NCBI GenBank assembly: GCA_021325515.1
Contig: JAJPHC010000039.1
Coordinates: forward strand, 1 to 64,000
DNA length: 64,000 nt
Reading direction: 5' to 3'
Origin: Acidobacteriota bacterium
Lineage (GTDB): Bacteria > Acidobacteriota > Thermoanaerobaculia > Gp7-AA8
The notes under the pieces were generated by a model. The model had not been told where the DNA came from and searched no databases. It saw nothing but the letters and a program-made list of their open reading frames with translations. The position numbers and the translations under genes are program-made. Below are positions 1-64,000 of the stretch, piece by piece. The stretch's first letter is position 1. Every line of letters starts with the position of its first letter.

Positions 1-102
1 GTCGCCCCTCCTCGACGATGTCCCGCATCGCCTGCGTCGGGGCTTCGCGCGTTCGGCCCGTCAGAACCGCAACGGTATTGCGCCGAATTCGAGGACAGAG
101 CA

Positions 103-6477
<6,375 letters not shown>

Positions 6478-6517
6478 GGCCGCGCCTGTTGCAAAGGCTG
6501 AGCCCGGAGGAACGGGT

Positions 6518-6548
6518 GCGCGGGTACGCGGGTTCGCGGGCTCGCGGT
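6518..6548. repeat. Short GC-rich direct repeat (cgggttcgcgggctcgcgg type)
   Basis: Three to four imperfect copies of a roughly 10-nt unit ending in cgcggg lie between the divergent histidine kinase and the small membrane-protein gene. The same words recur many times in the array at 57.2-57.7 kb, so this is a single outlying piece of that family. Confidence 0.7.
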
Positions 6549-6608
6549 GGAATGGGCCCACCGTCGAGGTCAGACAAATTGCATGAATTTCGAAACGGAG
6601 GTTTCGCC

Positions 6609-6830
6609 ATGCAAAAACGCCTGCTCTCCCTTCCTCAATTAGTGTTCGTCGTCGGCACGCGTGCGGTGTTTGGCGCAGGAGTCGCGCTCCTCGCAGGCCG
6701 TCACCTCAGCTCGAAAGCCCGCCTCGGCACCGGCGTCGCGCTCACGCTGCTCGGCGCAGCCTCGACGATTCCCGCAGCGCGTCTCGTGAAGCGCTCACGG
6801 TTCACGCTGCTGCAGCGACTCGCGGCGTAA
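6609..6830 (+). CDS. Small membrane protein of unknown function
   Basis: A 73-residue protein beginning [10 protein letters not shown]. It has one clear hydrophobic stretch ([19 protein letters not shown]) and a second ([20 protein letters not shown]), followed by a basic tail, which fits a two-helix inner-membrane protein. The ATG at 6609 was chosen over an upstream in-frame start because a strong AACGGAGG ribosome binding site sits just before it, and the upstream codons run through the intergenic GC-rich repeat. It is divergent from the histidine kinase and convergent with the FHA gene. I do not recognise the family. Confidence 0.7.
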
Positions 6831-6857
6831 CAGCACCGCGCGCCCGCGCAACGACAA

Positions 6858-7991
6858 TCAACTCGCGCTCTTCGCCATCGACGCATACGACACCAGATTG
6901 AACGTGTACTGCGCGTCGCCGAATCGAACCCGGTCGCTGTGATGAAGGACCGTCGCCTGCTCGATCGGCTCGTCATTCACGCAGGTGCCGTTGCGGCTGT
7001 TCAGATCCTCGACCATCCATCCATCAGCCGAGCGGAAGATGCGCGCGTGATGCGCGGAGACGCTCAGATCGATGATGTGCACCTCGTTGTCGGGACGTCG
7101 CCCGATCCGGTACTCCTGTTCCGTCAGAGTGTGCGGCCGCCCGTCGGCGAAAGGGACGAGGAATCCGACCGTCTCATCCGATCGTCTGCGGAACGAGAGC
7201 GTTGCCTCGCGCGAGATGAGGAGGTTGGTATCGTCGCGTCGCGGCGGCACATCGATGACCGCTTCATCTTCGCCCTCCGGCGCGGCACCGGCTTCGATCA
7301 GACGATTCGCGAGCAGGCCGTACAACAGCCGGTACGTGTCGAGCGGATCGGAGCCGGCCGGCGCGAGCTCGCGCAGCGGCGTGTGCCCATCGACACGCGA
7401 CAACAGCTCCCACTCTTCGCGCGACAGCGTGAAGTCGCTCGGCATCTCGGGATGCGGGGCGCGCCGCAGCACGACCGCGTCGTCGGGAAAGAGCTGGATG
7501 CACTCCTGCCACTCGTCGATCCGCCGCGCGCCTTCCATGATCAGATTGCAGATCTCGCACGCGATCGTCACCGCATGCTCCGGCAACCGCAGCGAGTCGT
7601 TGAAGGCGAACGATCCTTCGCTCCATGGATAGCAGTCGAAGACGATCTCCGCGACCTGAAGCTTGAGCGCGTCCTGCAATGCGTCGTCGGTCAGCACGCC
7701 CTCTTCCACCGCCGCCGCGCCGAACTTCATCCCATCGCGCAGCAGCATCACCGACTCGACGCGCGCGTATTGCTCGCGGCTGATCTGCCGCGTGCGCAGA
7801 AGGAGCGCACCGAGCCGCAATCGCGCATCGTTGGTGCGCGCCCATACGACTTCTCCCGTATCGAAGAAAATGCCGGCCGTATGCGTTCCATTGCTGACTT
7901 CGAGCACGCCGCTCTTCCGGTTGAGATTCAGGAACCCGAGAAGCTCGGGCACATGAAAACCGGCGAGCTGGCCGTGCAGTTGGATCGCCAT
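6858..7991 (-). CDS. DUF4388 (PATAN-like) and FHA domain protein
   Basis: A 377-residue protein. The N-terminal 100 or so residues (QLHGQLAGFHVPELLGFLNLNRKSG, then a FDTGEVVWA motif) match the DUF4388/PATAN domain found in bacterial signalling proteins. A helical middle region contains a DGHTPLREL segment. A C-terminal FHA domain (about 285-370) has IGRRPDNEV, the S-x-x-H segment SVSAHHARI and LNSRNGTCVN. FHA domains bind phosphothreonine, so a partner phosphorylated by one of the Ser/Thr kinases in this window is a reasonable guess. Upstream in-frame codons translate the 8-bp repeat array into Pro/Ala/Cys-rich nonsense, so the start is the MAIQLHG Met. No Shine-Dalgarno sequence is visible. 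Confidence 0.88.
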   Translation of the reverse strand: MAIQLHGQLAGFHVPELLGFLNLNRKSGVLEVSNGTHTAGIFFDTGEVVWARTNDARLRLGALLLRTRQISREQYARVESVMLLRDGMKFGAAAVEEGVLTDDALQDALKLQVAEIVFDCYPWSEGSFAFNDSLRLPEHAVTIACEICNLIMEGARRIDEWQECIQLFPDDAVVLRRAPHPEMPSDFTLSREEWELLSRVDGHTPLRELAPAGSDPLDTYRLLYGLLANRLIEAGAAPEGEDEAVIDVPPRRDDTNLLISREATLSFRRRSDETVGFLVPFADGRPHTLTEQEYRIGRRPDNEVHIIDLSVSAHHARIFRSADGWMVEDLNSRNGTCVNDEPIEQATVLHHSDRVRFGDAQYTFNLVSYASMAKSAS

Positions 7992-8042
7992 GGGAGGGGA
8001 TGAACATACACCTGAATGGGGCGCGGGGGGCGGGGGGCGGGG

Positions 8043-8184
8043 CGCTGGGGCGCTGGGGCACTGGGGCACTGGGGCACTGGGGCACTGGGGCACTCACGGA
8101 GAACCAGAAACTCAGAGAACCAGAAACTCAAACACCCAGCGACCTAGCGCCCAAGAAACCCAGCACCCCAGAAACCCCGAAAAC
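8043..8184. repeat. 8-bp minisatellite (cRctgggg) with inverted-type partner block
   Basis: Six back-to-back 8-nt units run from 8043 to 8090: two of CGCTGGGG, then four of CACTGGGG. From about 8100 to 8184 a C-rich block carries approximate reverse-complement words. Its last 26 nt are identical to 57751-57776. The array lies between the start of the FHA gene and the DUF5916 gene. It encodes nothing plausible in any frame. Confidence 0.85.
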
Positions 8185-8266
8185 AAAAAGAGCCACGACT
8201 CGTTCACCACATCATTCCGCAAACTCGACCAGAATGTTCTCGTACTCCATCAAGCTACGGAGATCC

Positions 8267-10810
8267 ATGAAATACGTTTCCCTTGTTCTGCTGACGATTC
8301 TTTGTGTGCCTGCCGCACTTGCGGCGAACTGGCCGGAGCGGCCGGTGCTGCGCGCGGTGCGCGCGACCTCACCCATCACCATCGACGGCGATCTCTCCGA
8401 GGCGGCGTGGCAAGCCGCGCCGGAGTTCACCGACTTCACGCAGCATGATCCCGACGATGGCAAGCCTTCGACGCTGCCGACCAGCGTCCGCATCGTCTAC
8501 GACGACAACGCGATCTACTTCGGCGCCAAGATGACGGACGATCATCGCCCGACGGCGCTTCTGGCGCGCCGCGACAACTTCGTCAACGCCGACTTCCTCT
8601 CGATCAACATCGACTCGCAGCACGACCGCCTCTCCGGCAACGCATTCACTGTCACCCCCGCCGGCCAGCAGCTCGACACCGTTCTCTACAACGACATCGG
8701 TGAAGACGCGAGCTGGGACGGTGTGTGGGAAGCAGAGATGAAGATCGTTCCCGATGGCTGGATCGCCGAAGTGCGAATCCCCTTTTCGCAGCTTCGCTTC
8801 CCCGATCTGCCGAGCCATGTGTGGGGCATCAACATCACGCGCAAGATCACGCGCCTCAACGAGACGGTCCGCATCGTGAACACGCCGAAGGGCGGCACCG
8901 GCTTCGTCTCGCACTTCGCCGATCTCACCGGCATCGAAGGCATTCATCGCGGACGCTCGCTCGAGATTTCGCCGTACACGGTCGCACGCACCGACGTCCG
9001 CTCGCGCTTCGACCGCACGAATCCGTTCCTCCAGCAGTCGAAGCAGAAGATCGACGGCGGCGTCGACGTGAAGTACGCGCTGACGTCGACGCTCACGCTG
9101 ACCGGCACGGTGAATCCCGATTTCGGTCAGGTCGAAGTCGATCCCGCGGTCGTGAACCTCAGCCAGTTCGAAACGTTCTATCCGGAGAAGCGGCCCTTCT
9201 TCACCGAGGGAGTGAACATCTTCCGCTTCGGCGATTCACCGGCGCCGAGTCATTTCAGTTTCTTCTTCGCGCCGAGTCTCTTCTACTCGCGGCGCATCGG
9301 CCGCGCACCGCAGGGAAGTGTCGATGCCGACTTCGTCGACTCGCCGACCGACACCACGATCCTCGGCGCCGCGAAGCTGACGGGGAAGGCAGGCAAGTGG
9401 ACGATCGGTGTGCTCGACGCGCTGACCGATACGGAGCATGCGCGCTTCGAGCTCGGCCCGCTGCAGTCGCGGCAGGCGGTCGAGCCGATGACCAACTACT
9501 TCGTCACGCGCGACACGCGCGAGATCGGCGAGAGCTCGCGCGTCGGCATCATGGTCACTTCCGTGGACCGGAGTCTGCCGAAGGAGTTGTCCGGCATGCG
9601 CGATCGCGCGGAGACGATCGGCGTGGATGGCTACACCTCGTTCGACAGGAAGAGCTGGGTATTCGAATGGTTCGGCGCCGGCTCGCGGATTTCCGGCAGC
9701 CCCGAGGCGATCCTGAACGCGCAGCGATCGCCGTCGCGGTATTTCAGCCGCCCCGACGCGACCTCGTTTCACGAGGATCCCACGCGCACCTCGCTCGATG
9801 GCTGGGCAGGCAAGGCGATGATCTCGAAGACCACGGGACTCTGGCGCCCGCTCGCCGAGATCCACGCCTACTCGCCGGGATTCGAGACCAACGACACCGG
9901 CTTCATGCAGCGCACCGACATGGTCTCTTCCCACTTCGTCATGCAGTACGTGAACGAAGAGCCGACGGAGCGATTCCGCTCGAAGACGCTGTGGCTCGGC
10001 ACGTGGATGAACCGGAATTTCGACGGAGACACGCTGGAGCGCGGGATCTTCGCCGATCATTTCGCGACGCTCGCCAACTACTGGAACTATCGCGCGTCGC
10101 TCTTTCTGTCGCCCGGCGCGATCAACGACCGCGGAACGCGCGGCGGTCCGGTCATGCGCACGCGCGCTTCGTGGAGCTCCGATCAAAGCTTCGGCAGCGA
10201 CACCCGCAAGCACTTCTACTTCACGCTCAACGGGCATGCCGACCATGTGGACGACGGCTCGTACTCGCGCTCTCTCGGCGTCACGCTGACGGCACAGCCG
10301 TCATCGAACCTGCTGCTGAGCATCGCGCCGACGGTCTCGCGGTCGCACGATCACACGCAGTACGTCGCAACCATCGGCGATCCGCAGGCGATCGCGACAT
10401 TCGGCAAGCGCTACGTCTTCGCCGATCTCGAGCAGCGGACGTTCGAACTCGGCACCCGCCTGGACTGGACCGTCACGCCGAAGCTCTCGCTTCAGCTCTA
10501 TGTCCAACCATTCATTGCATCAGGCGATTACCACGATGATCATGCGCTCGCCGCGGCGCGCACGGCCGACTTCATCCCCTACACGGGCACCGTGCCGAAT
10601 CCCGATTTCGACTTCCGCAGCGTGCGCGCGAGTGCAGTGACGCGTTGGGAGTTCCGGCCGGGCTCGGCGCTGTACATCGTCTGGAACGAGAACCGCGCAG
10701 ACACGCTGGGCGCCGGCGACTTCCGGCTCCGCCGCGATCTGCACGGCGTCGCGAATGCGCCGTCGCATGACGTGTTTCTGGTGAAGCTGTCGTACTGGCT
10801 GCCGATGTAG
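8267..10810 (+). CDS. DUF5916 outer-membrane protein with N-terminal CBM9-like domain
   Basis: An 847-residue secreted protein. A signal peptide (MKYVSLVLLTILCVPAALA) is followed by a CBM9-like beta-sandwich (ITIDGDLSEAAWQAAPEFTDF, about residues 35-220). A long DUF5916 region follows, rich in alternating aromatic and hydrophobic strands, with the typical NPDFGQVEVDPAVVNLSQFE and FYPEKRPFFTEG motifs. The C-terminal end fits an outer-membrane beta-barrel. The family is common in Acidobacteriota and Bacteroidota and has no established biochemical role. The ATG at 8267 was chosen because an ACGGAG site precedes it and the signal peptide starts there. A strong hairpin follows the stop. Confidence 0.9.
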   Translation: MKYVSLVLLTILCVPAALAANWPERPVLRAVRATSPITIDGDLSEAAWQAAPEFTDFTQHDPDDGKPSTLPTSVRIVYDDNAIYFGAKMTDDHRPTALLARRDNFVNADFLSINIDSQHDRLSGNAFTVTPAGQQLDTVLYNDIGEDASWDGVWEAEMKIVPDGWIAEVRIPFSQLRFPDLPSHVWGINITRKITRLNETVRIVNTPKGGTGFVSHFADLTGIEGIHRGRSLEISPYTVARTDVRSRFDRTNPFLQQSKQKIDGGVDVKYALTSTLTLTGTVNPDFGQVEVDPAVVNLSQFETFYPEKRPFFTEGVNIFRFGDSPAPSHFSFFFAPSLFYSRRIGRAPQGSVDADFVDSPTDTTILGAAKLTGKAGKWTIGVLDALTDTEHARFELGPLQSRQAVEPMTNYFVTRDTREIGESSRVGIMVTSVDRSLPKELSGMRDRAETIGVDGYTSFDRKSWVFEWFGAGSRISGSPEAILNAQRSPSRYFSRPDATSFHEDPTRTSLDGWAGKAMISKTTGLWRPLAEIHAYSPGFETNDTGFMQRTDMVSSHFVMQYVNEEPTERFRSKTLWLGTWMNRNFDGDTLERGIFADHFATLANYWNYRASLFLSPGAINDRGTRGGPVMRTRASWSSDQSFGSDTRKHFYFTLNGHADHVDDGSYSRSLGVTLTAQPSSNLLLSIAPTVSRSHDHTQYVATIGDPQAIATFGKRYVFADLEQRTFELGTRLDWTVTPKLSLQLYVQPFIASGDYHDDHALAAARTADFIPYTGTVPNPDFDFRSVRASAVTRWEFRPGSALYIVWNENRADTLGAGDFRLRRDLHGVANAPSHDVFLVKLSYWLPM

Positions 10811-10839
10811 GAGGGGCGCGGACGCGGCGTCCGCGCTCC

Positions 10840-10841
<2 letters not shown>
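10811..10841. terminator. Bidirectional terminator-like hairpin between DUF5916 gene and glpK
   Basis: A perfect stem GCGCGGACG/CGTCCGCGC around a CGG loop, extended by GAGG/CCTC outer pairing. It starts directly after the DUF5916 stop codon and overlaps the last bases of the convergent glpK gene. There is no U-tract, so it is either an intrinsic terminator of weak form or a member of the dispersed CG-closed hairpin family. Confidence 0.6.
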
Positions 10842-12233
<1,392 letters not shown>

Positions 12234-12237
<4 letters not shown>

Positions 12238-15200
12238 TTCACCGCATTCCGCAATTCCGTGAGATGAGCTCCTTTGACCTTGATCGCTGTCGACAACGTG
12301 GGATCAGTATAAGAAATCGGAGTCAGACTCATGGCCGTGAACGCGGCACTCAGCGCGGTGCGCAGCTCGCTGACATGAGTCGCGCGCACCTTCGTGCTCA
12401 GCGGCGTCAGCGTGTCGGTAAACGTCGTCGTCCCGATTCCCGCCAGGACGCGCACGGCGTTGATCGCAGTGCGCAGCTCAGTGATGTGCGCCGCCTTCAC
12501 CGGCGTCGTACCCGCCACGATCGGATCGTCGGTGAACGTCATCGCCGTCGCGATATCCGGTGCCGTGTCGGGACCGATGCCGCCCAGCGCGTCGATCGCA
12601 TGGACTTTGTAGAGATAGGCCGTTCCGGATGTCGCCCCGTCGGACAAGGCCAGGGAAGCGGTGACGCCCCTGCTCGTGTAGTTCAGATGATCGCTCGAGC
12701 GGAAGACTTCATACGTCGAAGCTCCGTTCACGGCGGCCCATGTGACGGAGATCGAGGTGTTCGAAGTACCGGTGGCACTGAATGAGCCCGGTGCGACGAG
12801 ACTCTCGCTGCGGATCGAGAGGAGTGTCTCCGTGCTCGGGACGCCCTTCGACACGATCGATGCGCGGTAGTAACCATCGGCAAGACCGCTCAGGATCGTC
12901 GAGGTAAAGGCCGTTGCAGTCCGGCTCGATGGCCTCACGAAAATCATCTGATCGTTGTCGGCGCGCTGCAGCCGCAACAGAGGCACATCGGCCGCCGAGT
13001 TGTTTCCGCCGCCCGATGACGCTTCCGAGTCTCCGCGGAAACCCGTTCCTGAAAACGTGAGTGCAGCCGGCAGATAGCTCGCCGCGGGAGCGGAGGTGAC
13101 GGAAGGCTGGGGCGTGCCGAACACTGTGGCGCTCCTCGCCAGACGGAAGAACTCCGCCGATTTCAGCTTGGTGCCGCCGGTGCTGATCCCTCCCGTAATG
13201 AGCACAGTGCCATCAGGGAGCAGCGTCGCGGTGTGCGACTGGCGCGCCGCCAGCAGCGTGCTGCTGTTCGCTGTGTCGTGATCGGCGACGGGCAGTGACA
13301 TGTCCATCGCAGGGTCATAGACCTCAGCCGTGGTCAGCCGGCCGTTTTCATTCAATCCGCCGATGATCAGCACACGGCCGTCAGGCAGCAGTGTGGACGT
13401 GGCACCGATGCGTCCCCCGTTGTTTTGAGGATTGCAGCACCCCACGAGCTGATAATCGTCCGTTGGAGGGTCATACAGCAGAGCGCTGAAGATCGAGCTG
13501 TAGGTATTGTTGGCGTAGTTCTCGCCCTCCGCGACCAGGACTTTCCCGTTCGGCAACAGCGTCGCGATATGCGAATCGCGCGCTGTCTTGTAATACGTCG
13601 TGGCATTGCTCGCCGTAAACGTTCCGCTGTTCGGGTCATACAGTTCCGCCGTATAGGTGCTTGCAATCGTGCTCGTGTCGTCGATTCCTCCCGCAATCAG
13701 CACCTTGCCATTGGGAAGAAGCGTCGCGGTGTGGCCATAACGGGCGGTCACCATGCTTCCCGTCGCCGTAAATACGCCTGTGCTGGGATCGTATAGCTCC
13801 GCGGTTTTCGTCGAGCCCGAGATGATGTTTCCGCCCGCAATGAGCACTTTGCCATTGGCAAGCAGCGTCGCTGTGTGACGCATCCGTCCCGTTCCCATAT
13901 CACCGGTCGGCGTAAACGCATTGGTCGCAGGATCGTAGAGATCGGCGGACTTGAGGTGCTCCGAGTTGCAATCCCAGAAACCGCCGGCAATCAGAACCTT
14001 TCCATTGGGCAATAGCGTCGCCGTGTGCTCCGCGCGATGCTTGCTCATGCTGTTGGTCGTCGCCGTGAACGACCCGTCATAAACCTCGGCCGTGTCGTAC
14101 TCATAAGAGCAGCCGTCGCCATTGACGTTCGTATCGGAGTAGCCGCCAGCCACCAGCACTTTGCCATTCGGCAACAGCGTCGCTGTATGCGAATAGCGCG
14201 GAACCGACATGTCTGCGATGTTGAAGAAGTTCCCGGGAACCGAGATCGGATAGTTGAGAACGTTCAAATTGGTGTCATACACCTCGGCCGATGCGAGCGG
14301 GTTGCCGGACGTATCACTGCCGCCTGCGATGAGAATGCGTCCGCTGGCGAGCACGGTCGCCGTATGGCCGAATCGCGGCTCGGAGAGATGGAGGTTGTTG
14401 TAGTCGGCGGCAACATTATCGAGAGCATTGCCATTCGTCGCGCGGCCGCCCGTGGTCAGCACGATACCGATCGGCAGGAGCGTCGACTGATGCCGGGCCG
14501 CCGCATAGGGCCCGGCCGTGCTGGCAGTGAACGAGTTGCTGCTCGTGTCGTACGTCTCAGTCGAGTTCAGCGAATTGCCCGCGGTGTCCGTCCCTCCGAT
14601 GAGGCTCACGAGCCCGGAGTTTCCGGACGTGAGCGCGGTCGCGGTGTGGTACTTGCGGGCGTTCGTGAGGTTGTTCGTCGTCGCCGTAAATGTACTTCCG
14701 GATGGATTGAAGACTTCCGCTGTCGCGAGCGCAGTGCCGCCCGCAGTCGCCGAACCTCCCGCAAGCAGCACTTTGCCGTTCGTGAGCAGGGTCGCCGTGT
14801 GATTGAAGCGCGCCGTGCTCATGTTCAGCGTCGGGGTGAAGGTCCCATTCGACGGGTCGTACAAGTCCGCGGTCAGCACGCTCGCTGTGCCGCCCGCCAC
14901 CAGGACTTTCCCATTCGTCAGCAGAGTCGCGGTATGCCCGGTTCTCGCCGCCGACATCGTCCCCGTATTGCTGAAGGTTCCTGTGTAGGGATCGTACAAC
15001 TCGGCTTGCGTACTGGAGGCATGACCTCCTGTAATGAGTACTTTCCCATTGAGTAAGACCGTTGCTGTATGGCCGGAGCGCGCAAGGGACATACTCCCTG
15101 TGCTTGTGAACGTGCCGGTCGCGGGATCATAGAGCTCCGCAGATTGATAAGGAGTCGTCGCGTTCTGTCCGCCGGCGATCAGCACTTTGCCGGTCGGCAG

Positions 15201-16163
15201 GAGCGTTGACGTGTGGCCGAAACGGGCGGTAGCCATCTCGCCGGTCCGAATGAATGGGAACGTATTGACCGGTACGTCCTGTGTGGTGCCGCTGACCTGC
15301 GCATTGTTCGACGAAAAGAGGGTGGTGCCCGGATCGCTCCCCGCTGGAAGCTCGGACATCCCCCAGACCTTGAAGTAATACGTGGTCAGAGGACTGAGCC
15401 CGGTGATCTCCTTTACATTGGCACCCAGGACGGTTTTCTTATAGCCGTCACTCGTCAATAGCGGATAAGAGCCGGTCTGGTAGTTGATCTGATACGCCGC
15501 GGCAGTTCCACCGCTCCAGCTCAGCGTAATACTGCTCGATGAGTTTGCAGTGACGATGACGCTCGAGGGACCGCTCGCACCGAGCGGTACGACGACATTG
15601 AAATTCGGCGAGAAGTTCCAGCCGAATCCGAAGCCCACTGCCGAGGCACCGTAGAGCGTGCGGGCGCTGCCCGGAGCGAGACCGGCAGGCATCTGATACG
15701 AAAACGAGTAGCCGGTTGCCGTGGCGTCCGACAGCGCTTTGGCCGGCGCCTTGTGCGTGATCTCGTTCCCAACGAGTTGCGCATTGACATCCGACGTCGT
15801 CAGACCCGCGAAGTTCGATGACGCGACATCAATGCCTGTGAATTTCGACTGAGGATCGGTGGACGGGGATACGGTCTTGATCGTATAGGCACCGGTGTTT
15901 CCGGCGGCGAGTGTATTCGGACCGGAGATGGTGACGGTGGGAGCAGGATTGCCGCCGTAACTGGCGGAGCCGTGACAGGCACCGCAGCCCTGTGAATTGT
16001 CGCGTATCGTTCGCCCGGGGATGTTGCCCCCGCCGCCGGAAGGAATGTTTGCGCCGTCGCTTCGATCGCTGCCGACACGCGCCGGATTGGATCCAGCGAA
16101 AACACACCACGCAACGAGTGAAAGGATGCAGCCGACACCAGTGGCAACCCGACCGTTCGTCAT
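12234..16163 (-). CDS. Secreted 14-repeat Kelch protein with c-type heme motif and C-terminal ELR repeats
   Basis: A 1309-residue exported protein. A signal peptide is followed by CGACH at residues 60-64, a CxxCH heme-attachment motif. The 130 residues after it resemble the choice-of-anchor V type. An Fn3-like domain follows, then fourteen Kelch-type units (about residues 290-1010) with the pattern AR[17 protein letters not shown] and TAELYDP, enough for two seven-bladed propellers. A second Fn3-like domain and a C-terminal region of 2.5 units centred on [22 protein letters not shown] and [11 protein letters not shown] complete it. GGGAGG lies just upstream of the ATG. Its stop codon overlaps the glpK start. 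It probably acts in the periplasm or at the surface. Its function is unknown. Confidence 0.88.
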
Positions 16164-16335
16164 GACAACCTCCCTCAGGGGAAACGAGAGACGAGAACTC
16201 GTGCTGCGAGGGGCGAGTCCTCAGTGATTGCCGGGTTTTGCGATTAGGCGAATTGTAGCGCCAATTCGTCTTGGGGGACACTGCCGTTTCTATTGAGAGA
16301 AGGTCGCCGCCGGATGCCGCGCGGTGCCGTTGCTC

Positions 16336-16341
16336 TATCAT
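16336..16341 (+). promoter_or_regulatory. -10 box of a probable leaderless promoter (OsmC gene)
   Basis: TATCAT ends 6 nt before the ATG at 16348 and there is no Shine-Dalgarno sequence. Transcription would start at or next to the start codon. This is one of about a dozen such arrangements in the window. Confidence 0.6.
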
Positions 16342-16347
16342 GCGCGC

Positions 16348-16728
16348 ATGACGCAACCCAACGTTCGCCACTACGAGGTCGAAGCGCGATCGACGGAGAC
16401 GTTCGGCCGCGTGCTCTGCAGCGCCCGCAATCACCACGTCATCGTCGACGGCCCCGTGCAGAACGGCTGTCCCGGCGAGGCGCTCACGCCGCCCGAGGCG
16501 TTCCTCTCAGGCGTGGCAGCGTGCGGAATCGAGCTGGTGGAAGTCATTGCGCGCGAGCTCTCCCTCCCCGTTCCTAAAGTCCATCTCAGGATGCAGGGCG
16601 TCGTCGACCGCGATCATCCCGTGCGCCCCGACGTCACGCTGTTCAACAGCGTGCGGCTGCAGTTCGAGATCGACGGAGTCACGCAGGAGCAGGCGGCCGA
16701 TCTCGTCGACCGCTTCAGGAAGCGTTGA
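16348..16728 (+). CDS. OsmC/Ohr family protein
   Basis: A 126-residue protein beginning MTQPNVRHYE. The core NGCPGEALTPPEAFLSGVAACGIELVEVIARE is the OsmC signature, with the helix Cys in VAACGIE. The second half (VHLRMQGVVDRDHPVRPDVTLFNSVRLQFEIDG) is the OsmC beta sheet. Members reduce organic hydroperoxides with two Cys residues. A second Cys is present in LCSARNHH, but its spacing is not classical, so peroxidase activity is uncertain. The start is placed at 16348 because of the -10 box immediately upstream. It lies 105 nt before the macro-domain gene on the same strand. Confidence 0.85.
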   Translation: MTQPNVRHYEVEARSTETFGRVLCSARNHHVIVDGPVQNGCPGEALTPPEAFLSGVAACGIELVEVIARELSLPVPKVHLRMQGVVDRDHPVRPDVTLFNSVRLQFEIDGVTQEQAADLVDRFRKR

Positions 16729-16833
16729 CCGCTCTACGGCACCGTCGCAGTTGCGACGCCGTCTGTGGAAGTCGAAGTGAATGGTCAAGCTGCCGATGGT
16801 CAGAAATGATCGGCGCTCTCTGAACCCGATGCG

Positions 16834-17301
16834 ATGAGCAGCGTCGAGCTCCGCAGCGGCGATCTCCTCGAACAGCGCGATGCGGATGCGATCGTCAATG
16901 CGTGGAATCGCAACTTCATCCCCTGGTGGCTGCTCCTTCCGAGCGGCGTATCGGGTGCGATCAAGAAACGCGGCGGCTATGCGCCGTTTCGCGAGCTGCG
17001 GCGTTTCGGCGTGCTTGCGCCCGGTGACGCCGTGACCACGGCCGCCGGACGGCTGCCCTTCCGCGCCATCGTCCACGTCGCCGCGTTGAATGCGCTCTGG
17101 ATCTCATCGGAAGCGATCATCCGGCGCTGCACGGTGAGCGCATTGAATGAGGCGGCGCGACACGGATTCCACAGCATCGCCTTTCCGTTGATCGGCGCCG
17201 GTACCGGTGGCGTCGAGCCCGCCATCTCGCTTGCGGCGATCCGCTCCGAAGCGGAGACGCATCCCTTCGCAGGCCGCGTCGTGATCGTTTCGCGAGAGTG
17301 A
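16834..17301 (+). CDS. Macro domain (ADP-ribose-binding) protein
   Basis: A single macro domain of 155 residues. The N-terminal LRSGDLLEQRDADAIVNAWNRNF aligns with the family's GDIT-x-DAIVNAAN core, though the second Asn-containing loop reads NAWN. The C-terminal FPLIGAGTGGVEPAISLAAI matches the phosphate-binding loop (usually GTG-x-GG). Macro domains bind or hydrolyse ADP-ribose derivatives. The altered first motif (W for the usual A, then a WWLLLPSGVSGAI loop) makes the substrate uncertain. The glycosyltransferase gene starts 21 nt downstream on the same strand. Confidence 0.85.
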   Translation: MSSVELRSGDLLEQRDADAIVNAWNRNFIPWWLLLPSGVSGAIKKRGGYAPFRELRRFGVLAPGDAVTTAAGRLPFRAIVHVAALNALWISSEAIIRRCTVSALNEAARHGFHSIAFPLIGAGTGGVEPAISLAAIRSEAETHPFAGRVVIVSRE

Positions 17302-17322
17302 ACTTCGAGCCCCGGCGATCGT

Positions 17323-18852
17323 ATGAACCTCCCGATGGATGAGAACGCCGTCTCGCTGCCGCGCGTGAACCGCGCCGGCCTCCTGCTCCTCTGCTCCGCG
17401 AAGCTCCTGCTGCATCTGGTCACGAGCGTGCGCAACTACGGCTACTTCCGCGACGAGCTTTATTACATGGACATGGCGCGGCATCTCGACTTCGGCTACG
17501 TCGATGCAGCACCGCTGATCGCCGTCTACACGCGATTCGCGATGCTGCTGGGCGGATCGCTCGCGGCGGTGCGAATCCTTCCCGCCTTCGCCGGCGCCGC
17601 GCTGATCGCACTCACGATGCTGATCGCGCGCGAGCTTGGCGGCGGCCGGTACGCGCAGTTCCTCGCCGGCTTCGCGGTTCTCATCGCGCCTGCGTTTCTG
17701 CTGATCGACAGCCTTCTCACGATGAACGCGTTCGAGCCGCTCTATTGGATGAGCGCAGTACTCGTTCTGATTCGCATCGTGCGCAGCGGGGACTCGCGGC
17801 TCTGGCTCCTCTTCGGACTGTTCACAGGACTCGGGCTCGAGAACAAGCACTCCACGCTGTCGTTCGGCTTCGCCGTCTTCGTCGCGTTGCTCCTCTCACC
17901 GCAACGGCGCGAACTGCTGAAGCCCTGGGTGTGGCTGGGTGGGCTCGTCGTCGTGCTGCTGTTCCTCCCCAATCTCGTCTGGCAGATTCAGCACCACTTC
18001 CCCACGATCGAAGATCTGCAGAACGTGAAACGCGAGGGCAAGAACGTCGTGCTGCCGCCGCTCGCGTTCCTCAAACAGCAGATTCTCGATCTGCACCCGC
18101 TGCTCTTCCCCGTCTGGCTGTCGGGACTCGTCTGGTTTCTCCGCGACCGCTCCTGGCGCATCCTCGGCTACATTTTCGCCGCCTTCTTCGCGCTGATGGT
18201 CGCGGCGCATGCGAAGGATTACTACGTCTTCCCGATCTATCCGATGATGTTCGCCGGCGGCGCTGCTGCAATCGAGAGTTGGGCTTCGAAGAAGTGGCTG
18301 CGGGTGGCGATCGTTGCAGTGCTGATCGCCGGAGCGATTCCGACGACGCCGCTCGCCACCTGGATGCTCCCGCCGCAGTCGTACCTCCGCTATGCGCGAG
18401 CGCTCGGTTTCGTACCGCAAAAGGCGGAAGTGCATCACGCCGGACTGCTGCCGCAACCGATGGGCGACCAGTTCGGATGGCCGGAGCTCGTCCGCGACGT
18501 CGCCCGCGTCTACAACTCCCTGCCGCCGGCCGAGCGGGCGAAGACCGGCATCTTCACGGGCAACTACGGAGAGGCCGGCGCCGTGAATCTCTTTGGCCCC
18601 GCCTGGGGATTGCCGCGCGCCTATTCACGGCATCAGAACCATTGGTACTGGGGTCCGCCTGACGTCGAATACACGAATCTCATCGTGCTGCAATGGGGCG
18701 AGGACGACGTGAAGGACAACTGCACGTCGTACCAGGCGTTCCCGCACGAACATCCGTATGGGATGGCCGAGGAGAACATGCCGATTTATCTCTGCCGGGG
18801 CGCGACGTTCGATCTGCGAAAGATCTGGTGGCACTCGCACCACTGGAATTGA
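17323..18852 (+). CDS. GT39-like (PMT_2 family) membrane glycosyltransferase
   Basis: A 509-residue polytopic membrane protein. An N-terminal helix is followed by FRDELYYMDMARHLDFGYVDAAPLI, the DE-containing first periplasmic loop of dolichyl-phosphate-mannose-protein mannosyltransferase and ArnT-like enzymes. About ten further hydrophobic segments follow (for example LLLIDSLLTMNAFEPLYW and WVWLGGLVVVLLFLPNLVW), then a soluble C-terminal part from about residue 360. Such enzymes transfer a sugar from a polyprenyl-phosphate donor on the outer face of the membrane to protein or lipid. The acceptor cannot be read from sequence. The start at 17323 is uncertain. The Met five codons in (17335) is equally possible, as neither has a clear Shine-Dalgarno sequence. 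Confidence 0.85.
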   Translation: MNLPMDENAVSLPRVNRAGLLLLCSAKLLLHLVTSVRNYGYFRDELYYMDMARHLDFGYVDAAPLIAVYTRFAMLLGGSLAAVRILPAFAGAALIALTMLIARELGGGRYAQFLAGFAVLIAPAFLLIDSLLTMNAFEPLYWMSAVLVLIRIVRSGDSRLWLLFGLFTGLGLENKHSTLSFGFAVFVALLLSPQRRELLKPWVWLGGLVVVLLFLPNLVWQIQHHFPTIEDLQNVKREGKNVVLPPLAFLKQQILDLHPLLFPVWLSGLVWFLRDRSWRILGYIFAAFFALMVAAHAKDYYVFPIYPMMFAGGAAAIESWASKKWLRVAIVAVLIAGAIPTTPLATWMLPPQSYLRYARALGFVPQKAEVHHAGLLPQPMGDQFGWPELVRDVARVYNSLPPAERAKTGIFTGNYGEAGAVNLFGPAWGLPRAYSRHQNHWYWGPPDVEYTNLIVLQWGEDDVKDNCTSYQAFPHEHPYGMAEENMPIYLCRGATFDLRKIWWHSHHWN

Positions 18853-18875
18853 GCGCGATCCTTCCGGATTTGCGC

Positions 18876-18881
18876 CATAAT
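18876..18881 (+). promoter_or_regulatory. -10 box upstream of WD40-type Ser/Thr kinase gene
   Basis: CATAAT lies 14 nt before the ATG at 18896, which predicts a leader of about 7 nt and leaves no room for a Shine-Dalgarno sequence. Confidence 0.45.
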
Positions 18882-18895
18882 CTCCGACACATCCA

Positions 18896-21418
18896 ATGCA
18901 ACTCAGAGCTGGGGCACTCGTTGGCTCCTATGAGATTCTCGGTCCGCTCGGGGGCGGGGGCATGGGTGAGGTTTACCGCGCCCGTGATCCGCGCCTCGGC
19001 CGCGAAGTCGCGATCAAGATCCTTCCTTCATCCTTCGCGGACAACAGCGATCGTCTTCGCCGCTTCCAGCAGGAAGCTCGCGCCGCCGGCGTGCTGAATC
19101 ATCCGAATCTCCTCACCGTCTTCGAACTCGGCACGCACGAAGGCTCTCCCTTCATCGTCTCCGAGCTCCTCGAGGGATGGACGCTGCGCGATGTGATGAA
19201 CGGCAACTCCTCGATCTCGCACTCCTCGTCCGATGTGACTCCAAAAGGTGCCGTCACGCCGAAGCGGGCCATCGACTTCGCCGTCCAGCTCGCGCACGGC
19301 CTCGCCGCCGCGCATGACAAGCAGATCGTCCATCGCGACCTAAAGCCTGAGAACGTGCTCGTGATGACGGACTCGCGGATCAAGCTCCTCGACTTCGGGC
19401 TCGCCAAACTGCTCGACGAGATGCCGCTCGGCGAAGACAACACGATCAACCGTGGCACGCACCCCGGCGTGATCCTCGGCACGGTCGCTTACATGTCGCC
19501 CGAACAGGTGCGCGGCGACGGCGTCGATCACCGCTCCGACATCTTCACGCTCGGCTCCGTGCTGTACGAGATGCTGGCCGGGACGCATCCGTTCCGGAGG
19601 GACAGCGGCGTCGAGACGATGAACGCGATCCTGAAGGATGAGCCGAAGACGATCGGCGCCATCCCTCCCGCTCTCGACCGCATCGTTCATCACGCGCTGG
19701 AGAAAAACGCGGCGCATCGCTTCGCATCGATGCGCGATTTCGCATTCGCACTCGAGACGCTCTCCGGCAGCGGCGAGTCGTCGGTCATCGACTCGAAGAA
19801 GAAGACGAGCGCGAAGAAGCCGCTCGAGAAAACGAATGCGGTCTTCCATCGCCTCACGTTCCGGCGCGGCTTTCTGATGAACGCACGCTTCGCGCCGGAT
19901 GGCTCGATCGTCTACGGCGCGGCCTGGGACGATCAGCCGATCGAGATCTACTCGACCGTCGCCGGCACGCGGCACTCGCGCAGTGTCGGGCTGCCCGGCG
20001 CAGACATCCTCTCCATCTCCAGCACCGGCGAGATGGCTGTCTCCCTCGGCCGCCGCTACACGCACGGCTGGGTCTCCTCCGGCACGCTTGCGCGCATCCC
20101 CCTCTTCGGCGGTGCGCCGCGCGAAATCTGCGAGAACGTGCAGGAAGCGGAGTGGGGACCCGACGGCAAGACCTTTCTCGTCCTCCGCCAGCTCGGTGAG
20201 AGCTTCCGCATCGAGTACCCGATCGGCAACGTCATTCACAAGTCGATGATGTGGATCAGCCACCCGCGCTTCTCGCCCAAAGGCAACATGATCGCGTTCT
20301 TCGAGCATCCGTTCTACGGCGATGACCGCGGATCGCTCGTCGTGATCAACCTCGAAGGAAATGAAGTCTTTCGCTCCGATGCATTCCCCAGCACGGGCGG
20401 GATCGCGTGGAGCGCGAAAGGCGACGAGATCTGGATCGCGCGCGAACGCGCCGAGACTGGACGCGACATCGTTGCCTTCACGCTGAACGGAAAAGAGCGG
20501 ACGCTGCTCGCCGCGCCCGGACGCTATTCACTCTTCGACATTTCCAAAGACGGCACGGTCCTGCTCTCGTTCGATTACTGCCGGCGGGAGATCATGGCCG
20601 GCCGGATCGGCAATCAGCACGATCAGAACCTCTCGTGGTTCGACTGGTCATTCCTGACGTCGATCACGCGCGACGGATCGAAGATCGTGTTCGAGGAGCA
20701 GGGAGCGTTCTCGCGCGCGGATGGCGAGTATCAGATCTACGTTCGCGCGCTCGATGGCTCGCCCAGCGTCAGCATCGGTGAGGGATATGGACGGGCGATC
20801 TCGGCGGATGGCAAGTGGGTCGCCGCGAGCTCGGGCAATCCCGCGCGTCTTCAACTGCTGCCCACCGGCGCCGGAGATCCGCGCACGATCCCGTTGCGCG
20901 GGCTCGAGTCGTTCTACAAGTGGGAGTTCGCCAAGGACATGGAGACTCTCTTCATCCTCGGCAACGAGCCGGGACATGGCATTCGCGTGTTCCTGCTCGA
21001 GATCAACGGCGACGGCACGCCGCGTCCGATCTCCGATGAAGGAGCGAGCGCTCCGATGTGCGTGTCACCCGACGGAACGCGCGTCGTGCTCAACGGTCCC
21101 GATCACCGGCTGACGATCTATTCGACGGACGGTGCGGCACCGCAGGTGGTGAAGGGCGGGCTTCCCGGCGAGCGCGTGCTCGCATGGAGCGATGACGGGA
21201 ACGGCATCTACGTCACCGGTCAGGGACGGACGATGCTCGAAGTCGTACGGATCGAGATCGCGAGCGGCGAACGGACGTTGCATCACACGATCCGTCCCGC
21301 CGATCCAGGCGGCGTGATGGACCTCTCCCCCGCCTGCATGACCCCCGACGGCCAGACCTACGCCTACGGCTACCGCCGCTACCTCTCCGACCTCTTCGTA
21401 GTAACCGGCCTCAAATAG
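18896..21418 (+). CDS. Ser/Thr protein kinase with C-terminal WD40/TolB-like propeller
   Basis: An 840-residue protein. A Hanks-type kinase occupies about residues 12-280, with glycine loop LGGGGMGEVYRA, VAIK, HRDLKPENVLV, DFGLAKL and the SPEQVRG activation segment. A basic linker (KKKTSAKKPLEK) joins it to about 520 residues of TolB/WD40-like blades with repeated PDG and FSPKGN-type turns. No transmembrane segment is evident, unlike many PknB-type kinases. The combination is common in Acidobacteriota. The propeller probably senses a ligand or binds the substrate, but this is inference. The TAG stop at 21416-21418 shares its G with the first base of a 44-bp palindromic repeat. Confidence 0.92.
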   Translation: MQLRAGALVGSYEILGPLGGGGMGEVYRARDPRLGREVAIKILPSSFADNSDRLRRFQQEARAAGVLNHPNLLTVFELGTHEGSPFIVSELLEGWTLRDVMNGNSSISHSSSDVTPKGAVTPKRAIDFAVQLAHGLAAAHDKQIVHRDLKPENVLVMTDSRIKLLDFGLAKLLDEMPLGEDNTINRGTHPGVILGTVAYMSPEQVRGDGVDHRSDIFTLGSVLYEMLAGTHPFRRDSGVETMNAILKDEPKTIGAIPPALDRIVHHALEKNAAHRFASMRDFAFALETLSGSGESSVIDSKKKTSAKKPLEKTNAVFHRLTFRRGFLMNARFAPDGSIVYGAAWDDQPIEIYSTVAGTRHSRSVGLPGADILSISSTGEMAVSLGRRYTHGWVSSGTLARIPLFGGAPREICENVQEAEWGPDGKTFLVLRQLGESFRIEYPIGNVIHKSMMWISHPRFSPKGNMIAFFEHPFYGDDRGSLVVINLEGNEVFRSDAFPSTGGIAWSAKGDEIWIARERAETGRDIVAFTLNGKERTLLAAPGRYSLFDISKDGTVLLSFDYCRREIMAGRIGNQHDQNLSWFDWSFLTSITRDGSKIVFEEQGAFSRADGEYQIYVRALDGSPSVSIGEGYGRAISADGKWVAASSGNPARLQLLPTGAGDPRTIPLRGLESFYKWEFAKDMETLFILGNEPGHGIRVFLLEINGDGTPRPISDEGASAPMCVSPDGTRVVLNGPDHRLTIYSTDGAAPQVVKGGLPGERVLAWSDDGNGIYVTGQGRTMLEVVRIEIASGERTLHHTIRPADPGGVMDLSPACMTPDGQTYAYGYRRYLSDLFVVTGLK

Positions 21419-21461
21419 TTAAGTTGGTTTTCGGGGGTCACACCTGGAAAATCAACTTAAC
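21418..21461 (+). repeat. 44-bp REP-like palindrome, copy A
   Basis: Arms GTTAAGTTGGTTTTC and GAAAATCAACTTAAC pair along 15 positions with one G-U wobble, around a 14-nt loop GGGGGTCACACCTG. The first G is also the last base of the kinase stop codon. Copies B and C follow after spacers of 18 and 19 nt. Confidence 0.95.
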
Positions 21462-21479
21462 GGGCGCCAAACCTCCCGC

Positions 21480-21523
21480 GTTAAGTTGGTTTTCGGGGGT
21501 CACACCTGGAAAATCAACTTAAC
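21480..21523 (+). repeat. 44-bp REP-like palindrome, copy B
   Basis: Identical to copy A and in the same orientation. The spacer between A and B (GGGCGCCAAACCTCCCGC) and the one between B and C are near-identical, so the duplicated unit is about 62 bp. Confidence 0.95.
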
Positions 21524-21542
21524 GGGGCGCCAAACCTCACGC

Positions 21543-21586
21543 GTTAAGTTGATTTTCCAGGTGTGACCCCCGCGAACCAACTTAAC
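21543..21586 (-). repeat. 44-bp REP-like palindrome, copy C (inverted)
   Basis: Inverted relative to A and B, with one local change (CGCGAACC in place of CGAAAACC). With copy B it forms an inverted pair. It ends directly next to the -10 box of the DUF4126 gene. Confidence 0.95.
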
Positions 21587-21592
21587 TACACT
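21587..21592 (+). promoter_or_regulatory. -10 box of a probable leaderless promoter (DUF4126 gene)
   Basis: TACACT begins the base after repeat copy C ends and finishes 6 nt before the ATG at 21599. The 6-nt gap is all G followed by nothing resembling a distinct leader. Confidence 0.5.
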
Positions 21593-21598
21593 GGGGGG

Positions 21599-22171
21599 AT
21601 GGATTGGGGGACCGTCGTTCTTGCGGCGCTGCTCGGGCTCGGCCTTGCTGCATCGACGGGTCTGAATACGTGGCTGCCGCTGCTCCTGCTGTCGGCTGCT
21701 GCGCGGCTGCATCTCGGCGGTGTGCAGCTCAACGGCTCGTTCGTCTGGCTGCAGTCGAACGTCGCGCTCGCGGTGCTCCTCATCGCGACATTCATCGAAG
21801 TGATCGCCGACAAAGTGCCGGCCGTCGATCACTTTCTGCACGGCATCGCGACCTTCGTGCGGCCGCTCGCCGCCGCGATCGCGGTCGCCGCCGCGTTCAC
21901 GAAACTCGATCCCGTCCTCGCCGCCATCATCGGACTGATGATCGGCGCTCCCGCCGCCCTCGGCATGCACAGCATCAAAGCGGCGACGCGCGCCGGCTCG
22001 ACCGTCACCACCCTCGGCTGCGCGAATCCAATTCTCTCCATCATCGAAGATGCGATCTCGTTCTCGCTCTCCGCGATCTCCATCCTGATGCCGCTCCTCG
22101 TCCCGGTGGCAATCGCGATCGTGATCGCCGCCGGGCTTTACTTCCTGAAAGCTCGCTCAACAGCGCACTGA
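21599..22171 (+). CDS. DUF4126 family membrane protein
   Basis: A 190-residue hydrophobic protein with five or six predicted helices. MDWGTVVLAALLGLGLAASTGLNTWLPLLL is the typical DUF4126 start (the conserved SGLNTWLP-like segment). EVIADKVPAVDHFLHGIATFVRPLAA and a NPILSIIEDA motif follow. No function is established for the family. The ATG at 21599 was chosen because the twelve upstream in-frame codons lie inside the palindromic repeat and a -10 box sits at 21587. Confidence 0.85.
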   Translation: MDWGTVVLAALLGLGLAASTGLNTWLPLLLLSAAARLHLGGVQLNGSFVWLQSNVALAVLLIATFIEVIADKVPAVDHFLHGIATFVRPLAAAIAVAAAFTKLDPVLAAIIGLMIGAPAALGMHSIKAATRAGSTVTTLGCANPILSIIEDAISFSLSAISILMPLLVPVAIAIVIAAGLYFLKARSTAH

Positions 22172-22179
22172 TCGCCCAT

Positions 22180-22185
22180 TACAAT
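22180..22185 (+). promoter_or_regulatory. -10 box upstream of kinase-ATPase gene
   Basis: TACAAT lies 14 nt before the ATG at 22200 and no Shine-Dalgarno sequence is present, giving an expected leader of about 7 nt. Confidence 0.45.
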
Positions 22186-22199
22186 CGTTCGCGGCCCCC

Positions 22200-25169
22200 A
22201 TGCTCCAACCCGGCACAACCCACGGGCGTTACGAGATCCGCTCTCTCCTCGGCCAGGGCGGCATGGGTGAGGTGTACCTCGCGCACGACACGCAGCTCCA
22301 GCGCCCGGTCGCTCTGAAGGTTCTCCCCGCGGAGCTGCGCGACGACCCGGAGCTGCGCGACCGGCTCGAGCAGGAAGCGCGCGCCGCATCCGCGCTGAAT
22401 CACCCGAACATCCTAACCGTCTACGACACCGGCCTGCTCGGCAGCGACCACTACATCGCGACCGAATACGTCGACGGCATCTCGCTCCGCCAGCGCCTGC
22501 AGCGCGGCGAGATCCCGCTGCGCGATGTCGTCAGTATCGGCGTTCAGATCGCCTCCGCACTCGCGGCGGCGGAGGCCGTGGGCCTCGTGCATCGCGACAT
22601 CAAGCCGGACAACATCATGGTCCGCACCGACGGCTTCGTGAAGCTGCTCGACTTCGGCCTGGCGCGCATGGCAAACCGCAAGCGGACGTCGCAGGCCGGC
22701 ACGATCCGCGGAACGATCGCCTACATGTCGCCGGAACAATTCCGCCGCGCGGGGCAGATCGACTCGCGCAGCGACATCTGGAGTCTCGGCGTCGTTCTCT
22801 ACGAGCTGATCAGCGGCCGTCTGCCGTTCGAGGGCGGCAGCGTGCCGGAGATCATGAACTCGATTCTGAAGAGCGAGCCGCAGCCATTGACGCGCCCAGG
22901 CGGCTCGATCGTTCCCGTCGAGCTCTCGACGATCGTCTTCCGCGCCATCCTGAAGGACCGCGAGCGGCGCCCGCGCACTGCACGCGAGGTCTTCGACGAG
23001 CTGCGCCAGCTCCGCATCGATCACGAGACTGCGATCACGGGAGTGATCACGCCGGACATGACGCAGACGGCGTCGACGGACCAGATCCAGATCGCCGCGC
23101 CGACGAATCTGCCGGCGCCGCTCACGCCCCTCCTCGGCCGCGACGCCGAACGCGATGATGTGCTCAGCCTTCTGCGGCGCGATCACGTCCGCATGCTGAC
23201 GCTCACCGGCCCGGGCGGCACCGGCAAGACGCGTCTGAGCCTCGCCGTCGCGCACGAGCTCCTGCACGAATACGAAGACGGCGTCTGGTGGGTGTCACTC
23301 GGCCCGATCCTCGATCCCCGTCTCGTGCTCTCCGAGATCGCATCGGTCCTCGGCGTTCCGGAAGGGGGCGCGCTGCTGGATGCGGTGAAGAGCGCGCTGC
23401 GCGACCGCTCGATGCTGCTCGTGCTCGACAATTTCGAACAGCTCCTCGATGCCGCGCCGGTGATCGCCCAACTATTGACTGCAGCACCGAATGTGAAGGC
23501 GCTCGCCACGAGCCGCTCTCCGCTGCACATCCGCGGCGAGCACGAATACGCGGTGCCGTCGCTCACGCTGCCGCCGCTCGATCTCCCTCTCGCACCGGAA
23601 GCGCTGACGCAGTACTCGTCCGTCGCGCTGTTCGTGGAACGGGCGACGGCCGTGAAGCCGGATCTGGCGATGACGCCGGAGAACCTGCGCGCGATCGCCG
23701 GAATCTGCGTACGGCTCGACGGCCTGCCGCTGGCGATCGAGCTCGCCGCAGCGCGCGTGAAGATGCTCGCGCCCGATGCGATGCTCGCGCGCATGGGCGA
23801 GCGCTTCAAGCTGCTCTCCAGCGGTGCGCGCGATCTTCCCGAGCGTCACCAGACGATGCGCGCCGCCATCTCCTGGGGCTACAACCTCCTCAGCGAGGAA
23901 GAGAAGGATCTCTTCGCCACGCTGTCGATCTTCCGCGGAGGCTTCTCCCTCGCCGCGGCAGAGCGCCTCGCCGGCAACGATGTCATGGATGGCGTTTCGT
24001 CACTGCTCGACAAGGCATTCCTGCGGCGCGACCCGGCGGCGCGCAGCGGCATGCCGCGCTTCTCGATGCTGGAGACGATCCGCGAGTACGGGCTCGATTG
24101 CCTCACCGGCAACGGCCGCCGCTCGCTCGTGCAGCTCGCGCACGCCGGGCTCATGGCGCGCATCGCCGAAGAGAACGAGCTCGAAACCGAGCTCCTCGCA
24201 CAGGATGAGGACAACTTCCGCACGGCACTCGAGTCGGCGATCGCGGAGCGCGATGCCGAGCTCGCGCTGACGCTCGGCGCGTCGCTGTGGTGGTTCTGGT
24301 ATCTGCGCGGCCTCTACAGCGAAGGGCGTGCGTGGCTGAATCAGATCCTCGCGCTGCCGGGCGGTGAAGACGTCGCTGTGCGTGCGAAGGCGATGACCGG
24401 CGCCGGCGCGCTGGCGTTCCTGCAATGCGATTACGACGCGGCGACCTCGTTTCTCGACAAGGCGATCGATCTGGCGCGGGCGCTCGGCGACATGACCAGC
24501 CTCGCACAGTCGCTGCAGTTTCGCGGCGGCATCGCGCGCGAGCGCGGTGAGTACGATCTCGCCGTCGATCTCCTGCATCTCGCGCGCAATCTCTGGATCG
24601 ATCTCGAGGACACGGCGAACGCGGGCCGCGCGCTGAACTACATCGCGTTCGCGTCGTGGCTGCGGGGCGATCTCCAGCCGGCGCTCGACCTCTCGCACGA
24701 GACGCTGGCGCTGTTCCGCCAGCGCAAGGATGTGGAGGGGGTCGCCTGGTCGCTGCTGAATATCGCGGCGGCCTCGTTCTACGGCGGCGCGCTGCCGCAG
24801 GCGGAGGAGCGGCTGGAGGAGTGTCTCGCCTGGTCGCGCACCGGAAGTTTCAAGGAAGGTGTCGCCTGGTCGCTGAATCTGCTCGGGCTCGTCATGCGCG
24901 CGCGCGGCGATGCGAACGCGGCGCAACTGCTGCGCGACAGCCTGCGGATGCAGTGGGAGCTCGGCGACCGCTGGCGCAGCGCGAGTCTGCTCGAAGCTCT
25001 CGGCGGCGTCTGCCGCGATCCGCGCTTCCTCGGCGCGGCGGCGGCACTCCGGCACGAGCTGGGAACACCCGTCCCGCCGGTGGAGCGGGCCCGGCTCGAT
25101 GCGGACATCGATCAGATCGGAATCGCCGAGTGTGCGATCGAAACGGCGATCGCGGTGGCACTGGAATGA
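22200..25169 (+). CDS. Ser/Thr kinase fused to STAND-type ATPase and TPR repeats
   Basis: A 989-residue three-part protein. The kinase domain (about 11-275) has LGQGGMGEVYLA, VALK, HRDIKPDNIMV, DFGLARM and SPEQFRR. Residues about 310-620 form a STAND/AfsR-like ATPase with Walker A GPGGTGKTRLS (about residue 337), Walker B LLVLDNFEQ and the ALATSRSPL sensor motif. About residues 640-970 are TPR-like helical repeats, as in MalT/LuxR-type regulators but without a DNA-binding HTH. It probably acts as an ATP-switched signalling scaffold. The input ligand is unknown. Its TGA stop overlaps the next gene's ATG (ATGA), so the two are translationally coupled. Confidence 0.93.
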   Translation: MLQPGTTHGRYEIRSLLGQGGMGEVYLAHDTQLQRPVALKVLPAELRDDPELRDRLEQEARAASALNHPNILTVYDTGLLGSDHYIATEYVDGISLRQRLQRGEIPLRDVVSIGVQIASALAAAEAVGLVHRDIKPDNIMVRTDGFVKLLDFGLARMANRKRTSQAGTIRGTIAYMSPEQFRRAGQIDSRSDIWSLGVVLYELISGRLPFEGGSVPEIMNSILKSEPQPLTRPGGSIVPVELSTIVFRAILKDRERRPRTAREVFDELRQLRIDHETAITGVITPDMTQTASTDQIQIAAPTNLPAPLTPLLGRDAERDDVLSLLRRDHVRMLTLTGPGGTGKTRLSLAVAHELLHEYEDGVWWVSLGPILDPRLVLSEIASVLGVPEGGALLDAVKSALRDRSMLLVLDNFEQLLDAAPVIAQLLTAAPNVKALATSRSPLHIRGEHEYAVPSLTLPPLDLPLAPEALTQYSSVALFVERATAVKPDLAMTPENLRAIAGICVRLDGLPLAIELAAARVKMLAPDAMLARMGERFKLLSSGARDLPERHQTMRAAISWGYNLLSEEEKDLFATLSIFRGGFSLAAAERLAGNDVMDGVSSLLDKAFLRRDPAARSGMPRFSMLETIREYGLDCLTGNGRRSLVQLAHAGLMARIAEENELETELLAQDEDNFRTALESAIAERDAELALTLGASLWWFWYLRGLYSEGRAWLNQILALPGGEDVAVRAKAMTGAGALAFLQCDYDAATSFLDKAIDLARALGDMTSLAQSLQFRGGIARERGEYDLAVDLLHLARNLWIDLEDTANAGRALNYIAFASWLRGDLQPALDLSHETLALFRQRKDVEGVAWSLLNIAAASFYGGALPQAEERLEECLAWSRTGSFKEGVAWSLNLLGLVMRARGDANAAQLLRDSLRMQWELGDRWRSASLLEALGGVCRDPRFLGAAAALRHELGTPVPPVERARLDADIDQIGIAECAIETAIAVALE

Positions 25170-25603
25170 AGTTCCTCCGTCTTCCGCCGATCCTGTTCGT
25201 GCTCTGGCTAACCATCGGCTGCATCCTGCAGGCGCGCTGGCCTCTGCCGCTCCACCTGCCGCGGATCGCAGGGATCGTCATCCTCGCTCTCGCGGCGGCC
25301 CTGGCCGCATCGGCACTGCTGGCGCTGCACCGGCGGCAAACGGCGATCGAGCCGTGGCACCGGCCGTCGGCGCTGGTCACCAGCGGTGCCTTCGCGATCT
25401 CGCGCAATCCGATCTACGTGTCGCTCATCCTGATCGTCTTCGGCCTCGCGGTGGCGGCCGATGCACTCTGGCTCGCAATCGCAGCGGTGATGCTCTGGCT
25501 CACGCTGGATGTCGTCATCGTCCGCGGCGAAGAACGCCTAGTGCTCGACGCCTTTGGCGAGGAGTACGACGCGTACAGGCGGCGCGTCAGGCGCTGGCTC
25601 TGA
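25166..25603 (+). CDS. Isoprenylcysteine carboxylmethyltransferase-like membrane protein
   Basis: A 145-residue protein with three or four hydrophobic helices and the family's C-terminal signature: a GAFAISRNPIYVSLILIVFG helix, then GEERLVLDAFGEEYDAYRRRV. In ICMT and phospholipid N-methyltransferases these residues bind SAM. Bacterial members act on lipids or remain uncharacterised. It starts on the ATGA overlap with the kinase-ATPase gene, so the two are probably co-translated. Longer upstream reading frames here only shadow the kinase gene. Confidence 0.85.
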   Translation: MKFLRLPPILFVLWLTIGCILQARWPLPLHLPRIAGIVILALAAALAASALLALHRRQTAIEPWHRPSALVTSGAFAISRNPIYVSLILIVFGLAVAADALWLAIAAVMLWLTLDVVIVRGEERLVLDAFGEEYDAYRRRVRRWL

Positions 25604-25613
25604 GCCTGCCCGC

Positions 25614-25919
25614 CTACCTGAAATTCAGCGGCGTGATCGCCGCGCCGCAAACGCCGCCGACTAACGCAATGATGCACCCGCCGATCAGGAAGCCGGCCGC
25701 CAGCCCACGGCTCTTCGGCAATCGTGAGAGGCCTACGAAGAGCAGACCAGGAACGAGTCCGATGAAGAACGCGAGGACCTTCGAGTTGGTGCTCGCCCCC
25801 ATCAAGCCCGCGACGACATTCGCCACCGCACCGCAGCCGAGGGAGAGAAACAGGCCGCCGATCAGCGCCGCAGGATTGAACGCGGCCGGCGCCGCAGGGA
25901 CAGGCTCATTCGTACTCAT
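25614..25919 (-). CDS. Small membrane protein downstream of the Tes-like radical SAM gene
   Basis: A 101-residue protein with a Pro/Ala-rich N-terminus followed by two or three hydrophobic segments with many Gly (ALIGGLFLSLGCGAVANVVAG, VLAFFIGLVPGLLFVGL, AAGFLIGGCIIALVGGVCGAAI). The start MSTNEPV at 25919 was chosen for the AAAGGT site 6 nt upstream. It begins only 2 nt after the stop codon of the radical SAM gene, so it belongs to that operon. The family is not recognised. It could support a membrane-embedded lipid reaction, but that rests on position alone. Confidence 0.7.
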   Translation of the reverse strand: MSTNEPVPAAPAAFNPAALIGGLFLSLGCGAVANVVAGLMGASTNSKVLAFFIGLVPGLLFVGLSRLPKSRGLAAGFLIGGCIIALVGGVCGAAITPLNFR

Positions 25920-25921
25920 GA

Positions 25922-27328
25922 CTACCTTTCCGCCCACGCCCGCAGCGGCGCGAGACGCTTCTCCTCGAGATCATCGCGATAAAACAGATTGTACGTGTCG
26001 AATGGAATCAGCCGCCCGTCGGGATGGACGATGTGCACGCAGGTCTTCTTCACCGATCGCAGATCGAACGACTGCGCGTCGATGAACTCCACGATCAGCA
26101 GCCGGAAGATGTCGCCGTAGCGAAGATCGCCGGAGACCCGCGGGAGACAACAGAGCAGATCCTTGAGCTTTTCCGGCTGGGACTCGGCGCCGAGGGCCGT
26201 CGAGAACAGTTGCACGAAGGCGTTGCGCACGCCGGGCTCGTTCTCGAACACGATCGTGTTGCGGCTTCCGTCCAGCAACGCGTTGCGCCCGATCATCGAC
26301 GTCAGCGGAATCGCACCATCGCCGCTCTTGAGCGCGTAGCCCATGCACAACGAATCGGGATGACAAGGGACCGGCACCAGATCCTCGGGTGCAAAGAGCG
26401 GCGACTGCTCGAGGATCCTGCGGCGAACTTCCGACAGCGTGAGGCGATGCGCTCCGTCGTCGTAGCCGTCGAGCCGTCCTGCCGACTGCACCGGTTGCAG
26501 CGTGATCCCGCGCACGCAGCGCTGCTTCAATGCGAAGTCGATGATCGCGCCGATCTCCCCGTCATTCACACCCCGCTGCAGCGTGACGACGAGCGTCGTG
26601 GAGATGTCGAGCTCATTGAGGCGCTCGATCGCTTTCATTCGGATGTCGCGCAGATCTCCGCCGCGCAGCAGCTCGAGCGGCTGGGCCTGCAGCGAATCGA
26701 ACTGCAGATAGATCTCGAAGAGCGGCTTGTACGATGCGAGCCGCTGCGCGAACGCTTCATCGCGCGCGATCCGAATTCCGTTCGTATTCACCATCAGATG
26801 CCGGATCGGCCGCTTCTTCGCGGCATCGAGAATCGCGAAGAACTCCGGATGAATCGTCGGCTCGCCGCCGGAGATCTGGACGACATCCGCTTCCCCTTCG
26901 TTGGCGATGATCGCGTCGAGCATCGACTCGATCATCGACATCGAGCGGTGATGCTGCCGCTCCGGCCCGCTCTCCGCGTAGCAGATCGGGCAGCGCAGAT
27001 TGCACGCGTCCGTCACTTCGACGAGCGACACGCAACTGTGCTGCTCATGATCGGGACAGAGGCCGCAGTCGTAAGGACACGACCAGCGGATCGGCGTGTT
27101 GCGGCGCAGCGGCATCTCCGGAGGCTTCAGATAGTTCTCGCGGCACTGCCGGTAGTACGCGACATCGTCCGCCATCAGCACGCGCTCCGAACCATGCTGC
27201 GGGCAGTGCTTCAACATCCAGACGCAGCCATCCTCGAAGACGATCTTCCCGTCAATCCTCCGGTAACACGTCGTGCAGATGGAGACGACGGAGTCGTAAT
27301 ACAGATACGGCCGCGCTGCGCTGGTCAT
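25922..27328 (-). CDS. Tes/MJ0619-like radical SAM enzyme (membrane-spanning lipid family)
   Basis: A radical SAM protein of about 468 residues. The N-terminal Cys module (SICTTCYRRIDGKI, then KHCPQHG) and the CPYDCGLCPDHEQHSC block precede the cluster motif CNLRCPIC (CxxxCxxC). ISGGEPTIHPEF and LPVPCHPDSLC-like elements follow, and the C-terminal KKTCVHIVHPDGRLIPFDTYN segment. This order of Cys clusters is that of the MJ0619/Tes family. Characterised archaeal Tes joins lipid tails to make tetraethers, and bacterial relatives are proposed to make membrane-spanning lipids. The gene is placed after an Lgt-like gene that it overlaps by about 77 nt. The start is either 27328 (MTSAARP) or 27346. 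The lipid substrate is an inference. Confidence 0.85.
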   Translation of the reverse strand: MTSAARPYLYYDSVVSICTTCYRRIDGKIVFEDGCVWMLKHCPQHGSERVLMADDVAYYRQCRENYLKPPEMPLRRNTPIRWSCPYDCGLCPDHEQHSCVSLVEVTDACNLRCPICYAESGPERQHHRSMSMIESMLDAIIANEGEADVVQISGGEPTIHPEFFAILDAAKKRPIRHLMVNTNGIRIARDEAFAQRLASYKPLFEIYLQFDSLQAQPLELLRGGDLRDIRMKAIERLNELDISTTLVVTLQRGVNDGEIGAIIDFALKQRCVRGITLQPVQSAGRLDGYDDGAHRLTLSEVRRRILEQSPLFAPEDLVPVPCHPDSLCMGYALKSGDGAIPLTSMIGRNALLDGSRNTIVFENEPGVRNAFVQLFSTALGAESQPEKLKDLLCCLPRVSGDLRYGDIFRLLIVEFIDAQSFDLRSVKKTCVHIVHPDGRLIPFDTYNLFYRDDLEEKRLAPLRAWAER

Positions 27329-27989
27329 TCGTGAATACAGCTCCATAGTAGAGCAGTCCCGCGACGCACGCCCACTGGAGCGACGTGAGGCCGCCGAAGA
27401 TCGGCGCCGGATCAGGCTTCAGAAAATCGACGAACAGGCGGAAGAGCAGATACGAAGAGAGAAAGACGCGAAACGCGTCGCCTTCGTGCCGTGACCGTGC
27501 GCGCACGAAGCGCGTGAGCGGCAGAAGCATCAGGAGAAAGGCGATCTCGTACAACGCGACAGGATGGCGGCGCACGCCGTCGCCGATCGCGATGCCCCAG
27601 GGCAGCGACGTCGGCAGGCCCGCGGTGTGATCCGCAGGGCCCAGCAGAAAACAGCCGACGCGGCCGACCGCGATCGCGACGATCAGCGGCTCGGCGAGGA
27701 GATCGCCTGTCGACCGTTCGATGCCGCTCCTCTTCTTCGCGAGCTCCACGCCAATCAGACCGCCGAGGAGGCCGCCGAGAATCGTCTTCCCTTCGAAGAG
27801 GGAGAAGAGATCGAGATGCGGATCGCAGAGCCAGTGCAGGAGGCGCGAGCCGATCAGCGCGCCGAGTGCCGCGCCGGCGAGAACAGTGGCGCGCGATTCG
27901 TGCGACAGCGCATCGCCGTGCCGCGCACGCTGCCAGGCGTAGAGCGAAATGCCTGCGAAGTAACCGAGGGCTTCGAAGAGAAAGTGCAT
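27252..27989 (-). CDS. Prolipoprotein diacylglyceryl transferase (Lgt)-like membrane protein
   Basis: A 245-residue polytopic protein. GKTILGGLLGGLIGVELAKK, VGRVGCFLLGPADHTAG, PWGIAIGDGVRRHPVALYE and LFRLFVDFLKPDP correspond in order to the conserved Lgt segments, including the Arg of GRVGC and the HP-x-x-LYE motif. Lgt transfers diacylglycerol from phosphatidylglycerol to a lipobox Cys. Because it overlaps a Tes-like radical SAM gene, it may instead be a paralogue acting on another lipid substrate. The last 30 or so residues overlap the radical SAM start. A TACCAT -10-like box lies 22 nt upstream of the ATG. Confidence 0.82.
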   Translation of the reverse strand: MHFLFEALGYFAGISLYAWQRARHGDALSHESRATVLAGAALGALIGSRLLHWLCDPHLDLFSLFEGKTILGGLLGGLIGVELAKKRSGIERSTGDLLAEPLIVAIAVGRVGCFLLGPADHTAGLPTSLPWGIAIGDGVRRHPVALYEIAFLLMLLPLTRFVRARSRHEGDAFRVFLSSYLLFRLFVDFLKPDPAPIFGGLTSLQWACVAGLLYYGAVFTNDQRSAAVSVLRLRRLHLHDVLPED

Positions 27990-28226
27990 CGTTCAGTTGG
28001 CGTGCGATGCAATGGTAACCTCGGGAAATGATCAGGCTGCTCGTGATTCCTGCACCGCTCATCGTGACGACCATGGCGACGATCAGCGCGCCGAGCAGTA
28101 CGGAATAGAGAACGCCGACCATCGAGTAGATCGGGTCCGACACATCGTTGCTCTCCTTGAGCTGATCCTGCGGCCAGCGCCGCCGGAGTAGCGCAGCCCC
28201 GCGAGCGACCGGAAGGCAACGAGGAA

Positions 28227-28544
28227 GTGGCGTTCTACACCGACTCCATCGCTCGCCTCAACGAGCTGTCTTCGAATCGAAAGGAACGAATCCTCTGCAG
28301 CGAGTCGGAGTTGCCCGGCATCCTCTGGGTGCTGCTGATCGGCGGCAGCATCATCTCGATCGCCTTCACCTATCTGTTCGGAACGGCTAACCATACGGTG
28401 CACACGCTGATCGTGACGATGCTCTCCGCGCTGCTCAGTTTCGTCCTGTTCATGATCTTCAGTCTCGAGCATCCCTACAGCGGCAGCATCTCCGTGAAGC
28501 CTTCGAGTTTTCAGCGCGTCATTGCCGCACATTCGCGAGAATAG
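28227..28544 (+). pseudogene. Truncated DUF4239 (bestrophin-like) fragment
   Basis: The 105 residues from a GTG codon match only the C-terminal half of DUF4239 membrane proteins: FYTDSIARLNELSSNRKERI, then SELPGILWVLLIGGSIISIAFTYLFG and a further helix ending in LEHPYSGSISVKPSSF. Full members are about 250 residues and have an N-terminal helix pair before this point. In frame upstream there is a stop at 28158-28160 and no such helices. On the opposite strand at 28070-28143 an open stretch reads MVGVLYSVLLGALIVAMVV, which resembles the missing DUF4239 helix. It is probably a broken gene, possibly with an inverted piece. Confidence 0.6.
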
Positions 28545-28548
28545 CGGC

Positions 28549-29472
28549 ATGCGCCGCGCGATGCTTCTTCTGCTGATCCTCTCCTCGATGACGTCTCACG
28601 CAGCCGGACGCTGGATTCTGCAGAGCAATCCATGGGTCAACCTGCACCAGCGGCTGATGTATCAGACGAGATTCAACGATGCGGCGGACCCGGCCGGCCT
28701 CGATGCCGCCGGACTCGCGCAGTGGAGAAAGAACGTCGAGGCGTATCGCGCCTGGATCGGGAAACGGCATCCGATCTTCGACGGCGGGCTGATCGCGCTC
28801 AATGCCGCGCTCTCGCAGACCAGCGGCGCTTCGCTCCCTCCCTCGATTCCGAAAGAGGCGGCGGACGTATTGAACGCCGCGATGCCGCTGTATCGCATCG
28901 CGCAATGGCAGGAAGACGATCGCGCGAACCGCTTCTTCATCGCGATGGCCGAAACGCTGCTGGCGAATGCGGGAGAGGAGCTCGCGCTGGAGCATGCGAA
29001 GGTCTACGGCGTGCCGTTTCCATCGCACATTCACGTCGACGTCACCGCGTATGCCTGGCAATTCGGCGCGTATACCACCGGCGATGACGGCGATCATGCG
29101 CAGACGGTCATGTCGAGCATCGATCCCGGCTATCAGGGATTCGGCTCGCTGGAGATGCTGCTGCACGAGCCGTCGCATGTCATCGCCGGCGCGGACAGCG
29201 GGGCGATCGGCGGCGATCTCACGCGGATCGCGAAGGAGATGCACGTGAAGACGCCGCCCAATCTCTGGCACGCGATCCTCTTCTACACATCGAGCGAGCT
29301 GACGCGGCGCGCGCTGGCGAAGCGCGGCGTCACGACGGCGTTCACGCCGTCGATGATCGGGATGTACACGCACGGCTTCCAGAGTTTTCGCCACGCCCTC
29401 GAGACGTACTGGCAGGCTTATCTCGACGGCAAAACGACGCGCGAGGCCGCGCTGCGCGCCATCATGACGTAA
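28549..29472 (+). CDS. Secreted protein with HExxH zinc-peptidase motif
   Basis: A 307-residue protein with a signal peptide (MRRAMLLLLILSSMTSHAAG). It is largely helical, with a HEPSH motif at residues 206-210 inside SLEMLLHEPSHVIAG, the form of a zincin active site (HExxH preceded by hydrophobic residues). A downstream Glu or His ligand cannot be assigned with confidence. The family is not recognised by eye. Its 3' end overlaps the convergent DUF2238 gene by 11 nt. The Met at 28549 was chosen as it starts the signal peptide. Confidence 0.75.
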   Translation: MRRAMLLLLILSSMTSHAAGRWILQSNPWVNLHQRLMYQTRFNDAADPAGLDAAGLAQWRKNVEAYRAWIGKRHPIFDGGLIALNAALSQTSGASLPPSIPKEAADVLNAAMPLYRIAQWQEDDRANRFFIAMAETLLANAGEELALEHAKVYGVPFPSHIHVDVTAYAWQFGAYTTGDDGDHAQTVMSSIDPGYQGFGSLEMLLHEPSHVIAGADSGAIGGDLTRIAKEMHVKTPPNLWHAILFYTSSELTRRALAKRGVTTAFTPSMIGMYTHGFQSFRHALETYWQAYLDGKTTREAALRAIMT

Positions 29473-30085
29473 CTGACCGCGCCATCGAGCGGTCGTGCAG
29501 CTTCTGCATGATGGTGAGCGCGACGACCGCGCCGACACACGCCATCAGCATGTCCTTCTGCGTGTCCCACACGTCGCCCTGCGTACCGAGAAAATCGTTC
29601 GCGGCGGTGCCGGTCAGCTCCGCGGTCGCCCACTCCAGCAGTTCGTAGAGCGCGCTGATCGCCAGGCAGATCGAGAAGACGATCGCGTTGAGCCAGCCGC
29701 CGCGCCGGATCTTCGGAATGCGGATGAGGACCTCGCGCGCCGCGATCGCGGGGACGAAGCCCTGCGCGAAGTGGCCGATGCGATCGTAGTGATTCCGCGT
29801 GAAGCCGAACCAGTGCTCCATCCATGTGCCGAGCGGTACGCGCGCGTACGTGTACTTCCCGCCCAGCTCGAGGATCATCGCGTGAATCGCGATGAGCAGG
29901 TAGAGGAGGTTCGACAAGCGAAAACGCCTGTACGTCGCGATCAGCACCGCAGCGGCGATGACCGCGGGAAACACTTCCATCACCCACGTGAAGCGGTCGA
30001 ACGGATGGATCCCGCTCCAGACGAAGACGACGGCACTGAGGCCGAGGAGCGACAGATGCAGCGTGGAGTCAGTTGGACGTGTCAC
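29462..30085 (-). CDS. DUF2238 (YjdF-like) membrane protein
   Basis: A 207-residue protein from a GTG codon (VTRPTDS) with five or six helices. The conserved loop GTWMEHWFGFTRNHYDRIGHFAQGFVPAIAAREVL and the segment YELLEWATAELTGTAANDFLGTQGDVWDTQKDM are diagnostic for the YjdF/DUF2238 family. No function is established. A TATACT box ends 11 nt before the GTG, which supports this start. The longer in-frame upstream sequence has no coding character. Confidence 0.88.
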   Translation of the reverse strand: MTRPTDSTLHLSLLGLSAVVFVWSGIHPFDRFTWVMEVFPAVIAAAVLIATYRRFRLSNLLYLLIAIHAMILELGGKYTYARVPLGTWMEHWFGFTRNHYDRIGHFAQGFVPAIAAREVLIRIPKIRRGGWLNAIVFSICLAISALYELLEWATAELTGTAANDFLGTQGDVWDTQKDMLMACVGAVVALTIMQKLHDRSMARSVTS

Positions 30086-30256
30086 GAACGGGCCGGAGTA
30101 TACGTCCAAGGTGCTTGAGCGACGGCTCGCGGACAAGGACGACCGCACATGGGTGCGATCGGGAGGATTACCGCTCGCTTTTCTACAGCGCGCTCGACTT
30201 TGTGTCCGCCGTTCCCCGTTCGAAGACTCTGCACTGATCTCCTGCTGACTCTGCCA

Positions 30257-30262
30257 TATCAT
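30257..30262 (+). promoter_or_regulatory. -10 box of a probable leaderless promoter (OPT gene)
   Basis: TATCAT ends 7 nt before the ATG at 30270 and no Shine-Dalgarno sequence is present. Confidence 0.6.
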
Positions 30263-30269
30263 CCGCGGC

Positions 30270-32168
30270 ATGCAGACCGAACTTCGCGAGCTCACTCTGC
30301 GCGCCGTCGTCGCAGGCATCGCCTTCGGCATCCTCTTCGGCGCGGCCAACGCCTACCTCGGTCTTCGCGTCGGCCTGACCGTTTCGACATCGATTCCGAT
30401 CGCCGTGCTGACTGTCGCGCTGTTGCGGCTGCTGCCGAAGCGCGGAGAAGTCATTCTCGAAGCGAACCTCGCGCAGACGATCGGATCGGCGTCGTCCTCA
30501 CTCGCGACGGGCACGATCTTCACGATCCCTGCGCTCTTCCTCTGGGGCATGGTGCCTCCCTTCTACCAGGTCGCACTCCTCGCTCTTCTCGGCGGCTACC
30601 TCGGCATCGCGGCGATGATTCCGCTGCGGCGTCTCCTCATCGTCCGCTCCGCCGACGAACTGCCGTATCCGGAAGGCACCGCGTGCGCGGAAGTTCTGCG
30701 CGCAACGACGACGAGTGCCGCCGGCGGCAAATGGATCTTCATCGGACTCGCTGCCGGCGCGGCCATCAAGCTCGCGCTCGGCGCGGGGATGCTCCTCCCC
30801 TCGACACTCGCGCATGAGCTGCCGCTGATTCCGAAGGCCGAGCTCTCGCTCGAGATCGCGCCGGCGCTCATCGCCGTCGGCTACATTCTCGCCTACCGGC
30901 AATCGGCGATCATGGTCTCCGGCAGTCTGATCTCCGCGCTGGTGCTGACGCCGGTCATCGGGCTCGTCGGCGCGAACCTCACCGCGCCGCTGTTCCCGGA
31001 GATGAAGCTGGCGATTCACGACATGACCGCGGGCCAGATCTGGTCCCGCTACGTGCGCTACATCGGTGCGGGAGCGGTTGCCGCCGCGGGCATCGTCGCG
31101 GTGGCGCGCGCGCTGCCGACGATGTGGAGCTCCTTTGCGGCAGTCGTTCGCGGACTGAGAACGCAGCAGGGAGTCGCGGAAGAAACGGCCGATCCGCGCG
31201 ATCGCGATCTGCCGTCGTGGGTCGTCGTCGTCGTGCCGCTGCTGATCATCGTCACACTCGTCGCGGTGCCGGGACTCTTTGCGGGTGAGATGTCGTTCGC
31301 GCCGCGCCTCGTCGCGGCGATCGGCGTGGCGATCTTCGGCGTCGCCTTCGTCGTCGTGTCGTCGCGCATCGTCGGCCTCATCGGCGTGTCATCGAATCCG
31401 ACCTCGGCGATGACGCTCGTGACGCTGCTCGGTGTCTCGGTCGTCTTCGTGCTGCTCGGCTGGCGCGATCCGTCGGCGCGCGCGGCGATTCTCACCGTCG
31501 GCACCGTCGTCTGCATCGCGGCATCAAAAGCGGGCGACATCTCGCAGGATCTGAAGACCGGCTATCTCGTCGGCGCAACGCCGGCGCGCCAGCAGTTCGG
31601 ACAGTTCATCGGTGCCGCCTTCGCCTGCTGGGCTGTCGCCGCGACCGTGCTGCTGCTCGGCGATGCCTACAAGTTCGGATCGAGCGATCTCCCTGCGCCG
31701 CAGGCAACCCTGATGAAGACGGTGATCGAAGGCGTGCTGGCAGGATCGCTGCCGTGGGGACTCGTCGGCGCCGGCGCGATGCTGACCGTCTGCGCGCTCA
31801 TCGCCGGGCTGCCCGGCCTGTCGTTCGCGATCGGCATCTACCTCCCGCTCAGCAGTCTCACTCCCATCTTCCTCGGCGGCATCATTCGCCACATGGTCGA
31901 TGCGAGGCGCAAGGAGAAAGCGCGGGAGACCGATCGCGGGGTGCTCGCGGCGTCGGGAATGATCGCCGGCGAAGGGCTGGCCGGCGTGTTGATCGCGTTG
32001 ATCGTCACCGTGATGACGAGATGGAAAGAGAGCGCGTTCACGAGCGCAATGACCTCGATGCACTTCGCCGCGAAGAACTTCACCTGGATCACAGGCAGCG
32101 CGGCAGTACTCGGCGGAATCGCAATCGTAGCCGGAGTGAGCGCCCTCCTCTACCGCGCCGGCCGTTAA
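30270..32168 (+). CDS. OPT family oligopeptide/metal-chelate transporter
   Basis: A 632-residue protein with about 14 hydrophobic helices. The N-terminal AFGILFGAANAYLGLRVGLTVSTSIPIAVL and the ADELPYPEGTACAEVL motif are typical of bacterial OPT (oligopeptide transporter) proteins, as is the repeated second half with SNPTSAMTLVTLLG. OPT members import peptides or siderophore-metal complexes. The substrate is not readable here. The terminal codon and TAA stop (CGT TAA) lie within a 44-bp palindromic repeat, so the last residue and stop are supplied by that element. Confidence 0.92.
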   Translation: MQTELRELTLRAVVAGIAFGILFGAANAYLGLRVGLTVSTSIPIAVLTVALLRLLPKRGEVILEANLAQTIGSASSSLATGTIFTIPALFLWGMVPPFYQVALLALLGGYLGIAAMIPLRRLLIVRSADELPYPEGTACAEVLRATTTSAAGGKWIFIGLAAGAAIKLALGAGMLLPSTLAHELPLIPKAELSLEIAPALIAVGYILAYRQSAIMVSGSLISALVLTPVIGLVGANLTAPLFPEMKLAIHDMTAGQIWSRYVRYIGAGAVAAAGIVAVARALPTMWSSFAAVVRGLRTQQGVAEETADPRDRDLPSWVVVVVPLLIIVTLVAVPGLFAGEMSFAPRLVAAIGVAIFGVAFVVVSSRIVGLIGVSSNPTSAMTLVTLLGVSVVFVLLGWRDPSARAAILTVGTVVCIAASKAGDISQDLKTGYLVGATPARQQFGQFIGAAFACWAVAATVLLLGDAYKFGSSDLPAPQATLMKTVIEGVLAGSLPWGLVGAGAMLTVCALIAGLPGLSFAIGIYLPLSSLTPIFLGGIIRHMVDARRKEKARETDRGVLAASGMIAGEGLAGVLIALIVTVMTRWKESAFTSAMTSMHFAAKNFTWITGSAAVLGGIAIVAGVSALLYRAGR

Positions 32169-32207
32169 GTTGGTTTTCGGGGGTCACACCTGGAAAATCA
32201 ACTTAAC
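32164..32207 (+). repeat. 44-bp REP-like palindrome, copy D (single)
   Basis: Identical to copies A, B and E. The stop codon of the OPT gene (32166-32168) is the TAA of the repeat's GTTAAG end. It could also act as a terminator for the OPT gene and the convergent peroxiredoxin gene. Confidence 0.95.
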
Positions 32208-32235
32208 GGCGAGACCAGAGTCCGAGGATTCGACG

Positions 32236-32754
32236 CTACTTCTGCAGCGCAGCGAGATCGGCGAGCACTTCCTCACTGTGGCCCGCCGGCTTCACCTTCA
32301 CGTACACCTTGCGGATCACGCCCGCGGGATCGATGAGAAAGGTGTTGCGCGCGGCGTACGTCACCCCTTCGTGCTCCATCACCGAGCCGTACTTCGCCGA
32401 CACCTCGTGCTGCGTGTCCGCGAGCAACTTGAAGTTGAGGCCTTCCTTGGTGCAGAAGCTCTTGTGGGAGTCGACGGCGTCGACGCTCACGCCGACGATC
32501 GCCGCATTCTTCTCCTCGTACTTTTTCAGATCGCGCTGGAAGTTGTGCGCCTCGAGAGTGCATCCGGAGGTGAAGTCCTTCGGATAGAAGTAGAGGACGA
32601 CCCATTTTCCCTTGAACTGCGACAACGCGACGGCGCTGCCATCCTGACTCGGCAGCGTGAACGCCGGCGCCGCGCTCCCGGCGGAGGGGACATCGGCGGC
32701 AAAGAGCGTCGCGGCAACGGCGAGGGCGAGCATCACGAACATGCGCAGTTTCAT
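32236..32754 (-). CDS. Exported AhpC/TSA-type peroxiredoxin (BCP/PrxQ-like)
   Basis: A 172-residue thioredoxin-fold peroxidase with a signal peptide, so probably periplasmic. The peroxidatic Cys is Cys65 in DFTSGCTLEA (usually FTPGCT). The Pro is replaced by Ser. PrxQ enzymes often carry a resolving Cys five residues later. Here that position is His70, and the next Cys is Cys101, so a one-Cys or atypical two-Cys cycle is likely. Further conserved segments are VVLYFYPKDFT, VGVSVDAVDSHKSF and RNTFLIDPAGVIRKVY. The ATG at 32754 has a TACCAT box 6 nt upstream. It is divergent from the pseudouridine synthase gene. Confidence 0.9.
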   Translation of the reverse strand: MKLRMFVMLALAVAATLFAADVPSAGSAAPAFTLPSQDGSAVALSQFKGKWVVLYFYPKDFTSGCTLEAHNFQRDLKKYEEKNAAIVGVSVDAVDSHKSFCTKEGLNFKLLADTQHEVSAKYGSVMEHEGVTYAARNTFLIDPAGVIRKVYVKVKPAGHSEEVLADLAALQK

Positions 32755-32779
32755 CGGCTCATGGTATCAGTGTCCCGTC
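32755..32779. promoter_or_regulatory. Compact divergent promoter between peroxiredoxin and RluA genes
   Basis: Only 25 bp separate the two start codons. On the minus strand TACCAT (32761-32766) ends 6 nt before the peroxiredoxin ATG. On the plus strand TATCAG (32765-32770) ends 9 nt before the RluA ATG. The two -10 boxes overlap, so both transcripts would be nearly leaderless and polymerase binding mutually exclusive. Confidence 0.55.
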
Positions 32780-33580
32780 ATGACGCTGCTCGAGGCACTT
32801 CGCCGGCGCTATCCCGACTCGTCGAGCACCACCCTGCGGCAATGGATGCAGAGCGACCGCGTGCGTGTGAACGGAGCTCCGGAACGGAATGCCAGACGCG
32901 AGGTGAGCGAGAGCGATCGCATCGAGGTCGTCGCGAAGAGCGAGAAGATCGATCCGCGCGTTCGCATCCTGTTCGAGGACGACGACCTCATCGTCGCCGA
33001 CAAGAGTGAAGGAATCCTCACCGTCCCCAGCGAACAGGTGCGGTACGAGACTGCGCAGACCTTCCTCGAGAAATACCTCAACCGCGAGCTGCATGTGGTG
33101 CAGCGCCTAGACAGGGATACGTCGGGCGTGCTCGTCTTCGCGAAGAATGCCTGGATCGCAGAGCGGCTGCGGGAATTGTTCGCGGCGCATGACATCGACC
33201 GCATCTACATCGCGATCGTGCACGGCAAGCTGAAGCCGCCGTCGGGCACGTTCCGATCGCTGCTCAGCGAAGGCGATGATCTTCGCGTGCGCAGCGCTGC
33301 CGGCGGGAAAGAGGCGATCACGCATTACAGGACGATCGCGTCGGGGCGCAGCCATTCGATGCTCGAGGTGACGCTCGAGACCGGACGCCGCAATCAGATC
33401 CGCGTGCATCTGTCGGAAGCCGGACACCCGATCGTTGGCGACACGATGTATGGCAAGGGCCGCGAGCTCGGACGCCTCTTCCTCCACGCCAAACTCCTCG
33501 GTTTCGTTCATCCGAGGACGGGAGTGAAGGTGTCGTTCACGGCGGAGTTGCCGCGAGAGTTTCGGGAAGTGCAGCTATAG
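32780..33580 (+). CDS. RluA-family RNA pseudouridine synthase
   Basis: A 266-residue protein. An N-terminal S4-like domain (TLRQWMQSDRVRVNGAPERNARREV) is followed by the catalytic domain with VVQRLDRDTSGVLVFAKN. Its RLDRDTSG motif holds the catalytic Asp and the conserved Arg and Leu. GRRNQIRVHLSEAGHPIVGDTMYG and FLHAKLLGFVHP then follow. It isomerises uridine in rRNA or tRNA, but the target site cannot be inferred. The start at 32780 was chosen because upstream in-frame codons overlap the peroxiredoxin gene and its promoter. Confidence 0.92.
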   Translation: MTLLEALRRRYPDSSSTTLRQWMQSDRVRVNGAPERNARREVSESDRIEVVAKSEKIDPRVRILFEDDDLIVADKSEGILTVPSEQVRYETAQTFLEKYLNRELHVVQRLDRDTSGVLVFAKNAWIAERLRELFAAHDIDRIYIAIVHGKLKPPSGTFRSLLSEGDDLRVRSAAGGKEAITHYRTIASGRSHSMLEVTLETGRRNQIRVHLSEAGHPIVGDTMYGKGRELGRLFLHAKLLGFVHPRTGVKVSFTAELPREFREVQL

Positions 33581-33620
33581 CTTCCCGATCAGAGGAGGAC
33601 GACACTCATGCTGGCGGAGA

Positions 33621-35468
33621 TCACTGAAGGCCGGCGCGCAATTGCGTGATGTGTATGGCGCGAACCTGCGTTACACCGGCGGAGAGAGCCGGATCCGTGA
33701 AGGAGATACCGGGCAAGCCGGCACCCGCGCGAACCAGATTCAACTCCGAGCGCAGAGCCAGGATGTGTGCGCTCCGGATGACGTCGCCCGGTGAAACCGG
33801 CGTGAACGATGCCCCATACCAGCCGAGAGCATTGCGTGCTTCGTTGATGGCCAGCTCCAGATCGTTGATGTGAACCGCGCGAATGATCGTGCTGTGAGCC
33901 GCCACCGTTGGATCGGTATAGTCGAATGGAACCGCGAGATCGACGTTGCTGTACGAGAGCGTGTTGCCATTGGAAAGGGCCGCTACTCGATAGAGATACC
34001 CGACATCGTTGGTCACGCTCGTATCGATTGTCGTCAAGCCGCTCTGCGTCGAGACCGGCTGGAAATAGAGACCATAGCTGCTTCGCTGCACCTCATAGGA
34101 GGTAGCACCCGAGACAGGAGTCCAGGACAACGATACCTGCCCCAATCCCGCGGTTGCAGAGAGGACCATCACCGCGCTTCCATTCGCGCTCTGGGTGATG
34201 ACGAAAGGATGGTCCGCGATGCTCAGCGTTTCGGATCGCGCGTTGAAGGTGGGGTTCGCAGCGACCGAATACTGGATCGTTCCCTGACCTGAGCCGGTCG
34301 CGCCGGACGTGATCGTCACGAAACTGCCCTGACTCGGTTGTGCCGTCCATTGCCCGCATGACGGAACACCATTCACCTGAATCGATCCGGTCGCCGCCGC
34401 CGAAGAGAAGTTGGCGTGGACAGGTATCAGCGTGGCTTGGTTCATCGTCACGTAAGTCGTGGCGCTTCCCGCAGCCGTATAGGTCGTACCGCCGCAACTC
34501 TTCGACGCAGTCACGCTCACCGAGATGCTCGGCTGAGGACAAGGTCCGATGATGCAGAAGAGAGGCTGGTAGTGCGGCATGCGAATCGTGATCGTCGATT
34601 TCGTCGGATCCGATGTGATCGTCGCTCCGCCTGATACGTTCCACGTATACACGGCGCCGGGCTCGGCGTTGCCAATCGAGACGGTCTGCAGCGAATCGCC
34701 GCACGCACTCTGCGGCGCATTCACCTGCCAGGCAGGATAGATCGTGGTCGCTGCATCGATGTCGTACGGCTGCAGCGTCACGACATACGGGCCGCTTCCG
34801 CTGACGTACGGCGGATTGTTGACATCAAAGACCGGATTGAGAATCGCCGCCTGCGTCGTGGTGGCAAATCCGAGGGCGCGCCCGATGTGGTGTGCGAGCA
34901 GTTGCGCAAGGGCACGGCCCGTCACGTTCGGCTTGACCTTGATCCTCGAACCGGTGAAGGTCCACATCGTCTCCCCGCAGAACGAGTGCGTGTTCCATGT
35001 AAATGGAAATCCAGGTTCCGCGATGAACGTCTCGGCGCTGGCGTTCGAATCACAGAACGTCTCGGCCGCGTCGAACTTGATGCTGTTGATCTCATTCTGA
35101 TCGAGCCGCGGGCAACCGGTGTACGGACAACCAATGCCGGTGTCTGCATAAGCGGTGTGCAGCTTGTCCGCGTTGTCGGGACCGACGCCCGTGTACGTGA
35201 GCCGGATGCTCGATCCGGAAATGCTGCTCCACGCCTTGAGTGCGGCATCGAGCGCATACGACTGGTCTGTTGTCAACGGGCCAACCGATGTAAAGACGAT
35301 CGTCTTCGCGCCGTTTTCGTCGAAGTCGGTGCGACGGCTGGAAAGGCAGAGAGGTTGTTCGTTGATTGCTGCCGGGCGGCTGCTGCTGGTGAGGAATCCC
35401 GCCGACACATCGACTGCAAGGACGCACGCGAAAAGAGAGATCAACCCAGAAGAACCGCGGGTTCGCAT
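33621..35468 (-). CDS. Secreted degenerate matrixin-like protein with BACON, Fn3 and ELR-type repeats
   Basis: A 615-residue exported protein. The N-terminal 250 residues have the layout of a matrixin-type zincin, but the active site reads HHIGRALG (residues 193-200). The canonical form is HExxHxxGxxH, so the catalytic Glu and two His ligands are missing. A CGQWTAQPSQGSFVTI...ETLSIADHPFVITQSA stretch is BACON-like. An Fn3 domain (VSLSWTPVSGATSYEVQRS) follows. The C-terminal 100 or so residues contain 2.5 units with AVHINDLELAI, SAHILALRSEL and AIHITQLRAGL, related to those of the Kelch protein at 12.2 kb. It is probably a non-catalytic surface or binding protein. It follows the kinase-TPR gene by 21 nt. 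Confidence 0.82.
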   Translation of the reverse strand: MRTRGSSGLISLFACVLAVDVSAGFLTSSSRPAAINEQPLCLSSRRTDFDENGAKTIVFTSVGPLTTDQSYALDAALKAWSSISGSSIRLTYTGVGPDNADKLHTAYADTGIGCPYTGCPRLDQNEINSIKFDAAETFCDSNASAETFIAEPGFPFTWNTHSFCGETMWTFTGSRIKVKPNVTGRALAQLLAHHIGRALGFATTTQAAILNPVFDVNNPPYVSGSGPYVVTLQPYDIDAATTIYPAWQVNAPQSACGDSLQTVSIGNAEPGAVYTWNVSGGATITSDPTKSTITIRMPHYQPLFCIIGPCPQPSISVSVTASKSCGGTTYTAAGSATTYVTMNQATLIPVHANFSSAAATGSIQVNGVPSCGQWTAQPSQGSFVTITSGATGSGQGTIQYSVAANPTFNARSETLSIADHPFVITQSANGSAVMVLSATAGLGQVSLSWTPVSGATSYEVQRSSYGLYFQPVSTQSGLTTIDTSVTNDVGYLYRVAALSNGNTLSYSNVDLAVPFDYTDPTVAAHSTIIRAVHINDLELAINEARNALGWYGASFTPVSPGDVIRSAHILALRSELNLVRAGAGLPGISFTDPALSAGVTQVRAIHITQLRAGLQ

Positions 35469-35489
35469 TGCCAGTATCCGGCAAAAACT

Positions 35490-38400
35490 TTAGCGCAGAG
35501 GAACGGCGAAAGCGAACCCTCTCGTCTGAAGATCGTGCGCGATCCCGGTCACCGCCGCGTCGAGAGCTCGTGTCCGGGAACCACGGGAACGGATCGCAGC
35601 GAGCGTTTCGATCGATTCATGCGAGAGGCGAAGCAGACCACTCGTCTGCGCATCCTTCACCTGCTTCGTCACCTGTTCCTCGGCGGCGGCAGGATCTTTG
35701 TCCAATGCATCGATGAGCGCCGAAACGAGCGCGACGCGATTGGCGACCGGCAGCTCGCGCGCGCCTCCCGTGAGAGCATTCGCACGGCTGACCGCGGACT
35801 TCGCGTCGTGAATACGTCCGGCACGGGCCAGCGCCTGTGCCAGCACGATCTCGGCCCGCACTTCGTCCAGTCGCGCACCACGTGCATGCTGCACATCACG
35901 GGCTGCAGATGCGAGCCGCCCGGCCTTGGAGAAATCCGATGTCTCGAGCGCCAGGCGCGCCAGCGCGATGTTCGTCCTCGCCGCCCCGAGCACGTCATCG
36001 CGGCGTTGCTCGAGTGCTTTCGTAAACGCTTTCAGTGCGCCGTCGCGATCTCCGCGAAGCAGGAGTAGCTCGCCTTCGACCGAGTGAGCGTCGGCCTGCT
36101 GCGCTCGGTCGCCCGCTTCCACGGCGAACGCCTGCGCTTCGCCGAGGGACTTTTCTGCAGAAACGAGATCTCCTCCTTCGAGCTGGGCGACTGCGAGAAG
36201 AACGAGCGCGCGCGCGGCAACCGCCTTCTGCTGGTTCTTTCGGGCGCGATCCTCCGCATCGCGAAGCGCGGCGACCGCTTCACGCAGGTGACCCTGTTCG
36301 ATCTGCATGTTTCCCGATTCGGCGAGAGCGATCGGCATGTCCTCGAGATCGCTAACCTCCCGTTGCAGCACAATCGCGTCGTCGAGCGTCTTTTTCGCGC
36401 GCGCGACGTCACCGGTCCTGAACAACAGCAGAGCGAGGTTGCCGAGGGAGGAGCCCTGGGACCAGCGATCGCCGATCTCACGTCCGATCGCCACCGCCTG
36501 CTCCAGCGTCTCACGCGCCTCGGCCAGATCGCCCTTCGACTGCAATACGTCGCCAAGATTGTTCAGTGTGATCGTCTCTCCGGCCCGATCGCCGGCCTCA
36601 CGCTGAATCGTCAGCACCTGCCGGTAGAACCGCGCGGCCTCACCGTAATCACCGCGACGAGCCATCGACGTCGCAATGTCGGTGAGCGTGCCGGCCAGAT
36701 CGCGACGATTTCCCGTCTTCTCGAAGATGGCTCGCGCTTCATCGAGCAGTCTGCGCGCTGCAGCGTCATCGCCGCGATCGGCCTCGAGTGCAGCCATCGC
36801 CTTGATGGTCCGCCCCATGTCATCGCTTGCACCGAGCGCATGAAAGTATTCGCGGGCTGCCGAATACGCATCGAAGGCATCGGCGCGTCCGGTCCCATGG
36901 GCGACCATTGCCTCGAAGAACCGCGCCCTGGCGAGATCATAACGAGCACCACGGACCATTGCGTTCTGCACGGCACGCCCGGCGGCAGTCCGCTTCAACG
37001 CATAGTCGCCCAAAGGCTCGGCGGCTCGCGCATCGGCGAGATCGAGACGCGGATCGGACGCCAGCGGCCCCGCGAGCTTTCGAAAGGCGGCCGTTGCCTG
37101 CAGGGCGCGCCTGCCATCGCGCATCGTCGCCGCCGCTTCCGCCACCCCGATCGCGTACACGATCTCATCGGGATACTTCTTCGCGAGGTCACTCCATTGC
37201 TCGACGGCCTTCGCCCACTCGTTACTCAGTTCGAAGTATCGAGCTTGAATCATCTGCCGCTCGAAGGGCGGAAGCCACGTCGAGCGATCGAGTGCGATAC
37301 GCATTTCACGGCGCGCCTGCTCGTCATAGCCCAGCTTCGAGGACGCTTCCGCCATCGCGTAATGAGAGAGCGGAAAATTCGGATCCGCATCGAGTGACCG
37401 GCTGAGAAGCGACCGCGCTGCAGCGGGATCGAACGCGCGCAGCCGGCTCAACGCCTCGAAGTAGCTTCGCACGGCAGACTGCTTCGGGAACACGGCATCC
37501 GCATGCACGATCGTCTTGTCGACAGGCGGGAGATGCCATTGCGCGCGAAGTGTGGCGGCAGCCTTCAGACAGATGTTGTCGAGCTCCGTGCTCGCGCCCT
37601 CTGCGGAAATGTCCGAGACGAGGGCCCCGGTCGCGGTTTCCTGCACGCGCAGTTTCAACGTCACCGTTCCCGATGGCGAGACTGCGTACGATGAGAGGAC
37701 GACTCGATCGGCCGGCAAATGAGTCCCGAGGCGCCGCAGAGTCTCCGTACTGATGCGATCGACGGCTGCGAGTCCGAGATCGCCGGCGGCCATCGCAATC
37801 TCTTCGGGACGGGAAACGCGCAGCGACTTCTCGTCGCTGAGCGCCAGCGAGAGAAACTCCTGCATCGCAACTGCGATCCAATCGCTGTCCCGATCGCCGG
37901 AGCCGTTGTACGGGAGCATCACCGCCACTGACTTTCGAACAGGCACCGTGGCCGCCGTCATCGGCGAAACCCCGGACGGTGTCATCGTCCGTTCGCGCCG
38001 CAACCAGAGCGTCGAGAACGCAGCGATCGCAACCGCCACGAAAGCCAGCGCGAGTGCGGCTGATCGCAATCGCCGTGCGCGAGCTGGCGGCTTCGCTGCT
38101 TGTATCAGCGTCGGTGCGTCGAATGCGACCGTCGGATCGCTTCCACTGGAGGAGTCAAGCGCGAGCAACACGGCGTCCGCGCGCTGAAACCGCTGCTCCG
38201 GTCTGCGCTCGAGGCAGCGCAGCGTGACTGCTTCCCACCGCGGATCGAGGTGAGGAACGAGAGCCCGTGGTGTGGGAGCGGGCTCGGTGAGCCGCTTGAA
38301 CGCAATCGCGAGCGGTGTGTCGCCTGTGAATGGGAGGTGGCCCGTCACCATCTCGTACATCACACAGCCGAGGGCATAGATGTCCGCGGCGGGTCCGACG

Positions 38401-38987
38401 TCCGAGCCTTCGATCTGTTCGGGCGCCATATAGGCAGGAGTGCCAACCATCACACCCGATGCCGTGAGCGAGGCGAGCGTTTCACCCGAAATCATGCGCG
38501 CCAGGCCGAAGTCGGTGACGACAGCGCGATCGGCGGCAAGCATGACGTTCGCGCTCTTGAAATCGCGATGGACGACTCCAACTCGATGCGCAGCACCGAG
38601 CGCATCGGCGAGCTGCCTCACGATCGGCAGCGCGCGGGCGGGCGTCATCGGACCCTCGCGCCGGATCACGGCAGAGAGGGTCTCACCGCGCAACAATTCC
38701 ATGGTGACGAACGCGGTCCGCTCAGGGAACTGGCCGTGATGACCGACATCGAAGATCCGGCAGACGTTCGGATGCGTCACCTTACGCGCGATCTGGACTT
38801 CGCGCCTGAAGCGATCGAGCGCATTCGAATCCTGCGTGACGGTGGGAAGAAACGTCTTCAGCGCAATCAGCTCGTCGAGCTCCAGATCGAGAGCCTCATA
38901 CACAGCTCCCATGCCGCCTGCGCCGAGAAGACGGACGATCCGATAGCGTTCCGCGACCACCTGGCCGGTGGCGAGAGCGATGGACAC
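35490..38987 (-). CDS. Membrane Ser/Thr kinase with TolB-like and TPR domains
   Basis: A 1165-residue protein. The kinase (about 15-275) has LGAGGMGAVYEA, IALKTF, HRDFKSANVML (Phe-Lys-Ser where most have Leu-Lys-Pro), DFGLARM and APEQIEGS. One transmembrane helix follows (LRSAALALAFVAVAIAAFSTLWL, about 310-330). A TolB-N/FlgO-like domain comes next (SVAVMLPYNGSGDRDSDWIAVAMQEFLS), then about 650 residues of TPR repeats with several LNNLGDVLQSKGDLAEARETL-type units. The start codon is GTG, and CACAAT lies 9 nt upstream. The V4R-like gene lies 44 nt upstream on the same strand and may feed it a signal. Confidence 0.92.
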   Translation of the reverse strand: MSIALATGQVVAERYRIVRLLGAGGMGAVYEALDLELDELIALKTFLPTVTQDSNALDRFRREVQIARKVTHPNVCRIFDVGHHGQFPERTAFVTMELLRGETLSAVIRREGPMTPARALPIVRQLADALGAAHRVGVVHRDFKSANVMLAADRAVVTDFGLARMISGETLASLTASGVMVGTPAYMAPEQIEGSDVGPAADIYALGCVMYEMVTGHLPFTGDTPLAIAFKRLTEPAPTPRALVPHLDPRWEAVTLRCLERRPEQRFQRADAVLLALDSSSGSDPTVAFDAPTLIQAAKPPARARRLRSAALALAFVAVAIAAFSTLWLRRERTMTPSGVSPMTAATVPVRKSVAVMLPYNGSGDRDSDWIAVAMQEFLSLALSDEKSLRVSRPEEIAMAAGDLGLAAVDRISTETLRRLGTHLPADRVVLSSYAVSPSGTVTLKLRVQETATGALVSDISAEGASTELDNICLKAAATLRAQWHLPPVDKTIVHADAVFPKQSAVRSYFEALSRLRAFDPAAARSLLSRSLDADPNFPLSHYAMAEASSKLGYDEQARREMRIALDRSTWLPPFERQMIQARYFELSNEWAKAVEQWSDLAKKYPDEIVYAIGVAEAAATMRDGRRALQATAAFRKLAGPLASDPRLDLADARAAEPLGDYALKRTAAGRAVQNAMVRGARYDLARARFFEAMVAHGTGRADAFDAYSAAREYFHALGASDDMGRTIKAMAALEADRGDDAAARRLLDEARAIFEKTGNRRDLAGTLTDIATSMARRGDYGEAARFYRQVLTIQREAGDRAGETITLNNLGDVLQSKGDLAEARETLEQAVAIGREIGDRWSQGSSLGNLALLLFRTGDVARAKKTLDDAIVLQREVSDLEDMPIALAESGNMQIEQGHLREAVAALRDAEDRARKNQQKAVAARALVLLAVAQLEGGDLVSAEKSLGEAQAFAVEAGDRAQQADAHSVEGELLLLRGDRDGALKAFTKALEQRRDDVLGAARTNIALARLALETSDFSKAGRLASAARDVQHARGARLDEVRAEIVLAQALARAGRIHDAKSAVSRANALTGGARELPVANRVALVSALIDALDKDPAAAEEQVTKQVKDAQTSGLLRLSHESIETLAAIRSRGSRTRALDAAVTGIAHDLQTRGFAFAVPLR

Positions 38988-39031
38988 GATGCGCTAATTG
39001 TGCCTCGTCATCGCGAGCGAAGCGACAGCAC

Positions 39032-39601
39032 TCACTTGTCCCACGACAACTGCCACTGGCATTCGGCGGCGCCGCGCGTCATGCAGACGGCGTGAACGAC
39101 CGAGATCGTCTTCGCGCCGGTCATATCGCCCGCACCTTCGAACCATCCGTTGAGACGGGCGCAGTGCGCTTCTTCCGACGGGAAGCCGACGAGACGCACG
39201 AGCGCGGAGTTGGACGTTTCCTTCTCCACGAGCATCTGCCCGTGACTGTGCACGGTGCTCCAGAGCGCGGAGGCTTTGTGCAGCAGCGCCTTCGGCGTGA
39301 GCAGCACGGTGAGGAAGCGATAGACGCCGACGGCATCGGCGAGCTCCGCGCGGCCGGCGCGGCGGCCGAAGGAATCGAGACTCTCGCCGCGCGCCTTTGC
39401 CGCAGTCACCGTCAGCCGGTTGAGAACGAACTCGGAGACCTTGTCGCTCGCGAGAATGCGTCCGCGCTCGATGAGCTGGCGGTCTTCATCAGGCAGCGCA
39501 GCAATCGCAGCCTTGCGCTGCTCGTCCGTCAGATCCTTCTCGATGAACTTGAGCAGGCTGCGAAGAATCGCGCCTTTCGTCGTCGCATCGCTGCCGGACA
39601 T
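39032..39601 (-). CDS. V4R-like ligand-binding domain protein
   Basis: A 189-residue soluble protein. The C-terminal part LNGWFEGAGDMTGAKTISVVHAVCMTRGAAECQWQLSW has the C-x(4)-G-x(3)-C-x-W spacing of V4R (4-vinyl reductase) and related DUF2378 domains, which bind small ligands or hydrocarbons and regulate partners. The N-terminal part is helical (LTDEQRKAAIAALPDEDRQLIERGRIL). A TACACT box ends 6 nt before the ATG. It lies directly upstream of the kinase-TPR gene on the same strand. The assignment rests on the Cys/Trp pattern and is moderate. Confidence 0.65.
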   Translation of the reverse strand: MSGSDATTKGAILRSLLKFIEKDLTDEQRKAAIAALPDEDRQLIERGRILASDKVSEFVLNRLTVTAAKARGESLDSFGRRAGRAELADAVGVYRFLTVLLTPKALLHKASALWSTVHSHGQMLVEKETSNSALVRLVGFPSEEAHCARLNGWFEGAGDMTGAKTISVVHAVCMTRGAAECQWQLSWDK

Positions 39602-39639
39602 CGGACGAGTGTACAGCGCAAACGGTCTAACATTCGCGC
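39602..39639. promoter_or_regulatory. Divergent leaderless promoters between V4R-like and CPXCG genes
   Basis: The 38-bp gap holds TACACT on the minus strand (39608-39613, 6 nt before the V4R ATG) and TAACAT on the plus strand (39628-39633, 6 nt before the CPXCG ATG). Neither gene has a Shine-Dalgarno sequence. Confidence 0.6.
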
Positions 39640-39822
39640 ATGTATGTCCCGATCTCCTGCCCCTACTGCGGCGAAGATGCCGAGCTCAATGTCGACGACG
39701 ACGGCTGGAGCCGGCAGTCGTACGTCGAGGACTGCCCCGTCTGTTGCCAGCCGTGGCAGGTCGAGCTCACGCGCGACGAATTCGGCGACTGGCACCCCAC
39801 GATCAAAACCGCCGACGAATAA
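39640..39822 (+). CDS. CPXCG-motif Cys-rich protein
   Basis: A 60-residue protein with CPYCGED near the N-terminus and DCPVCCQPW in the middle, the two Cys pairs of the CPXCG (PF14255-type) family. It probably binds one zinc ion as a zinc ribbon. The rest is acidic (NVDDDGW, RDEFGDWHP). Its function is unknown. The stop codon TAA is followed after two bases by repeat copy E. Confidence 0.88.
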   Translation: MYVPISCPYCGEDAELNVDDDGWSRQSYVEDCPVCCQPWQVELTRDEFGDWHPTIKTADE

Positions 39823-39824
39823 CC

Positions 39825-39868
39825 GTTAAGTTGGTTTTCGGGGGTCACACCTGGAAAATCAACTTAAC
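39825..39868 (+). repeat. 44-bp REP-like palindrome, copy E
   Basis: Identical to copies A, B and D. With copy F, 19 nt away in inverted orientation, it forms a REPIN-like pair that could fold into one long hairpin. The spacer GGCGTGCCAACCTGCGCGA resembles the spacers at 21.46-21.54 kb. Confidence 0.95.
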
Positions 39869-39887
39869 GGCGTGCCAACCTGCGCGA

Positions 39888-39931
39888 GTTAAGTTGATTT
39901 TCCAGGTGTGACCCCCGAAAACCAACTTAAC
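39888..39931 (-). repeat. 44-bp REP-like palindrome, copy F (inverted)
   Basis: Exact reverse complement of copy E. It contains the TAA stop codon (39927-39929, minus strand) of the GNAT gene, again in the context CGT TAA G. Confidence 0.95.
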
Positions 39932-40448
39932 GGGTGTGGGAGAAGAGGTCGACTACGATTTCGGGTTTGCGGTGGCCTAGTTGGGCGCCGGTGACGCGGG
40001 CCTCGTAGTGCATGCCGAGGCGGGCGACGACGCGTTTCGAGGGCTCGTTGCCGACGTCGATGATCGCCACCACGCGGTTGCGGCCGAGCGTGTCGAGCAC
40101 GTGCCGCATCGCTGCGCGACCGGCTTCGGTTGCATATCCGCGGCCCCAGACCTCGCGCATCAGCCACCAGCCGATCTCGAGATCTCCCGTCGTCCCGAGA
40201 GGCTGCGTCCCCGCGACGCCGCAGATGCGGCCCGTCGACTTCTCGATCATCGCTCCCATGCAGAGGTTGAACTCCGCAAGCTGCCGCGCCTGACGGCCGA
40301 GGAACTCGTCGAGCTCTTCCTCGCTGTACGGCACGCCGCCATGCACGTACCGCATCACTTCGGGATCGTCCGTCATCTTCTTCAGATCGGCGCGATCGGA
40401 GGGTTGCCAGGGGCGGATGGAGAGGCGCTCGGTTTCGAGAAGGAACAT
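39927..40448 (-). CDS. GNAT acetyltransferase (RimJ/RimL-like)
   Basis: A 173-residue N-acetyltransferase. LETERLSIRPWQPSDRADL is the usual RimJ-type N-terminus. DLEIGWWLMREVWGRGYATEAGRAAMRHVL contains the acetyl-CoA-binding R-G-x-G/A loop, followed by GNEPSKRVVARLGMHYE. The substrate (a protein N-terminus or small molecule) is unknown. A TATTGT box ends 7 nt before the ATG. The final Arg codon and stop are contributed by repeat copy F. Confidence 0.9.
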   Translation of the reverse strand: MFLLETERLSIRPWQPSDRADLKKMTDDPEVMRYVHGGVPYSEEELDEFLGRQARQLAEFNLCMGAMIEKSTGRICGVAGTQPLGTTGDLEIGWWLMREVWGRGYATEAGRAAMRHVLDTLGRNRVVAIIDVGNEPSKRVVARLGMHYEARVTGAQLGHRKPEIVVDLFSHTR

Positions 40449-40455
40449 GCCGCAA

Positions 40456-40461
40456 ACAATA
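40456..40461 (-). promoter_or_regulatory. -10 box of a probable leaderless promoter (GNAT gene)
   Basis: TATTGT on the minus strand ends 7 nt before the ATG at 40448. No Shine-Dalgarno sequence is present. Confidence 0.55.
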
Positions 40462-40481
40462 CGGCATGTCCCCGCCGAGAA

Positions 40482-41417
40482 CTACCGCCGCACGTTTTGA
40501 ACGAGCGTGAACGAGCTCGCGAGCCACTTGGAGTTGCCGAGATCGCGAGCCTGGACTTCGATCACGTCACCGCGCTCGAGTCCCGAAACCGGCTGCAGCG
40601 ACCCATTCACGTTGATCTGCGCCGACGGGTCGTATTGCAACACGATCACCGAGGAGCGATTGCCAGGCAGGAATCCGGAGATGTAACTCGCCGACTCGAG
40701 CTGGATCGTGTGGTTGTACGTGTCGATGCTACGCACCGTGCCGCGGATCGTCGCGTACTGCGAGCCGCTGCTGCTGTTCATGCTGCGCGTGACGTCGATG
40801 TTCTGCGCGATCTGGCGGCCGCTCGTCGCGTTGCGCGTGGAGATCGTGACCTGATCGCCCGGCTCGAGATCGCCCGGCAGATACGAACGCCCGTTGAACA
40901 TGACGCTCGTGCTGCTGTCGTAGTCGACGATCACATTCGATCCGTAACCGCGATCGACTTCGATCGTGCGATTGCGCGTGTCGACGTACCGCACCGTGCC
41001 GGTGATGCTCGACGACGCGTAGACGCCGCCGTTGTTGTTCGGATTCGCGTTGTACGTGACGATCATCGAATCGGCGACCAGGCGGCTGCCCGACTGCGTC
41101 ACACGCACATCGACTTCATCGCCCCGCTCCAGATCCTGAGGACGATAGTTCTGTCCCTGATACGTCACCGGCACGTTTGGATCGAAGTACACCCGCACGG
41201 TGCTGCCGTTGGTGCCGCCGGTGGTTAGACTGCTGTTGTAGCCGCTCGTATTCATGAGAATGATCGAGTTGCTGTTGAGGTCGACGGAGTCGACCGTGCC
41301 ATGAATCGTACGGGAGTCGGTGTTGTCGTTGCCGCCAAGAATTCCCGAGGATCCGCAACTGGCAAGAATGATCAAAGCCAGCGCGGCCAGGGGCAGAAGT
41401 GCACGTCTTCTGTTCAT
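40482..41417 (-). CDS. DUF5666 lipoprotein with three OB-like repeats
   Basis: A 311-residue lipoprotein. The lipobox is LASC (Cys21), followed by a Gly/Ser/Asn linker. Three repeats start at RTIHGTVDSVDLNSNSIIL, SITGTVRYVDTRNRTIEVD and ATIRGTVRSIDTYNHTIQLE. Each continues with a DLERGD/DLEPGDQV turn, the pattern of DUF5666 OB-fold-like domains. It is probably anchored in a membrane facing the periplasm. Unlike many neighbours it has a good Shine-Dalgarno sequence (AAAGGAG, 9 nt before the ATG). The function is unknown. Confidence 0.88.
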   Translation of the reverse strand: MNRRRALLPLAALALIILASCGSSGILGGNDNTDSRTIHGTVDSVDLNSNSIILMNTSGYNSSLTTGGTNGSTVRVYFDPNVPVTYQGQNYRPQDLERGDEVDVRVTQSGSRLVADSMIVTYNANPNNNGGVYASSSITGTVRYVDTRNRTIEVDRGYGSNVIVDYDSSTSVMFNGRSYLPGDLEPGDQVTISTRNATSGRQIAQNIDVTRSMNSSSGSQYATIRGTVRSIDTYNHTIQLESASYISGFLPGNRSSVIVLQYDPSAQINVNGSLQPVSGLERGDVIEVQARDLGNSKWLASSFTLVQNVRR

Positions 41418-41476
41418 GATCGTTGTCTCCTTTCCATGGAGACAACTTCACGCCGTGTGCCTAGAACTGCCGAGCA

Positions 41477-43270
41477 CTAGAGAAGCTTCGATTCCAGCTC
41501 GGCCCACCGCGCGTAGAGACGGTCCACCTCGGCCTGCGCCTGAGCGAGCTCGGCAAAGCGCTGCTGCAGAGCTGCGGCATCGCTTGCCACCGCTGGATCT
41601 TCGGCGCGCTTCTTCGCGTTCTCCAGCGCTTCCTCCGCGGCCATGAGCGTCTCCTCCATCGCGTCCCACTCGCGCTGCTCGAGATAGGAGAGACGCTTGC
41701 GATCTCGTGGCGCAGTACCGATGGGTTCAGTGACCGGGCGAGACGCCCGGTCACTGCGGGCGAGACGCGCGCTCTCCCATTGCGAGTAGTCGGCGAAGTA
41801 TCCGGCATTGCCTCTGCCGTCGAGCGCGAGGATGCGCGTCGATACGCGATCGAGAAGATAGCGGTCATGCGTCACGAGGACGAGCGCGCCGGGGAACTCC
41901 AGCAGCGACTCCTCGAGCACGTCGAGCGTCGGAATGTCGAGATCGTTCGTCGGCTCGTCGAGGACGAGCAGATCCGCCGGCTGCAGCATCAACCGCGCGA
42001 GAACGATGCGCGCCTTCTCCCCTCCCGACAACCGCGACACGGACGTCTCGAGCTGCTCGCTGCGAAACAGAAAGCGCTTCGCCCATCCCGCGACGTGAAT
42101 GCTCCGGTCGCGATAGACGACGGAATCGCCTTCCGGCGCGAGCGCGCGCTTGAGTGTGAGCGAAGGATCGAGCGATTGCCGGTTCTGCTCGAAGTAGACG
42201 ACGCGCAGTTGCTCGGCCTTCTCGATCGTCCCCGCGTCGGGCGCGAGCTCGCCGACGATCGTGCGCAGCAGCGTGGTTTTCCCCGAGCCGTTTGGTCCGA
42301 GAATTCCGAGGCGCGTGCCGGGTGTGAGCAGGATGTCGAGATCGCGGAAGAGCTCCCCGCGCCGCAGTCCCTTCGCCGACCAGAGCCGCTTCGTCTTCCG
42401 CTCGGACGCGGTGAAGTCGATCTTCGCAGCGGACTGCGCGGCGGTCCGCTCGCGGCTCTCGTCGAGCTCCTCCATCAGCCTGCCCGCCGACTGGATGCGC
42501 GCCTTCGCCTTCGTCGTGCGCGCCTTCGGCCCGCGGCGCAGCCACTCCACCTCGCGCCGCACGAGATTCGCGAGCGTTTCCTGATACGCCGCCTCGTTGC
42601 GCAGCAACTCATCGCGCTTCTCCAGAAAATCGCTGTAGCTGCCCTCGCTCTGAAAGAGTCCGTCGGGATACGCATGATTCAGCTCGAGCATCCGCTTGCA
42701 GATGTTGTCGAGGAAGTAGCGGTCGTGACTGACGACGATGAACGCCTCGGGCTCGCTTCGCAGGAGCGCCTCGAGCCAGAGGATCGCCTCGACATCGAGA
42801 TGGTTCGTCGGCTCGTCGAGCAGCAGCACATCGGGCTCGCGCACGAGCTCGCGCGCGATCGCAAGCCGCTTGCGCCAGCCGCCGGAGAAAATGTCGGTCT
42901 TTTGCGTACGATCCGTGAACTTCGCTTTGCCGAGTGCCTGCGCCACGCGTGCCGTGCGTTCGTAATCGTCGAGAGCCGGATCGCCGCGCAGGGCATCGAG
43001 CAGCACCTCCTCGATCGTCCTGCCGGGGGCGAACACCGGATCCTGAGGCACATAACCGACGCGCACACCTTTGCGCAGCGCGCGCGATCCGCTGTCAGGC
43101 TCATCGACGCCGGCGAGGATCTTCAGCAGCGTCGACTTGCCGGAGCCGTTCGGACCGACGAGCCCCGCATGATCGCCTTCGAACAACGTGAAGGTGAGGT
43201 TCTCGAAGAGCGGGCGCGATCCGAAGGCTTTTGAGAGGGATTCAGCGGTGAGGAGAACGGGCGGCGGCAT
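41477..43270 (-). CDS. ABC-F family ATPase (Uup-like)
   Basis: A 597-residue soluble protein with two ABC domains. Walker A motifs are GPNGSGKSTLLK and GPNGSGKTTLLR. Signature regions are FSGGWRKRLAIAREL and LSGGEKARIVLARL. Both Walker B motifs read LLDEPTNHLD or VLDEPTNDLD, followed by SHDRYFLD and THDRYLLD. A helical linker lies between them, and a C-terminal coiled coil (EWDAMEETLMAAEEALENAKKRAED) is typical of Uup. ABC-F proteins act on the ribosome, and Uup also affects DNA stability. It starts 15 nt after the rlmN stop, so the two probably form an operon. A 29-bp palindrome is embedded in frame before the coiled coil. Confidence 0.92.
   Translation of the reverse strand: MPPPVLLTAESLSKAFGSRPLFENLTFTLFEGDHAGLVGPNGSGKSTLLKILAGVDEPDSGSRALRKGVRVGYVPQDPVFAPGRTIEEVLLDALRGDPALDDYERTARVAQALGKAKFTDRTQKTDIFSGGWRKRLAIARELVREPDVLLLDEPTNHLDVEAILWLEALLRSEPEAFIVVSHDRYFLDNICKRMLELNHAYPDGLFQSEGSYSDFLEKRDELLRNEAAYQETLANLVRREVEWLRRGPKARTTKAKARIQSAGRLMEELDESRERTAAQSAAKIDFTASERKTKRLWSAKGLRRGELFRDLDILLTPGTRLGILGPNGSGKTTLLRTIVGELAPDAGTIEKAEQLRVVYFEQNRQSLDPSLTLKRALAPEGDSVVYRDRSIHVAGWAKRFLFRSEQLETSVSRLSGGEKARIVLARLMLQPADLLVLDEPTNDLDIPTLDVLEESLLEFPGALVLVTHDRYLLDRVSTRILALDGRGNAGYFADYSQWESARLARSDRASRPVTEPIGTAPRDRKRLSYLEQREWDAMEETLMAAEEALENAKKRAEDPAVASDAAALQQRFAELAQAQAEVDRLYARWAELESKLL
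41728..41756. repeat. CG-closed hairpin palindrome inside the ABC-F gene
   Basis: A perfect 13-bp stem with an AGA loop. The inner 17 nt CCGGGCGAGACGCCCGG are identical to a hairpin at 60.08 kb. It is translated in frame as part of the linker SDRASRPVT between the second ABC domain and the coiled coil, a region tolerant of insertion. Confidence 0.85.
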
Positions 43271-43285
43271 TTTGCGGAGCGCAGC

Positions 43286-44332
43286 TTACAACGGTGGGCG
43301 GGCCTGCATCGCGGCGAGCATTCCGCAGGCAGCGTGCCTGGCGGCTCCGCCGGAATAGCGGCGCACGACCGGAACGCCAAGGGTTCGCAGCGCATCGCGA
43401 AACGCGGCGAGCTCGCGCTCCGAGGAGCGGCGGTATCCGCCCGGCCGCGCGTCATTCACATCGATGAGATTGATGCGGAGCGGCACGCCGTCGAAATGCT
43501 CGCGCAGCGCCGCGGCTTCATCGCCGCCATCGTTGATGCCGCCGAGAAGGACCCACGCGATCGTGACGCGGCCGCCGGACGATCGCTGATACGTGCGAAC
43601 CGCATTCGTCACATCCGCAACGCTCCACGCGCCGGCGACCGGCAGCAGCGACCGGCGCCGCGCATCGATCGCCGAGGTCAGCGAAACGATCAGCCGGTAG
43701 GGATGCCCTTCGCGCGCGTAGCGTTCGATCGCGGGCACGAGTCCCACCGTCGAAATCGTGATCGCCTTCGAGGTGATGCGGCCTCCGCACGGATGCGAGA
43801 GGATCTTCGCCGCGCGGATCACGGCGTCATAGTTGTGCAGCGGCTCGCCCTGGCCCTGGAAGACGACGCCGGTGACGGCGCCGGGCGCTTCGCTGCGCAC
43901 GGCGAGAAACTGCGCGACGATTTCCCACGGCTCGAGATTTCGCGTGAGTCCAAGGCGGCCGGTCGCGCAGAAATCGCAGCCCATCGCGCAGCCGGCCTGG
44001 CTCGACACACACACTGTGAACCGTCCCTCCGCTTCCAGCGGAATGCGCACCGCCTCGACCTGCGCGCCGTCACGAAGCCGGAAGAGATACTTCACGAAGC
44101 CGTCGCCTGGATCCTCCGCGCGCTCCACGATCTCGAGCGGGCGGCGATCGATGAATCGCTCGATGGCCTCCGCCACCGTGCGCGGAACCGGCCGCGCAAC
44201 AGGAAAGCCCTCGCGGCCGTTCGCGATCGCGTGCGCGAGAACACGCCGCGCTTCCGCATCGCGGATCGCAACGCCCTTCTCACGCAGATGCGCCGCGAGA
44301 TCCTCGGGCAGAAAGCCGTAAAGATGATTCAT
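43286..44332 (-). CDS. rlmN: RlmN-family dual-specificity RNA methyltransferase
   Basis: A 348-residue radical SAM enzyme that methylates C2 of an adenosine in 23S rRNA and some tRNAs. The cluster motif is CAMGCDFC (CxxxCxxC, about residues 116-123), followed by GQGEPLHNYDAV, ISTVGLVPAI and SLTSAIDARRRSLLP. The C-terminal HAACGML provides the methylated catalytic Cys. It lies directly upstream of the ABC-F gene and divergent from the GGDEF gene. The start MNHLYGFLPEDL was preferred over one six codons upstream, as the family normally begins close to this point. The substrate assignment is by family only. Confidence 0.9.
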   Translation of the reverse strand: MNHLYGFLPEDLAAHLREKGVAIRDAEARRVLAHAIANGREGFPVARPVPRTVAEAIERFIDRRPLEIVERAEDPGDGFVKYLFRLRDGAQVEAVRIPLEAEGRFTVCVSSQAGCAMGCDFCATGRLGLTRNLEPWEIVAQFLAVRSEAPGAVTGVVFQGQGEPLHNYDAVIRAAKILSHPCGGRITSKAITISTVGLVPAIERYAREGHPYRLIVSLTSAIDARRRSLLPVAGAWSVADVTNAVRTYQRSSGGRVTIAWVLLGGINDGGDEAAALREHFDGVPLRINLIDVNDARPGGYRRSSERELAAFRDALRTLGVPVVRRYSGGAARHAACGMLAAMQARPPL

Positions 44333-44395
44333 CGTGCGAGGCGACAACACTCCCGCGGCGGCGGAACTTTCACATGTGCTGCCGGGCGAATGTCG

Positions 44396-44401
44396 TATTC
44401 T
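44396..44401 (+). promoter_or_regulatory. -10 box of a probable leaderless promoter (GGDEF gene)
   Basis: TATTCT ends 6 nt before the ATG at 44408. This favours that start over an in-frame ATG at 44390, which would lie upstream of the box. Confidence 0.55.
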
Positions 44402-44407
44402 CCCAGC

Positions 44408-47173
44408 ATGCGGTCGCGAGTATTGGCAGTACTCGCCGTCCTTTTCACCTTTTCTCTGCGCGCGAGTGATCGCGGCCTGCCGCTCGTTCGCTCGTACACG
44501 CCCGAGGAGTATCAGGCCGGAGCGCAGAACTTCGACATCGCGCAGGATGCACGCGGAGTCCTCTACTTCGCCAACCTTTCAGGCGCGCTCTCCTTCGATG
44601 GCGCGTGGTGGCGCGTCGTCGAGCTGCCGAATCATTCGGCCGTCTTCGCAATCGAGAGCGACGCCAAAGGGCGCATCATCGCCGGCGGCGTCGGCGAGCT
44701 CGGCATCGTGGACGACACGCGCTTTCGATCGCTGACCGCCGGCCGGGCGATCGGCGACGTCAACTCGATCTGCCGCAGCGACAGCGGCTTCGTCGCCGTG
44801 ACGGATCGGATGATTCTCGCCGGCGATGCTTCCGGCATCCGTGTCATCGACGCGACACCGCGGCCGCATCAACGCTGCTTCCGCGCAGGCCAGAGCGTCT
44901 ACGTCACGACGGACTCGTTGTATCGCGTCGATGGCGACCATCTCACCGTCGTCGCACCGAACCTCGCGGCCGACGCGGTGTACGCCGGCAACGGAACGCT
45001 GATCGCCGTCATTCGCGGCCGTGGTCTGGCACAAATCGCAGATGGACGTGTGACGCCGGTGCGCACGGACGCGAGCGCGTGGCTCTCGAGCAGAAGCGCT
45101 GCCGATGCGGTCTCGCTCGGCGGCGGACGCGCGGCGATCGCCACGCAGGAAGACGGCGTGGCCATCGTCAATGCCGACGGCACGCTCGAGCAGATCGTCG
45201 ATCATGCGGCGGGCGTTCCGGACGATGTCATCAAGGCCGCATTCGCCGACCGCGAAGGATCGCTGTGGCTCGCCGCGGCGGACGGCTCGATCGAGCAGAT
45301 CGATCTCTCCTCGCCGATCACGGTGTGGGACAAACGCCTCGGCATCCGCGGTTCCGCGCGCTCGATCTTCCATTGGAATCAGCGGCTGTTCATCGCGAAC
45401 GCTCACGGCCTTTTCGCCATCGATCGCGAGCGGGCGCCGGCGAGGCAGATTCTCGGCGGCAGTTCCGCCTGGTCGATGCTCGAAGTGCCGCAGGGGCTCC
45501 TCGTGTCGATGTCGAACGGCATCATGCTGCTCGACCGCAGCGATCACGCGACGCTCGTTCGCGGCACGGATCGCACCGGCGGTTACGGCATGATCCGGCC
45601 TTCGTTCGATCCTTCGCACGTCTGGTTCGGCTGCCGCACCGGGTTGGGGACGCTGAAGCAGACGCGCGACGGATGGGAGCTCGATCGCATGATCGACGCG
45701 CCTCCGTATGTGCGCGAGCTTGTGGAGGAAGATGGTGTGCTGTGGGCGGGAACGACCTTCGACGGCGCGCTGCGAATCGACGACGCGGCGACGAATCCGC
45801 GGCTCACGAGACTCGGCTCGGGAGAGACGTTTCTTCACATCATCCGCGGGCGCATCGGGTTCGTGAATGGACGGCGCTTTCTGCGGCCGCAGGGCAACAG
45901 GCTCGTCGAAGATCCTGTGACGAAGCAACTGAAGGTGCCGGCGGGAAACTGGTTCCACATCGCCGAAGATGCGGAAGGAAATCTGTGGCTGAACACGAGT
46001 CCGCCGACGGTGTTTCGCAGAGTCCGAAATGGCTGGTCGCGGATCGGCGAGCCGGTCGTCAGCATCAGCGTACCCAACGTGCAGTCGATCACGTGCGACC
46101 GCGACGGGACGCTCTGGCTCGGATCGAACCGCGGCATGTTTCGAATCGATGCGAGCACGCGCTCGGAGCCGGCACATCCGCCGGCGCCGCTGATTCATCG
46201 CATCGACGCGGTCGGCACGGCGGCCAACGATCGAACGCTGCGGCACGACTTCCGGCGGCTGCGCATCGAGTTCGCGCCGGTGTCCTACAGGCCGGGAGTG
46301 ATGTTTCAGTACCGGCTCGATCCCGTCGACTCCGATTGGAGCGCATGGACGACCGAGACGTTCGTCGACTTCACGAATCTCGCGGGAGGCGACTACACGT
46401 TCCGCGTTCATGCGCGCGCGCCTGAAGGGACGTTCAGCGCACCGACCGCGTGGAGCTTCTCCGTTCTGCCGCCGTGGTACGCGACGCGGACGGCGCTCGC
46501 CGTCTGGGTGATCGCGCTGACGGCGGCGATCATGCTGATCGTGCGGATCCGCACGCGCGCGCTGCACCGGCAGGCGGAGATCCTGCGCCAGCGGATCGCC
46601 GACAGGACGCAGGCGCTCAACGAGAAGAACGAACTGCTGGAGCAGGCCAACGCGCGTCTGGAACGACTCTCACTGGTCGACGAGCTGACCGGCATCGCCA
46701 ATCGCCGCTATTTCCAACGCCTCCTCGGCGAAGACTGGCAGAACGCAATTCGCGAGCGAAGCTCGCTGGCTCTGATCATGATGGATCTCGATCACTTCAA
46801 GGAGCTCAACGACCGGCGGGGACACATGGCCGGCGACGATTGCCTGCGCGCGGTCGGTGCGTTCCTCGGGGCGACCGTACGGCGCAGCGGAGATGTGGCG
46901 GCGCGCTACGGCGGCGAGGAGTTCGCGGTGCTGCTGGTCGGCGCATCGGAGAGCGACGCAATAATGATCGCGGAGCGCCTGCGCAGCGGAATCGCGCAAC
47001 TGAAGATCGTGTACGACGACGGGGAGCCGGCGTCGCTCACCGTGAGTTGCGGCGTGGCCGCGATGATTCCGAGCGCGCGCGCGACACCAGACACGCTGAT
47101 CGAGAACGCGGACCGCGCGCTTTACGCGGCCAAGAACAGCGGCAGGAATTGCATCCGCAGCGCAGCGGCGTAG
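44408..47173 (+). CDS. Periplasmic propeller-Y_Y_Y sensor diguanylate cyclase
   Basis: A 921-residue membrane protein. A signal peptide is followed by a long region of two-component-regulator-type propeller repeats to about residue 605, containing DREGSLWLA, DAEGNLWLN and DRDGTLWLGSNRG blades. A Y_Y_Y domain (about 611-686, YRLDPVDSDWSAWT ... YTFRVHA) precedes one transmembrane helix (about 690-710) and a coiled coil. A GGDEF domain from about 750 has the active-site motif GGEEF (about 835). RSGD five residues before it fits the inhibitory I-site (RxxD). It should make c-di-GMP in response to a periplasmic signal. There is no HisKA or REC domain, unlike the usual hybrid two-component form. 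Confidence 0.93.
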   Translation: MRSRVLAVLAVLFTFSLRASDRGLPLVRSYTPEEYQAGAQNFDIAQDARGVLYFANLSGALSFDGAWWRVVELPNHSAVFAIESDAKGRIIAGGVGELGIVDDTRFRSLTAGRAIGDVNSICRSDSGFVAVTDRMILAGDASGIRVIDATPRPHQRCFRAGQSVYVTTDSLYRVDGDHLTVVAPNLAADAVYAGNGTLIAVIRGRGLAQIADGRVTPVRTDASAWLSSRSAADAVSLGGGRAAIATQEDGVAIVNADGTLEQIVDHAAGVPDDVIKAAFADREGSLWLAAADGSIEQIDLSSPITVWDKRLGIRGSARSIFHWNQRLFIANAHGLFAIDRERAPARQILGGSSAWSMLEVPQGLLVSMSNGIMLLDRSDHATLVRGTDRTGGYGMIRPSFDPSHVWFGCRTGLGTLKQTRDGWELDRMIDAPPYVRELVEEDGVLWAGTTFDGALRIDDAATNPRLTRLGSGETFLHIIRGRIGFVNGRRFLRPQGNRLVEDPVTKQLKVPAGNWFHIAEDAEGNLWLNTSPPTVFRRVRNGWSRIGEPVVSISVPNVQSITCDRDGTLWLGSNRGMFRIDASTRSEPAHPPAPLIHRIDAVGTAANDRTLRHDFRRLRIEFAPVSYRPGVMFQYRLDPVDSDWSAWTTETFVDFTNLAGGDYTFRVHARAPEGTFSAPTAWSFSVLPPWYATRTALAVWVIALTAAIMLIVRIRTRALHRQAEILRQRIADRTQALNEKNELLEQANARLERLSLVDELTGIANRRYFQRLLGEDWQNAIRERSSLALIMMDLDHFKELNDRRGHMAGDDCLRAVGAFLGATVRRSGDVAARYGGEEFAVLLVGASESDAIMIAERLRSGIAQLKIVYDDGEPASLTVSCGVAAMIPSARATPDTLIENADRALYAAKNSGRNCIRSAAA

Positions 47174-47184
47174 CGCGCGGGGAG

Positions 47185-47580
47185 TCAGGCGGACGCGCGC
47201 GTTTCGAGGAGCGACGCGAGACGCGCAGGATCGGGGACGCTGACGAGGAGCTGCTGCAGACGAACGGGCAATCCGAGGACGTAGCCTCGCTGCACAGGAC
47301 TGAGAGTGATCGCCACGATTCCGCGGCCGGACCCGTTCACGAGCCAGCGGCCCGCGAAGCCGTGCACACCGCGGCTCAACGAGTTCTGCGAGGAGATCGC
47401 GGCCGAGACGACCGCAGCGCGAGGAAACGTCGCGCGGAATGCCCATCCCATTCGAACGTGGACCTGGTCGTGATCAACATCCACGTAGGAACTGGATGGA
47501 AGAAGCCCCAGCGCGCTGGAGAGCACGGCATACAGACGGTCGAACCGGATCGGAATTCGCTGAGACGAATGTTCAACCAT
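47185..47580 (-). CDS. Conserved hypothetical protein
   Basis: A 131-residue protein, basic and without a signal peptide. The central stretch VHVRMGWAFRATFPRAAV and the segment RGVHGFAGRWLVNGSGRGIVAITLSP have the look of a compact beta-rich domain with a conserved NGSGRG loop. I have seen similar sequences annotated as hypothetical, but I cannot assign a function. A TATACT box lies 26 nt upstream of the ATG, with no Shine-Dalgarno sequence. The gene is convergent with the GGDEF gene. Confidence 0.65.
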   Translation of the reverse strand: MVEHSSQRIPIRFDRLYAVLSSALGLLPSSSYVDVDHDQVHVRMGWAFRATFPRAAVVSAAISSQNSLSRGVHGFAGRWLVNGSGRGIVAITLSPVQRGYVLGLPVRLQQLLVSVPDPARLASLLETRASA

Positions 47581-47788
47581 GCGCTAGCCGATGCACCGAG
47601 AGAAGTATACAGGACTCGGATGCAGCGCCGCGTTAGCCTCGGAGCTGCCCGGCCGCTCCGCCTAGCATTCACACTCACCGCCGAGTGGAACGCACCACGA
47701 GAGGACGGTGCTGCACCGTTGAGTTAGCCCGCTACCACGGCTGAGCGCCTTGATCACGGCAGGTAGATCGCGCTTGCGCGCCTCCGCG
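47581..47788. other. Intergenic region with inverted repeats and three GTTAG sites
   Basis: No convincing gene lies in these 208 bp. GTTAGCC occurs at 47632 and 47723, and GTTAGTC at 47788. The first is preceded by an inverted repeat (TGCACCGAG at 47592-47600 against CTCGG-A-TGCA at 47615-47624, with one unpaired A) and a GCTAGC box at 47583. The layout recalls an integron attC site, but the terminal boxes do not fit the consensus exactly and no integrase is present. Confidence 0.35.
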
Positions 47789-48631
47789 TTAGTCGCCCGT
47801 GTACAGCATGGCCACGTCGAAGCGCCAGCGATCGGGACCGTCCTTGGCCGTCTTGCCGATCGCGATCTGGTCGAACACCTCGGCGTCTCTCAGCTTGTAC
47901 ACGAACTTCGACATGCTGTACGAGTCTTTCGACACCACCGTGAGATGGATGATGCCGCCTGTGTACATCTTGATGTCGACGACCGATGCCCCATCCGGCA
48001 GTGCGCCAATGATCACCCGCTTCGCCTCGGCCGGAATCGGCGCGCTGTCGAGTTTGTCGCGCGACGAGTAAACCGTGACCTGATGCGTCGTGCGCGGACG
48101 GTCTCCCATCAGATTGAACTGCCGCATCAGCGGATTCACATCGATCAGCGCGATACGCCCCGGCGCCACCGTCACGTTGCCGCCCACCGTTCGATTGCCG
48201 GCGCAAGTCACCGCCACCGGATACGTGTTCGGCATCAAGTCATAGAACCCTGCAGTGCCTTCCACGATCGGCTTCTGACCGTCTGCGACTTTCACCTGAC
48301 AGCCGGTGTCATTCGACTTGAGCCGCACTTCGAGCCCGCCCTTGCGCGCACCCGAATTGCGAAGCACCATCGATGAGATGTCGACCTGCGCCGTCTGATT
48401 TTTCTCGACGAGAACTTCTGCGGCCGATGATCCCTGTCCCGGCAGTTCGAAGCGCAACTGATGCTGCCCCATCTGCACCGTCGGAATGATCAGACCGTTC
48501 TGCTCCTGGTTCGCGATCCCCACCTGCACACCGTCGAGATAGACGATGACGCCCGGCTCGGTGTGAACCCAGATGGCGCCCGTGCCGCCAAGCACGGTCA
48601 TCGTGGTAAATAGAAGTGATAGGAGTCGCAC
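47789..48631 (-). CDS. PEGA domain exported protein
   Basis: About 280 residues from a GTG codon (VRVRLLSLLFTTMTVLGGTGA), giving an N-terminal export signal. WVHTEPGVIVYLDGVQVGIANQEQNGLIIPTVQMGQHQLRFELPGQG is a PEGA-type beta repeat. A second weaker one is around KVADGQKPIVEGTAGFYDLMPNTYPVAVTC. The C-terminal third has no recognised domain. The start is set by the GATAAT box ending 6 nt before the GTG. A longer frame would overlap the divergent glgA start. It probably binds cell-envelope components, as PEGA proteins do. Confidence 0.8.
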   Translation of the reverse strand: MRLLSLLFTTMTVLGGTGAIWVHTEPGVIVYLDGVQVGIANQEQNGLIIPTVQMGQHQLRFELPGQGSSAAEVLVEKNQTAQVDISSMVLRNSGARKGGLEVRLKSNDTGCQVKVADGQKPIVEGTAGFYDLMPNTYPVAVTCAGNRTVGGNVTVAPGRIALIDVNPLMRQFNLMGDRPRTTHQVTVYSSRDKLDSAPIPAEAKRVIIGALPDGASVVDIKMYTGGIIHLTVVSKDSYSMSKFVYKLRDAEVFDQIAIGKTAKDGPDRWRFDVAMLYTGD

Positions 48632-48637
48632 GCGGAC

Positions 48638-48643
48638 ATTATC
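48638..48643 (-). promoter_or_regulatory. -10 box of a probable leaderless promoter (PEGA gene)
   Basis: GATAAT on the minus strand ends 6 nt before the GTG at 48631. The overlapping plus-strand TATCAT (48640-48645) is a candidate -10 for glgA with a leader of about 16 nt. Confidence 0.55.
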
Positions 48644-48667
48644 ATCCGTCCGGGGCGACTTATTCCA

Positions 48668-50128
48668 ATGCGAATTGCACATTTATCAGCCGAAGTCACA
48701 CCATTTGCCAAGACCGGTGGACTCGGCGATGTCGTCGGCGCTTTGCCCAAGGCGCAGGCGGAGCTCGGCCACGATGTCACGGTATGGATGCCGCTCTATC
48801 GTCAGGCGTGGAAGGCGATGCGGCAACGCGGCATCGAGCCGGAGGTTGCATGTGAACCGTTTCGTGTCGGACAGCAGCAAGTCGGCATTCTGCGCACGGT
48901 TCTTCCCGACTCGAACGTGCCGCTCTTCTTCGTCGGAGCGGATGAATTCTTCAACCGGCCGAACATTTACAGCAATGCTCCTTACGGCGAAGACGACGGC
49001 ATCATCCGCTACAGCCTCTTCGTCCGCGCGGTGTTCGGCGCGATGCACCGCCTCTGGAACGCGCCGCAGATCATGCACGCGCACGACTGGCACATGGCGC
49101 TCGCGCCGATGGCGCTGCGCTGGGACACTCCCCGCGACTGGGTGTTCAACGACACGGTCTCGGTGCTCACGATTCACAATCTCGCGTATCAGGGCATCTA
49201 TCCGCATCGCATGTTTCCCGCACTCGGGCTCCCGCCCTCGGTGCAGCCGCAGGTCGACTGGGACGGCGCGATCAATCTGATGAAGGGCGGAATCGTCGCG
49301 GCCGATGTGATCACCGCGGTCTCACCGACGTTCGCGCACGAGATCACGACACCGGATGGCGGCTTCGGCCTCGATCCCCTGCTGCGGATGCGCAGCAGCG
49401 ATCTGATGGGCATCGTCAACGGCATCGACCCGCTGATCTGGAATCCGGCGCACGACCGGCAGATTGCGAGGAACTACGACGCGCAGACGCTCGGCGCCAA
49501 ACTCGAGAATCGCCGCGCACTGCTCCGGTCGACCGGGATGGATCCCGACGATCCCAGTTTCGTCGTCGGCATCGTCGGACGTCTCACCCATCAGAAGGGC
49601 TTCGATCTCCTCTTCCCCGTCCTCGGCGATCTGATCGGATCAGGCGTCCGCTTCGTGATGCTCGGCTCCGGCGAGCGCGAGCTCGAAAACCGGATGCACT
49701 ACTACTCGCATCACGCGCAGGGGAAGTTCTGGGGCTACGTCGGATTCCAGGACGATCTGGCGCATCGCATCGAGGCAGGAGCCGACGCGTTTCTGATGCC
49801 GTCGCGCTTCGAGCCGTGCGGACTGAATCAGCTCTACTCGCTCGCATACGGCACACCGCCGATCGTGCGGCGCGTCGGCGGTCTCGCGGACACGGTCATC
49901 GGCTACGACGGCCGCAACCGCGACGAGGCAACGGGATTCACGTTCGAAGCGGCGACGCCGCCGGCGTTGCGCGACACCGTCCTGTGGGCACAACGCTGCT
50001 ATCAGGATCCGATGCTCTGGACGCAGATCGCGCGCGATGGCATGGCGCAGGACTACTCGTGGCGGCACTCCGCGCAGTTGTACGACGACGTCTACCGCGC
50101 GGTGCGGAGACACAAGGGGCTCGCATGA
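48668..50128 (+). CDS. glgA: Glycogen synthase (ADP-glucose, GT5)
   Basis: A 486-residue GT-B glycosyltransferase that extends alpha-1,4-glucan chains from ADP-glucose. The N-terminal KTGGLGDVVGALPKAQA is the ADP-glucose-binding motif of GlgA. HAHDWHMALAPM, NLAYQGIYP and the C-terminal FLMPSRFEPCGLNQLYSLAYGTPPIVRRVGGLADTV (the E-x7-E-type catalytic region) are all present. The length is normal. Other glycogen genes are not in the window. It is divergent from the PEGA gene, with only 36 bp between the start codons. Confidence 0.96.
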   Translation: MRIAHLSAEVTPFAKTGGLGDVVGALPKAQAELGHDVTVWMPLYRQAWKAMRQRGIEPEVACEPFRVGQQQVGILRTVLPDSNVPLFFVGADEFFNRPNIYSNAPYGEDDGIIRYSLFVRAVFGAMHRLWNAPQIMHAHDWHMALAPMALRWDTPRDWVFNDTVSVLTIHNLAYQGIYPHRMFPALGLPPSVQPQVDWDGAINLMKGGIVAADVITAVSPTFAHEITTPDGGFGLDPLLRMRSSDLMGIVNGIDPLIWNPAHDRQIARNYDAQTLGAKLENRRALLRSTGMDPDDPSFVVGIVGRLTHQKGFDLLFPVLGDLIGSGVRFVMLGSGERELENRMHYYSHHAQGKFWGYVGFQDDLAHRIEAGADAFLMPSRFEPCGLNQLYSLAYGTPPIVRRVGGLADTVIGYDGRNRDEATGFTFEAATPPALRDTVLWAQRCYQDPMLWTQIARDGMAQDYSWRHSAQLYDDVYRAVRRHKGLA

Positions 50129-50139
50129 ATTCCACGTTT

Positions 50140-53100
50140 CTACCGGCCCACGGTTCGTCTTCTCACCGGCTGCTGCGCGGCCGGCAGGATCGGCGTCACC
50201 ACGCTGCCTGACGGCAACGCTGATCCCGGCGTCAGCGCGTGCGCCTGCGTATCGCCGGTGCGGTTGTCGACGGAAACGGCCGTCGCCGCAACGCGCGCGG
50301 CTCCGCTCAACGCGACCACGACGACCTGCACGTTCGTCCGATCCTTGCGCCGGTCCGCGGCATCGAGTCCCAGCGACGCGAACACGGTATCGAGCGTCAA
50401 CTGCTGGTTCGCTGCGATCGTGAAATCCTTCTGCGCGATCGGTGTCGTGCGGTTCGCCGCCTCGTACAGCCGGACGTTCACCGTCCCCGATCCGCCGGCC
50501 ATCTCGTTGAGAACCAGCATCCAGCGCGATCCACGCGTGCCATCGATCGACTGCTCGAGCCCGTCGTAGAGCAGCGGGCGCTGCGAGAGCAGACTCGCAC
50601 CGGTCAGCAGATCCGATGCGGTCGTCGGCAACGGCAGCGCAGTCAATGGCACCGGAGATGGCGATGACGGATTCGTTTTCTCGACGACTGCAGTGACGCG
50701 TCCGCCGTTCGTCGATGTCACCGAAATACTGCCCGGCGTCTGCGACGACAACTGGAAGAGATTCGTCAGCACATCGGGAATGACGATGCTCGCCCCGGCC
50801 GGCACGCTGAACGATTTCGTGGTGCCGCTCTGCGCGCCGCTGGCGAGGCGGAAGAGCGCGTTGAACGACGCGCTCAATCCCGATGGAGAAGAGAACACTA
50901 CTTCCGTTTTCTGCGGCGTCGAGGACGACGCACCACTGCCGGGCAGAATCGGAACAACGGTCGTGACCGACGGTGTGTCGTCGGATCCGACCATGCGCCG
51001 CGCGAGCGAAGTAGCGCTCGCGGGCTGACCAAATGCGGACGACAGCAGCACAGCACCGCGCTCTGCGCTCGAATCCGAGATCGTCGCCAGCGCAATGACG
51101 CTTGCACCGCTGCCGCTGCCGACGCTCACATCGACGCGCCCGCCGTCGACGGCATTCGCTGCCGGCGTGATGTCATCGATGTGTGTGCAGCCATAGCGCG
51201 GCACCGTGACGTTCGCCGTCGTGATCTTCGAGCCATCGGCGTTGTAGACATCGAGCGTGACGTTCGCCTGACCGACACCGCTCGTCTCGACGAGTGTCAG
51301 CGAGGTTGCCGCTCCCGTCTTCTTCATGACGCCGATCACGCTCTGGGGCGCCGAGGCGCGCGCGCCGTCGCCGCGGCCAGCGATGGGCATCGTGTAGGAC
51401 GTCCCCGCGCCGAGGGCGACGATCGAGGAAGAAACGCTGACGAAGCCGAGGCGCTCGCGCGGCAGACGGACCTCGATGGTGCCGCGCGCAGGGCGCGACG
51501 CTCCGAAGATCTGCACCAGCGGGTCGGTGAGCGTGACCACGTCGTTCGGCGGGGCGACGATCACCGCGCGCCGAACGCGCGTCGCATCGAAGCCATCGGC
51601 ACCTTCGGGCGTGTACGTCAGCTCGACCTGCACGGCCTCGCCGCCGATGTTCGTGATCCAGAGCCGCGACACGACCTGCCTGTTCGCCGGCGAGATACGG
51701 CTGACGGCTTCCGGCACGATCAGCGTGGAGTCGCCCGGATCGAGACGGCTCGCGCGACCGGCGGCCGATGCCGTCACGTCGTTGTCCTGAATCAGCATCC
51801 TCGCCGAACCGCCGTCGCGCGTGCGCACGGTGAAGTACGTGTAGCGCGGGAGCGATGAGCCGCCGGGCGCTCTGCTGCGACGCGTGGTTAGATTCACGGT
51901 GCGCGTGCTGTTGGGTGCGAGCGGCGACGCATTCCATCCGCTCTCCGGCACCAGCCACACCTCGGGGCCAATCTCCGCGGCGAGCTCCATCGGAGTCGTA
52001 CCGTTGTTGGCGATCGTGATGGCGAGCGGCGCGCGCGCCGCGTCATCGCTCGCCGATGCGAAGGGGGCGAACGCCGCGTAGTCCGTCTGCAATCCGTTCA
52101 CGCGCAGCTCCGGCGCCGTCGTCCCGCTTCCGCCGATCTTGAGGTTCACGAATCCATACGGCGTCACGGCGAGTGACTTGCCCGTCGCCGCCGCGAAGAT
52201 CACACCTTCGTACGAGCCGGCAACATCGTTGCGAGGACCGGCGTAGCGGATCTCGAATGTGCGCGGGACGTGCGGCTGCAGCGTGACGAATGCCGCATCG
52301 GTTCCTGATGGATCGACGATCGAGAAGAAGGGCGGCGCGCCGCCGAGCTCCTGGCGTCCGACGATCACCTGCAACGGAGAGTTCGTCACGTTCTCCAGCG
52401 TGAACGACCCGCGCTGCGAGTCGATGCGCTCGCCGAGCCCGCTGATCGCGGCCGCGGGCGAGACGCTGAAGACGACGTTGGGAGGCGCATCGGTCACCGT
52501 GACCGAACGGAATTCCGAGACCGGCCCCGGCTTCGACGGATCGCACGCGGGCACCGCGCGTACGCGGTGATAGATCGTCCCAGGCGCGCCGGCGACGAAT
52601 GCTGCAGCGCGCGACTGCGTGACCTGCGCGTCGAGGATCGTGACGAACGCAGCGCTCGTGGATCGCTCCACGAGATAGCCGCCGCCTTCGTCGAGACCTG
52701 CTGCAGAGGACCAGACCACCGTGTACGTCGAGCCGCTGGTCACCGCGGGCGGAGTGAAGGTGAATGACGGCGCAGCGGGAACGGTGCACGTGCGCGTGGT
52801 GAAGCTCGCGACCACCGACTGCGTCGTCGAGCCGCAGCCGATCGCGGTCACGCGCCAGTAGTACGTCGTGCCCGGACGCAGATCGGCGATCGCGAGCTGC
52901 GTCGCCGGAAGTCCGGTGGCGAACGCCGGAGGCGGATTCGACGTTCCGAAGTCGACGTTGAAGCCGCTCGCATTCGCAGCCGTCCACTGCAGCGTCACCG
53001 GCACCGCGACATCCGTCGCGCCGTCCGCAGGCGATCGCGGCGAGACCGTCACGCTCGACGGCTGACATCCCTGCCCTGCCGTGAAGGTGTGCACCGGCGT

Positions 53101-55674
53101 CGCCGACGTGATCTGCGCATCGCATGCGGCATGCGCGGTGACAAACCAGTAGAGCGTCCCCTGCTGCGAGATCTGCAGCGAAGGCGACGTGAGCGCGGAT
53201 GCAAAAAGCGACGGCGGATTCGAGGGCCCGAGGTAGACGTCGTAGCTGGCTGCGCCGGCGAGCGTCTGCCAGGAGAGCGTCACTGGCGACGGCACGCTCG
53301 CGCCTTCCGCGGGCGCCGTCGTATCGAACGCGCCGAGGGCGCATCCGCCGCTCGTCGTGAAGCTCTCGGTCGCCGAGGCCGACGTCGCGCGCGGCGTGCA
53401 GAACGCATCGCCCTTCGCCACGATCTTCCAGTAGTAGCGCGTGGATGGCAGCAGGTTCGCCGCCGTGAACGAAGTCTCCGCGACATCGTTGGCGATGATC
53501 TTCACCGGCGGATTCACGGTGTCGAGATAGACGTCGTAACGAAATGCGCCCGGAACGGCACGCCACGAAAGCACGGGCGAGCGCGAGCTGTTGCTGGCGG
53601 GAGACGTCAGCGCCGCCGCATCGAGAGACGCGCGGCATGCGTAGACGGCGCGAACGCGATTGTTCGTCGCATCGCTGATGTAGGCGTCGCCGCCGGCTGT
53701 GATCGCGACGCCGGAGAGCTGATATCCGAGATTCAGCTTCGCCGCTTTGGCCGCGCCGTTGTCGCCGCTGAAATCACCGCTGTATCCATTCGGAGAAGAG
53801 CCGGCGACCGTCGTGATCGTCTGCGTCTTCGCGTCGACCTTGCGCAGGCTGTGGAAGGCGCGGTCGGCGATGTAGAGATCGCCGTTCGCCCTGTTGACCG
53901 CGATGTGCGTGGGGAACAGCGTCGCCCCTTTCGCAGGGCCGTTGTCTCCCGGCTCATTCGAGGTTCCGCCGCCGGCGAAGCTCGTGATCACCTTCGACTT
54001 CGCGTCGACGCGGCGGATCGCGAGGTTGAGCTGATCGCTGATGAAGAGATTGTCGTCCGCATCGAGCGCGACACCGACGGGGTAGTTCAGCAGTGCAGAG
54101 GCCGCGGGACCGCCGTCGCCGGCAAAGCCATCCTTCTTGAACGTGCCGGCCGCGATCGTTCTCTGCTTTGTCGCGGCGTCGATGCGATGCACGACATGAT
54201 TCTGCGGATCGGCGATGAAGAGATTGTCCGCGCTGTCGAATGCGATCGCTGCCGGATAGATTCGATCGCTCGGATCGAGACCTGTGTCGAGCGCGGCGTA
54301 GCGGAAGATCTTTCCGTTCGCATCGATCTTCCAGATGTTGTCGCCGTGCGGATCGGCCGTGTAGATGTTGCCCTTCGAGTCGAGGGCGACATCGGTGACA
54401 CCGCCGATGATCGCGTCCGCAGCGTCGATTCCATCCTCCTGGCCGCTGCTGTAGACGAGGCCTGGCTTTCCGGCCACGACGCGGATCGTCCCCGTCGCCG
54501 CGTCGACTCTTCTCAGCACGGTGTTGTACTGATCGGCGATGTAGAGGTTCCCGGCTTTGTCGAGCGCGAGTCCGGCAGGAATCGAGAGGACGGCCGCGGT
54601 CGCGACGCGCCCGTCGCCAATGAAGGAGCCGCCGCCGGCGTACGTCGTGATCTCTTCGCTCGCCGCGCTCCTCTTTCGAATCGTTCCGTAGGCGCCGTCG
54701 GCGAAATAGGCATTCCCGGCGGAGTCGAACGCGAGGCCGAGTGTGAGGCCGTCCGGGCCTTTCAGCGTCGTGATGATTCCGCTCGTGCGATCGATCCTGC
54801 GCAGCGCGCTCGCAACGCCGATCACGAGATTGCCGGCGGGATCGAACGCGAGCGCGATCGGCAGACTGAGTTGCGCTGCCGTCGCGAGACCGTTGTCGCC
54901 GCCGGTTCCGTCATCGCCGTTGCCGGCATACGTCGTGACGTTCAGATTCGCATCGATCCTGCGGACGCGCGAGTTGCCGAGGTCCGCCACGTAGATGTTG
55001 CCGTCCTTGTCCGCGGCGAGTCCGAGGGGACGCTTGAAGCGTGCGTCCTTGCCGGGACCGTCGGCGAACCCGTCGCTTCCATCGGCAGCGCCGGCGACAG
55101 TCTCGATCGTGTTCGTATCGAGTTTCACGCGGCGGACGCGATTGCCGTTGTACGCGTTCTCGCTGAACCAGAGATAGCCGCCGCTCACGACGATGCCGGC
55201 CGGCGAAAAGAGCAGCGCCGCGGTCGCGGGGCCGCCGTCGCCGATAGAGGTCTGGTTCGGGTCGCCGCCGCCGGCGAAGGTGGACATGACGCCCTTCGCG
55301 TCGACGCGGCGAATCCGATTGTTGTCGGAGTCGGCGATGTAGAGATTGCCCGCGCTGTCGAACGCGATGGTGTTCGGCGAATTCAGCGCGGCATCCGTGG
55401 CACGGCCGCCGTCGCCGCTGAATCCCGAGCTGCCGTTCCCGGCGACGCCGTAAACGCGCATCGTCGCGGCGTCGACGAAGCGCACGCGCCCTGCGCCATT
55501 CTCGACGAAATAGAGATTGCCTGCTTTGTCGAATGCGAGCCCGCGCGGACCATGCGCCGGAATGTCGGCGGCGAGCTGGCCATCATCCGTGCCGCCACCG
55601 GCGACGGTGAAGATCGACTGCGCAGACGCGACACACGCGTAGAGAGAGAGGGCGATGATGAGAACACGGCGCAT
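50140..55674 (-). CDS. Giant secreted NHL-repeat and Fn3-like protein
   Basis: A 1844-residue protein with a signal peptide (MRRVLIIALSLYACVASAQS). Residues about 20-690 are twelve NHL-type blades of the pattern VAGNG-x-GFSGDGG-x-A-x-A-x-L-x-P-x-x-IAFD-x-AGNLYIAD-x-x-N-x-IRRVD, enough for two six-bladed propellers. Several Fn3-like units follow, with the recurring LSWRAVPGAFRYDVYLD and LQWTAANASGFNVDFG motifs. The C-terminal 700 residues are beta-rich with many Thr/Ser and Val. No anchor, lipobox or enzymatic motif is visible. It is a surface or extracellular adhesin-like or carbohydrate-binding protein by layout. The C-terminus PVRRRTVGR is basic and carries no recognised sorting signal. Confidence 0.88.
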   Translation of the reverse strand: MRRVLIIALSLYACVASAQSIFTVAGGGTDDGQLAADIPAHGPRGLAFDKAGNLYFVENGAGRVRFVDAATMRVYGVAGNGSSGFSGDGGRATDAALNSPNTIAFDSAGNLYIADSDNNRIRRVDAKGVMSTFAGGGDPNQTSIGDGGPATAALLFSPAGIVVSGGYLWFSENAYNGNRVRRVKLDTNTIETVAGAADGSDGFADGPGKDARFKRPLGLAADKDGNIYVADLGNSRVRRIDANLNVTTYAGNGDDGTGGDNGLATAAQLSLPIALAFDPAGNLVIGVASALRRIDRTSGIITTLKGPDGLTLGLAFDSAGNAYFADGAYGTIRKRSAASEEITTYAGGGSFIGDGRVATAAVLSIPAGLALDKAGNLYIADQYNTVLRRVDAATGTIRVVAGKPGLVYSSGQEDGIDAADAIIGGVTDVALDSKGNIYTADPHGDNIWKIDANGKIFRYAALDTGLDPSDRIYPAAIAFDSADNLFIADPQNHVVHRIDAATKQRTIAAGTFKKDGFAGDGGPAASALLNYPVGVALDADDNLFISDQLNLAIRRVDAKSKVITSFAGGGTSNEPGDNGPAKGATLFPTHIAVNRANGDLYIADRAFHSLRKVDAKTQTITTVAGSSPNGYSGDFSGDNGAAKAAKLNLGYQLSGVAITAGGDAYISDATNNRVRAVYACRASLDAAALTSPASNSSRSPVLSWRAVPGAFRYDVYLDTVNPPVKIIANDVAETSFTAANLLPSTRYYWKIVAKGDAFCTPRATSASATESFTTSGGCALGAFDTTAPAEGASVPSPVTLSWQTLAGAASYDVYLGPSNPPSLFASALTSPSLQISQQGTLYWFVTAHAACDAQITSATPVHTFTAGQGCQPSSVTVSPRSPADGATDVAVPVTLQWTAANASGFNVDFGTSNPPPAFATGLPATQLAIADLRPGTTYYWRVTAIGCGSTTQSVVASFTTRTCTVPAAPSFTFTPPAVTSGSTYTVVWSSAAGLDEGGGYLVERSTSAAFVTILDAQVTQSRAAAFVAGAPGTIYHRVRAVPACDPSKPGPVSEFRSVTVTDAPPNVVFSVSPAAAISGLGERIDSQRGSFTLENVTNSPLQVIVGRQELGGAPPFFSIVDPSGTDAAFVTLQPHVPRTFEIRYAGPRNDVAGSYEGVIFAAATGKSLAVTPYGFVNLKIGGSGTTAPELRVNGLQTDYAAFAPFASASDDAARAPLAITIANNGTTPMELAAEIGPEVWLVPESGWNASPLAPNSTRTVNLTTRRSRAPGGSSLPRYTYFTVRTRDGGSARMLIQDNDVTASAAGRASRLDPGDSTLIVPEAVSRISPANRQVVSRLWITNIGGEAVQVELTYTPEGADGFDATRVRRAVIVAPPNDVVTLTDPLVQIFGASRPARGTIEVRLPRERLGFVSVSSSIVALGAGTSYTMPIAGRGDGARASAPQSVIGVMKKTGAATSLTLVETSGVGQANVTLDVYNADGSKITTANVTVPRYGCTHIDDITPAANAVDGGRVDVSVGSGSGASVIALATISDSSAERGAVLLSSAFGQPASATSLARRMVGSDDTPSVTTVVPILPGSGASSSTPQKTEVVFSSPSGLSASFNALFRLASGAQSGTTKSFSVPAGASIVIPDVLTNLFQLSSQTPGSISVTSTNGGRVTAVVEKTNPSSPSPVPLTALPLPTTASDLLTGASLLSQRPLLYDGLEQSIDGTRGSRWMLVLNEMAGGSGTVNVRLYEAANRTTPIAQKDFTIAANQQLTLDTVFASLGLDAADRRKDRTNVQVVVVALSGAARVAATAVSVDNRTGDTQAHALTPGSALPSGSVVTPILPAAQQPVRRRTVGR

Positions 55675-55737
55675 GGTTTTTTCCGGTTCAGGGATGGTAA
55701 CGCACCGAGGCCGGAGAAGAAGCCCTAGTGCTCTGTC

Positions 55738-56289
55738 CTAGTCCAGCCGCAGAGTGCAATCGTAGCGGCGGCCTTCATCCTCGCACGTGATGGAGATCGC
55801 AAAAGGCGCCAGCGAATCGATGTGCAGGCCATCGCGAGGGATCGTGCCGCGCGCGGCGATCACGTGTCGTTGACCCGCGAGCTCCTTGATCAGCCAGGCG
55901 AATCCCCGGCCCGTCTCGCAGCTCTGCAGAACGATCGTGGCGTCGGGAGCCAGCGAGCCGAGGAATGCGGCGAGACGCTCGCGCTCGCCTGCGTCGATGC
56001 TTCGCCCGTCGCGTCCGGCGAATGACATCGCGAACGGGCTGCCGTGACCGCTGATGATCACGAGCGACGCCCCTTTCACATCGACGCCGAACAAGTCGCG
56101 CGCAGTCGCGACCTGCTCGTGTACCTCGACGTCATAGCGCGCGCGCAGCATCTCGACGAGCAAGCGCTGATGCGCCGTGTGGAAGAGCGGCCGGAAGATC
56201 GCATGCTCGCGCGGATAGATCACCACCGCGCGCTCCCGCGCAAACGCGGGCAGAGCCAGCAGCGCTGCGCCGAGAAGGAGCCGCTTCAC
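55738..56289 (-). CDS. Small secreted caspase-fold (CHAT-like) protein
   Basis: A 183-residue protein with a signal peptide (MKRLLLGAALLALPAFARE). LVIISGHGSPFAMSF carries a His82-Gly pair, and IVLQSCETGRGFAWLIKELA carries Cys124 in an S-C-E-T-G context. This is the His/Cys dyad arrangement of clan CD (caspase, CHAT) proteases. It is shorter than typical family members and has no adaptor domain, so it may be a bare catalytic core or a derived binding protein. The start codon is GTG, with CATAAT 17 nt upstream. Its stop lies next to a 14-nt sequence that recurs at other gene ends. Confidence 0.7.
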   Translation of the reverse strand: MKRLLLGAALLALPAFARERAVVIYPREHAIFRPLFHTAHQRLLVEMLRARYDVEVHEQVATARDLFGVDVKGASLVIISGHGSPFAMSFAGRDGRSIDAGERERLAAFLGSLAPDATIVLQSCETGRGFAWLIKELAGQRHVIAARGTIPRDGLHIDSLAPFAISITCEDEGRRYDCTLRLD

Positions 56290-56373
56290 GAGTGGACCTG
56301 TTGTTCATTATGAGATGCACATCACGAAATTGCGAGGCGCGCGGCCTTACATTGCCTCGCGAAAGGAATGGCA

Positions 56374-57195
56374 ATGAAGACTCTCTCCTTCGTGCCCCTG
56401 GTGTTGTTCGTCTCGGTATCGATGGCCGCGCAGACTTCGAGCGGCACGCTGACCGCCAACGGAAAGAAGACCCCTCTCGATCACGTCGTCGCGACGCGTG
56501 ACAAGGAAGGGAAGGTGCACGTTCTCCTCAGCAACACGAGCGTGACGCCGAAGCAGATCCTCGATCACTCCGTCGATTTCGATCTCGCCGGCCCCGACAA
56601 GGATTTCAGCGGCGTGCAGGTCGTCTTCGACAAGGACGGCGAGATCATCAGCGGCAGCTTCTACAGCCCGCAGTTCAAGGAACAGAACGGGCAGTTCTCC
56701 GCAACGGGCATGCACAGATTCGACGGCAAAGTCACCGCGAGCAATGTCGACGGCAAGCTGTACATGGACAAGCAGGACGACTTCTTCGGGAGCACCTACA
56801 TCTACAGCGCGAAGTTCTCCGTCCCGATCAGCGAGGTGAAGGAAAAGAAGCCGGCACCGCCGAAAGGCAAGCCGCTGCCGGCCGGCGGCGGTGATCCGGC
56901 GAAGGCCTACCTCGCGTACCTGAAGACGATTCAGGGGGGCAATGCGGCGCAGATCCGCAAGGCGGTGAGCAGCGAGCGCTCGAAGTCGATCAGCGACAAA
57001 GATCTGAAGGAGCTCATCCCGATGCTGCAGGCGATGGCGCCGAAGAACCTGAAGATCACCGGCGGCGCAGTCGACGGCGACAAGGCAACGCTGCTCGCGA
57101 CATCGAAGGACGGCGAAGAGACGATGAACGGCACGATCACGATGGTGAAAGAGTCGGGCGCGTGGAAGGTGGAGCAGGAGAGCTGGAAGAACTAG
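56374..57195 (+). CDS. Secreted hypothetical protein with NTF2-like C-terminal part
   Basis: A 273-residue exported protein. A signal peptide (MKTLSFVPLVLFVSVSMAAQ) is followed by a beta-rich first half. A Lys/Pro linker (KEKKPAPPKGKPLPAGGG) leads to a C-terminal part of about 90 residues beginning AKAYLAYLKTIQGGNAAQIRKAVSSE and ending WKVEQESWKN, which resembles DUF4878/NTF2-like domains. The first half is not recognised. The Met at 56374 was chosen because AAGGA lies 6 nt upstream. The Met at 56368 would sit directly on that site. A large repeat array follows the stop. Confidence 0.75.
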   Translation: MKTLSFVPLVLFVSVSMAAQTSSGTLTANGKKTPLDHVVATRDKEGKVHVLLSNTSVTPKQILDHSVDFDLAGPDKDFSGVQVVFDKDGEIISGSFYSPQFKEQNGQFSATGMHRFDGKVTASNVDGKLYMDKQDDFFGSTYIYSAKFSVPISEVKEKKPAPPKGKPLPAGGGDPAKAYLAYLKTIQGGNAAQIRKAVSSERSKSISDKDLKELIPMLQAMAPKNLKITGGAVDGDKATLLATSKDGEETMNGTITMVKESGAWKVEQESWKN

Positions 57196-57780
57196 GGGTA
57201 CTGGGGGTACTGGGGGTACTGGGGCGCTGGGGCGCTGGGTTACGCGGGCTCGCGGGTTCGCGGGCTCGCGGTCGATGGGTTACGCGGGCTCGCGGGTACG
57301 CGGGCTCGCGGTGCTCTGAAGGTGTCGTGTCTGGTTAGGCTGAAAGTGTGCGGACGAGGCGTCCGCACTCCACCGCGAGCCCGCGAGCCCGCGTAACCGC
57401 GTGACCAAACGCACCGCGAGCCCGCGTGCCCGCGTGACCCGGGCGCTCCATCGGGCTCGCGGTGCTCTGAAGGTGTCGTGTCTGGTTAGGCTGCCAGTGT
57501 GCGGACGAGGCGTCCGCACTCCACCGCGTGCCCGCGAGCCCGCGTAACCGCGTGACCAAACGCACCGCGTAACCGCGTGACCAAACGAACCGCGTAACCG
57601 CGTGACCCAGGCGCTCCACCGGGCTCGCGGTGCTCTGAAGGTGTCGTGTCTGGTTAGGCTGCCGCCGGTGTGCGGACGAGGCGTCCGCACTCCACCGCGA
57701 GCCCGCGAGCCCGCGTAACCCAGCGCCCCAGTAACCCAGCGCCCCAGCGCCCCAGCACCCCAGAAACCCCGAAAACCCAA
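57196..57780. repeat. Complex GC-rich repeat array bounded by inverted repeats
   Basis: About 585 bp with no credible gene. The left edge has three 9-nt units (TACTGGGGG) and then CGCTGGGG words leading into a GGGTTACGCGGGCTCGCGGG segment. The right edge (about 57700-57755) is the approximate reverse complement of that. Inside are three copies, at 57311, 57462 and 57630, of a roughly 65-nt unit starting GTGCTCTGAAGGTGTCGTGT. Each ends in the hairpin GTGCGGACG-AGG-CGTCCGCAC. A 25-nt tandem of CGCGTAACCGCGTGACCAAA type runs from 57541 to 57610. Confidence 0.85.
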
Positions 57781-57828
57781 ACACCATATGCGATCCGTCA
57801 TACGACAGAAAGTCGCACGCAGCCACAC

Positions 57829-57849
57829 TGACTCCCACGAAAGGAGTCA
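57829..57849 (+). promoter_or_regulatory. Hairpin enclosing the ribosome binding site of the NO reductase gene
   Basis: TGACTCC (57829-57835) pairs with GGAGTCA (57843-57849) around the loop CACGAAA. The 3' arm is the Shine-Dalgarno GGAG, with AAAGGAG at 57840-57846. If the hairpin forms in the mRNA it would hide the site. No FNR, NnrR or NsrR site is recognisable. Confidence 0.4.
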
Positions 57850-57858
57850 AACAAAATC

Positions 57859-60054
57859 ATGGAGTATCGGAAGCTCTGGATCGCGTTGGGTACCGTCCTC
57901 GCGGTCTCATTTCTCGTCCTCGGCGGCGTCGGCTATCGCGGTATTCAAAACGCCCCTCCCATCCCGCAGCGCGTCGTTACCACGGATGGAACGCTTCTCT
58001 TCGACGGCGACACGATCCGCGATGGGCAGAACGTGTGGCAGTCGCTCGGCGGCCAGGAGATCGGCTCGATCTTCGGCCATGGCGCATACGTCGCGCCGGA
58101 CTGGACCGCCGATTACCTCCATCGTGAGTGCATCATCCTGAAGTCGCGCGGCATCGATCCGAAGACACTGCGCGTCAACACCTTCGATCCTTCGACGAAG
58201 ACTCTGACGATCTCGCCGGAGCGCGCGGCCGCCTTCGAACAGCTCGCGTCCTACTACGCGGATGTCTTCGGACAGGGCCGCAAGGAATACGCGATTCCGC
58301 GCGGCGCGCTCGTCGATGTCCTCCGGCAGCGCCAGATGGCCTCCTTCTTCTTCTGGACCTCGTGGGTCGCCTCGACGACGCGGCCCGGCAGCGATGTGAC
58401 CTACACACAGAACTGGCCCCACGAGGATCTCATCGACAACCGCCCGACCTCAGCCTCGATCATGTGGTCGATGGCCAGCGTCATCCTCCTCATCGCCGGC
58501 GTGGGCGGCATGATCTGGTACTTCGGCGCGAAGGGCCATGACGAGAAGTCCACTCCACCTTCGGCCGATCCGCTCCTCGGACTGCGCGCGACGCCGTCCC
58601 AGAAAGCGACGATCAAATACTTCCTCGTCGTCGCCGCACTCTTCGTGGTGCAGTTGATGGTTGGGGGAATCGCAGCACACTACGGCGTCGAAGGGAACGG
58701 CTTCTTCGGCTTCCCTCTCGATCGCTATCTCCCCTACTCCATCGTCCGGACGTGGCATCTGCAGATCGGCATCTTCTGGATCGCAACGTCATGGCTGGCC
58801 ACGGGCCTGTTCCTCGCTCCGCTCATCGGCGGAGAAGAGCCGAAGGGCCAGCGCCTCGGCGTCAACCTGCTGTTCGGCGCGCTCGTGCTCGTCGTCGGCG
58901 GCTCGCTCACCGGCGAATGGCTCGGCATCCAGCAGAAGCTGGGACGTCTCTGGTTCTGGCTCGGCGCGCAGGGCTACGAGTATGTGGATCTCGGGCGCCT
59001 CTGGCAGATCCTCCTCTTCACCGGTCTCGTCTTCTGGTTATGGCTGATGTATCGCGCGATCAAGCCGGCGCTGTTTGCAAAAGACCGCCCCGACCGCTCG
59101 CTGCTCCTCCTCTTCCTCACGTCGGCGATCGCGATCCCGATGTTCTATGCAGCGGGATTGATGTACGGGCAGCGCTCGCACATCGTCACCGCGGAGTACT
59201 GGCGCTGGTGGGTGGTGCATCTCTGGGTTGAGGGCTTCTTCGAGGTGTTCGCCACCGTTGCGATCGCGTATCTCTTCACGCGCCTCGGCGTGCTGACGAT
59301 CCGCACCGCGACGAAGGCGACGCTCTTCTCGAGCATCATCTTCCTCTTCGGCGGAGTGATCGGGACGTTCCATCATCTCTACTTCACCGGCATGCCGGTT
59401 CCGGTGCTCGCGCTCGGAGCAGTCTTCAGCGCGCTGGAGATCGTCCCGCTCTGTCTCGTCGGATTCGAAGCGTGGGAGAACATCCGCATCGCGCGCGGCC
59501 TCCCGGAAGCGAAGTGGCTCACGACGTACAAATGGCCGATCTACTTCTTCGTCGCGGTGGCATTCTGGAATCTGGTCGGCGCAGGCCTCTTCGGGTTCCT
59601 CATCAATCCGCCGGTTGCGCTCTATTACATGCAGGGGCTGAATCTCACGCCGGTGCATGGACACACGGCGCTGTTCGGCGTGTACGGCATGCTCGGCATC
59701 GGCCTGATGCTCTTCACGCTGCGCGCGCTGACGCTCGGCCGCAAGTGGAATGAGAAGCCGATCCGCTTCGCATTCTGGGCGATCAACATCGGCCTCCTGC
59801 TGATGGTGATGCTGTCGATGCTGCCGATCGGCATCGCGCAGACCGTGGCCGCGATCGATCACGGCACGTGGTACGCACGCTCGTCGGAATTCCTGCAGAC
59901 ACCATGGCTGCAGAACACGCGCTGGCTGCGCGCCATCGGCGACACGTGCTTCGCCTCCGGCGCCCTCGCACTCGCGTGGTTCATCATCAGTGTCGTTCGT
60001 CCGGAGAAGAAGGATGAAGAGGCAGTGATGGTGGGAGACTTCGAGGCGGCGTAG
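57859..60054 (+). CDS. norZ: Quinol-dependent nitric oxide reductase (qNor)
   Basis: A 731-residue single-subunit NO reductase that reduces 2 NO to N2O with electrons from quinol. The N-terminal 220 residues (DGQNVWQSLGGQEIGSIFGHGAYVAPDWTADYLHRE) are the fused domain that replaces the cytochrome subunit in qNor. The rest has about 13 helices of the heme-copper oxidase type, including a His-containing helix WWVVHLWVEGFFEVFATV and the GTFHHLYFTGMP motif with two His ligands. No other denitrification gene is near, so NO detoxification is the likely role. The Shine-Dalgarno AAAGGAG lies 12 nt upstream of the ATG. Confidence 0.95.
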   Translation: MEYRKLWIALGTVLAVSFLVLGGVGYRGIQNAPPIPQRVVTTDGTLLFDGDTIRDGQNVWQSLGGQEIGSIFGHGAYVAPDWTADYLHRECIILKSRGIDPKTLRVNTFDPSTKTLTISPERAAAFEQLASYYADVFGQGRKEYAIPRGALVDVLRQRQMASFFFWTSWVASTTRPGSDVTYTQNWPHEDLIDNRPTSASIMWSMASVILLIAGVGGMIWYFGAKGHDEKSTPPSADPLLGLRATPSQKATIKYFLVVAALFVVQLMVGGIAAHYGVEGNGFFGFPLDRYLPYSIVRTWHLQIGIFWIATSWLATGLFLAPLIGGEEPKGQRLGVNLLFGALVLVVGGSLTGEWLGIQQKLGRLWFWLGAQGYEYVDLGRLWQILLFTGLVFWLWLMYRAIKPALFAKDRPDRSLLLLFLTSAIAIPMFYAAGLMYGQRSHIVTAEYWRWWVVHLWVEGFFEVFATVAIAYLFTRLGVLTIRTATKATLFSSIIFLFGGVIGTFHHLYFTGMPVPVLALGAVFSALEIVPLCLVGFEAWENIRIARGLPEAKWLTTYKWPIYFFVAVAFWNLVGAGLFGFLINPPVALYYMQGLNLTPVHGHTALFGVYGMLGIGLMLFTLRALTLGRKWNEKPIRFAFWAINIGLLLMVMLSMLPIGIAQTVAAIDHGTWYARSSEFLQTPWLQNTRWLRAIGDTCFASGALALAWFIISVVRPEKKDEEAVMVGDFEAA

Positions 60055-60137
60055 GAGCGCGGGCGTCTCGCCCGATCCCTTTTCCAGTCGCCGGGCGAGA
60101 CGCCCGGCGACTGCGGCCGAGGACGGCCGCGCTCCCC
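60054..60137. terminator. Composite hairpin region after the NO reductase gene
   Basis: Starts at the last base of the stop codon. Outer arms GGAGCGCGG (60054-60062) and CCGCGCTCC enclose three smaller hairpins. The middle one is CCGGGCGAGACGCCCGG with AGTCG/CGACT extension and an AGA loop, the same core as the palindrome in the ABC-F gene. A CCCTTTTCC stretch lies between them. It could act as a terminator and belongs to the dispersed hairpin family. Confidence 0.6.
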
Positions 60138-60139
60138 TA

Positions 60140-60145
60140 TACAAT
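60140..60145 (+). promoter_or_regulatory. -10 box of a probable leaderless promoter (M14 peptidase gene)
   Basis: TACAAT ends 7 nt before the ATG at 60153. It lies immediately downstream of the composite hairpin. Confidence 0.6.
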
Positions 60146-60152
60146 CCGCACC

Positions 60153-61919
60153 ATGCTTTGTGCATTGCTGTTCGCCGCTCAACTCGAAGCGCCGCTTCCT
60201 CCTGCAATTCCCTGGAACGGCAAATCACGTGAGCTCGTCGCGAAAGCGGATGATCCGTGGATCACACCGGCGGAGAAGAGCGGCTTCAGGACGACGCCGA
60301 ACTACGACGAGACGGTCGCCTATCTGCGCAGACTCACCGCCGCCGCTCCGCAACTGCGGATGATCTCGATCGGCAAGAGCGGCGAAGGGCGCGACATCTG
60401 GATGGTCGTCGCGTCGAAGGAACAACTCTTCATGCCCGACGCACTGCACCGCACGGGCAAACCGACGCTGCTCGCGCAGGGAGGCATCCATGCCGGTGAG
60501 ATCGACGGCAAGGACGCGGGCCTCATGCTGCTCCGCGAGCTGCGTCCCGGCGGACGGCTCAGCGGCGTCCTCGATCGCGTCAACCTGCTCTTCATCCCGA
60601 TTCTCAACGTCGATGGCCATGAGCGCGCATCGAAGTTCGGCCGCATCAATCAGCGCGGGCCGGAAGTGATCGGCTGGCGCACCAATGCGCGCAATCTGAA
60701 TCTCAATCGCGATTACATGAAGCTCGACAGCGAAGAAGTTCGCGCCGTCGTCAACGTGCTCGACAAGTGGCAGCCCGATCTCTACTACGACCTGCACGTG
60801 ACCGACGGCGCCGACTATCAGTACGACATCACCTTCGGCTGGAATCATTCGGGTCTCTCGCCGAACATCACGCGCTGGATGGACGGGACGCTGCGTCCCG
60901 CGCTCAACGGCGCGCTCAACGAAATGGGCCACATTCCCGGTCCGCTGATCTTTCCCGCCGACGACAACGATCTGACGAAGGGAATCGTCGACGGCAACGG
61001 ATCGCCGCGATTCTCGACCGGCTACGGCGATCTGCGCCACGTCCCCACGATGCTCGTGGAGAATCACTCGCTCAAGCCGTACGACCAGCGCGTGCTCGGC
61101 ACGCTCGTGCTGCTGGAGCGGACGCTCGACGTCCTGTCGATGGCCGGCCGCGATCTCATTCATGCTGAGGGCGACGACACGCATCTGCGCCTCGATCCGA
61201 TTCCGCTCGACTGGAAAGTGCCCCAGGGCACGCCGCCGGAGATGATCGATTTCAAGGGGATCGAATCGCGCACCGCGGAATCCGCGGTGAGCGGAACGAT
61301 GAAGACCGAATGGCTGGGCAGGCCGGTCACGCTCCGCATGCCGTTCTACCGGCAGACCGAAGTCGCGGCTTCCGTCTCGCGCCCCGCCGCGTATTGGATC
61401 CCCGGCCAGTGGCGCGAGGTCATCGAACGGCTGCGCATGCATGGCATTCAGATGGACCGCATCCTCGAAGCGCGCGACGTCGAGGTCGAGATGTACCGCC
61501 TCCACGACGCGAAGCTCGCGGGCGAAGCGTTCGAAGGCCACGTGCCCGTCACGGCGAAGACGACCGTGGAGCGCAGAAAGGAACACTATCCGCCCGGCTC
61601 CGTCCGCATCCCCGTCGACCAACCCCTCGGCGAGCTCGCCGTGGAGCTGCTCGAGCCCGCATCGGGCGACTCGTTTTTCCAATGGGGCTTCTTCGACGAG
61701 GTGCTGCAGCGCACCGAGTACTTCGAGCGCTACATCATGGAACCACTCGCGCAGAAGATGCTCGCCACCGATGCGAAGCTGAAGGCGGAGTTCGAAAAGA
61801 AACTCGAGACGGACGCGGACTTCAGGAACAACCCTGACAAGCGGCTGCACTTCTTCTACGAACGGACGCCGTACTTCGACGAGCGCTGGATGCTTTATCC
61901 GGTCGGGCGGGAGCGGTAA
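60153..61919 (+). CDS. M14 family metallocarboxypeptidase, exported
   Basis: A 588-residue protein with a short hydrophobic N-terminus. The zinc site is GGIHAGEIDGKDAG (H-x-x-E, about residues 112-115), with a third ligand His in YYDLHVTDG (about 213). MLVENHSL (about 301) holds the candidate catalytic Glu. NARNLNLNRDYMKLD provides the substrate-binding Asn-Arg pair typical of M14. The C-terminal 250 residues, with no matching domain, include a PGSVRIPVDQPLGELAVELLEP segment. It probably removes C-terminal residues from peptides in the periplasm or outside the cell. Confidence 0.9.
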   Translation: MLCALLFAAQLEAPLPPAIPWNGKSRELVAKADDPWITPAEKSGFRTTPNYDETVAYLRRLTAAAPQLRMISIGKSGEGRDIWMVVASKEQLFMPDALHRTGKPTLLAQGGIHAGEIDGKDAGLMLLRELRPGGRLSGVLDRVNLLFIPILNVDGHERASKFGRINQRGPEVIGWRTNARNLNLNRDYMKLDSEEVRAVVNVLDKWQPDLYYDLHVTDGADYQYDITFGWNHSGLSPNITRWMDGTLRPALNGALNEMGHIPGPLIFPADDNDLTKGIVDGNGSPRFSTGYGDLRHVPTMLVENHSLKPYDQRVLGTLVLLERTLDVLSMAGRDLIHAEGDDTHLRLDPIPLDWKVPQGTPPEMIDFKGIESRTAESAVSGTMKTEWLGRPVTLRMPFYRQTEVAASVSRPAAYWIPGQWREVIERLRMHGIQMDRILEARDVEVEMYRLHDAKLAGEAFEGHVPVTAKTTVERRKEHYPPGSVRIPVDQPLGELAVELLEPASGDSFFQWGFFDEVLQRTEYFERYIMEPLAQKMLATDAKLKAEFEKKLETDADFRNNPDKRLHFFYERTPYFDERWMLYPVGRER

Positions 61920-61923
61920 GGGC

Positions 61924-62181
61924 CTATCTCGTCATCACCCACCACATCTTCATCGCGGCCCAGAAGCATGCGACTGCCACGGCGGCGCAGGCGATCGCGA
62001 TCGCGACGCCCAGGTCGAGGATCAGCGTGGCGATGGCGAAGGCGGCGGAGAGACCGCCGATGCCGAGGAGCAGCCACATCAGGATGACCTGGACGAGCGG
62101 CCATTCGGGCATCTCGTCGCGCTCGTAACGCGGGCCGCGGCGGCGGCGCCGGAAGAAGTCGCCCACGACGAACGCGTACAT
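61924..62181 (-). CDS. Small two-helix membrane protein
   Basis: An 85-residue protein. A basic N-terminal part (FFRRRRRGPRYERD) is followed by two hydrophobic helices (VQVILMWLLLGIGGLSAAFAIATLIL and GVAIAIACAAVAVACFWAAMKMWWV). The minus-strand frame stays open much further upstream, but that part shadows the CIGG protein gene. The start is set by the TATTTT box 7 nt before the ATG. It lies 4 nt after the M14 stop, convergent with that gene. The family is not recognised. Confidence 0.65.
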   Translation of the reverse strand: MYAFVVGDFFRRRRRGPRYERDEMPEWPLVQVILMWLLLGIGGLSAAFAIATLILDLGVAIAIACAAVAVACFWAAMKMWWVMTR

Positions 62182-62187
62182 GCGCTC

Positions 62188-62194
62188 TAAAATA
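62188..62194. promoter_or_regulatory. Bidirectional -10 element shared by two divergent genes
   Basis: The AT tract TAAAATA gives TAAAAT on the plus strand, ending 6 nt before the CIGG-protein ATG at 62200. It gives TATTTT on the minus strand, ending 7 nt before the small membrane-protein ATG at 62181. The start codons are only 18 bp apart. Confidence 0.6.
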
Positions 62195-62199
62195 TGCGA

Positions 62200-63330
62200 A
62201 TGCGCCGTTTGATTGCTTCGCTTCTGCTCCTCGCTCCGATCACGCTGTTCGCACAAGGCCGCCGTGGTGAGTGGGTCACGTACAACGAGCATGGCTGCAT
62301 CGGAGGCAGCAAATGTCCCGAGAGGCGGATCCGCGTGAAGCTGGAGGATCGCCCCGTCTACGGTGTGCGTTTCAATGCGAATGACAACATCGGCGATACC
62401 GCGGGCGGCAAGCTGCGCGTGAAGATCGGTGCGGATGTGATTCGCAGCTCGATGGACATCCCGCGACGCGGCGAGACGTTCGTGATCGACGTCGATGGCC
62501 TGCGCGGCGAGTACCTGACGATCGAGGCCGCGGCGGACGACGAAGTCGAAGTCGCCGACATCTCGGTGATGTACGGCAGTGCCGTCGATCGCGGCGGCTC
62601 CAACCGCGGAGGCGGCGGCTACGGCCGCGATCGCAGCGGCTGGCGCACCTATGAGCGCGAGGAATCGTGCATCGGCGGCGAACAGTGCCGGCAGAACGGC
62701 AACCGCATCTCCATCGCCCTCGACGATCTTCCCGTCCTCGGCATCCGCTTCAACGCACGCGACAACATCGGCGAGCGCGCTGACGGCAAGCTCAACGTGC
62801 GCATCGACGATCACAACATCGCGTCGTATGTCGATGTATCGCGCGACGGCAAGAGGCACGAGTTCGATGTCGATCACATCGTCGGGTCGAAGCTGATCAT
62901 CAGTTGCGCGACGGATGACGAGGTCGCGATCAGCGACATCGCCGTGCTGTACGGACGCGACGATGATCGCCGCAACGACCGCTATGGCTCGGGCGATCGT
63001 TACGGGATCGAGCGGGAGAAGCGCGACTCGGGCGGCTGCATCGGCGGCTCGGAGTGCGGCGGCTCGCGCGCGAAGATCCGCATCCCGCTGCACGGCGGAA
63101 GCGTCACCTCGGTCCGCTTCTTCGCGCACGACAACGTCGGAGCGAAGGCCGGCGGCGAGCTGCGCGTGCGCGTCGACAACGAGATCCTGCGCGACTACAT
63201 CGACATCCCGCGCGACGGCCGCACGTTCACGATCGACGGGCATCACGTGGCGGGCGACTACCTGATCATCGAGACGGCCTCGGACGACGAAGTCGTGGTG
63301 CGGGACATCCGCGTGACGTACCGGGAATAA
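62200..63330 (+). CDS. Secreted triple-repeat protein with CIGGxxC motifs
   Basis: A 376-residue protein. A signal peptide (MRRLIASLLLLAPITLFAQG) is followed by three tandem units of about 123 residues. Each begins with CIGG(S/E)-x-C, with first Cys at residues 33, 157 and 280. Each continues through a basic R-x-RI-x-L strand, V-x-(G/S)-(I/V)-RF-x-A-x-DN-(I/V)-G-x-x-A-x-G-(K/E)-LRV, a DI-PR/VS-RDG turn and a final strand such as ADDEVEVADISVMYG. The first two units are separated by a Gly/Arg/Asp linker. The fold looks all-beta, and I do not know the family. The ATG at 62200 is preferred over one two codons upstream because of the -10 position. Confidence 0.8.
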   Translation: MRRLIASLLLLAPITLFAQGRRGEWVTYNEHGCIGGSKCPERRIRVKLEDRPVYGVRFNANDNIGDTAGGKLRVKIGADVIRSSMDIPRRGETFVIDVDGLRGEYLTIEAAADDEVEVADISVMYGSAVDRGGSNRGGGGYGRDRSGWRTYEREESCIGGEQCRQNGNRISIALDDLPVLGIRFNARDNIGERADGKLNVRIDDHNIASYVDVSRDGKRHEFDVDHIVGSKLIISCATDDEVAISDIAVLYGRDDDRRNDRYGSGDRYGIEREKRDSGGCIGGSECGGSRAKIRIPLHGGSVTSVRFFAHDNVGAKAGGELRVRVDNEILRDYIDIPRDGRTFTIDGHHVAGDYLIIETASDDEVVVRDIRVTYRE

Positions 63331-63332
63331 CC

Positions 63333-63393
63333 GTGGAGGGACAGGCGCCTCGCCTGTCCACCGAGCCGACAGGCGAGGCGCCTGTCGCTCCAC
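63333..63393. terminator. Long inverted repeat between convergent genes
   Basis: A 26-nt arm (63333-63358) and its near-perfect complement (63368-63393) flank a 9-nt centre. Each arm itself contains a GACAGGCG-AGG-CGCCTGTC-type palindrome. It lies just after the CIGG stop and just before the stop of the convergent LPG-synthase-TM-like gene, so a bidirectional terminator is likely. Confidence 0.65.
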
Positions 63394-63399
63394 GAAGGA

Positions 63400-64000
63400 C
63401 TACGCTCGCGACGTCAGCCCCACGGCTACGGGAATGCCCACGATCGTCGGGATCCAGAACGAGATGAGTCTGTACGTCAGGACGGCGACGATGGCGATGT
63501 GCGGCTCGATGCCGAGGCCTGTGTAGACGGCGGCCATCGCGACCTCGATCACGGCGATGCCGCCCGGCAGAAAGCTCGCGCGGCCGAGGAGGATCGGGAC
63601 GCCGTAGCCGGCGATGAGCGTGCCGGGGGTTACGGAATGCTGCGCCGCGATGAACGCGAAATAGAGCGTCGTCATGTCGAACGTCAGCGTGAGCAGCGAG
63701 CGCAATGACGCCCGGCGCCAGCCGCCGCCGCGAATCCTGGTCCATGCTTCTTCGATCGTTTCCGCGTCGATCTCCCTGCGCAGCTTCCGCGCGATCGCCA
63801 GCAGCCAGTCGCGCCGCGCCAGCAGCGTGAGCGCGCCGGCCATCATCAGGACCAGCGCGGCGATCACGCCGATCAGCGCGATCTCCGTCGTGCGCGAGAG
63901 CCGGTTCGCGTGCAGCAGCTCGATCGCACTCAGCAGCGCGACGACGACGAGCGCTCCTGTGTCGAAGATACCCGGCAGCCACGCGGCGAGGGCGGCCGAT
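63400..64000 (-). CDS. LPG synthase TM-domain/UPF0104-like membrane protein (5' end outside window)
   Basis: The C-terminal 200 residues of a polytopic membrane protein whose start lies beyond 64000. In frame the 5' end reads SAALAAWLPGIFDTGALVVVALLS, and hydrophobic helices follow. RASFLPGGIAVIEVAMAAVYTGLG and AIVAVLTYRLISFWIPTIVGIPVAV are the typical C-terminal motifs (LPGG-x-G-x-x-E and YR-x-x-SFW-x-P) of the lysylphosphatidylglycerol-synthase TM region and UPF0104 family. Members are thought to flip or modify lipids. Only the 3' part can be judged. Confidence 0.85.
   Translation of the reverse strand, partial: SAALAAWLPGIFDTGALVVVALLSAIELLHANRLSRTTEIALIGVIAALVLMMAGALTLLARRDWLLAIARKLRREIDAETIEEAWTRIRGGGWRRASLRSLLTLTFDMTTLYFAFIAAQHSVTPGTLIAGYGVPILLGRASFLPGGIAVIEVAMAAVYTGLGIEPHIAIVAVLTYRLISFWIPTIVGIPVAVGLTSRA

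Follow-up and report, generated by a model that had tools for sequence, protein, structure and literature searches.

Which reaction is carried out by a radical SAM protein related to the tail-joining enzyme Tes when its gene lies between those of an Lgt-like transferase and a small membrane protein? This question is raised by a gene cassette of an Acidobacteriota bacterium, carried by the window analysed here (i.e., the whole stretch of 64,000 nucleotides, positions 1 to 64,000 of contig JAJPHC010000039.1). The original prediction had seen in it a bacterial module for membrane-spanning lipids. All its parts are on the reverse strand:

27252..27989, reverse strand: Lgt-like membrane transferase, 245 aa (from the Pfam LGT match, the subfamily invariants, and the tree)
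27252..27328, reverse strand: 77-nt overlap of the Lgt-like and radical SAM genes
25922..27328, reverse strand: Tes-type radical SAM protein, 468 aa counted from M7 (from Pfam, the starts of its homologues, and the AlphaFold model)
25614..25919, reverse strand: small membrane protein, 101 aa from its ATG, with about three TM helices and the C-terminus ...ALVGGVCGAAITPLNFR
25647..25649, reverse strand: codon of the conserved Cys that the small protein has in its last TM helix and whose thiol is the proposed acceptor (read from the sequence)

The radical SAM open reading frame extends over 25922..27346, with 27346 as an alternative start; M7 is the near-invariant start position in the homologues, which places the gene at 25922..27328. 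The overlap with the Lgt-like gene, announced as at least 77 nt, is exactly 77 nt, and cassettes from two further genera of the family show the same overlap. The small multi-helix protein follows as predicted, its ATG at 25919 being located 2 nt past the stop of the radical SAM gene; a GTG in the same frame further upstream (25937) is an alternative start, from which it would overlap this gene. In the Pfam search, the radical SAM protein matched Radical_SAM (95 bits) and Zn_ribbon_HMPTM (60 bits), and the small protein gave no match above cut-off. Among named relatives, the nearest is a Thermoanaerobaculia MAG, whose protein is 82% identical.

The membership of the radical SAM protein in the MJ0619/Tes-type superfamily is supported by its sequence, its fold, and three of four metal sites. 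The Cys clusters that had been read in it, in the order CxxC, CPQHG, CPYDCGLC, and CNLRCPIC, are all present (i.e., C24xxC27, C48PQH51, C90PYDC94GLC97, and C115NLRC119PIC122). They correspond to a rubredoxin-like site (C24/C27/C48/H51, C-x2-C-x20-C-x2-H), an N-terminal cluster site (C90/C94/C97, with H100/H103), and the SAM cluster (C115/C119/C122, CX3CX2C), each of them kept through 89 homologues and shared with Tes, also called GDGT-MAS (MJ0619; NF045702; 7TOL/7TOM), in which the N-terminal cluster is a [4Fe-4S]. The closest solved relative by sequence is GDGT-MAS/Tes 7tol (E 6.5e-65). Moreover, the AlphaFold model of the protein (pLDDT 85.9) reaches a TM of 0.80 to 7tom and 0.78 to 7tol, whereas the other solved radical SAM proteins listed stay below 0.4 on the query scale (0.35–0.38 for SkfB/SuiB).

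Such an enzyme could be a bacterial tail coupler of the Tes/MSS type, with the Lgt-like enzyme handling the glycerolipid and membrane-spanning lipids, for instance iso-diabolic-acid lipids, as the product. Besides the superfamily, the fold, and the three conserved sites, this proposal has in its favor that the partner gene encodes a lipid-handling enzyme and that a role in brGDGT synthesis has been proposed for bacterial homologues of Tes (PMC8941075). However, judging from its sequence, the radical SAM protein is not the known tail-joining enzyme Tes. It obtains 257.1 bits with the Tes model NF045702, for a cut-off of 450, and its best-scoring curated model, matched over near its full length, is that of TrsS (NF045646), again below the cut-off (309 bits for 490). 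In a quick LG+G4 tree, supported by SH-aLRT only and in which Tes is represented by the Acidobacterial proteins above cut-off, the window-type proteins form their own clade (75 rows, SH-aLRT 100), separate from the Tes and Mss-like clade (SH-aLRT 100) and from the TrsS clade (SH-aLRT 99). Mss belongs to the same wider radical SAM superfamily (PMC13274423), but the Mss side of this tree, made of presumed Mss-like Acidobacterial proteins (310–350 bits against Tes), falls within the Tes clade, and the window protein outside that group. Hence, the assignment to the MJ0619/Tes family holds for the superfamily by sequence, fold, and metal sites, but is not supported for the Tes/MSS clade. The original prediction had set this clade against the peptide-modifying enzymes; in this tree, the protein does lie outside the former, but it shows no SPASM grouping, and no SPASM domain was found in it by the Pfam search.

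The two kinds of enzymes also differ in the C-terminal [4Fe-4S] cluster, whose ligands in Tes (the cysteines of HxHC, RC, and PFC) were assigned from conservation and from the position of Met439. These three cysteines are kept in both Tes and TrsS. In the window-type homologues, on the contrary, PFC has become PFD/E in 89/89, the HxHC Cys is variable (C34/A26/S19), and the RC Cys is replaced by S/T, the next residue being an invariant Cys; C328 and C436 are new invariant cysteines. The PDGRLIPF segment (residues 442–449), considered typical of Tes in the original prediction, is indeed present, but it is followed by D where Tes has its conserved Cys, and it is therefore a difference from Tes as much as a likeness. 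The Met439 position corresponds to Val419 in the window protein and to Met in 59/89 relatives; in PMC9433317, M439 of Tes is described as a labile ligand, the M439A enzyme being still active. The same source reports that the carbon–sulphur intermediate of Tes arises on one cluster, proposed to be the C-terminal one, which would thus hold the substrate carbon. As the ligands of this cluster are largely missing here, the coupling mechanism of Tes is unlikely to operate in the window protein, and its reaction would not be simply copied from Tes. Also absent are around 25 residues ahead of HxHC and a portion of the helical region after it, which lie beside the lipid pockets in Tes, and the gene partners are others. 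Moreover, the genome contains no Tes or Mss-like gene by profile and no other Tes-like gene at 1e-40. The tail-coupling proposal is weakened, since its strongest mechanistic support is missing; we consider it clearly unlikely, and it keeps some probability because characterised relatives of the fold act on lipid chains. This matters beyond the locus, since bacterial Tes homologues serve to infer which bacteria make membrane-spanning lipids and, from there, to interpret soil and sediment temperature proxies. Zeng et al. counted these homologues by loose cut-offs (PMC8941075), so the proteins of the window branch may already be listed among them; as members of this widespread branch could pass such cut-offs without possessing the coupling-cluster ligands, counting them as Tes would mislead.

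The partner enzyme belongs to the LGT family (PF01790, 84.9 bits for a cut-off of 24.9) but stays below the lgt equivalog cut-off (TIGR00544, 32.1 bits for 118.9). Arg143 and Arg239 of E. coli Lgt, which have been called essential (PMC8048626), correspond to R110 and R184, both invariant in 59 homologues. Across the same homologues, H142, Y147, E148, and Q205 are also kept, and the RHP, YE, and Gln motifs are shared with Lgt (5AZB). On the other hand, the subfamily has invariants of its own (KTIxGG, E82, K85, T122, D137, and K191), is placed apart from the canonical Lgts in the tree (SH-aLRT 96), and has not conserved the position of E. coli His103 (H-G-G-L motif), which is Leu71 in the window protein. 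The protein looks catalytically competent, with a changed specificity. The original prediction had left room for this gene being the only Lgt of the organism. The genome contains three LGT matches, and the best one (197 bits) is a canonical Lgt on another contig (C27); the window gene is therefore a paralogue and not the housekeeping Lgt. The Cys of GRxGC (Asn146 to Cys), considered for a time as a unique active-site change, was discarded, since the canonical Lgts of the same phylum, including that of this genome, share it.

Do these genes belong together? We scanned 84,980 species genomes with a three-genus alignment and obtained at least 80 loci, with 57–82% identity, the listed ones belonging to Acidobacteriota, Bacillota (including Paenibacillus, Neobacillus, and Brevibacillus), Bacteroidota (including Flavobacterium and Pedobacter), Planctomycetota, Verrucomicrobiota, Myxococcota, and Pseudomonadota. 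Among the matches listed, the Lgt-like gene is located beside the radical SAM gene at 61/80 loci, a recurrence of the gene order that is far beyond chance. This pairing is seen in at least five phyla (Acidobacteriota, Bacillota, Bacteroidota, Planctomycetota, and Verrucomicrobiota), and 47 of the 65 measurable pairs overlap or are separated by at most 30 nt. We also demonstrated a strict co-occurrence in 199 evenly sampled Acidobacteriota genomes, counting the radical SAM gene as present from 59% identity upwards. Indeed, the 11 genomes that carry this gene all carry the Lgt-like gene (11/11, Fisher p 2e-16), while only 2 of the 188 remaining genomes have the Lgt-like gene without it, one beside a divergent radical SAM relative (38%) and the other at a contig end. 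The link between the two genes, which the original prediction presented as an inference, is thereby substantiated, and their adjacency is conserved. Together, the Lgt-like gene, the radical SAM gene, and between one and three genes for small TM proteins constitute a module that is conserved and patchy in its distribution. Of the 18 genomes sampled in the window's own family, only 3 contain the cassette, which is therefore accessory and probably mobile. Two apparent irregularities were set aside: an Lgt-radical SAM fusion in L111 is an artefact of a scaffold gap (N, translated as XXXX, at the junction), and the imperfect pairing in the core tree (22 loci without Lgt) was partly due to short flanks and was corrected by longer regions. 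In the open-licence literature, which is the part covered, we found no description of the Lgt pairing, of the small protein, or of the partner swap presented below, nor of the module under radical SAM plus diacylglyceryl transferase, Tes-like/Lgt, TrsS, or DUF547.

The small protein, treated as a bystander in the original prediction, does adjoin the module but is much more than a neighbor of it. By searching the same-strand neighbours for proteins with at least two hydrophobic helices, we found one to three small TM proteins at 68/74 Lgt-type loci versus 1/16 methyltransferase-type loci (see below), an association that is new here; at the 6 other Lgt-type loci, no Cys-bearing small protein was found among the same-strand neighbours. 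Two or three copies occur in tandem at L047, L060, L067, L088, L092, and L189. These proteins, with 2–3 TM helices, are barely alignable with one another except inside Bacillota. Nevertheless, 92 of the 93 encoded at the 68 loci contain a Cys, 87/93 within a predicted TM, and in most of them its context is [GA]-x-C-[GF] (NAACFG in Paenibacillus, GLGICGT in Flavobacterium, GGVCGA in the window, GLCG in Acidobacteriia, and GGLCTG on a Mycobacterium plasmid). In two sister cassettes, the small proteins end with IGGICGASM.. and VGGTCGG... The Cys pattern is present in 59/79 small proteins versus a mean of 4.9 in shuffles and 3 of the 88 further small TM ORFs at these loci, the excess over shuffles being descriptive and not a test, since the pattern was chosen after viewing the sequences. 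The helix bearing the Cys is the last one in most phyla and the first one in Acidobacteriia, with the same motif and orientation; an earlier impression that the Acidobacteriia proteins had no Cys was wrong, as it sits in this first helix. K/R residues are more numerous before than after the Cys helix in 53/59 proteins of the C-terminal type and 18/22 of the N-terminal type, and an in-to-out orientation is therefore predicted for both. The acceptor Cys required by Lgt lies where an in-to-out helix reaches its outer end, and the small proteins offer a Cys in exactly this arrangement.

From this correspondence, we infer that the Cys of the small protein would be lipidated, and the reading that we favor builds on it. 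With the Lgt chemistry and the lipobox Cys placement described in PMC8048626, the Lgt-like enzyme would move a diacylglyceryl group from phosphatidylglycerol onto this Cys, which is placed like a lipobox Cys (i.e., in an in-to-out helix, surrounded by small residues, and in the half of the membrane that faces outwards). At the cytoplasmic face, the radical SAM enzyme would perform a radical modification coupled to this step, acting either on the same product or on the transferred lipid. We regard a module combining Cys diacylglycerylation with a linked radical modification as plausible, though short of probable. We counted against lipidation that the residues around the Cys depart from a standard lipobox (with L or I frequent at -1), that 6 Lgt-type loci are devoid of the Cys protein, and that His103 has become Leu71. 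In broader terms, the three-gene module probably modifies a membrane protein or a lipid in a manner nobody has described. A more specific version would define a new class of lipidated membrane protein, in which an Lgt-fold enzyme sets a glycerolipid on the intramembrane Cys of non-lipoprotein small multi-TM proteins, before a Tes-fold enzyme with a remodelled C-terminal cluster creates a radical link (e.g., from the lipid chain to the protein, or inside the lipid itself); this version is speculative and has a small chance of being right. As a large system still to be characterised, the module is present in aerobes that can be cultivated (Paenibacillus, Neobacillus, Flavobacterium, and Paracidobacterium), and such hosts, together with an obvious candidate acceptor residue, make its function directly testable.

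Small, variable, sometimes tandem proteins sharing one conserved residue and encoded next to a radical SAM enzyme also recall a RiPP-like system, in which this enzyme would modify the small TM protein itself (on the conserved Cys or a neighbouring Gly) and the Lgt-like protein would bind or lipidate the product. However, neither SPASM nor a leader-binding domain was seen in the radical SAM protein, the next solved folds after Tes drop to a TM of 0.38, and the Cys is inside a predicted TM helix, far from the cytosolic active site. Moreover, the radical SAM enzyme works without small proteins in the methyltransferase loci. We consider a RiPP-like role to be quite improbable.

These methyltransferase loci constitute the second new result. 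Among the 80 listed loci, 61 have the Lgt-like gene, 13 a methyltransferase gene, 6 neither (4 of them at contig ends), and none both. The methyltransferase replaces the Lgt-like gene and the small protein at these 13/80 loci, found in Woeseiaceae, Shewanella, other Pseudomonadota, and some others. It is a DVU_1556/ArsM-like SAM enzyme (144 bits with NF045667, for a cut-off of 155), with 88–98 bits to the arsenite methyltransferases, also below cut-off, and conserved CC and CECxxC motifs. A DUF547 protein is often encoded alongside, and sometimes a redoxin. The same exclusion is observed in deeper relatives, which have either the Lgt-like gene (a Mycobacterium plasmid, genome G234) or the methyltransferase (Mycolicibacterium, Haloarcula with DUF547 and redoxin, genome G149), and never the two together. 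The swap for a methyltransferase thus extends over Pseudomonadota, haloarchaea, and some Actinomycetota. TrsS probably has a DVU_1556-like methyltransferase partner too, a likeness with this part of the wider window-type family; apart from the cysteines and the clade discussed above, TrsS differs in that the window radical SAM gene has no in-frame UGA.

We infer that the methyltransferase would be a functional substitute for the Lgt-like enzyme, and the presence of this substitute at sister loci is a further argument against tail coupling. In another explanation, the radical SAM enzyme could equip a small molecule or a lipid with a soft nucleophile, such as a thiol, with the Lgt-like enzyme and the methyltransferase as interchangeable caps (diacylglyceryl or methyl) and the Cys of the small protein as a carrier or docking site. 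The mutual exclusion of the partners, deep relatives included, is consistent with such capping, as are the alkyl-transferase nature of both Lgt and SAM methyltransferases and the arsenite-methyltransferase likeness, motifs, and DUF547/redoxin neighbours of the methyltransferase. On the other hand, the small TM protein is absent from the methyltransferase loci, and the arsenic or soft-nucleophile link is a weak similarity; we hold this explanation to be rather unlikely. A search of the methyltransferase-type loci for short peptides revealed, by eye, no conserved one. No counterpart of the small protein was found at these loci either, so that the substrate of the radical SAM enzyme may be another molecule than this protein, a point against the lipidation reading that we favor. 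Within that reading, the exchange of the Lgt-like and small-protein pair for a methyltransferase suggests a transferase step in which one kind of nucleophile is alkylated, with a different group at the methyltransferase loci.

As a side observation, the DUF547, redoxin, and ArsM-like neighbours of the sister loci bring to mind an arsenosugar-like function, which we keep as a lead only.

Relatives of the module (the Lgt-like, Tes-type radical SAM and small membrane protein genes) are carried on plasmids in Haloarcula (L188), Mycolicibacterium (L187) and Mycobacterium (L189), and these loci show between them both alternative partner sets of the radical SAM gene, i.e., Lgt-like or DVU_1556-like methyltransferase. 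Their plasmid location is consistent with horizontal spread of the module. In the window, it is flanked by:

25166-25603, plus strand, PEMT-type phospholipid methyltransferase gene
28227-28544, plus strand, Bestrophin-like (PF14023) match, profile positions 139-232 of 232 only

The Bestrophin-like gene, just upstream of the Lgt-like operon, lacks its N-terminal half in the PF14023 match and thus looks like a truncated gene bordering the module, perhaps a scar left by its insertion. The PEMT-type gene converges on the module from the other side; it was not seen as a conserved neighbour among the loci examined.

Elsewhere, the host genome carries other genes with a possible link to lipid enzymes:

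C45, 91569-92045, third LGT-family match, within a 702-aa membrane protein (L194, 3429-5537, minus strand)
C40, 241311-243589, two adjacent HGD-D (PF06050) genes

The 702-aa protein seems methyltransferase-like at its N-terminus and PAP2-like in its middle part, and seems to be an unusual lipid-enzyme fusion. The PlsA/Ger enzymes of ether-lipid formation include the HGD-D family, so the host may be able to make ether lipids.

A tandem pair of divergent Tes-family radical SAM genes (L191, G054:C143) shares 36% and 30% identity with the window protein; neither an Lgt-like nor a methyltransferase partner was found there. Acidobacterial TrsS genes at three loci (L158, L159 and L160) contain an in-frame TGA, and their products are therefore likely selenoproteins.
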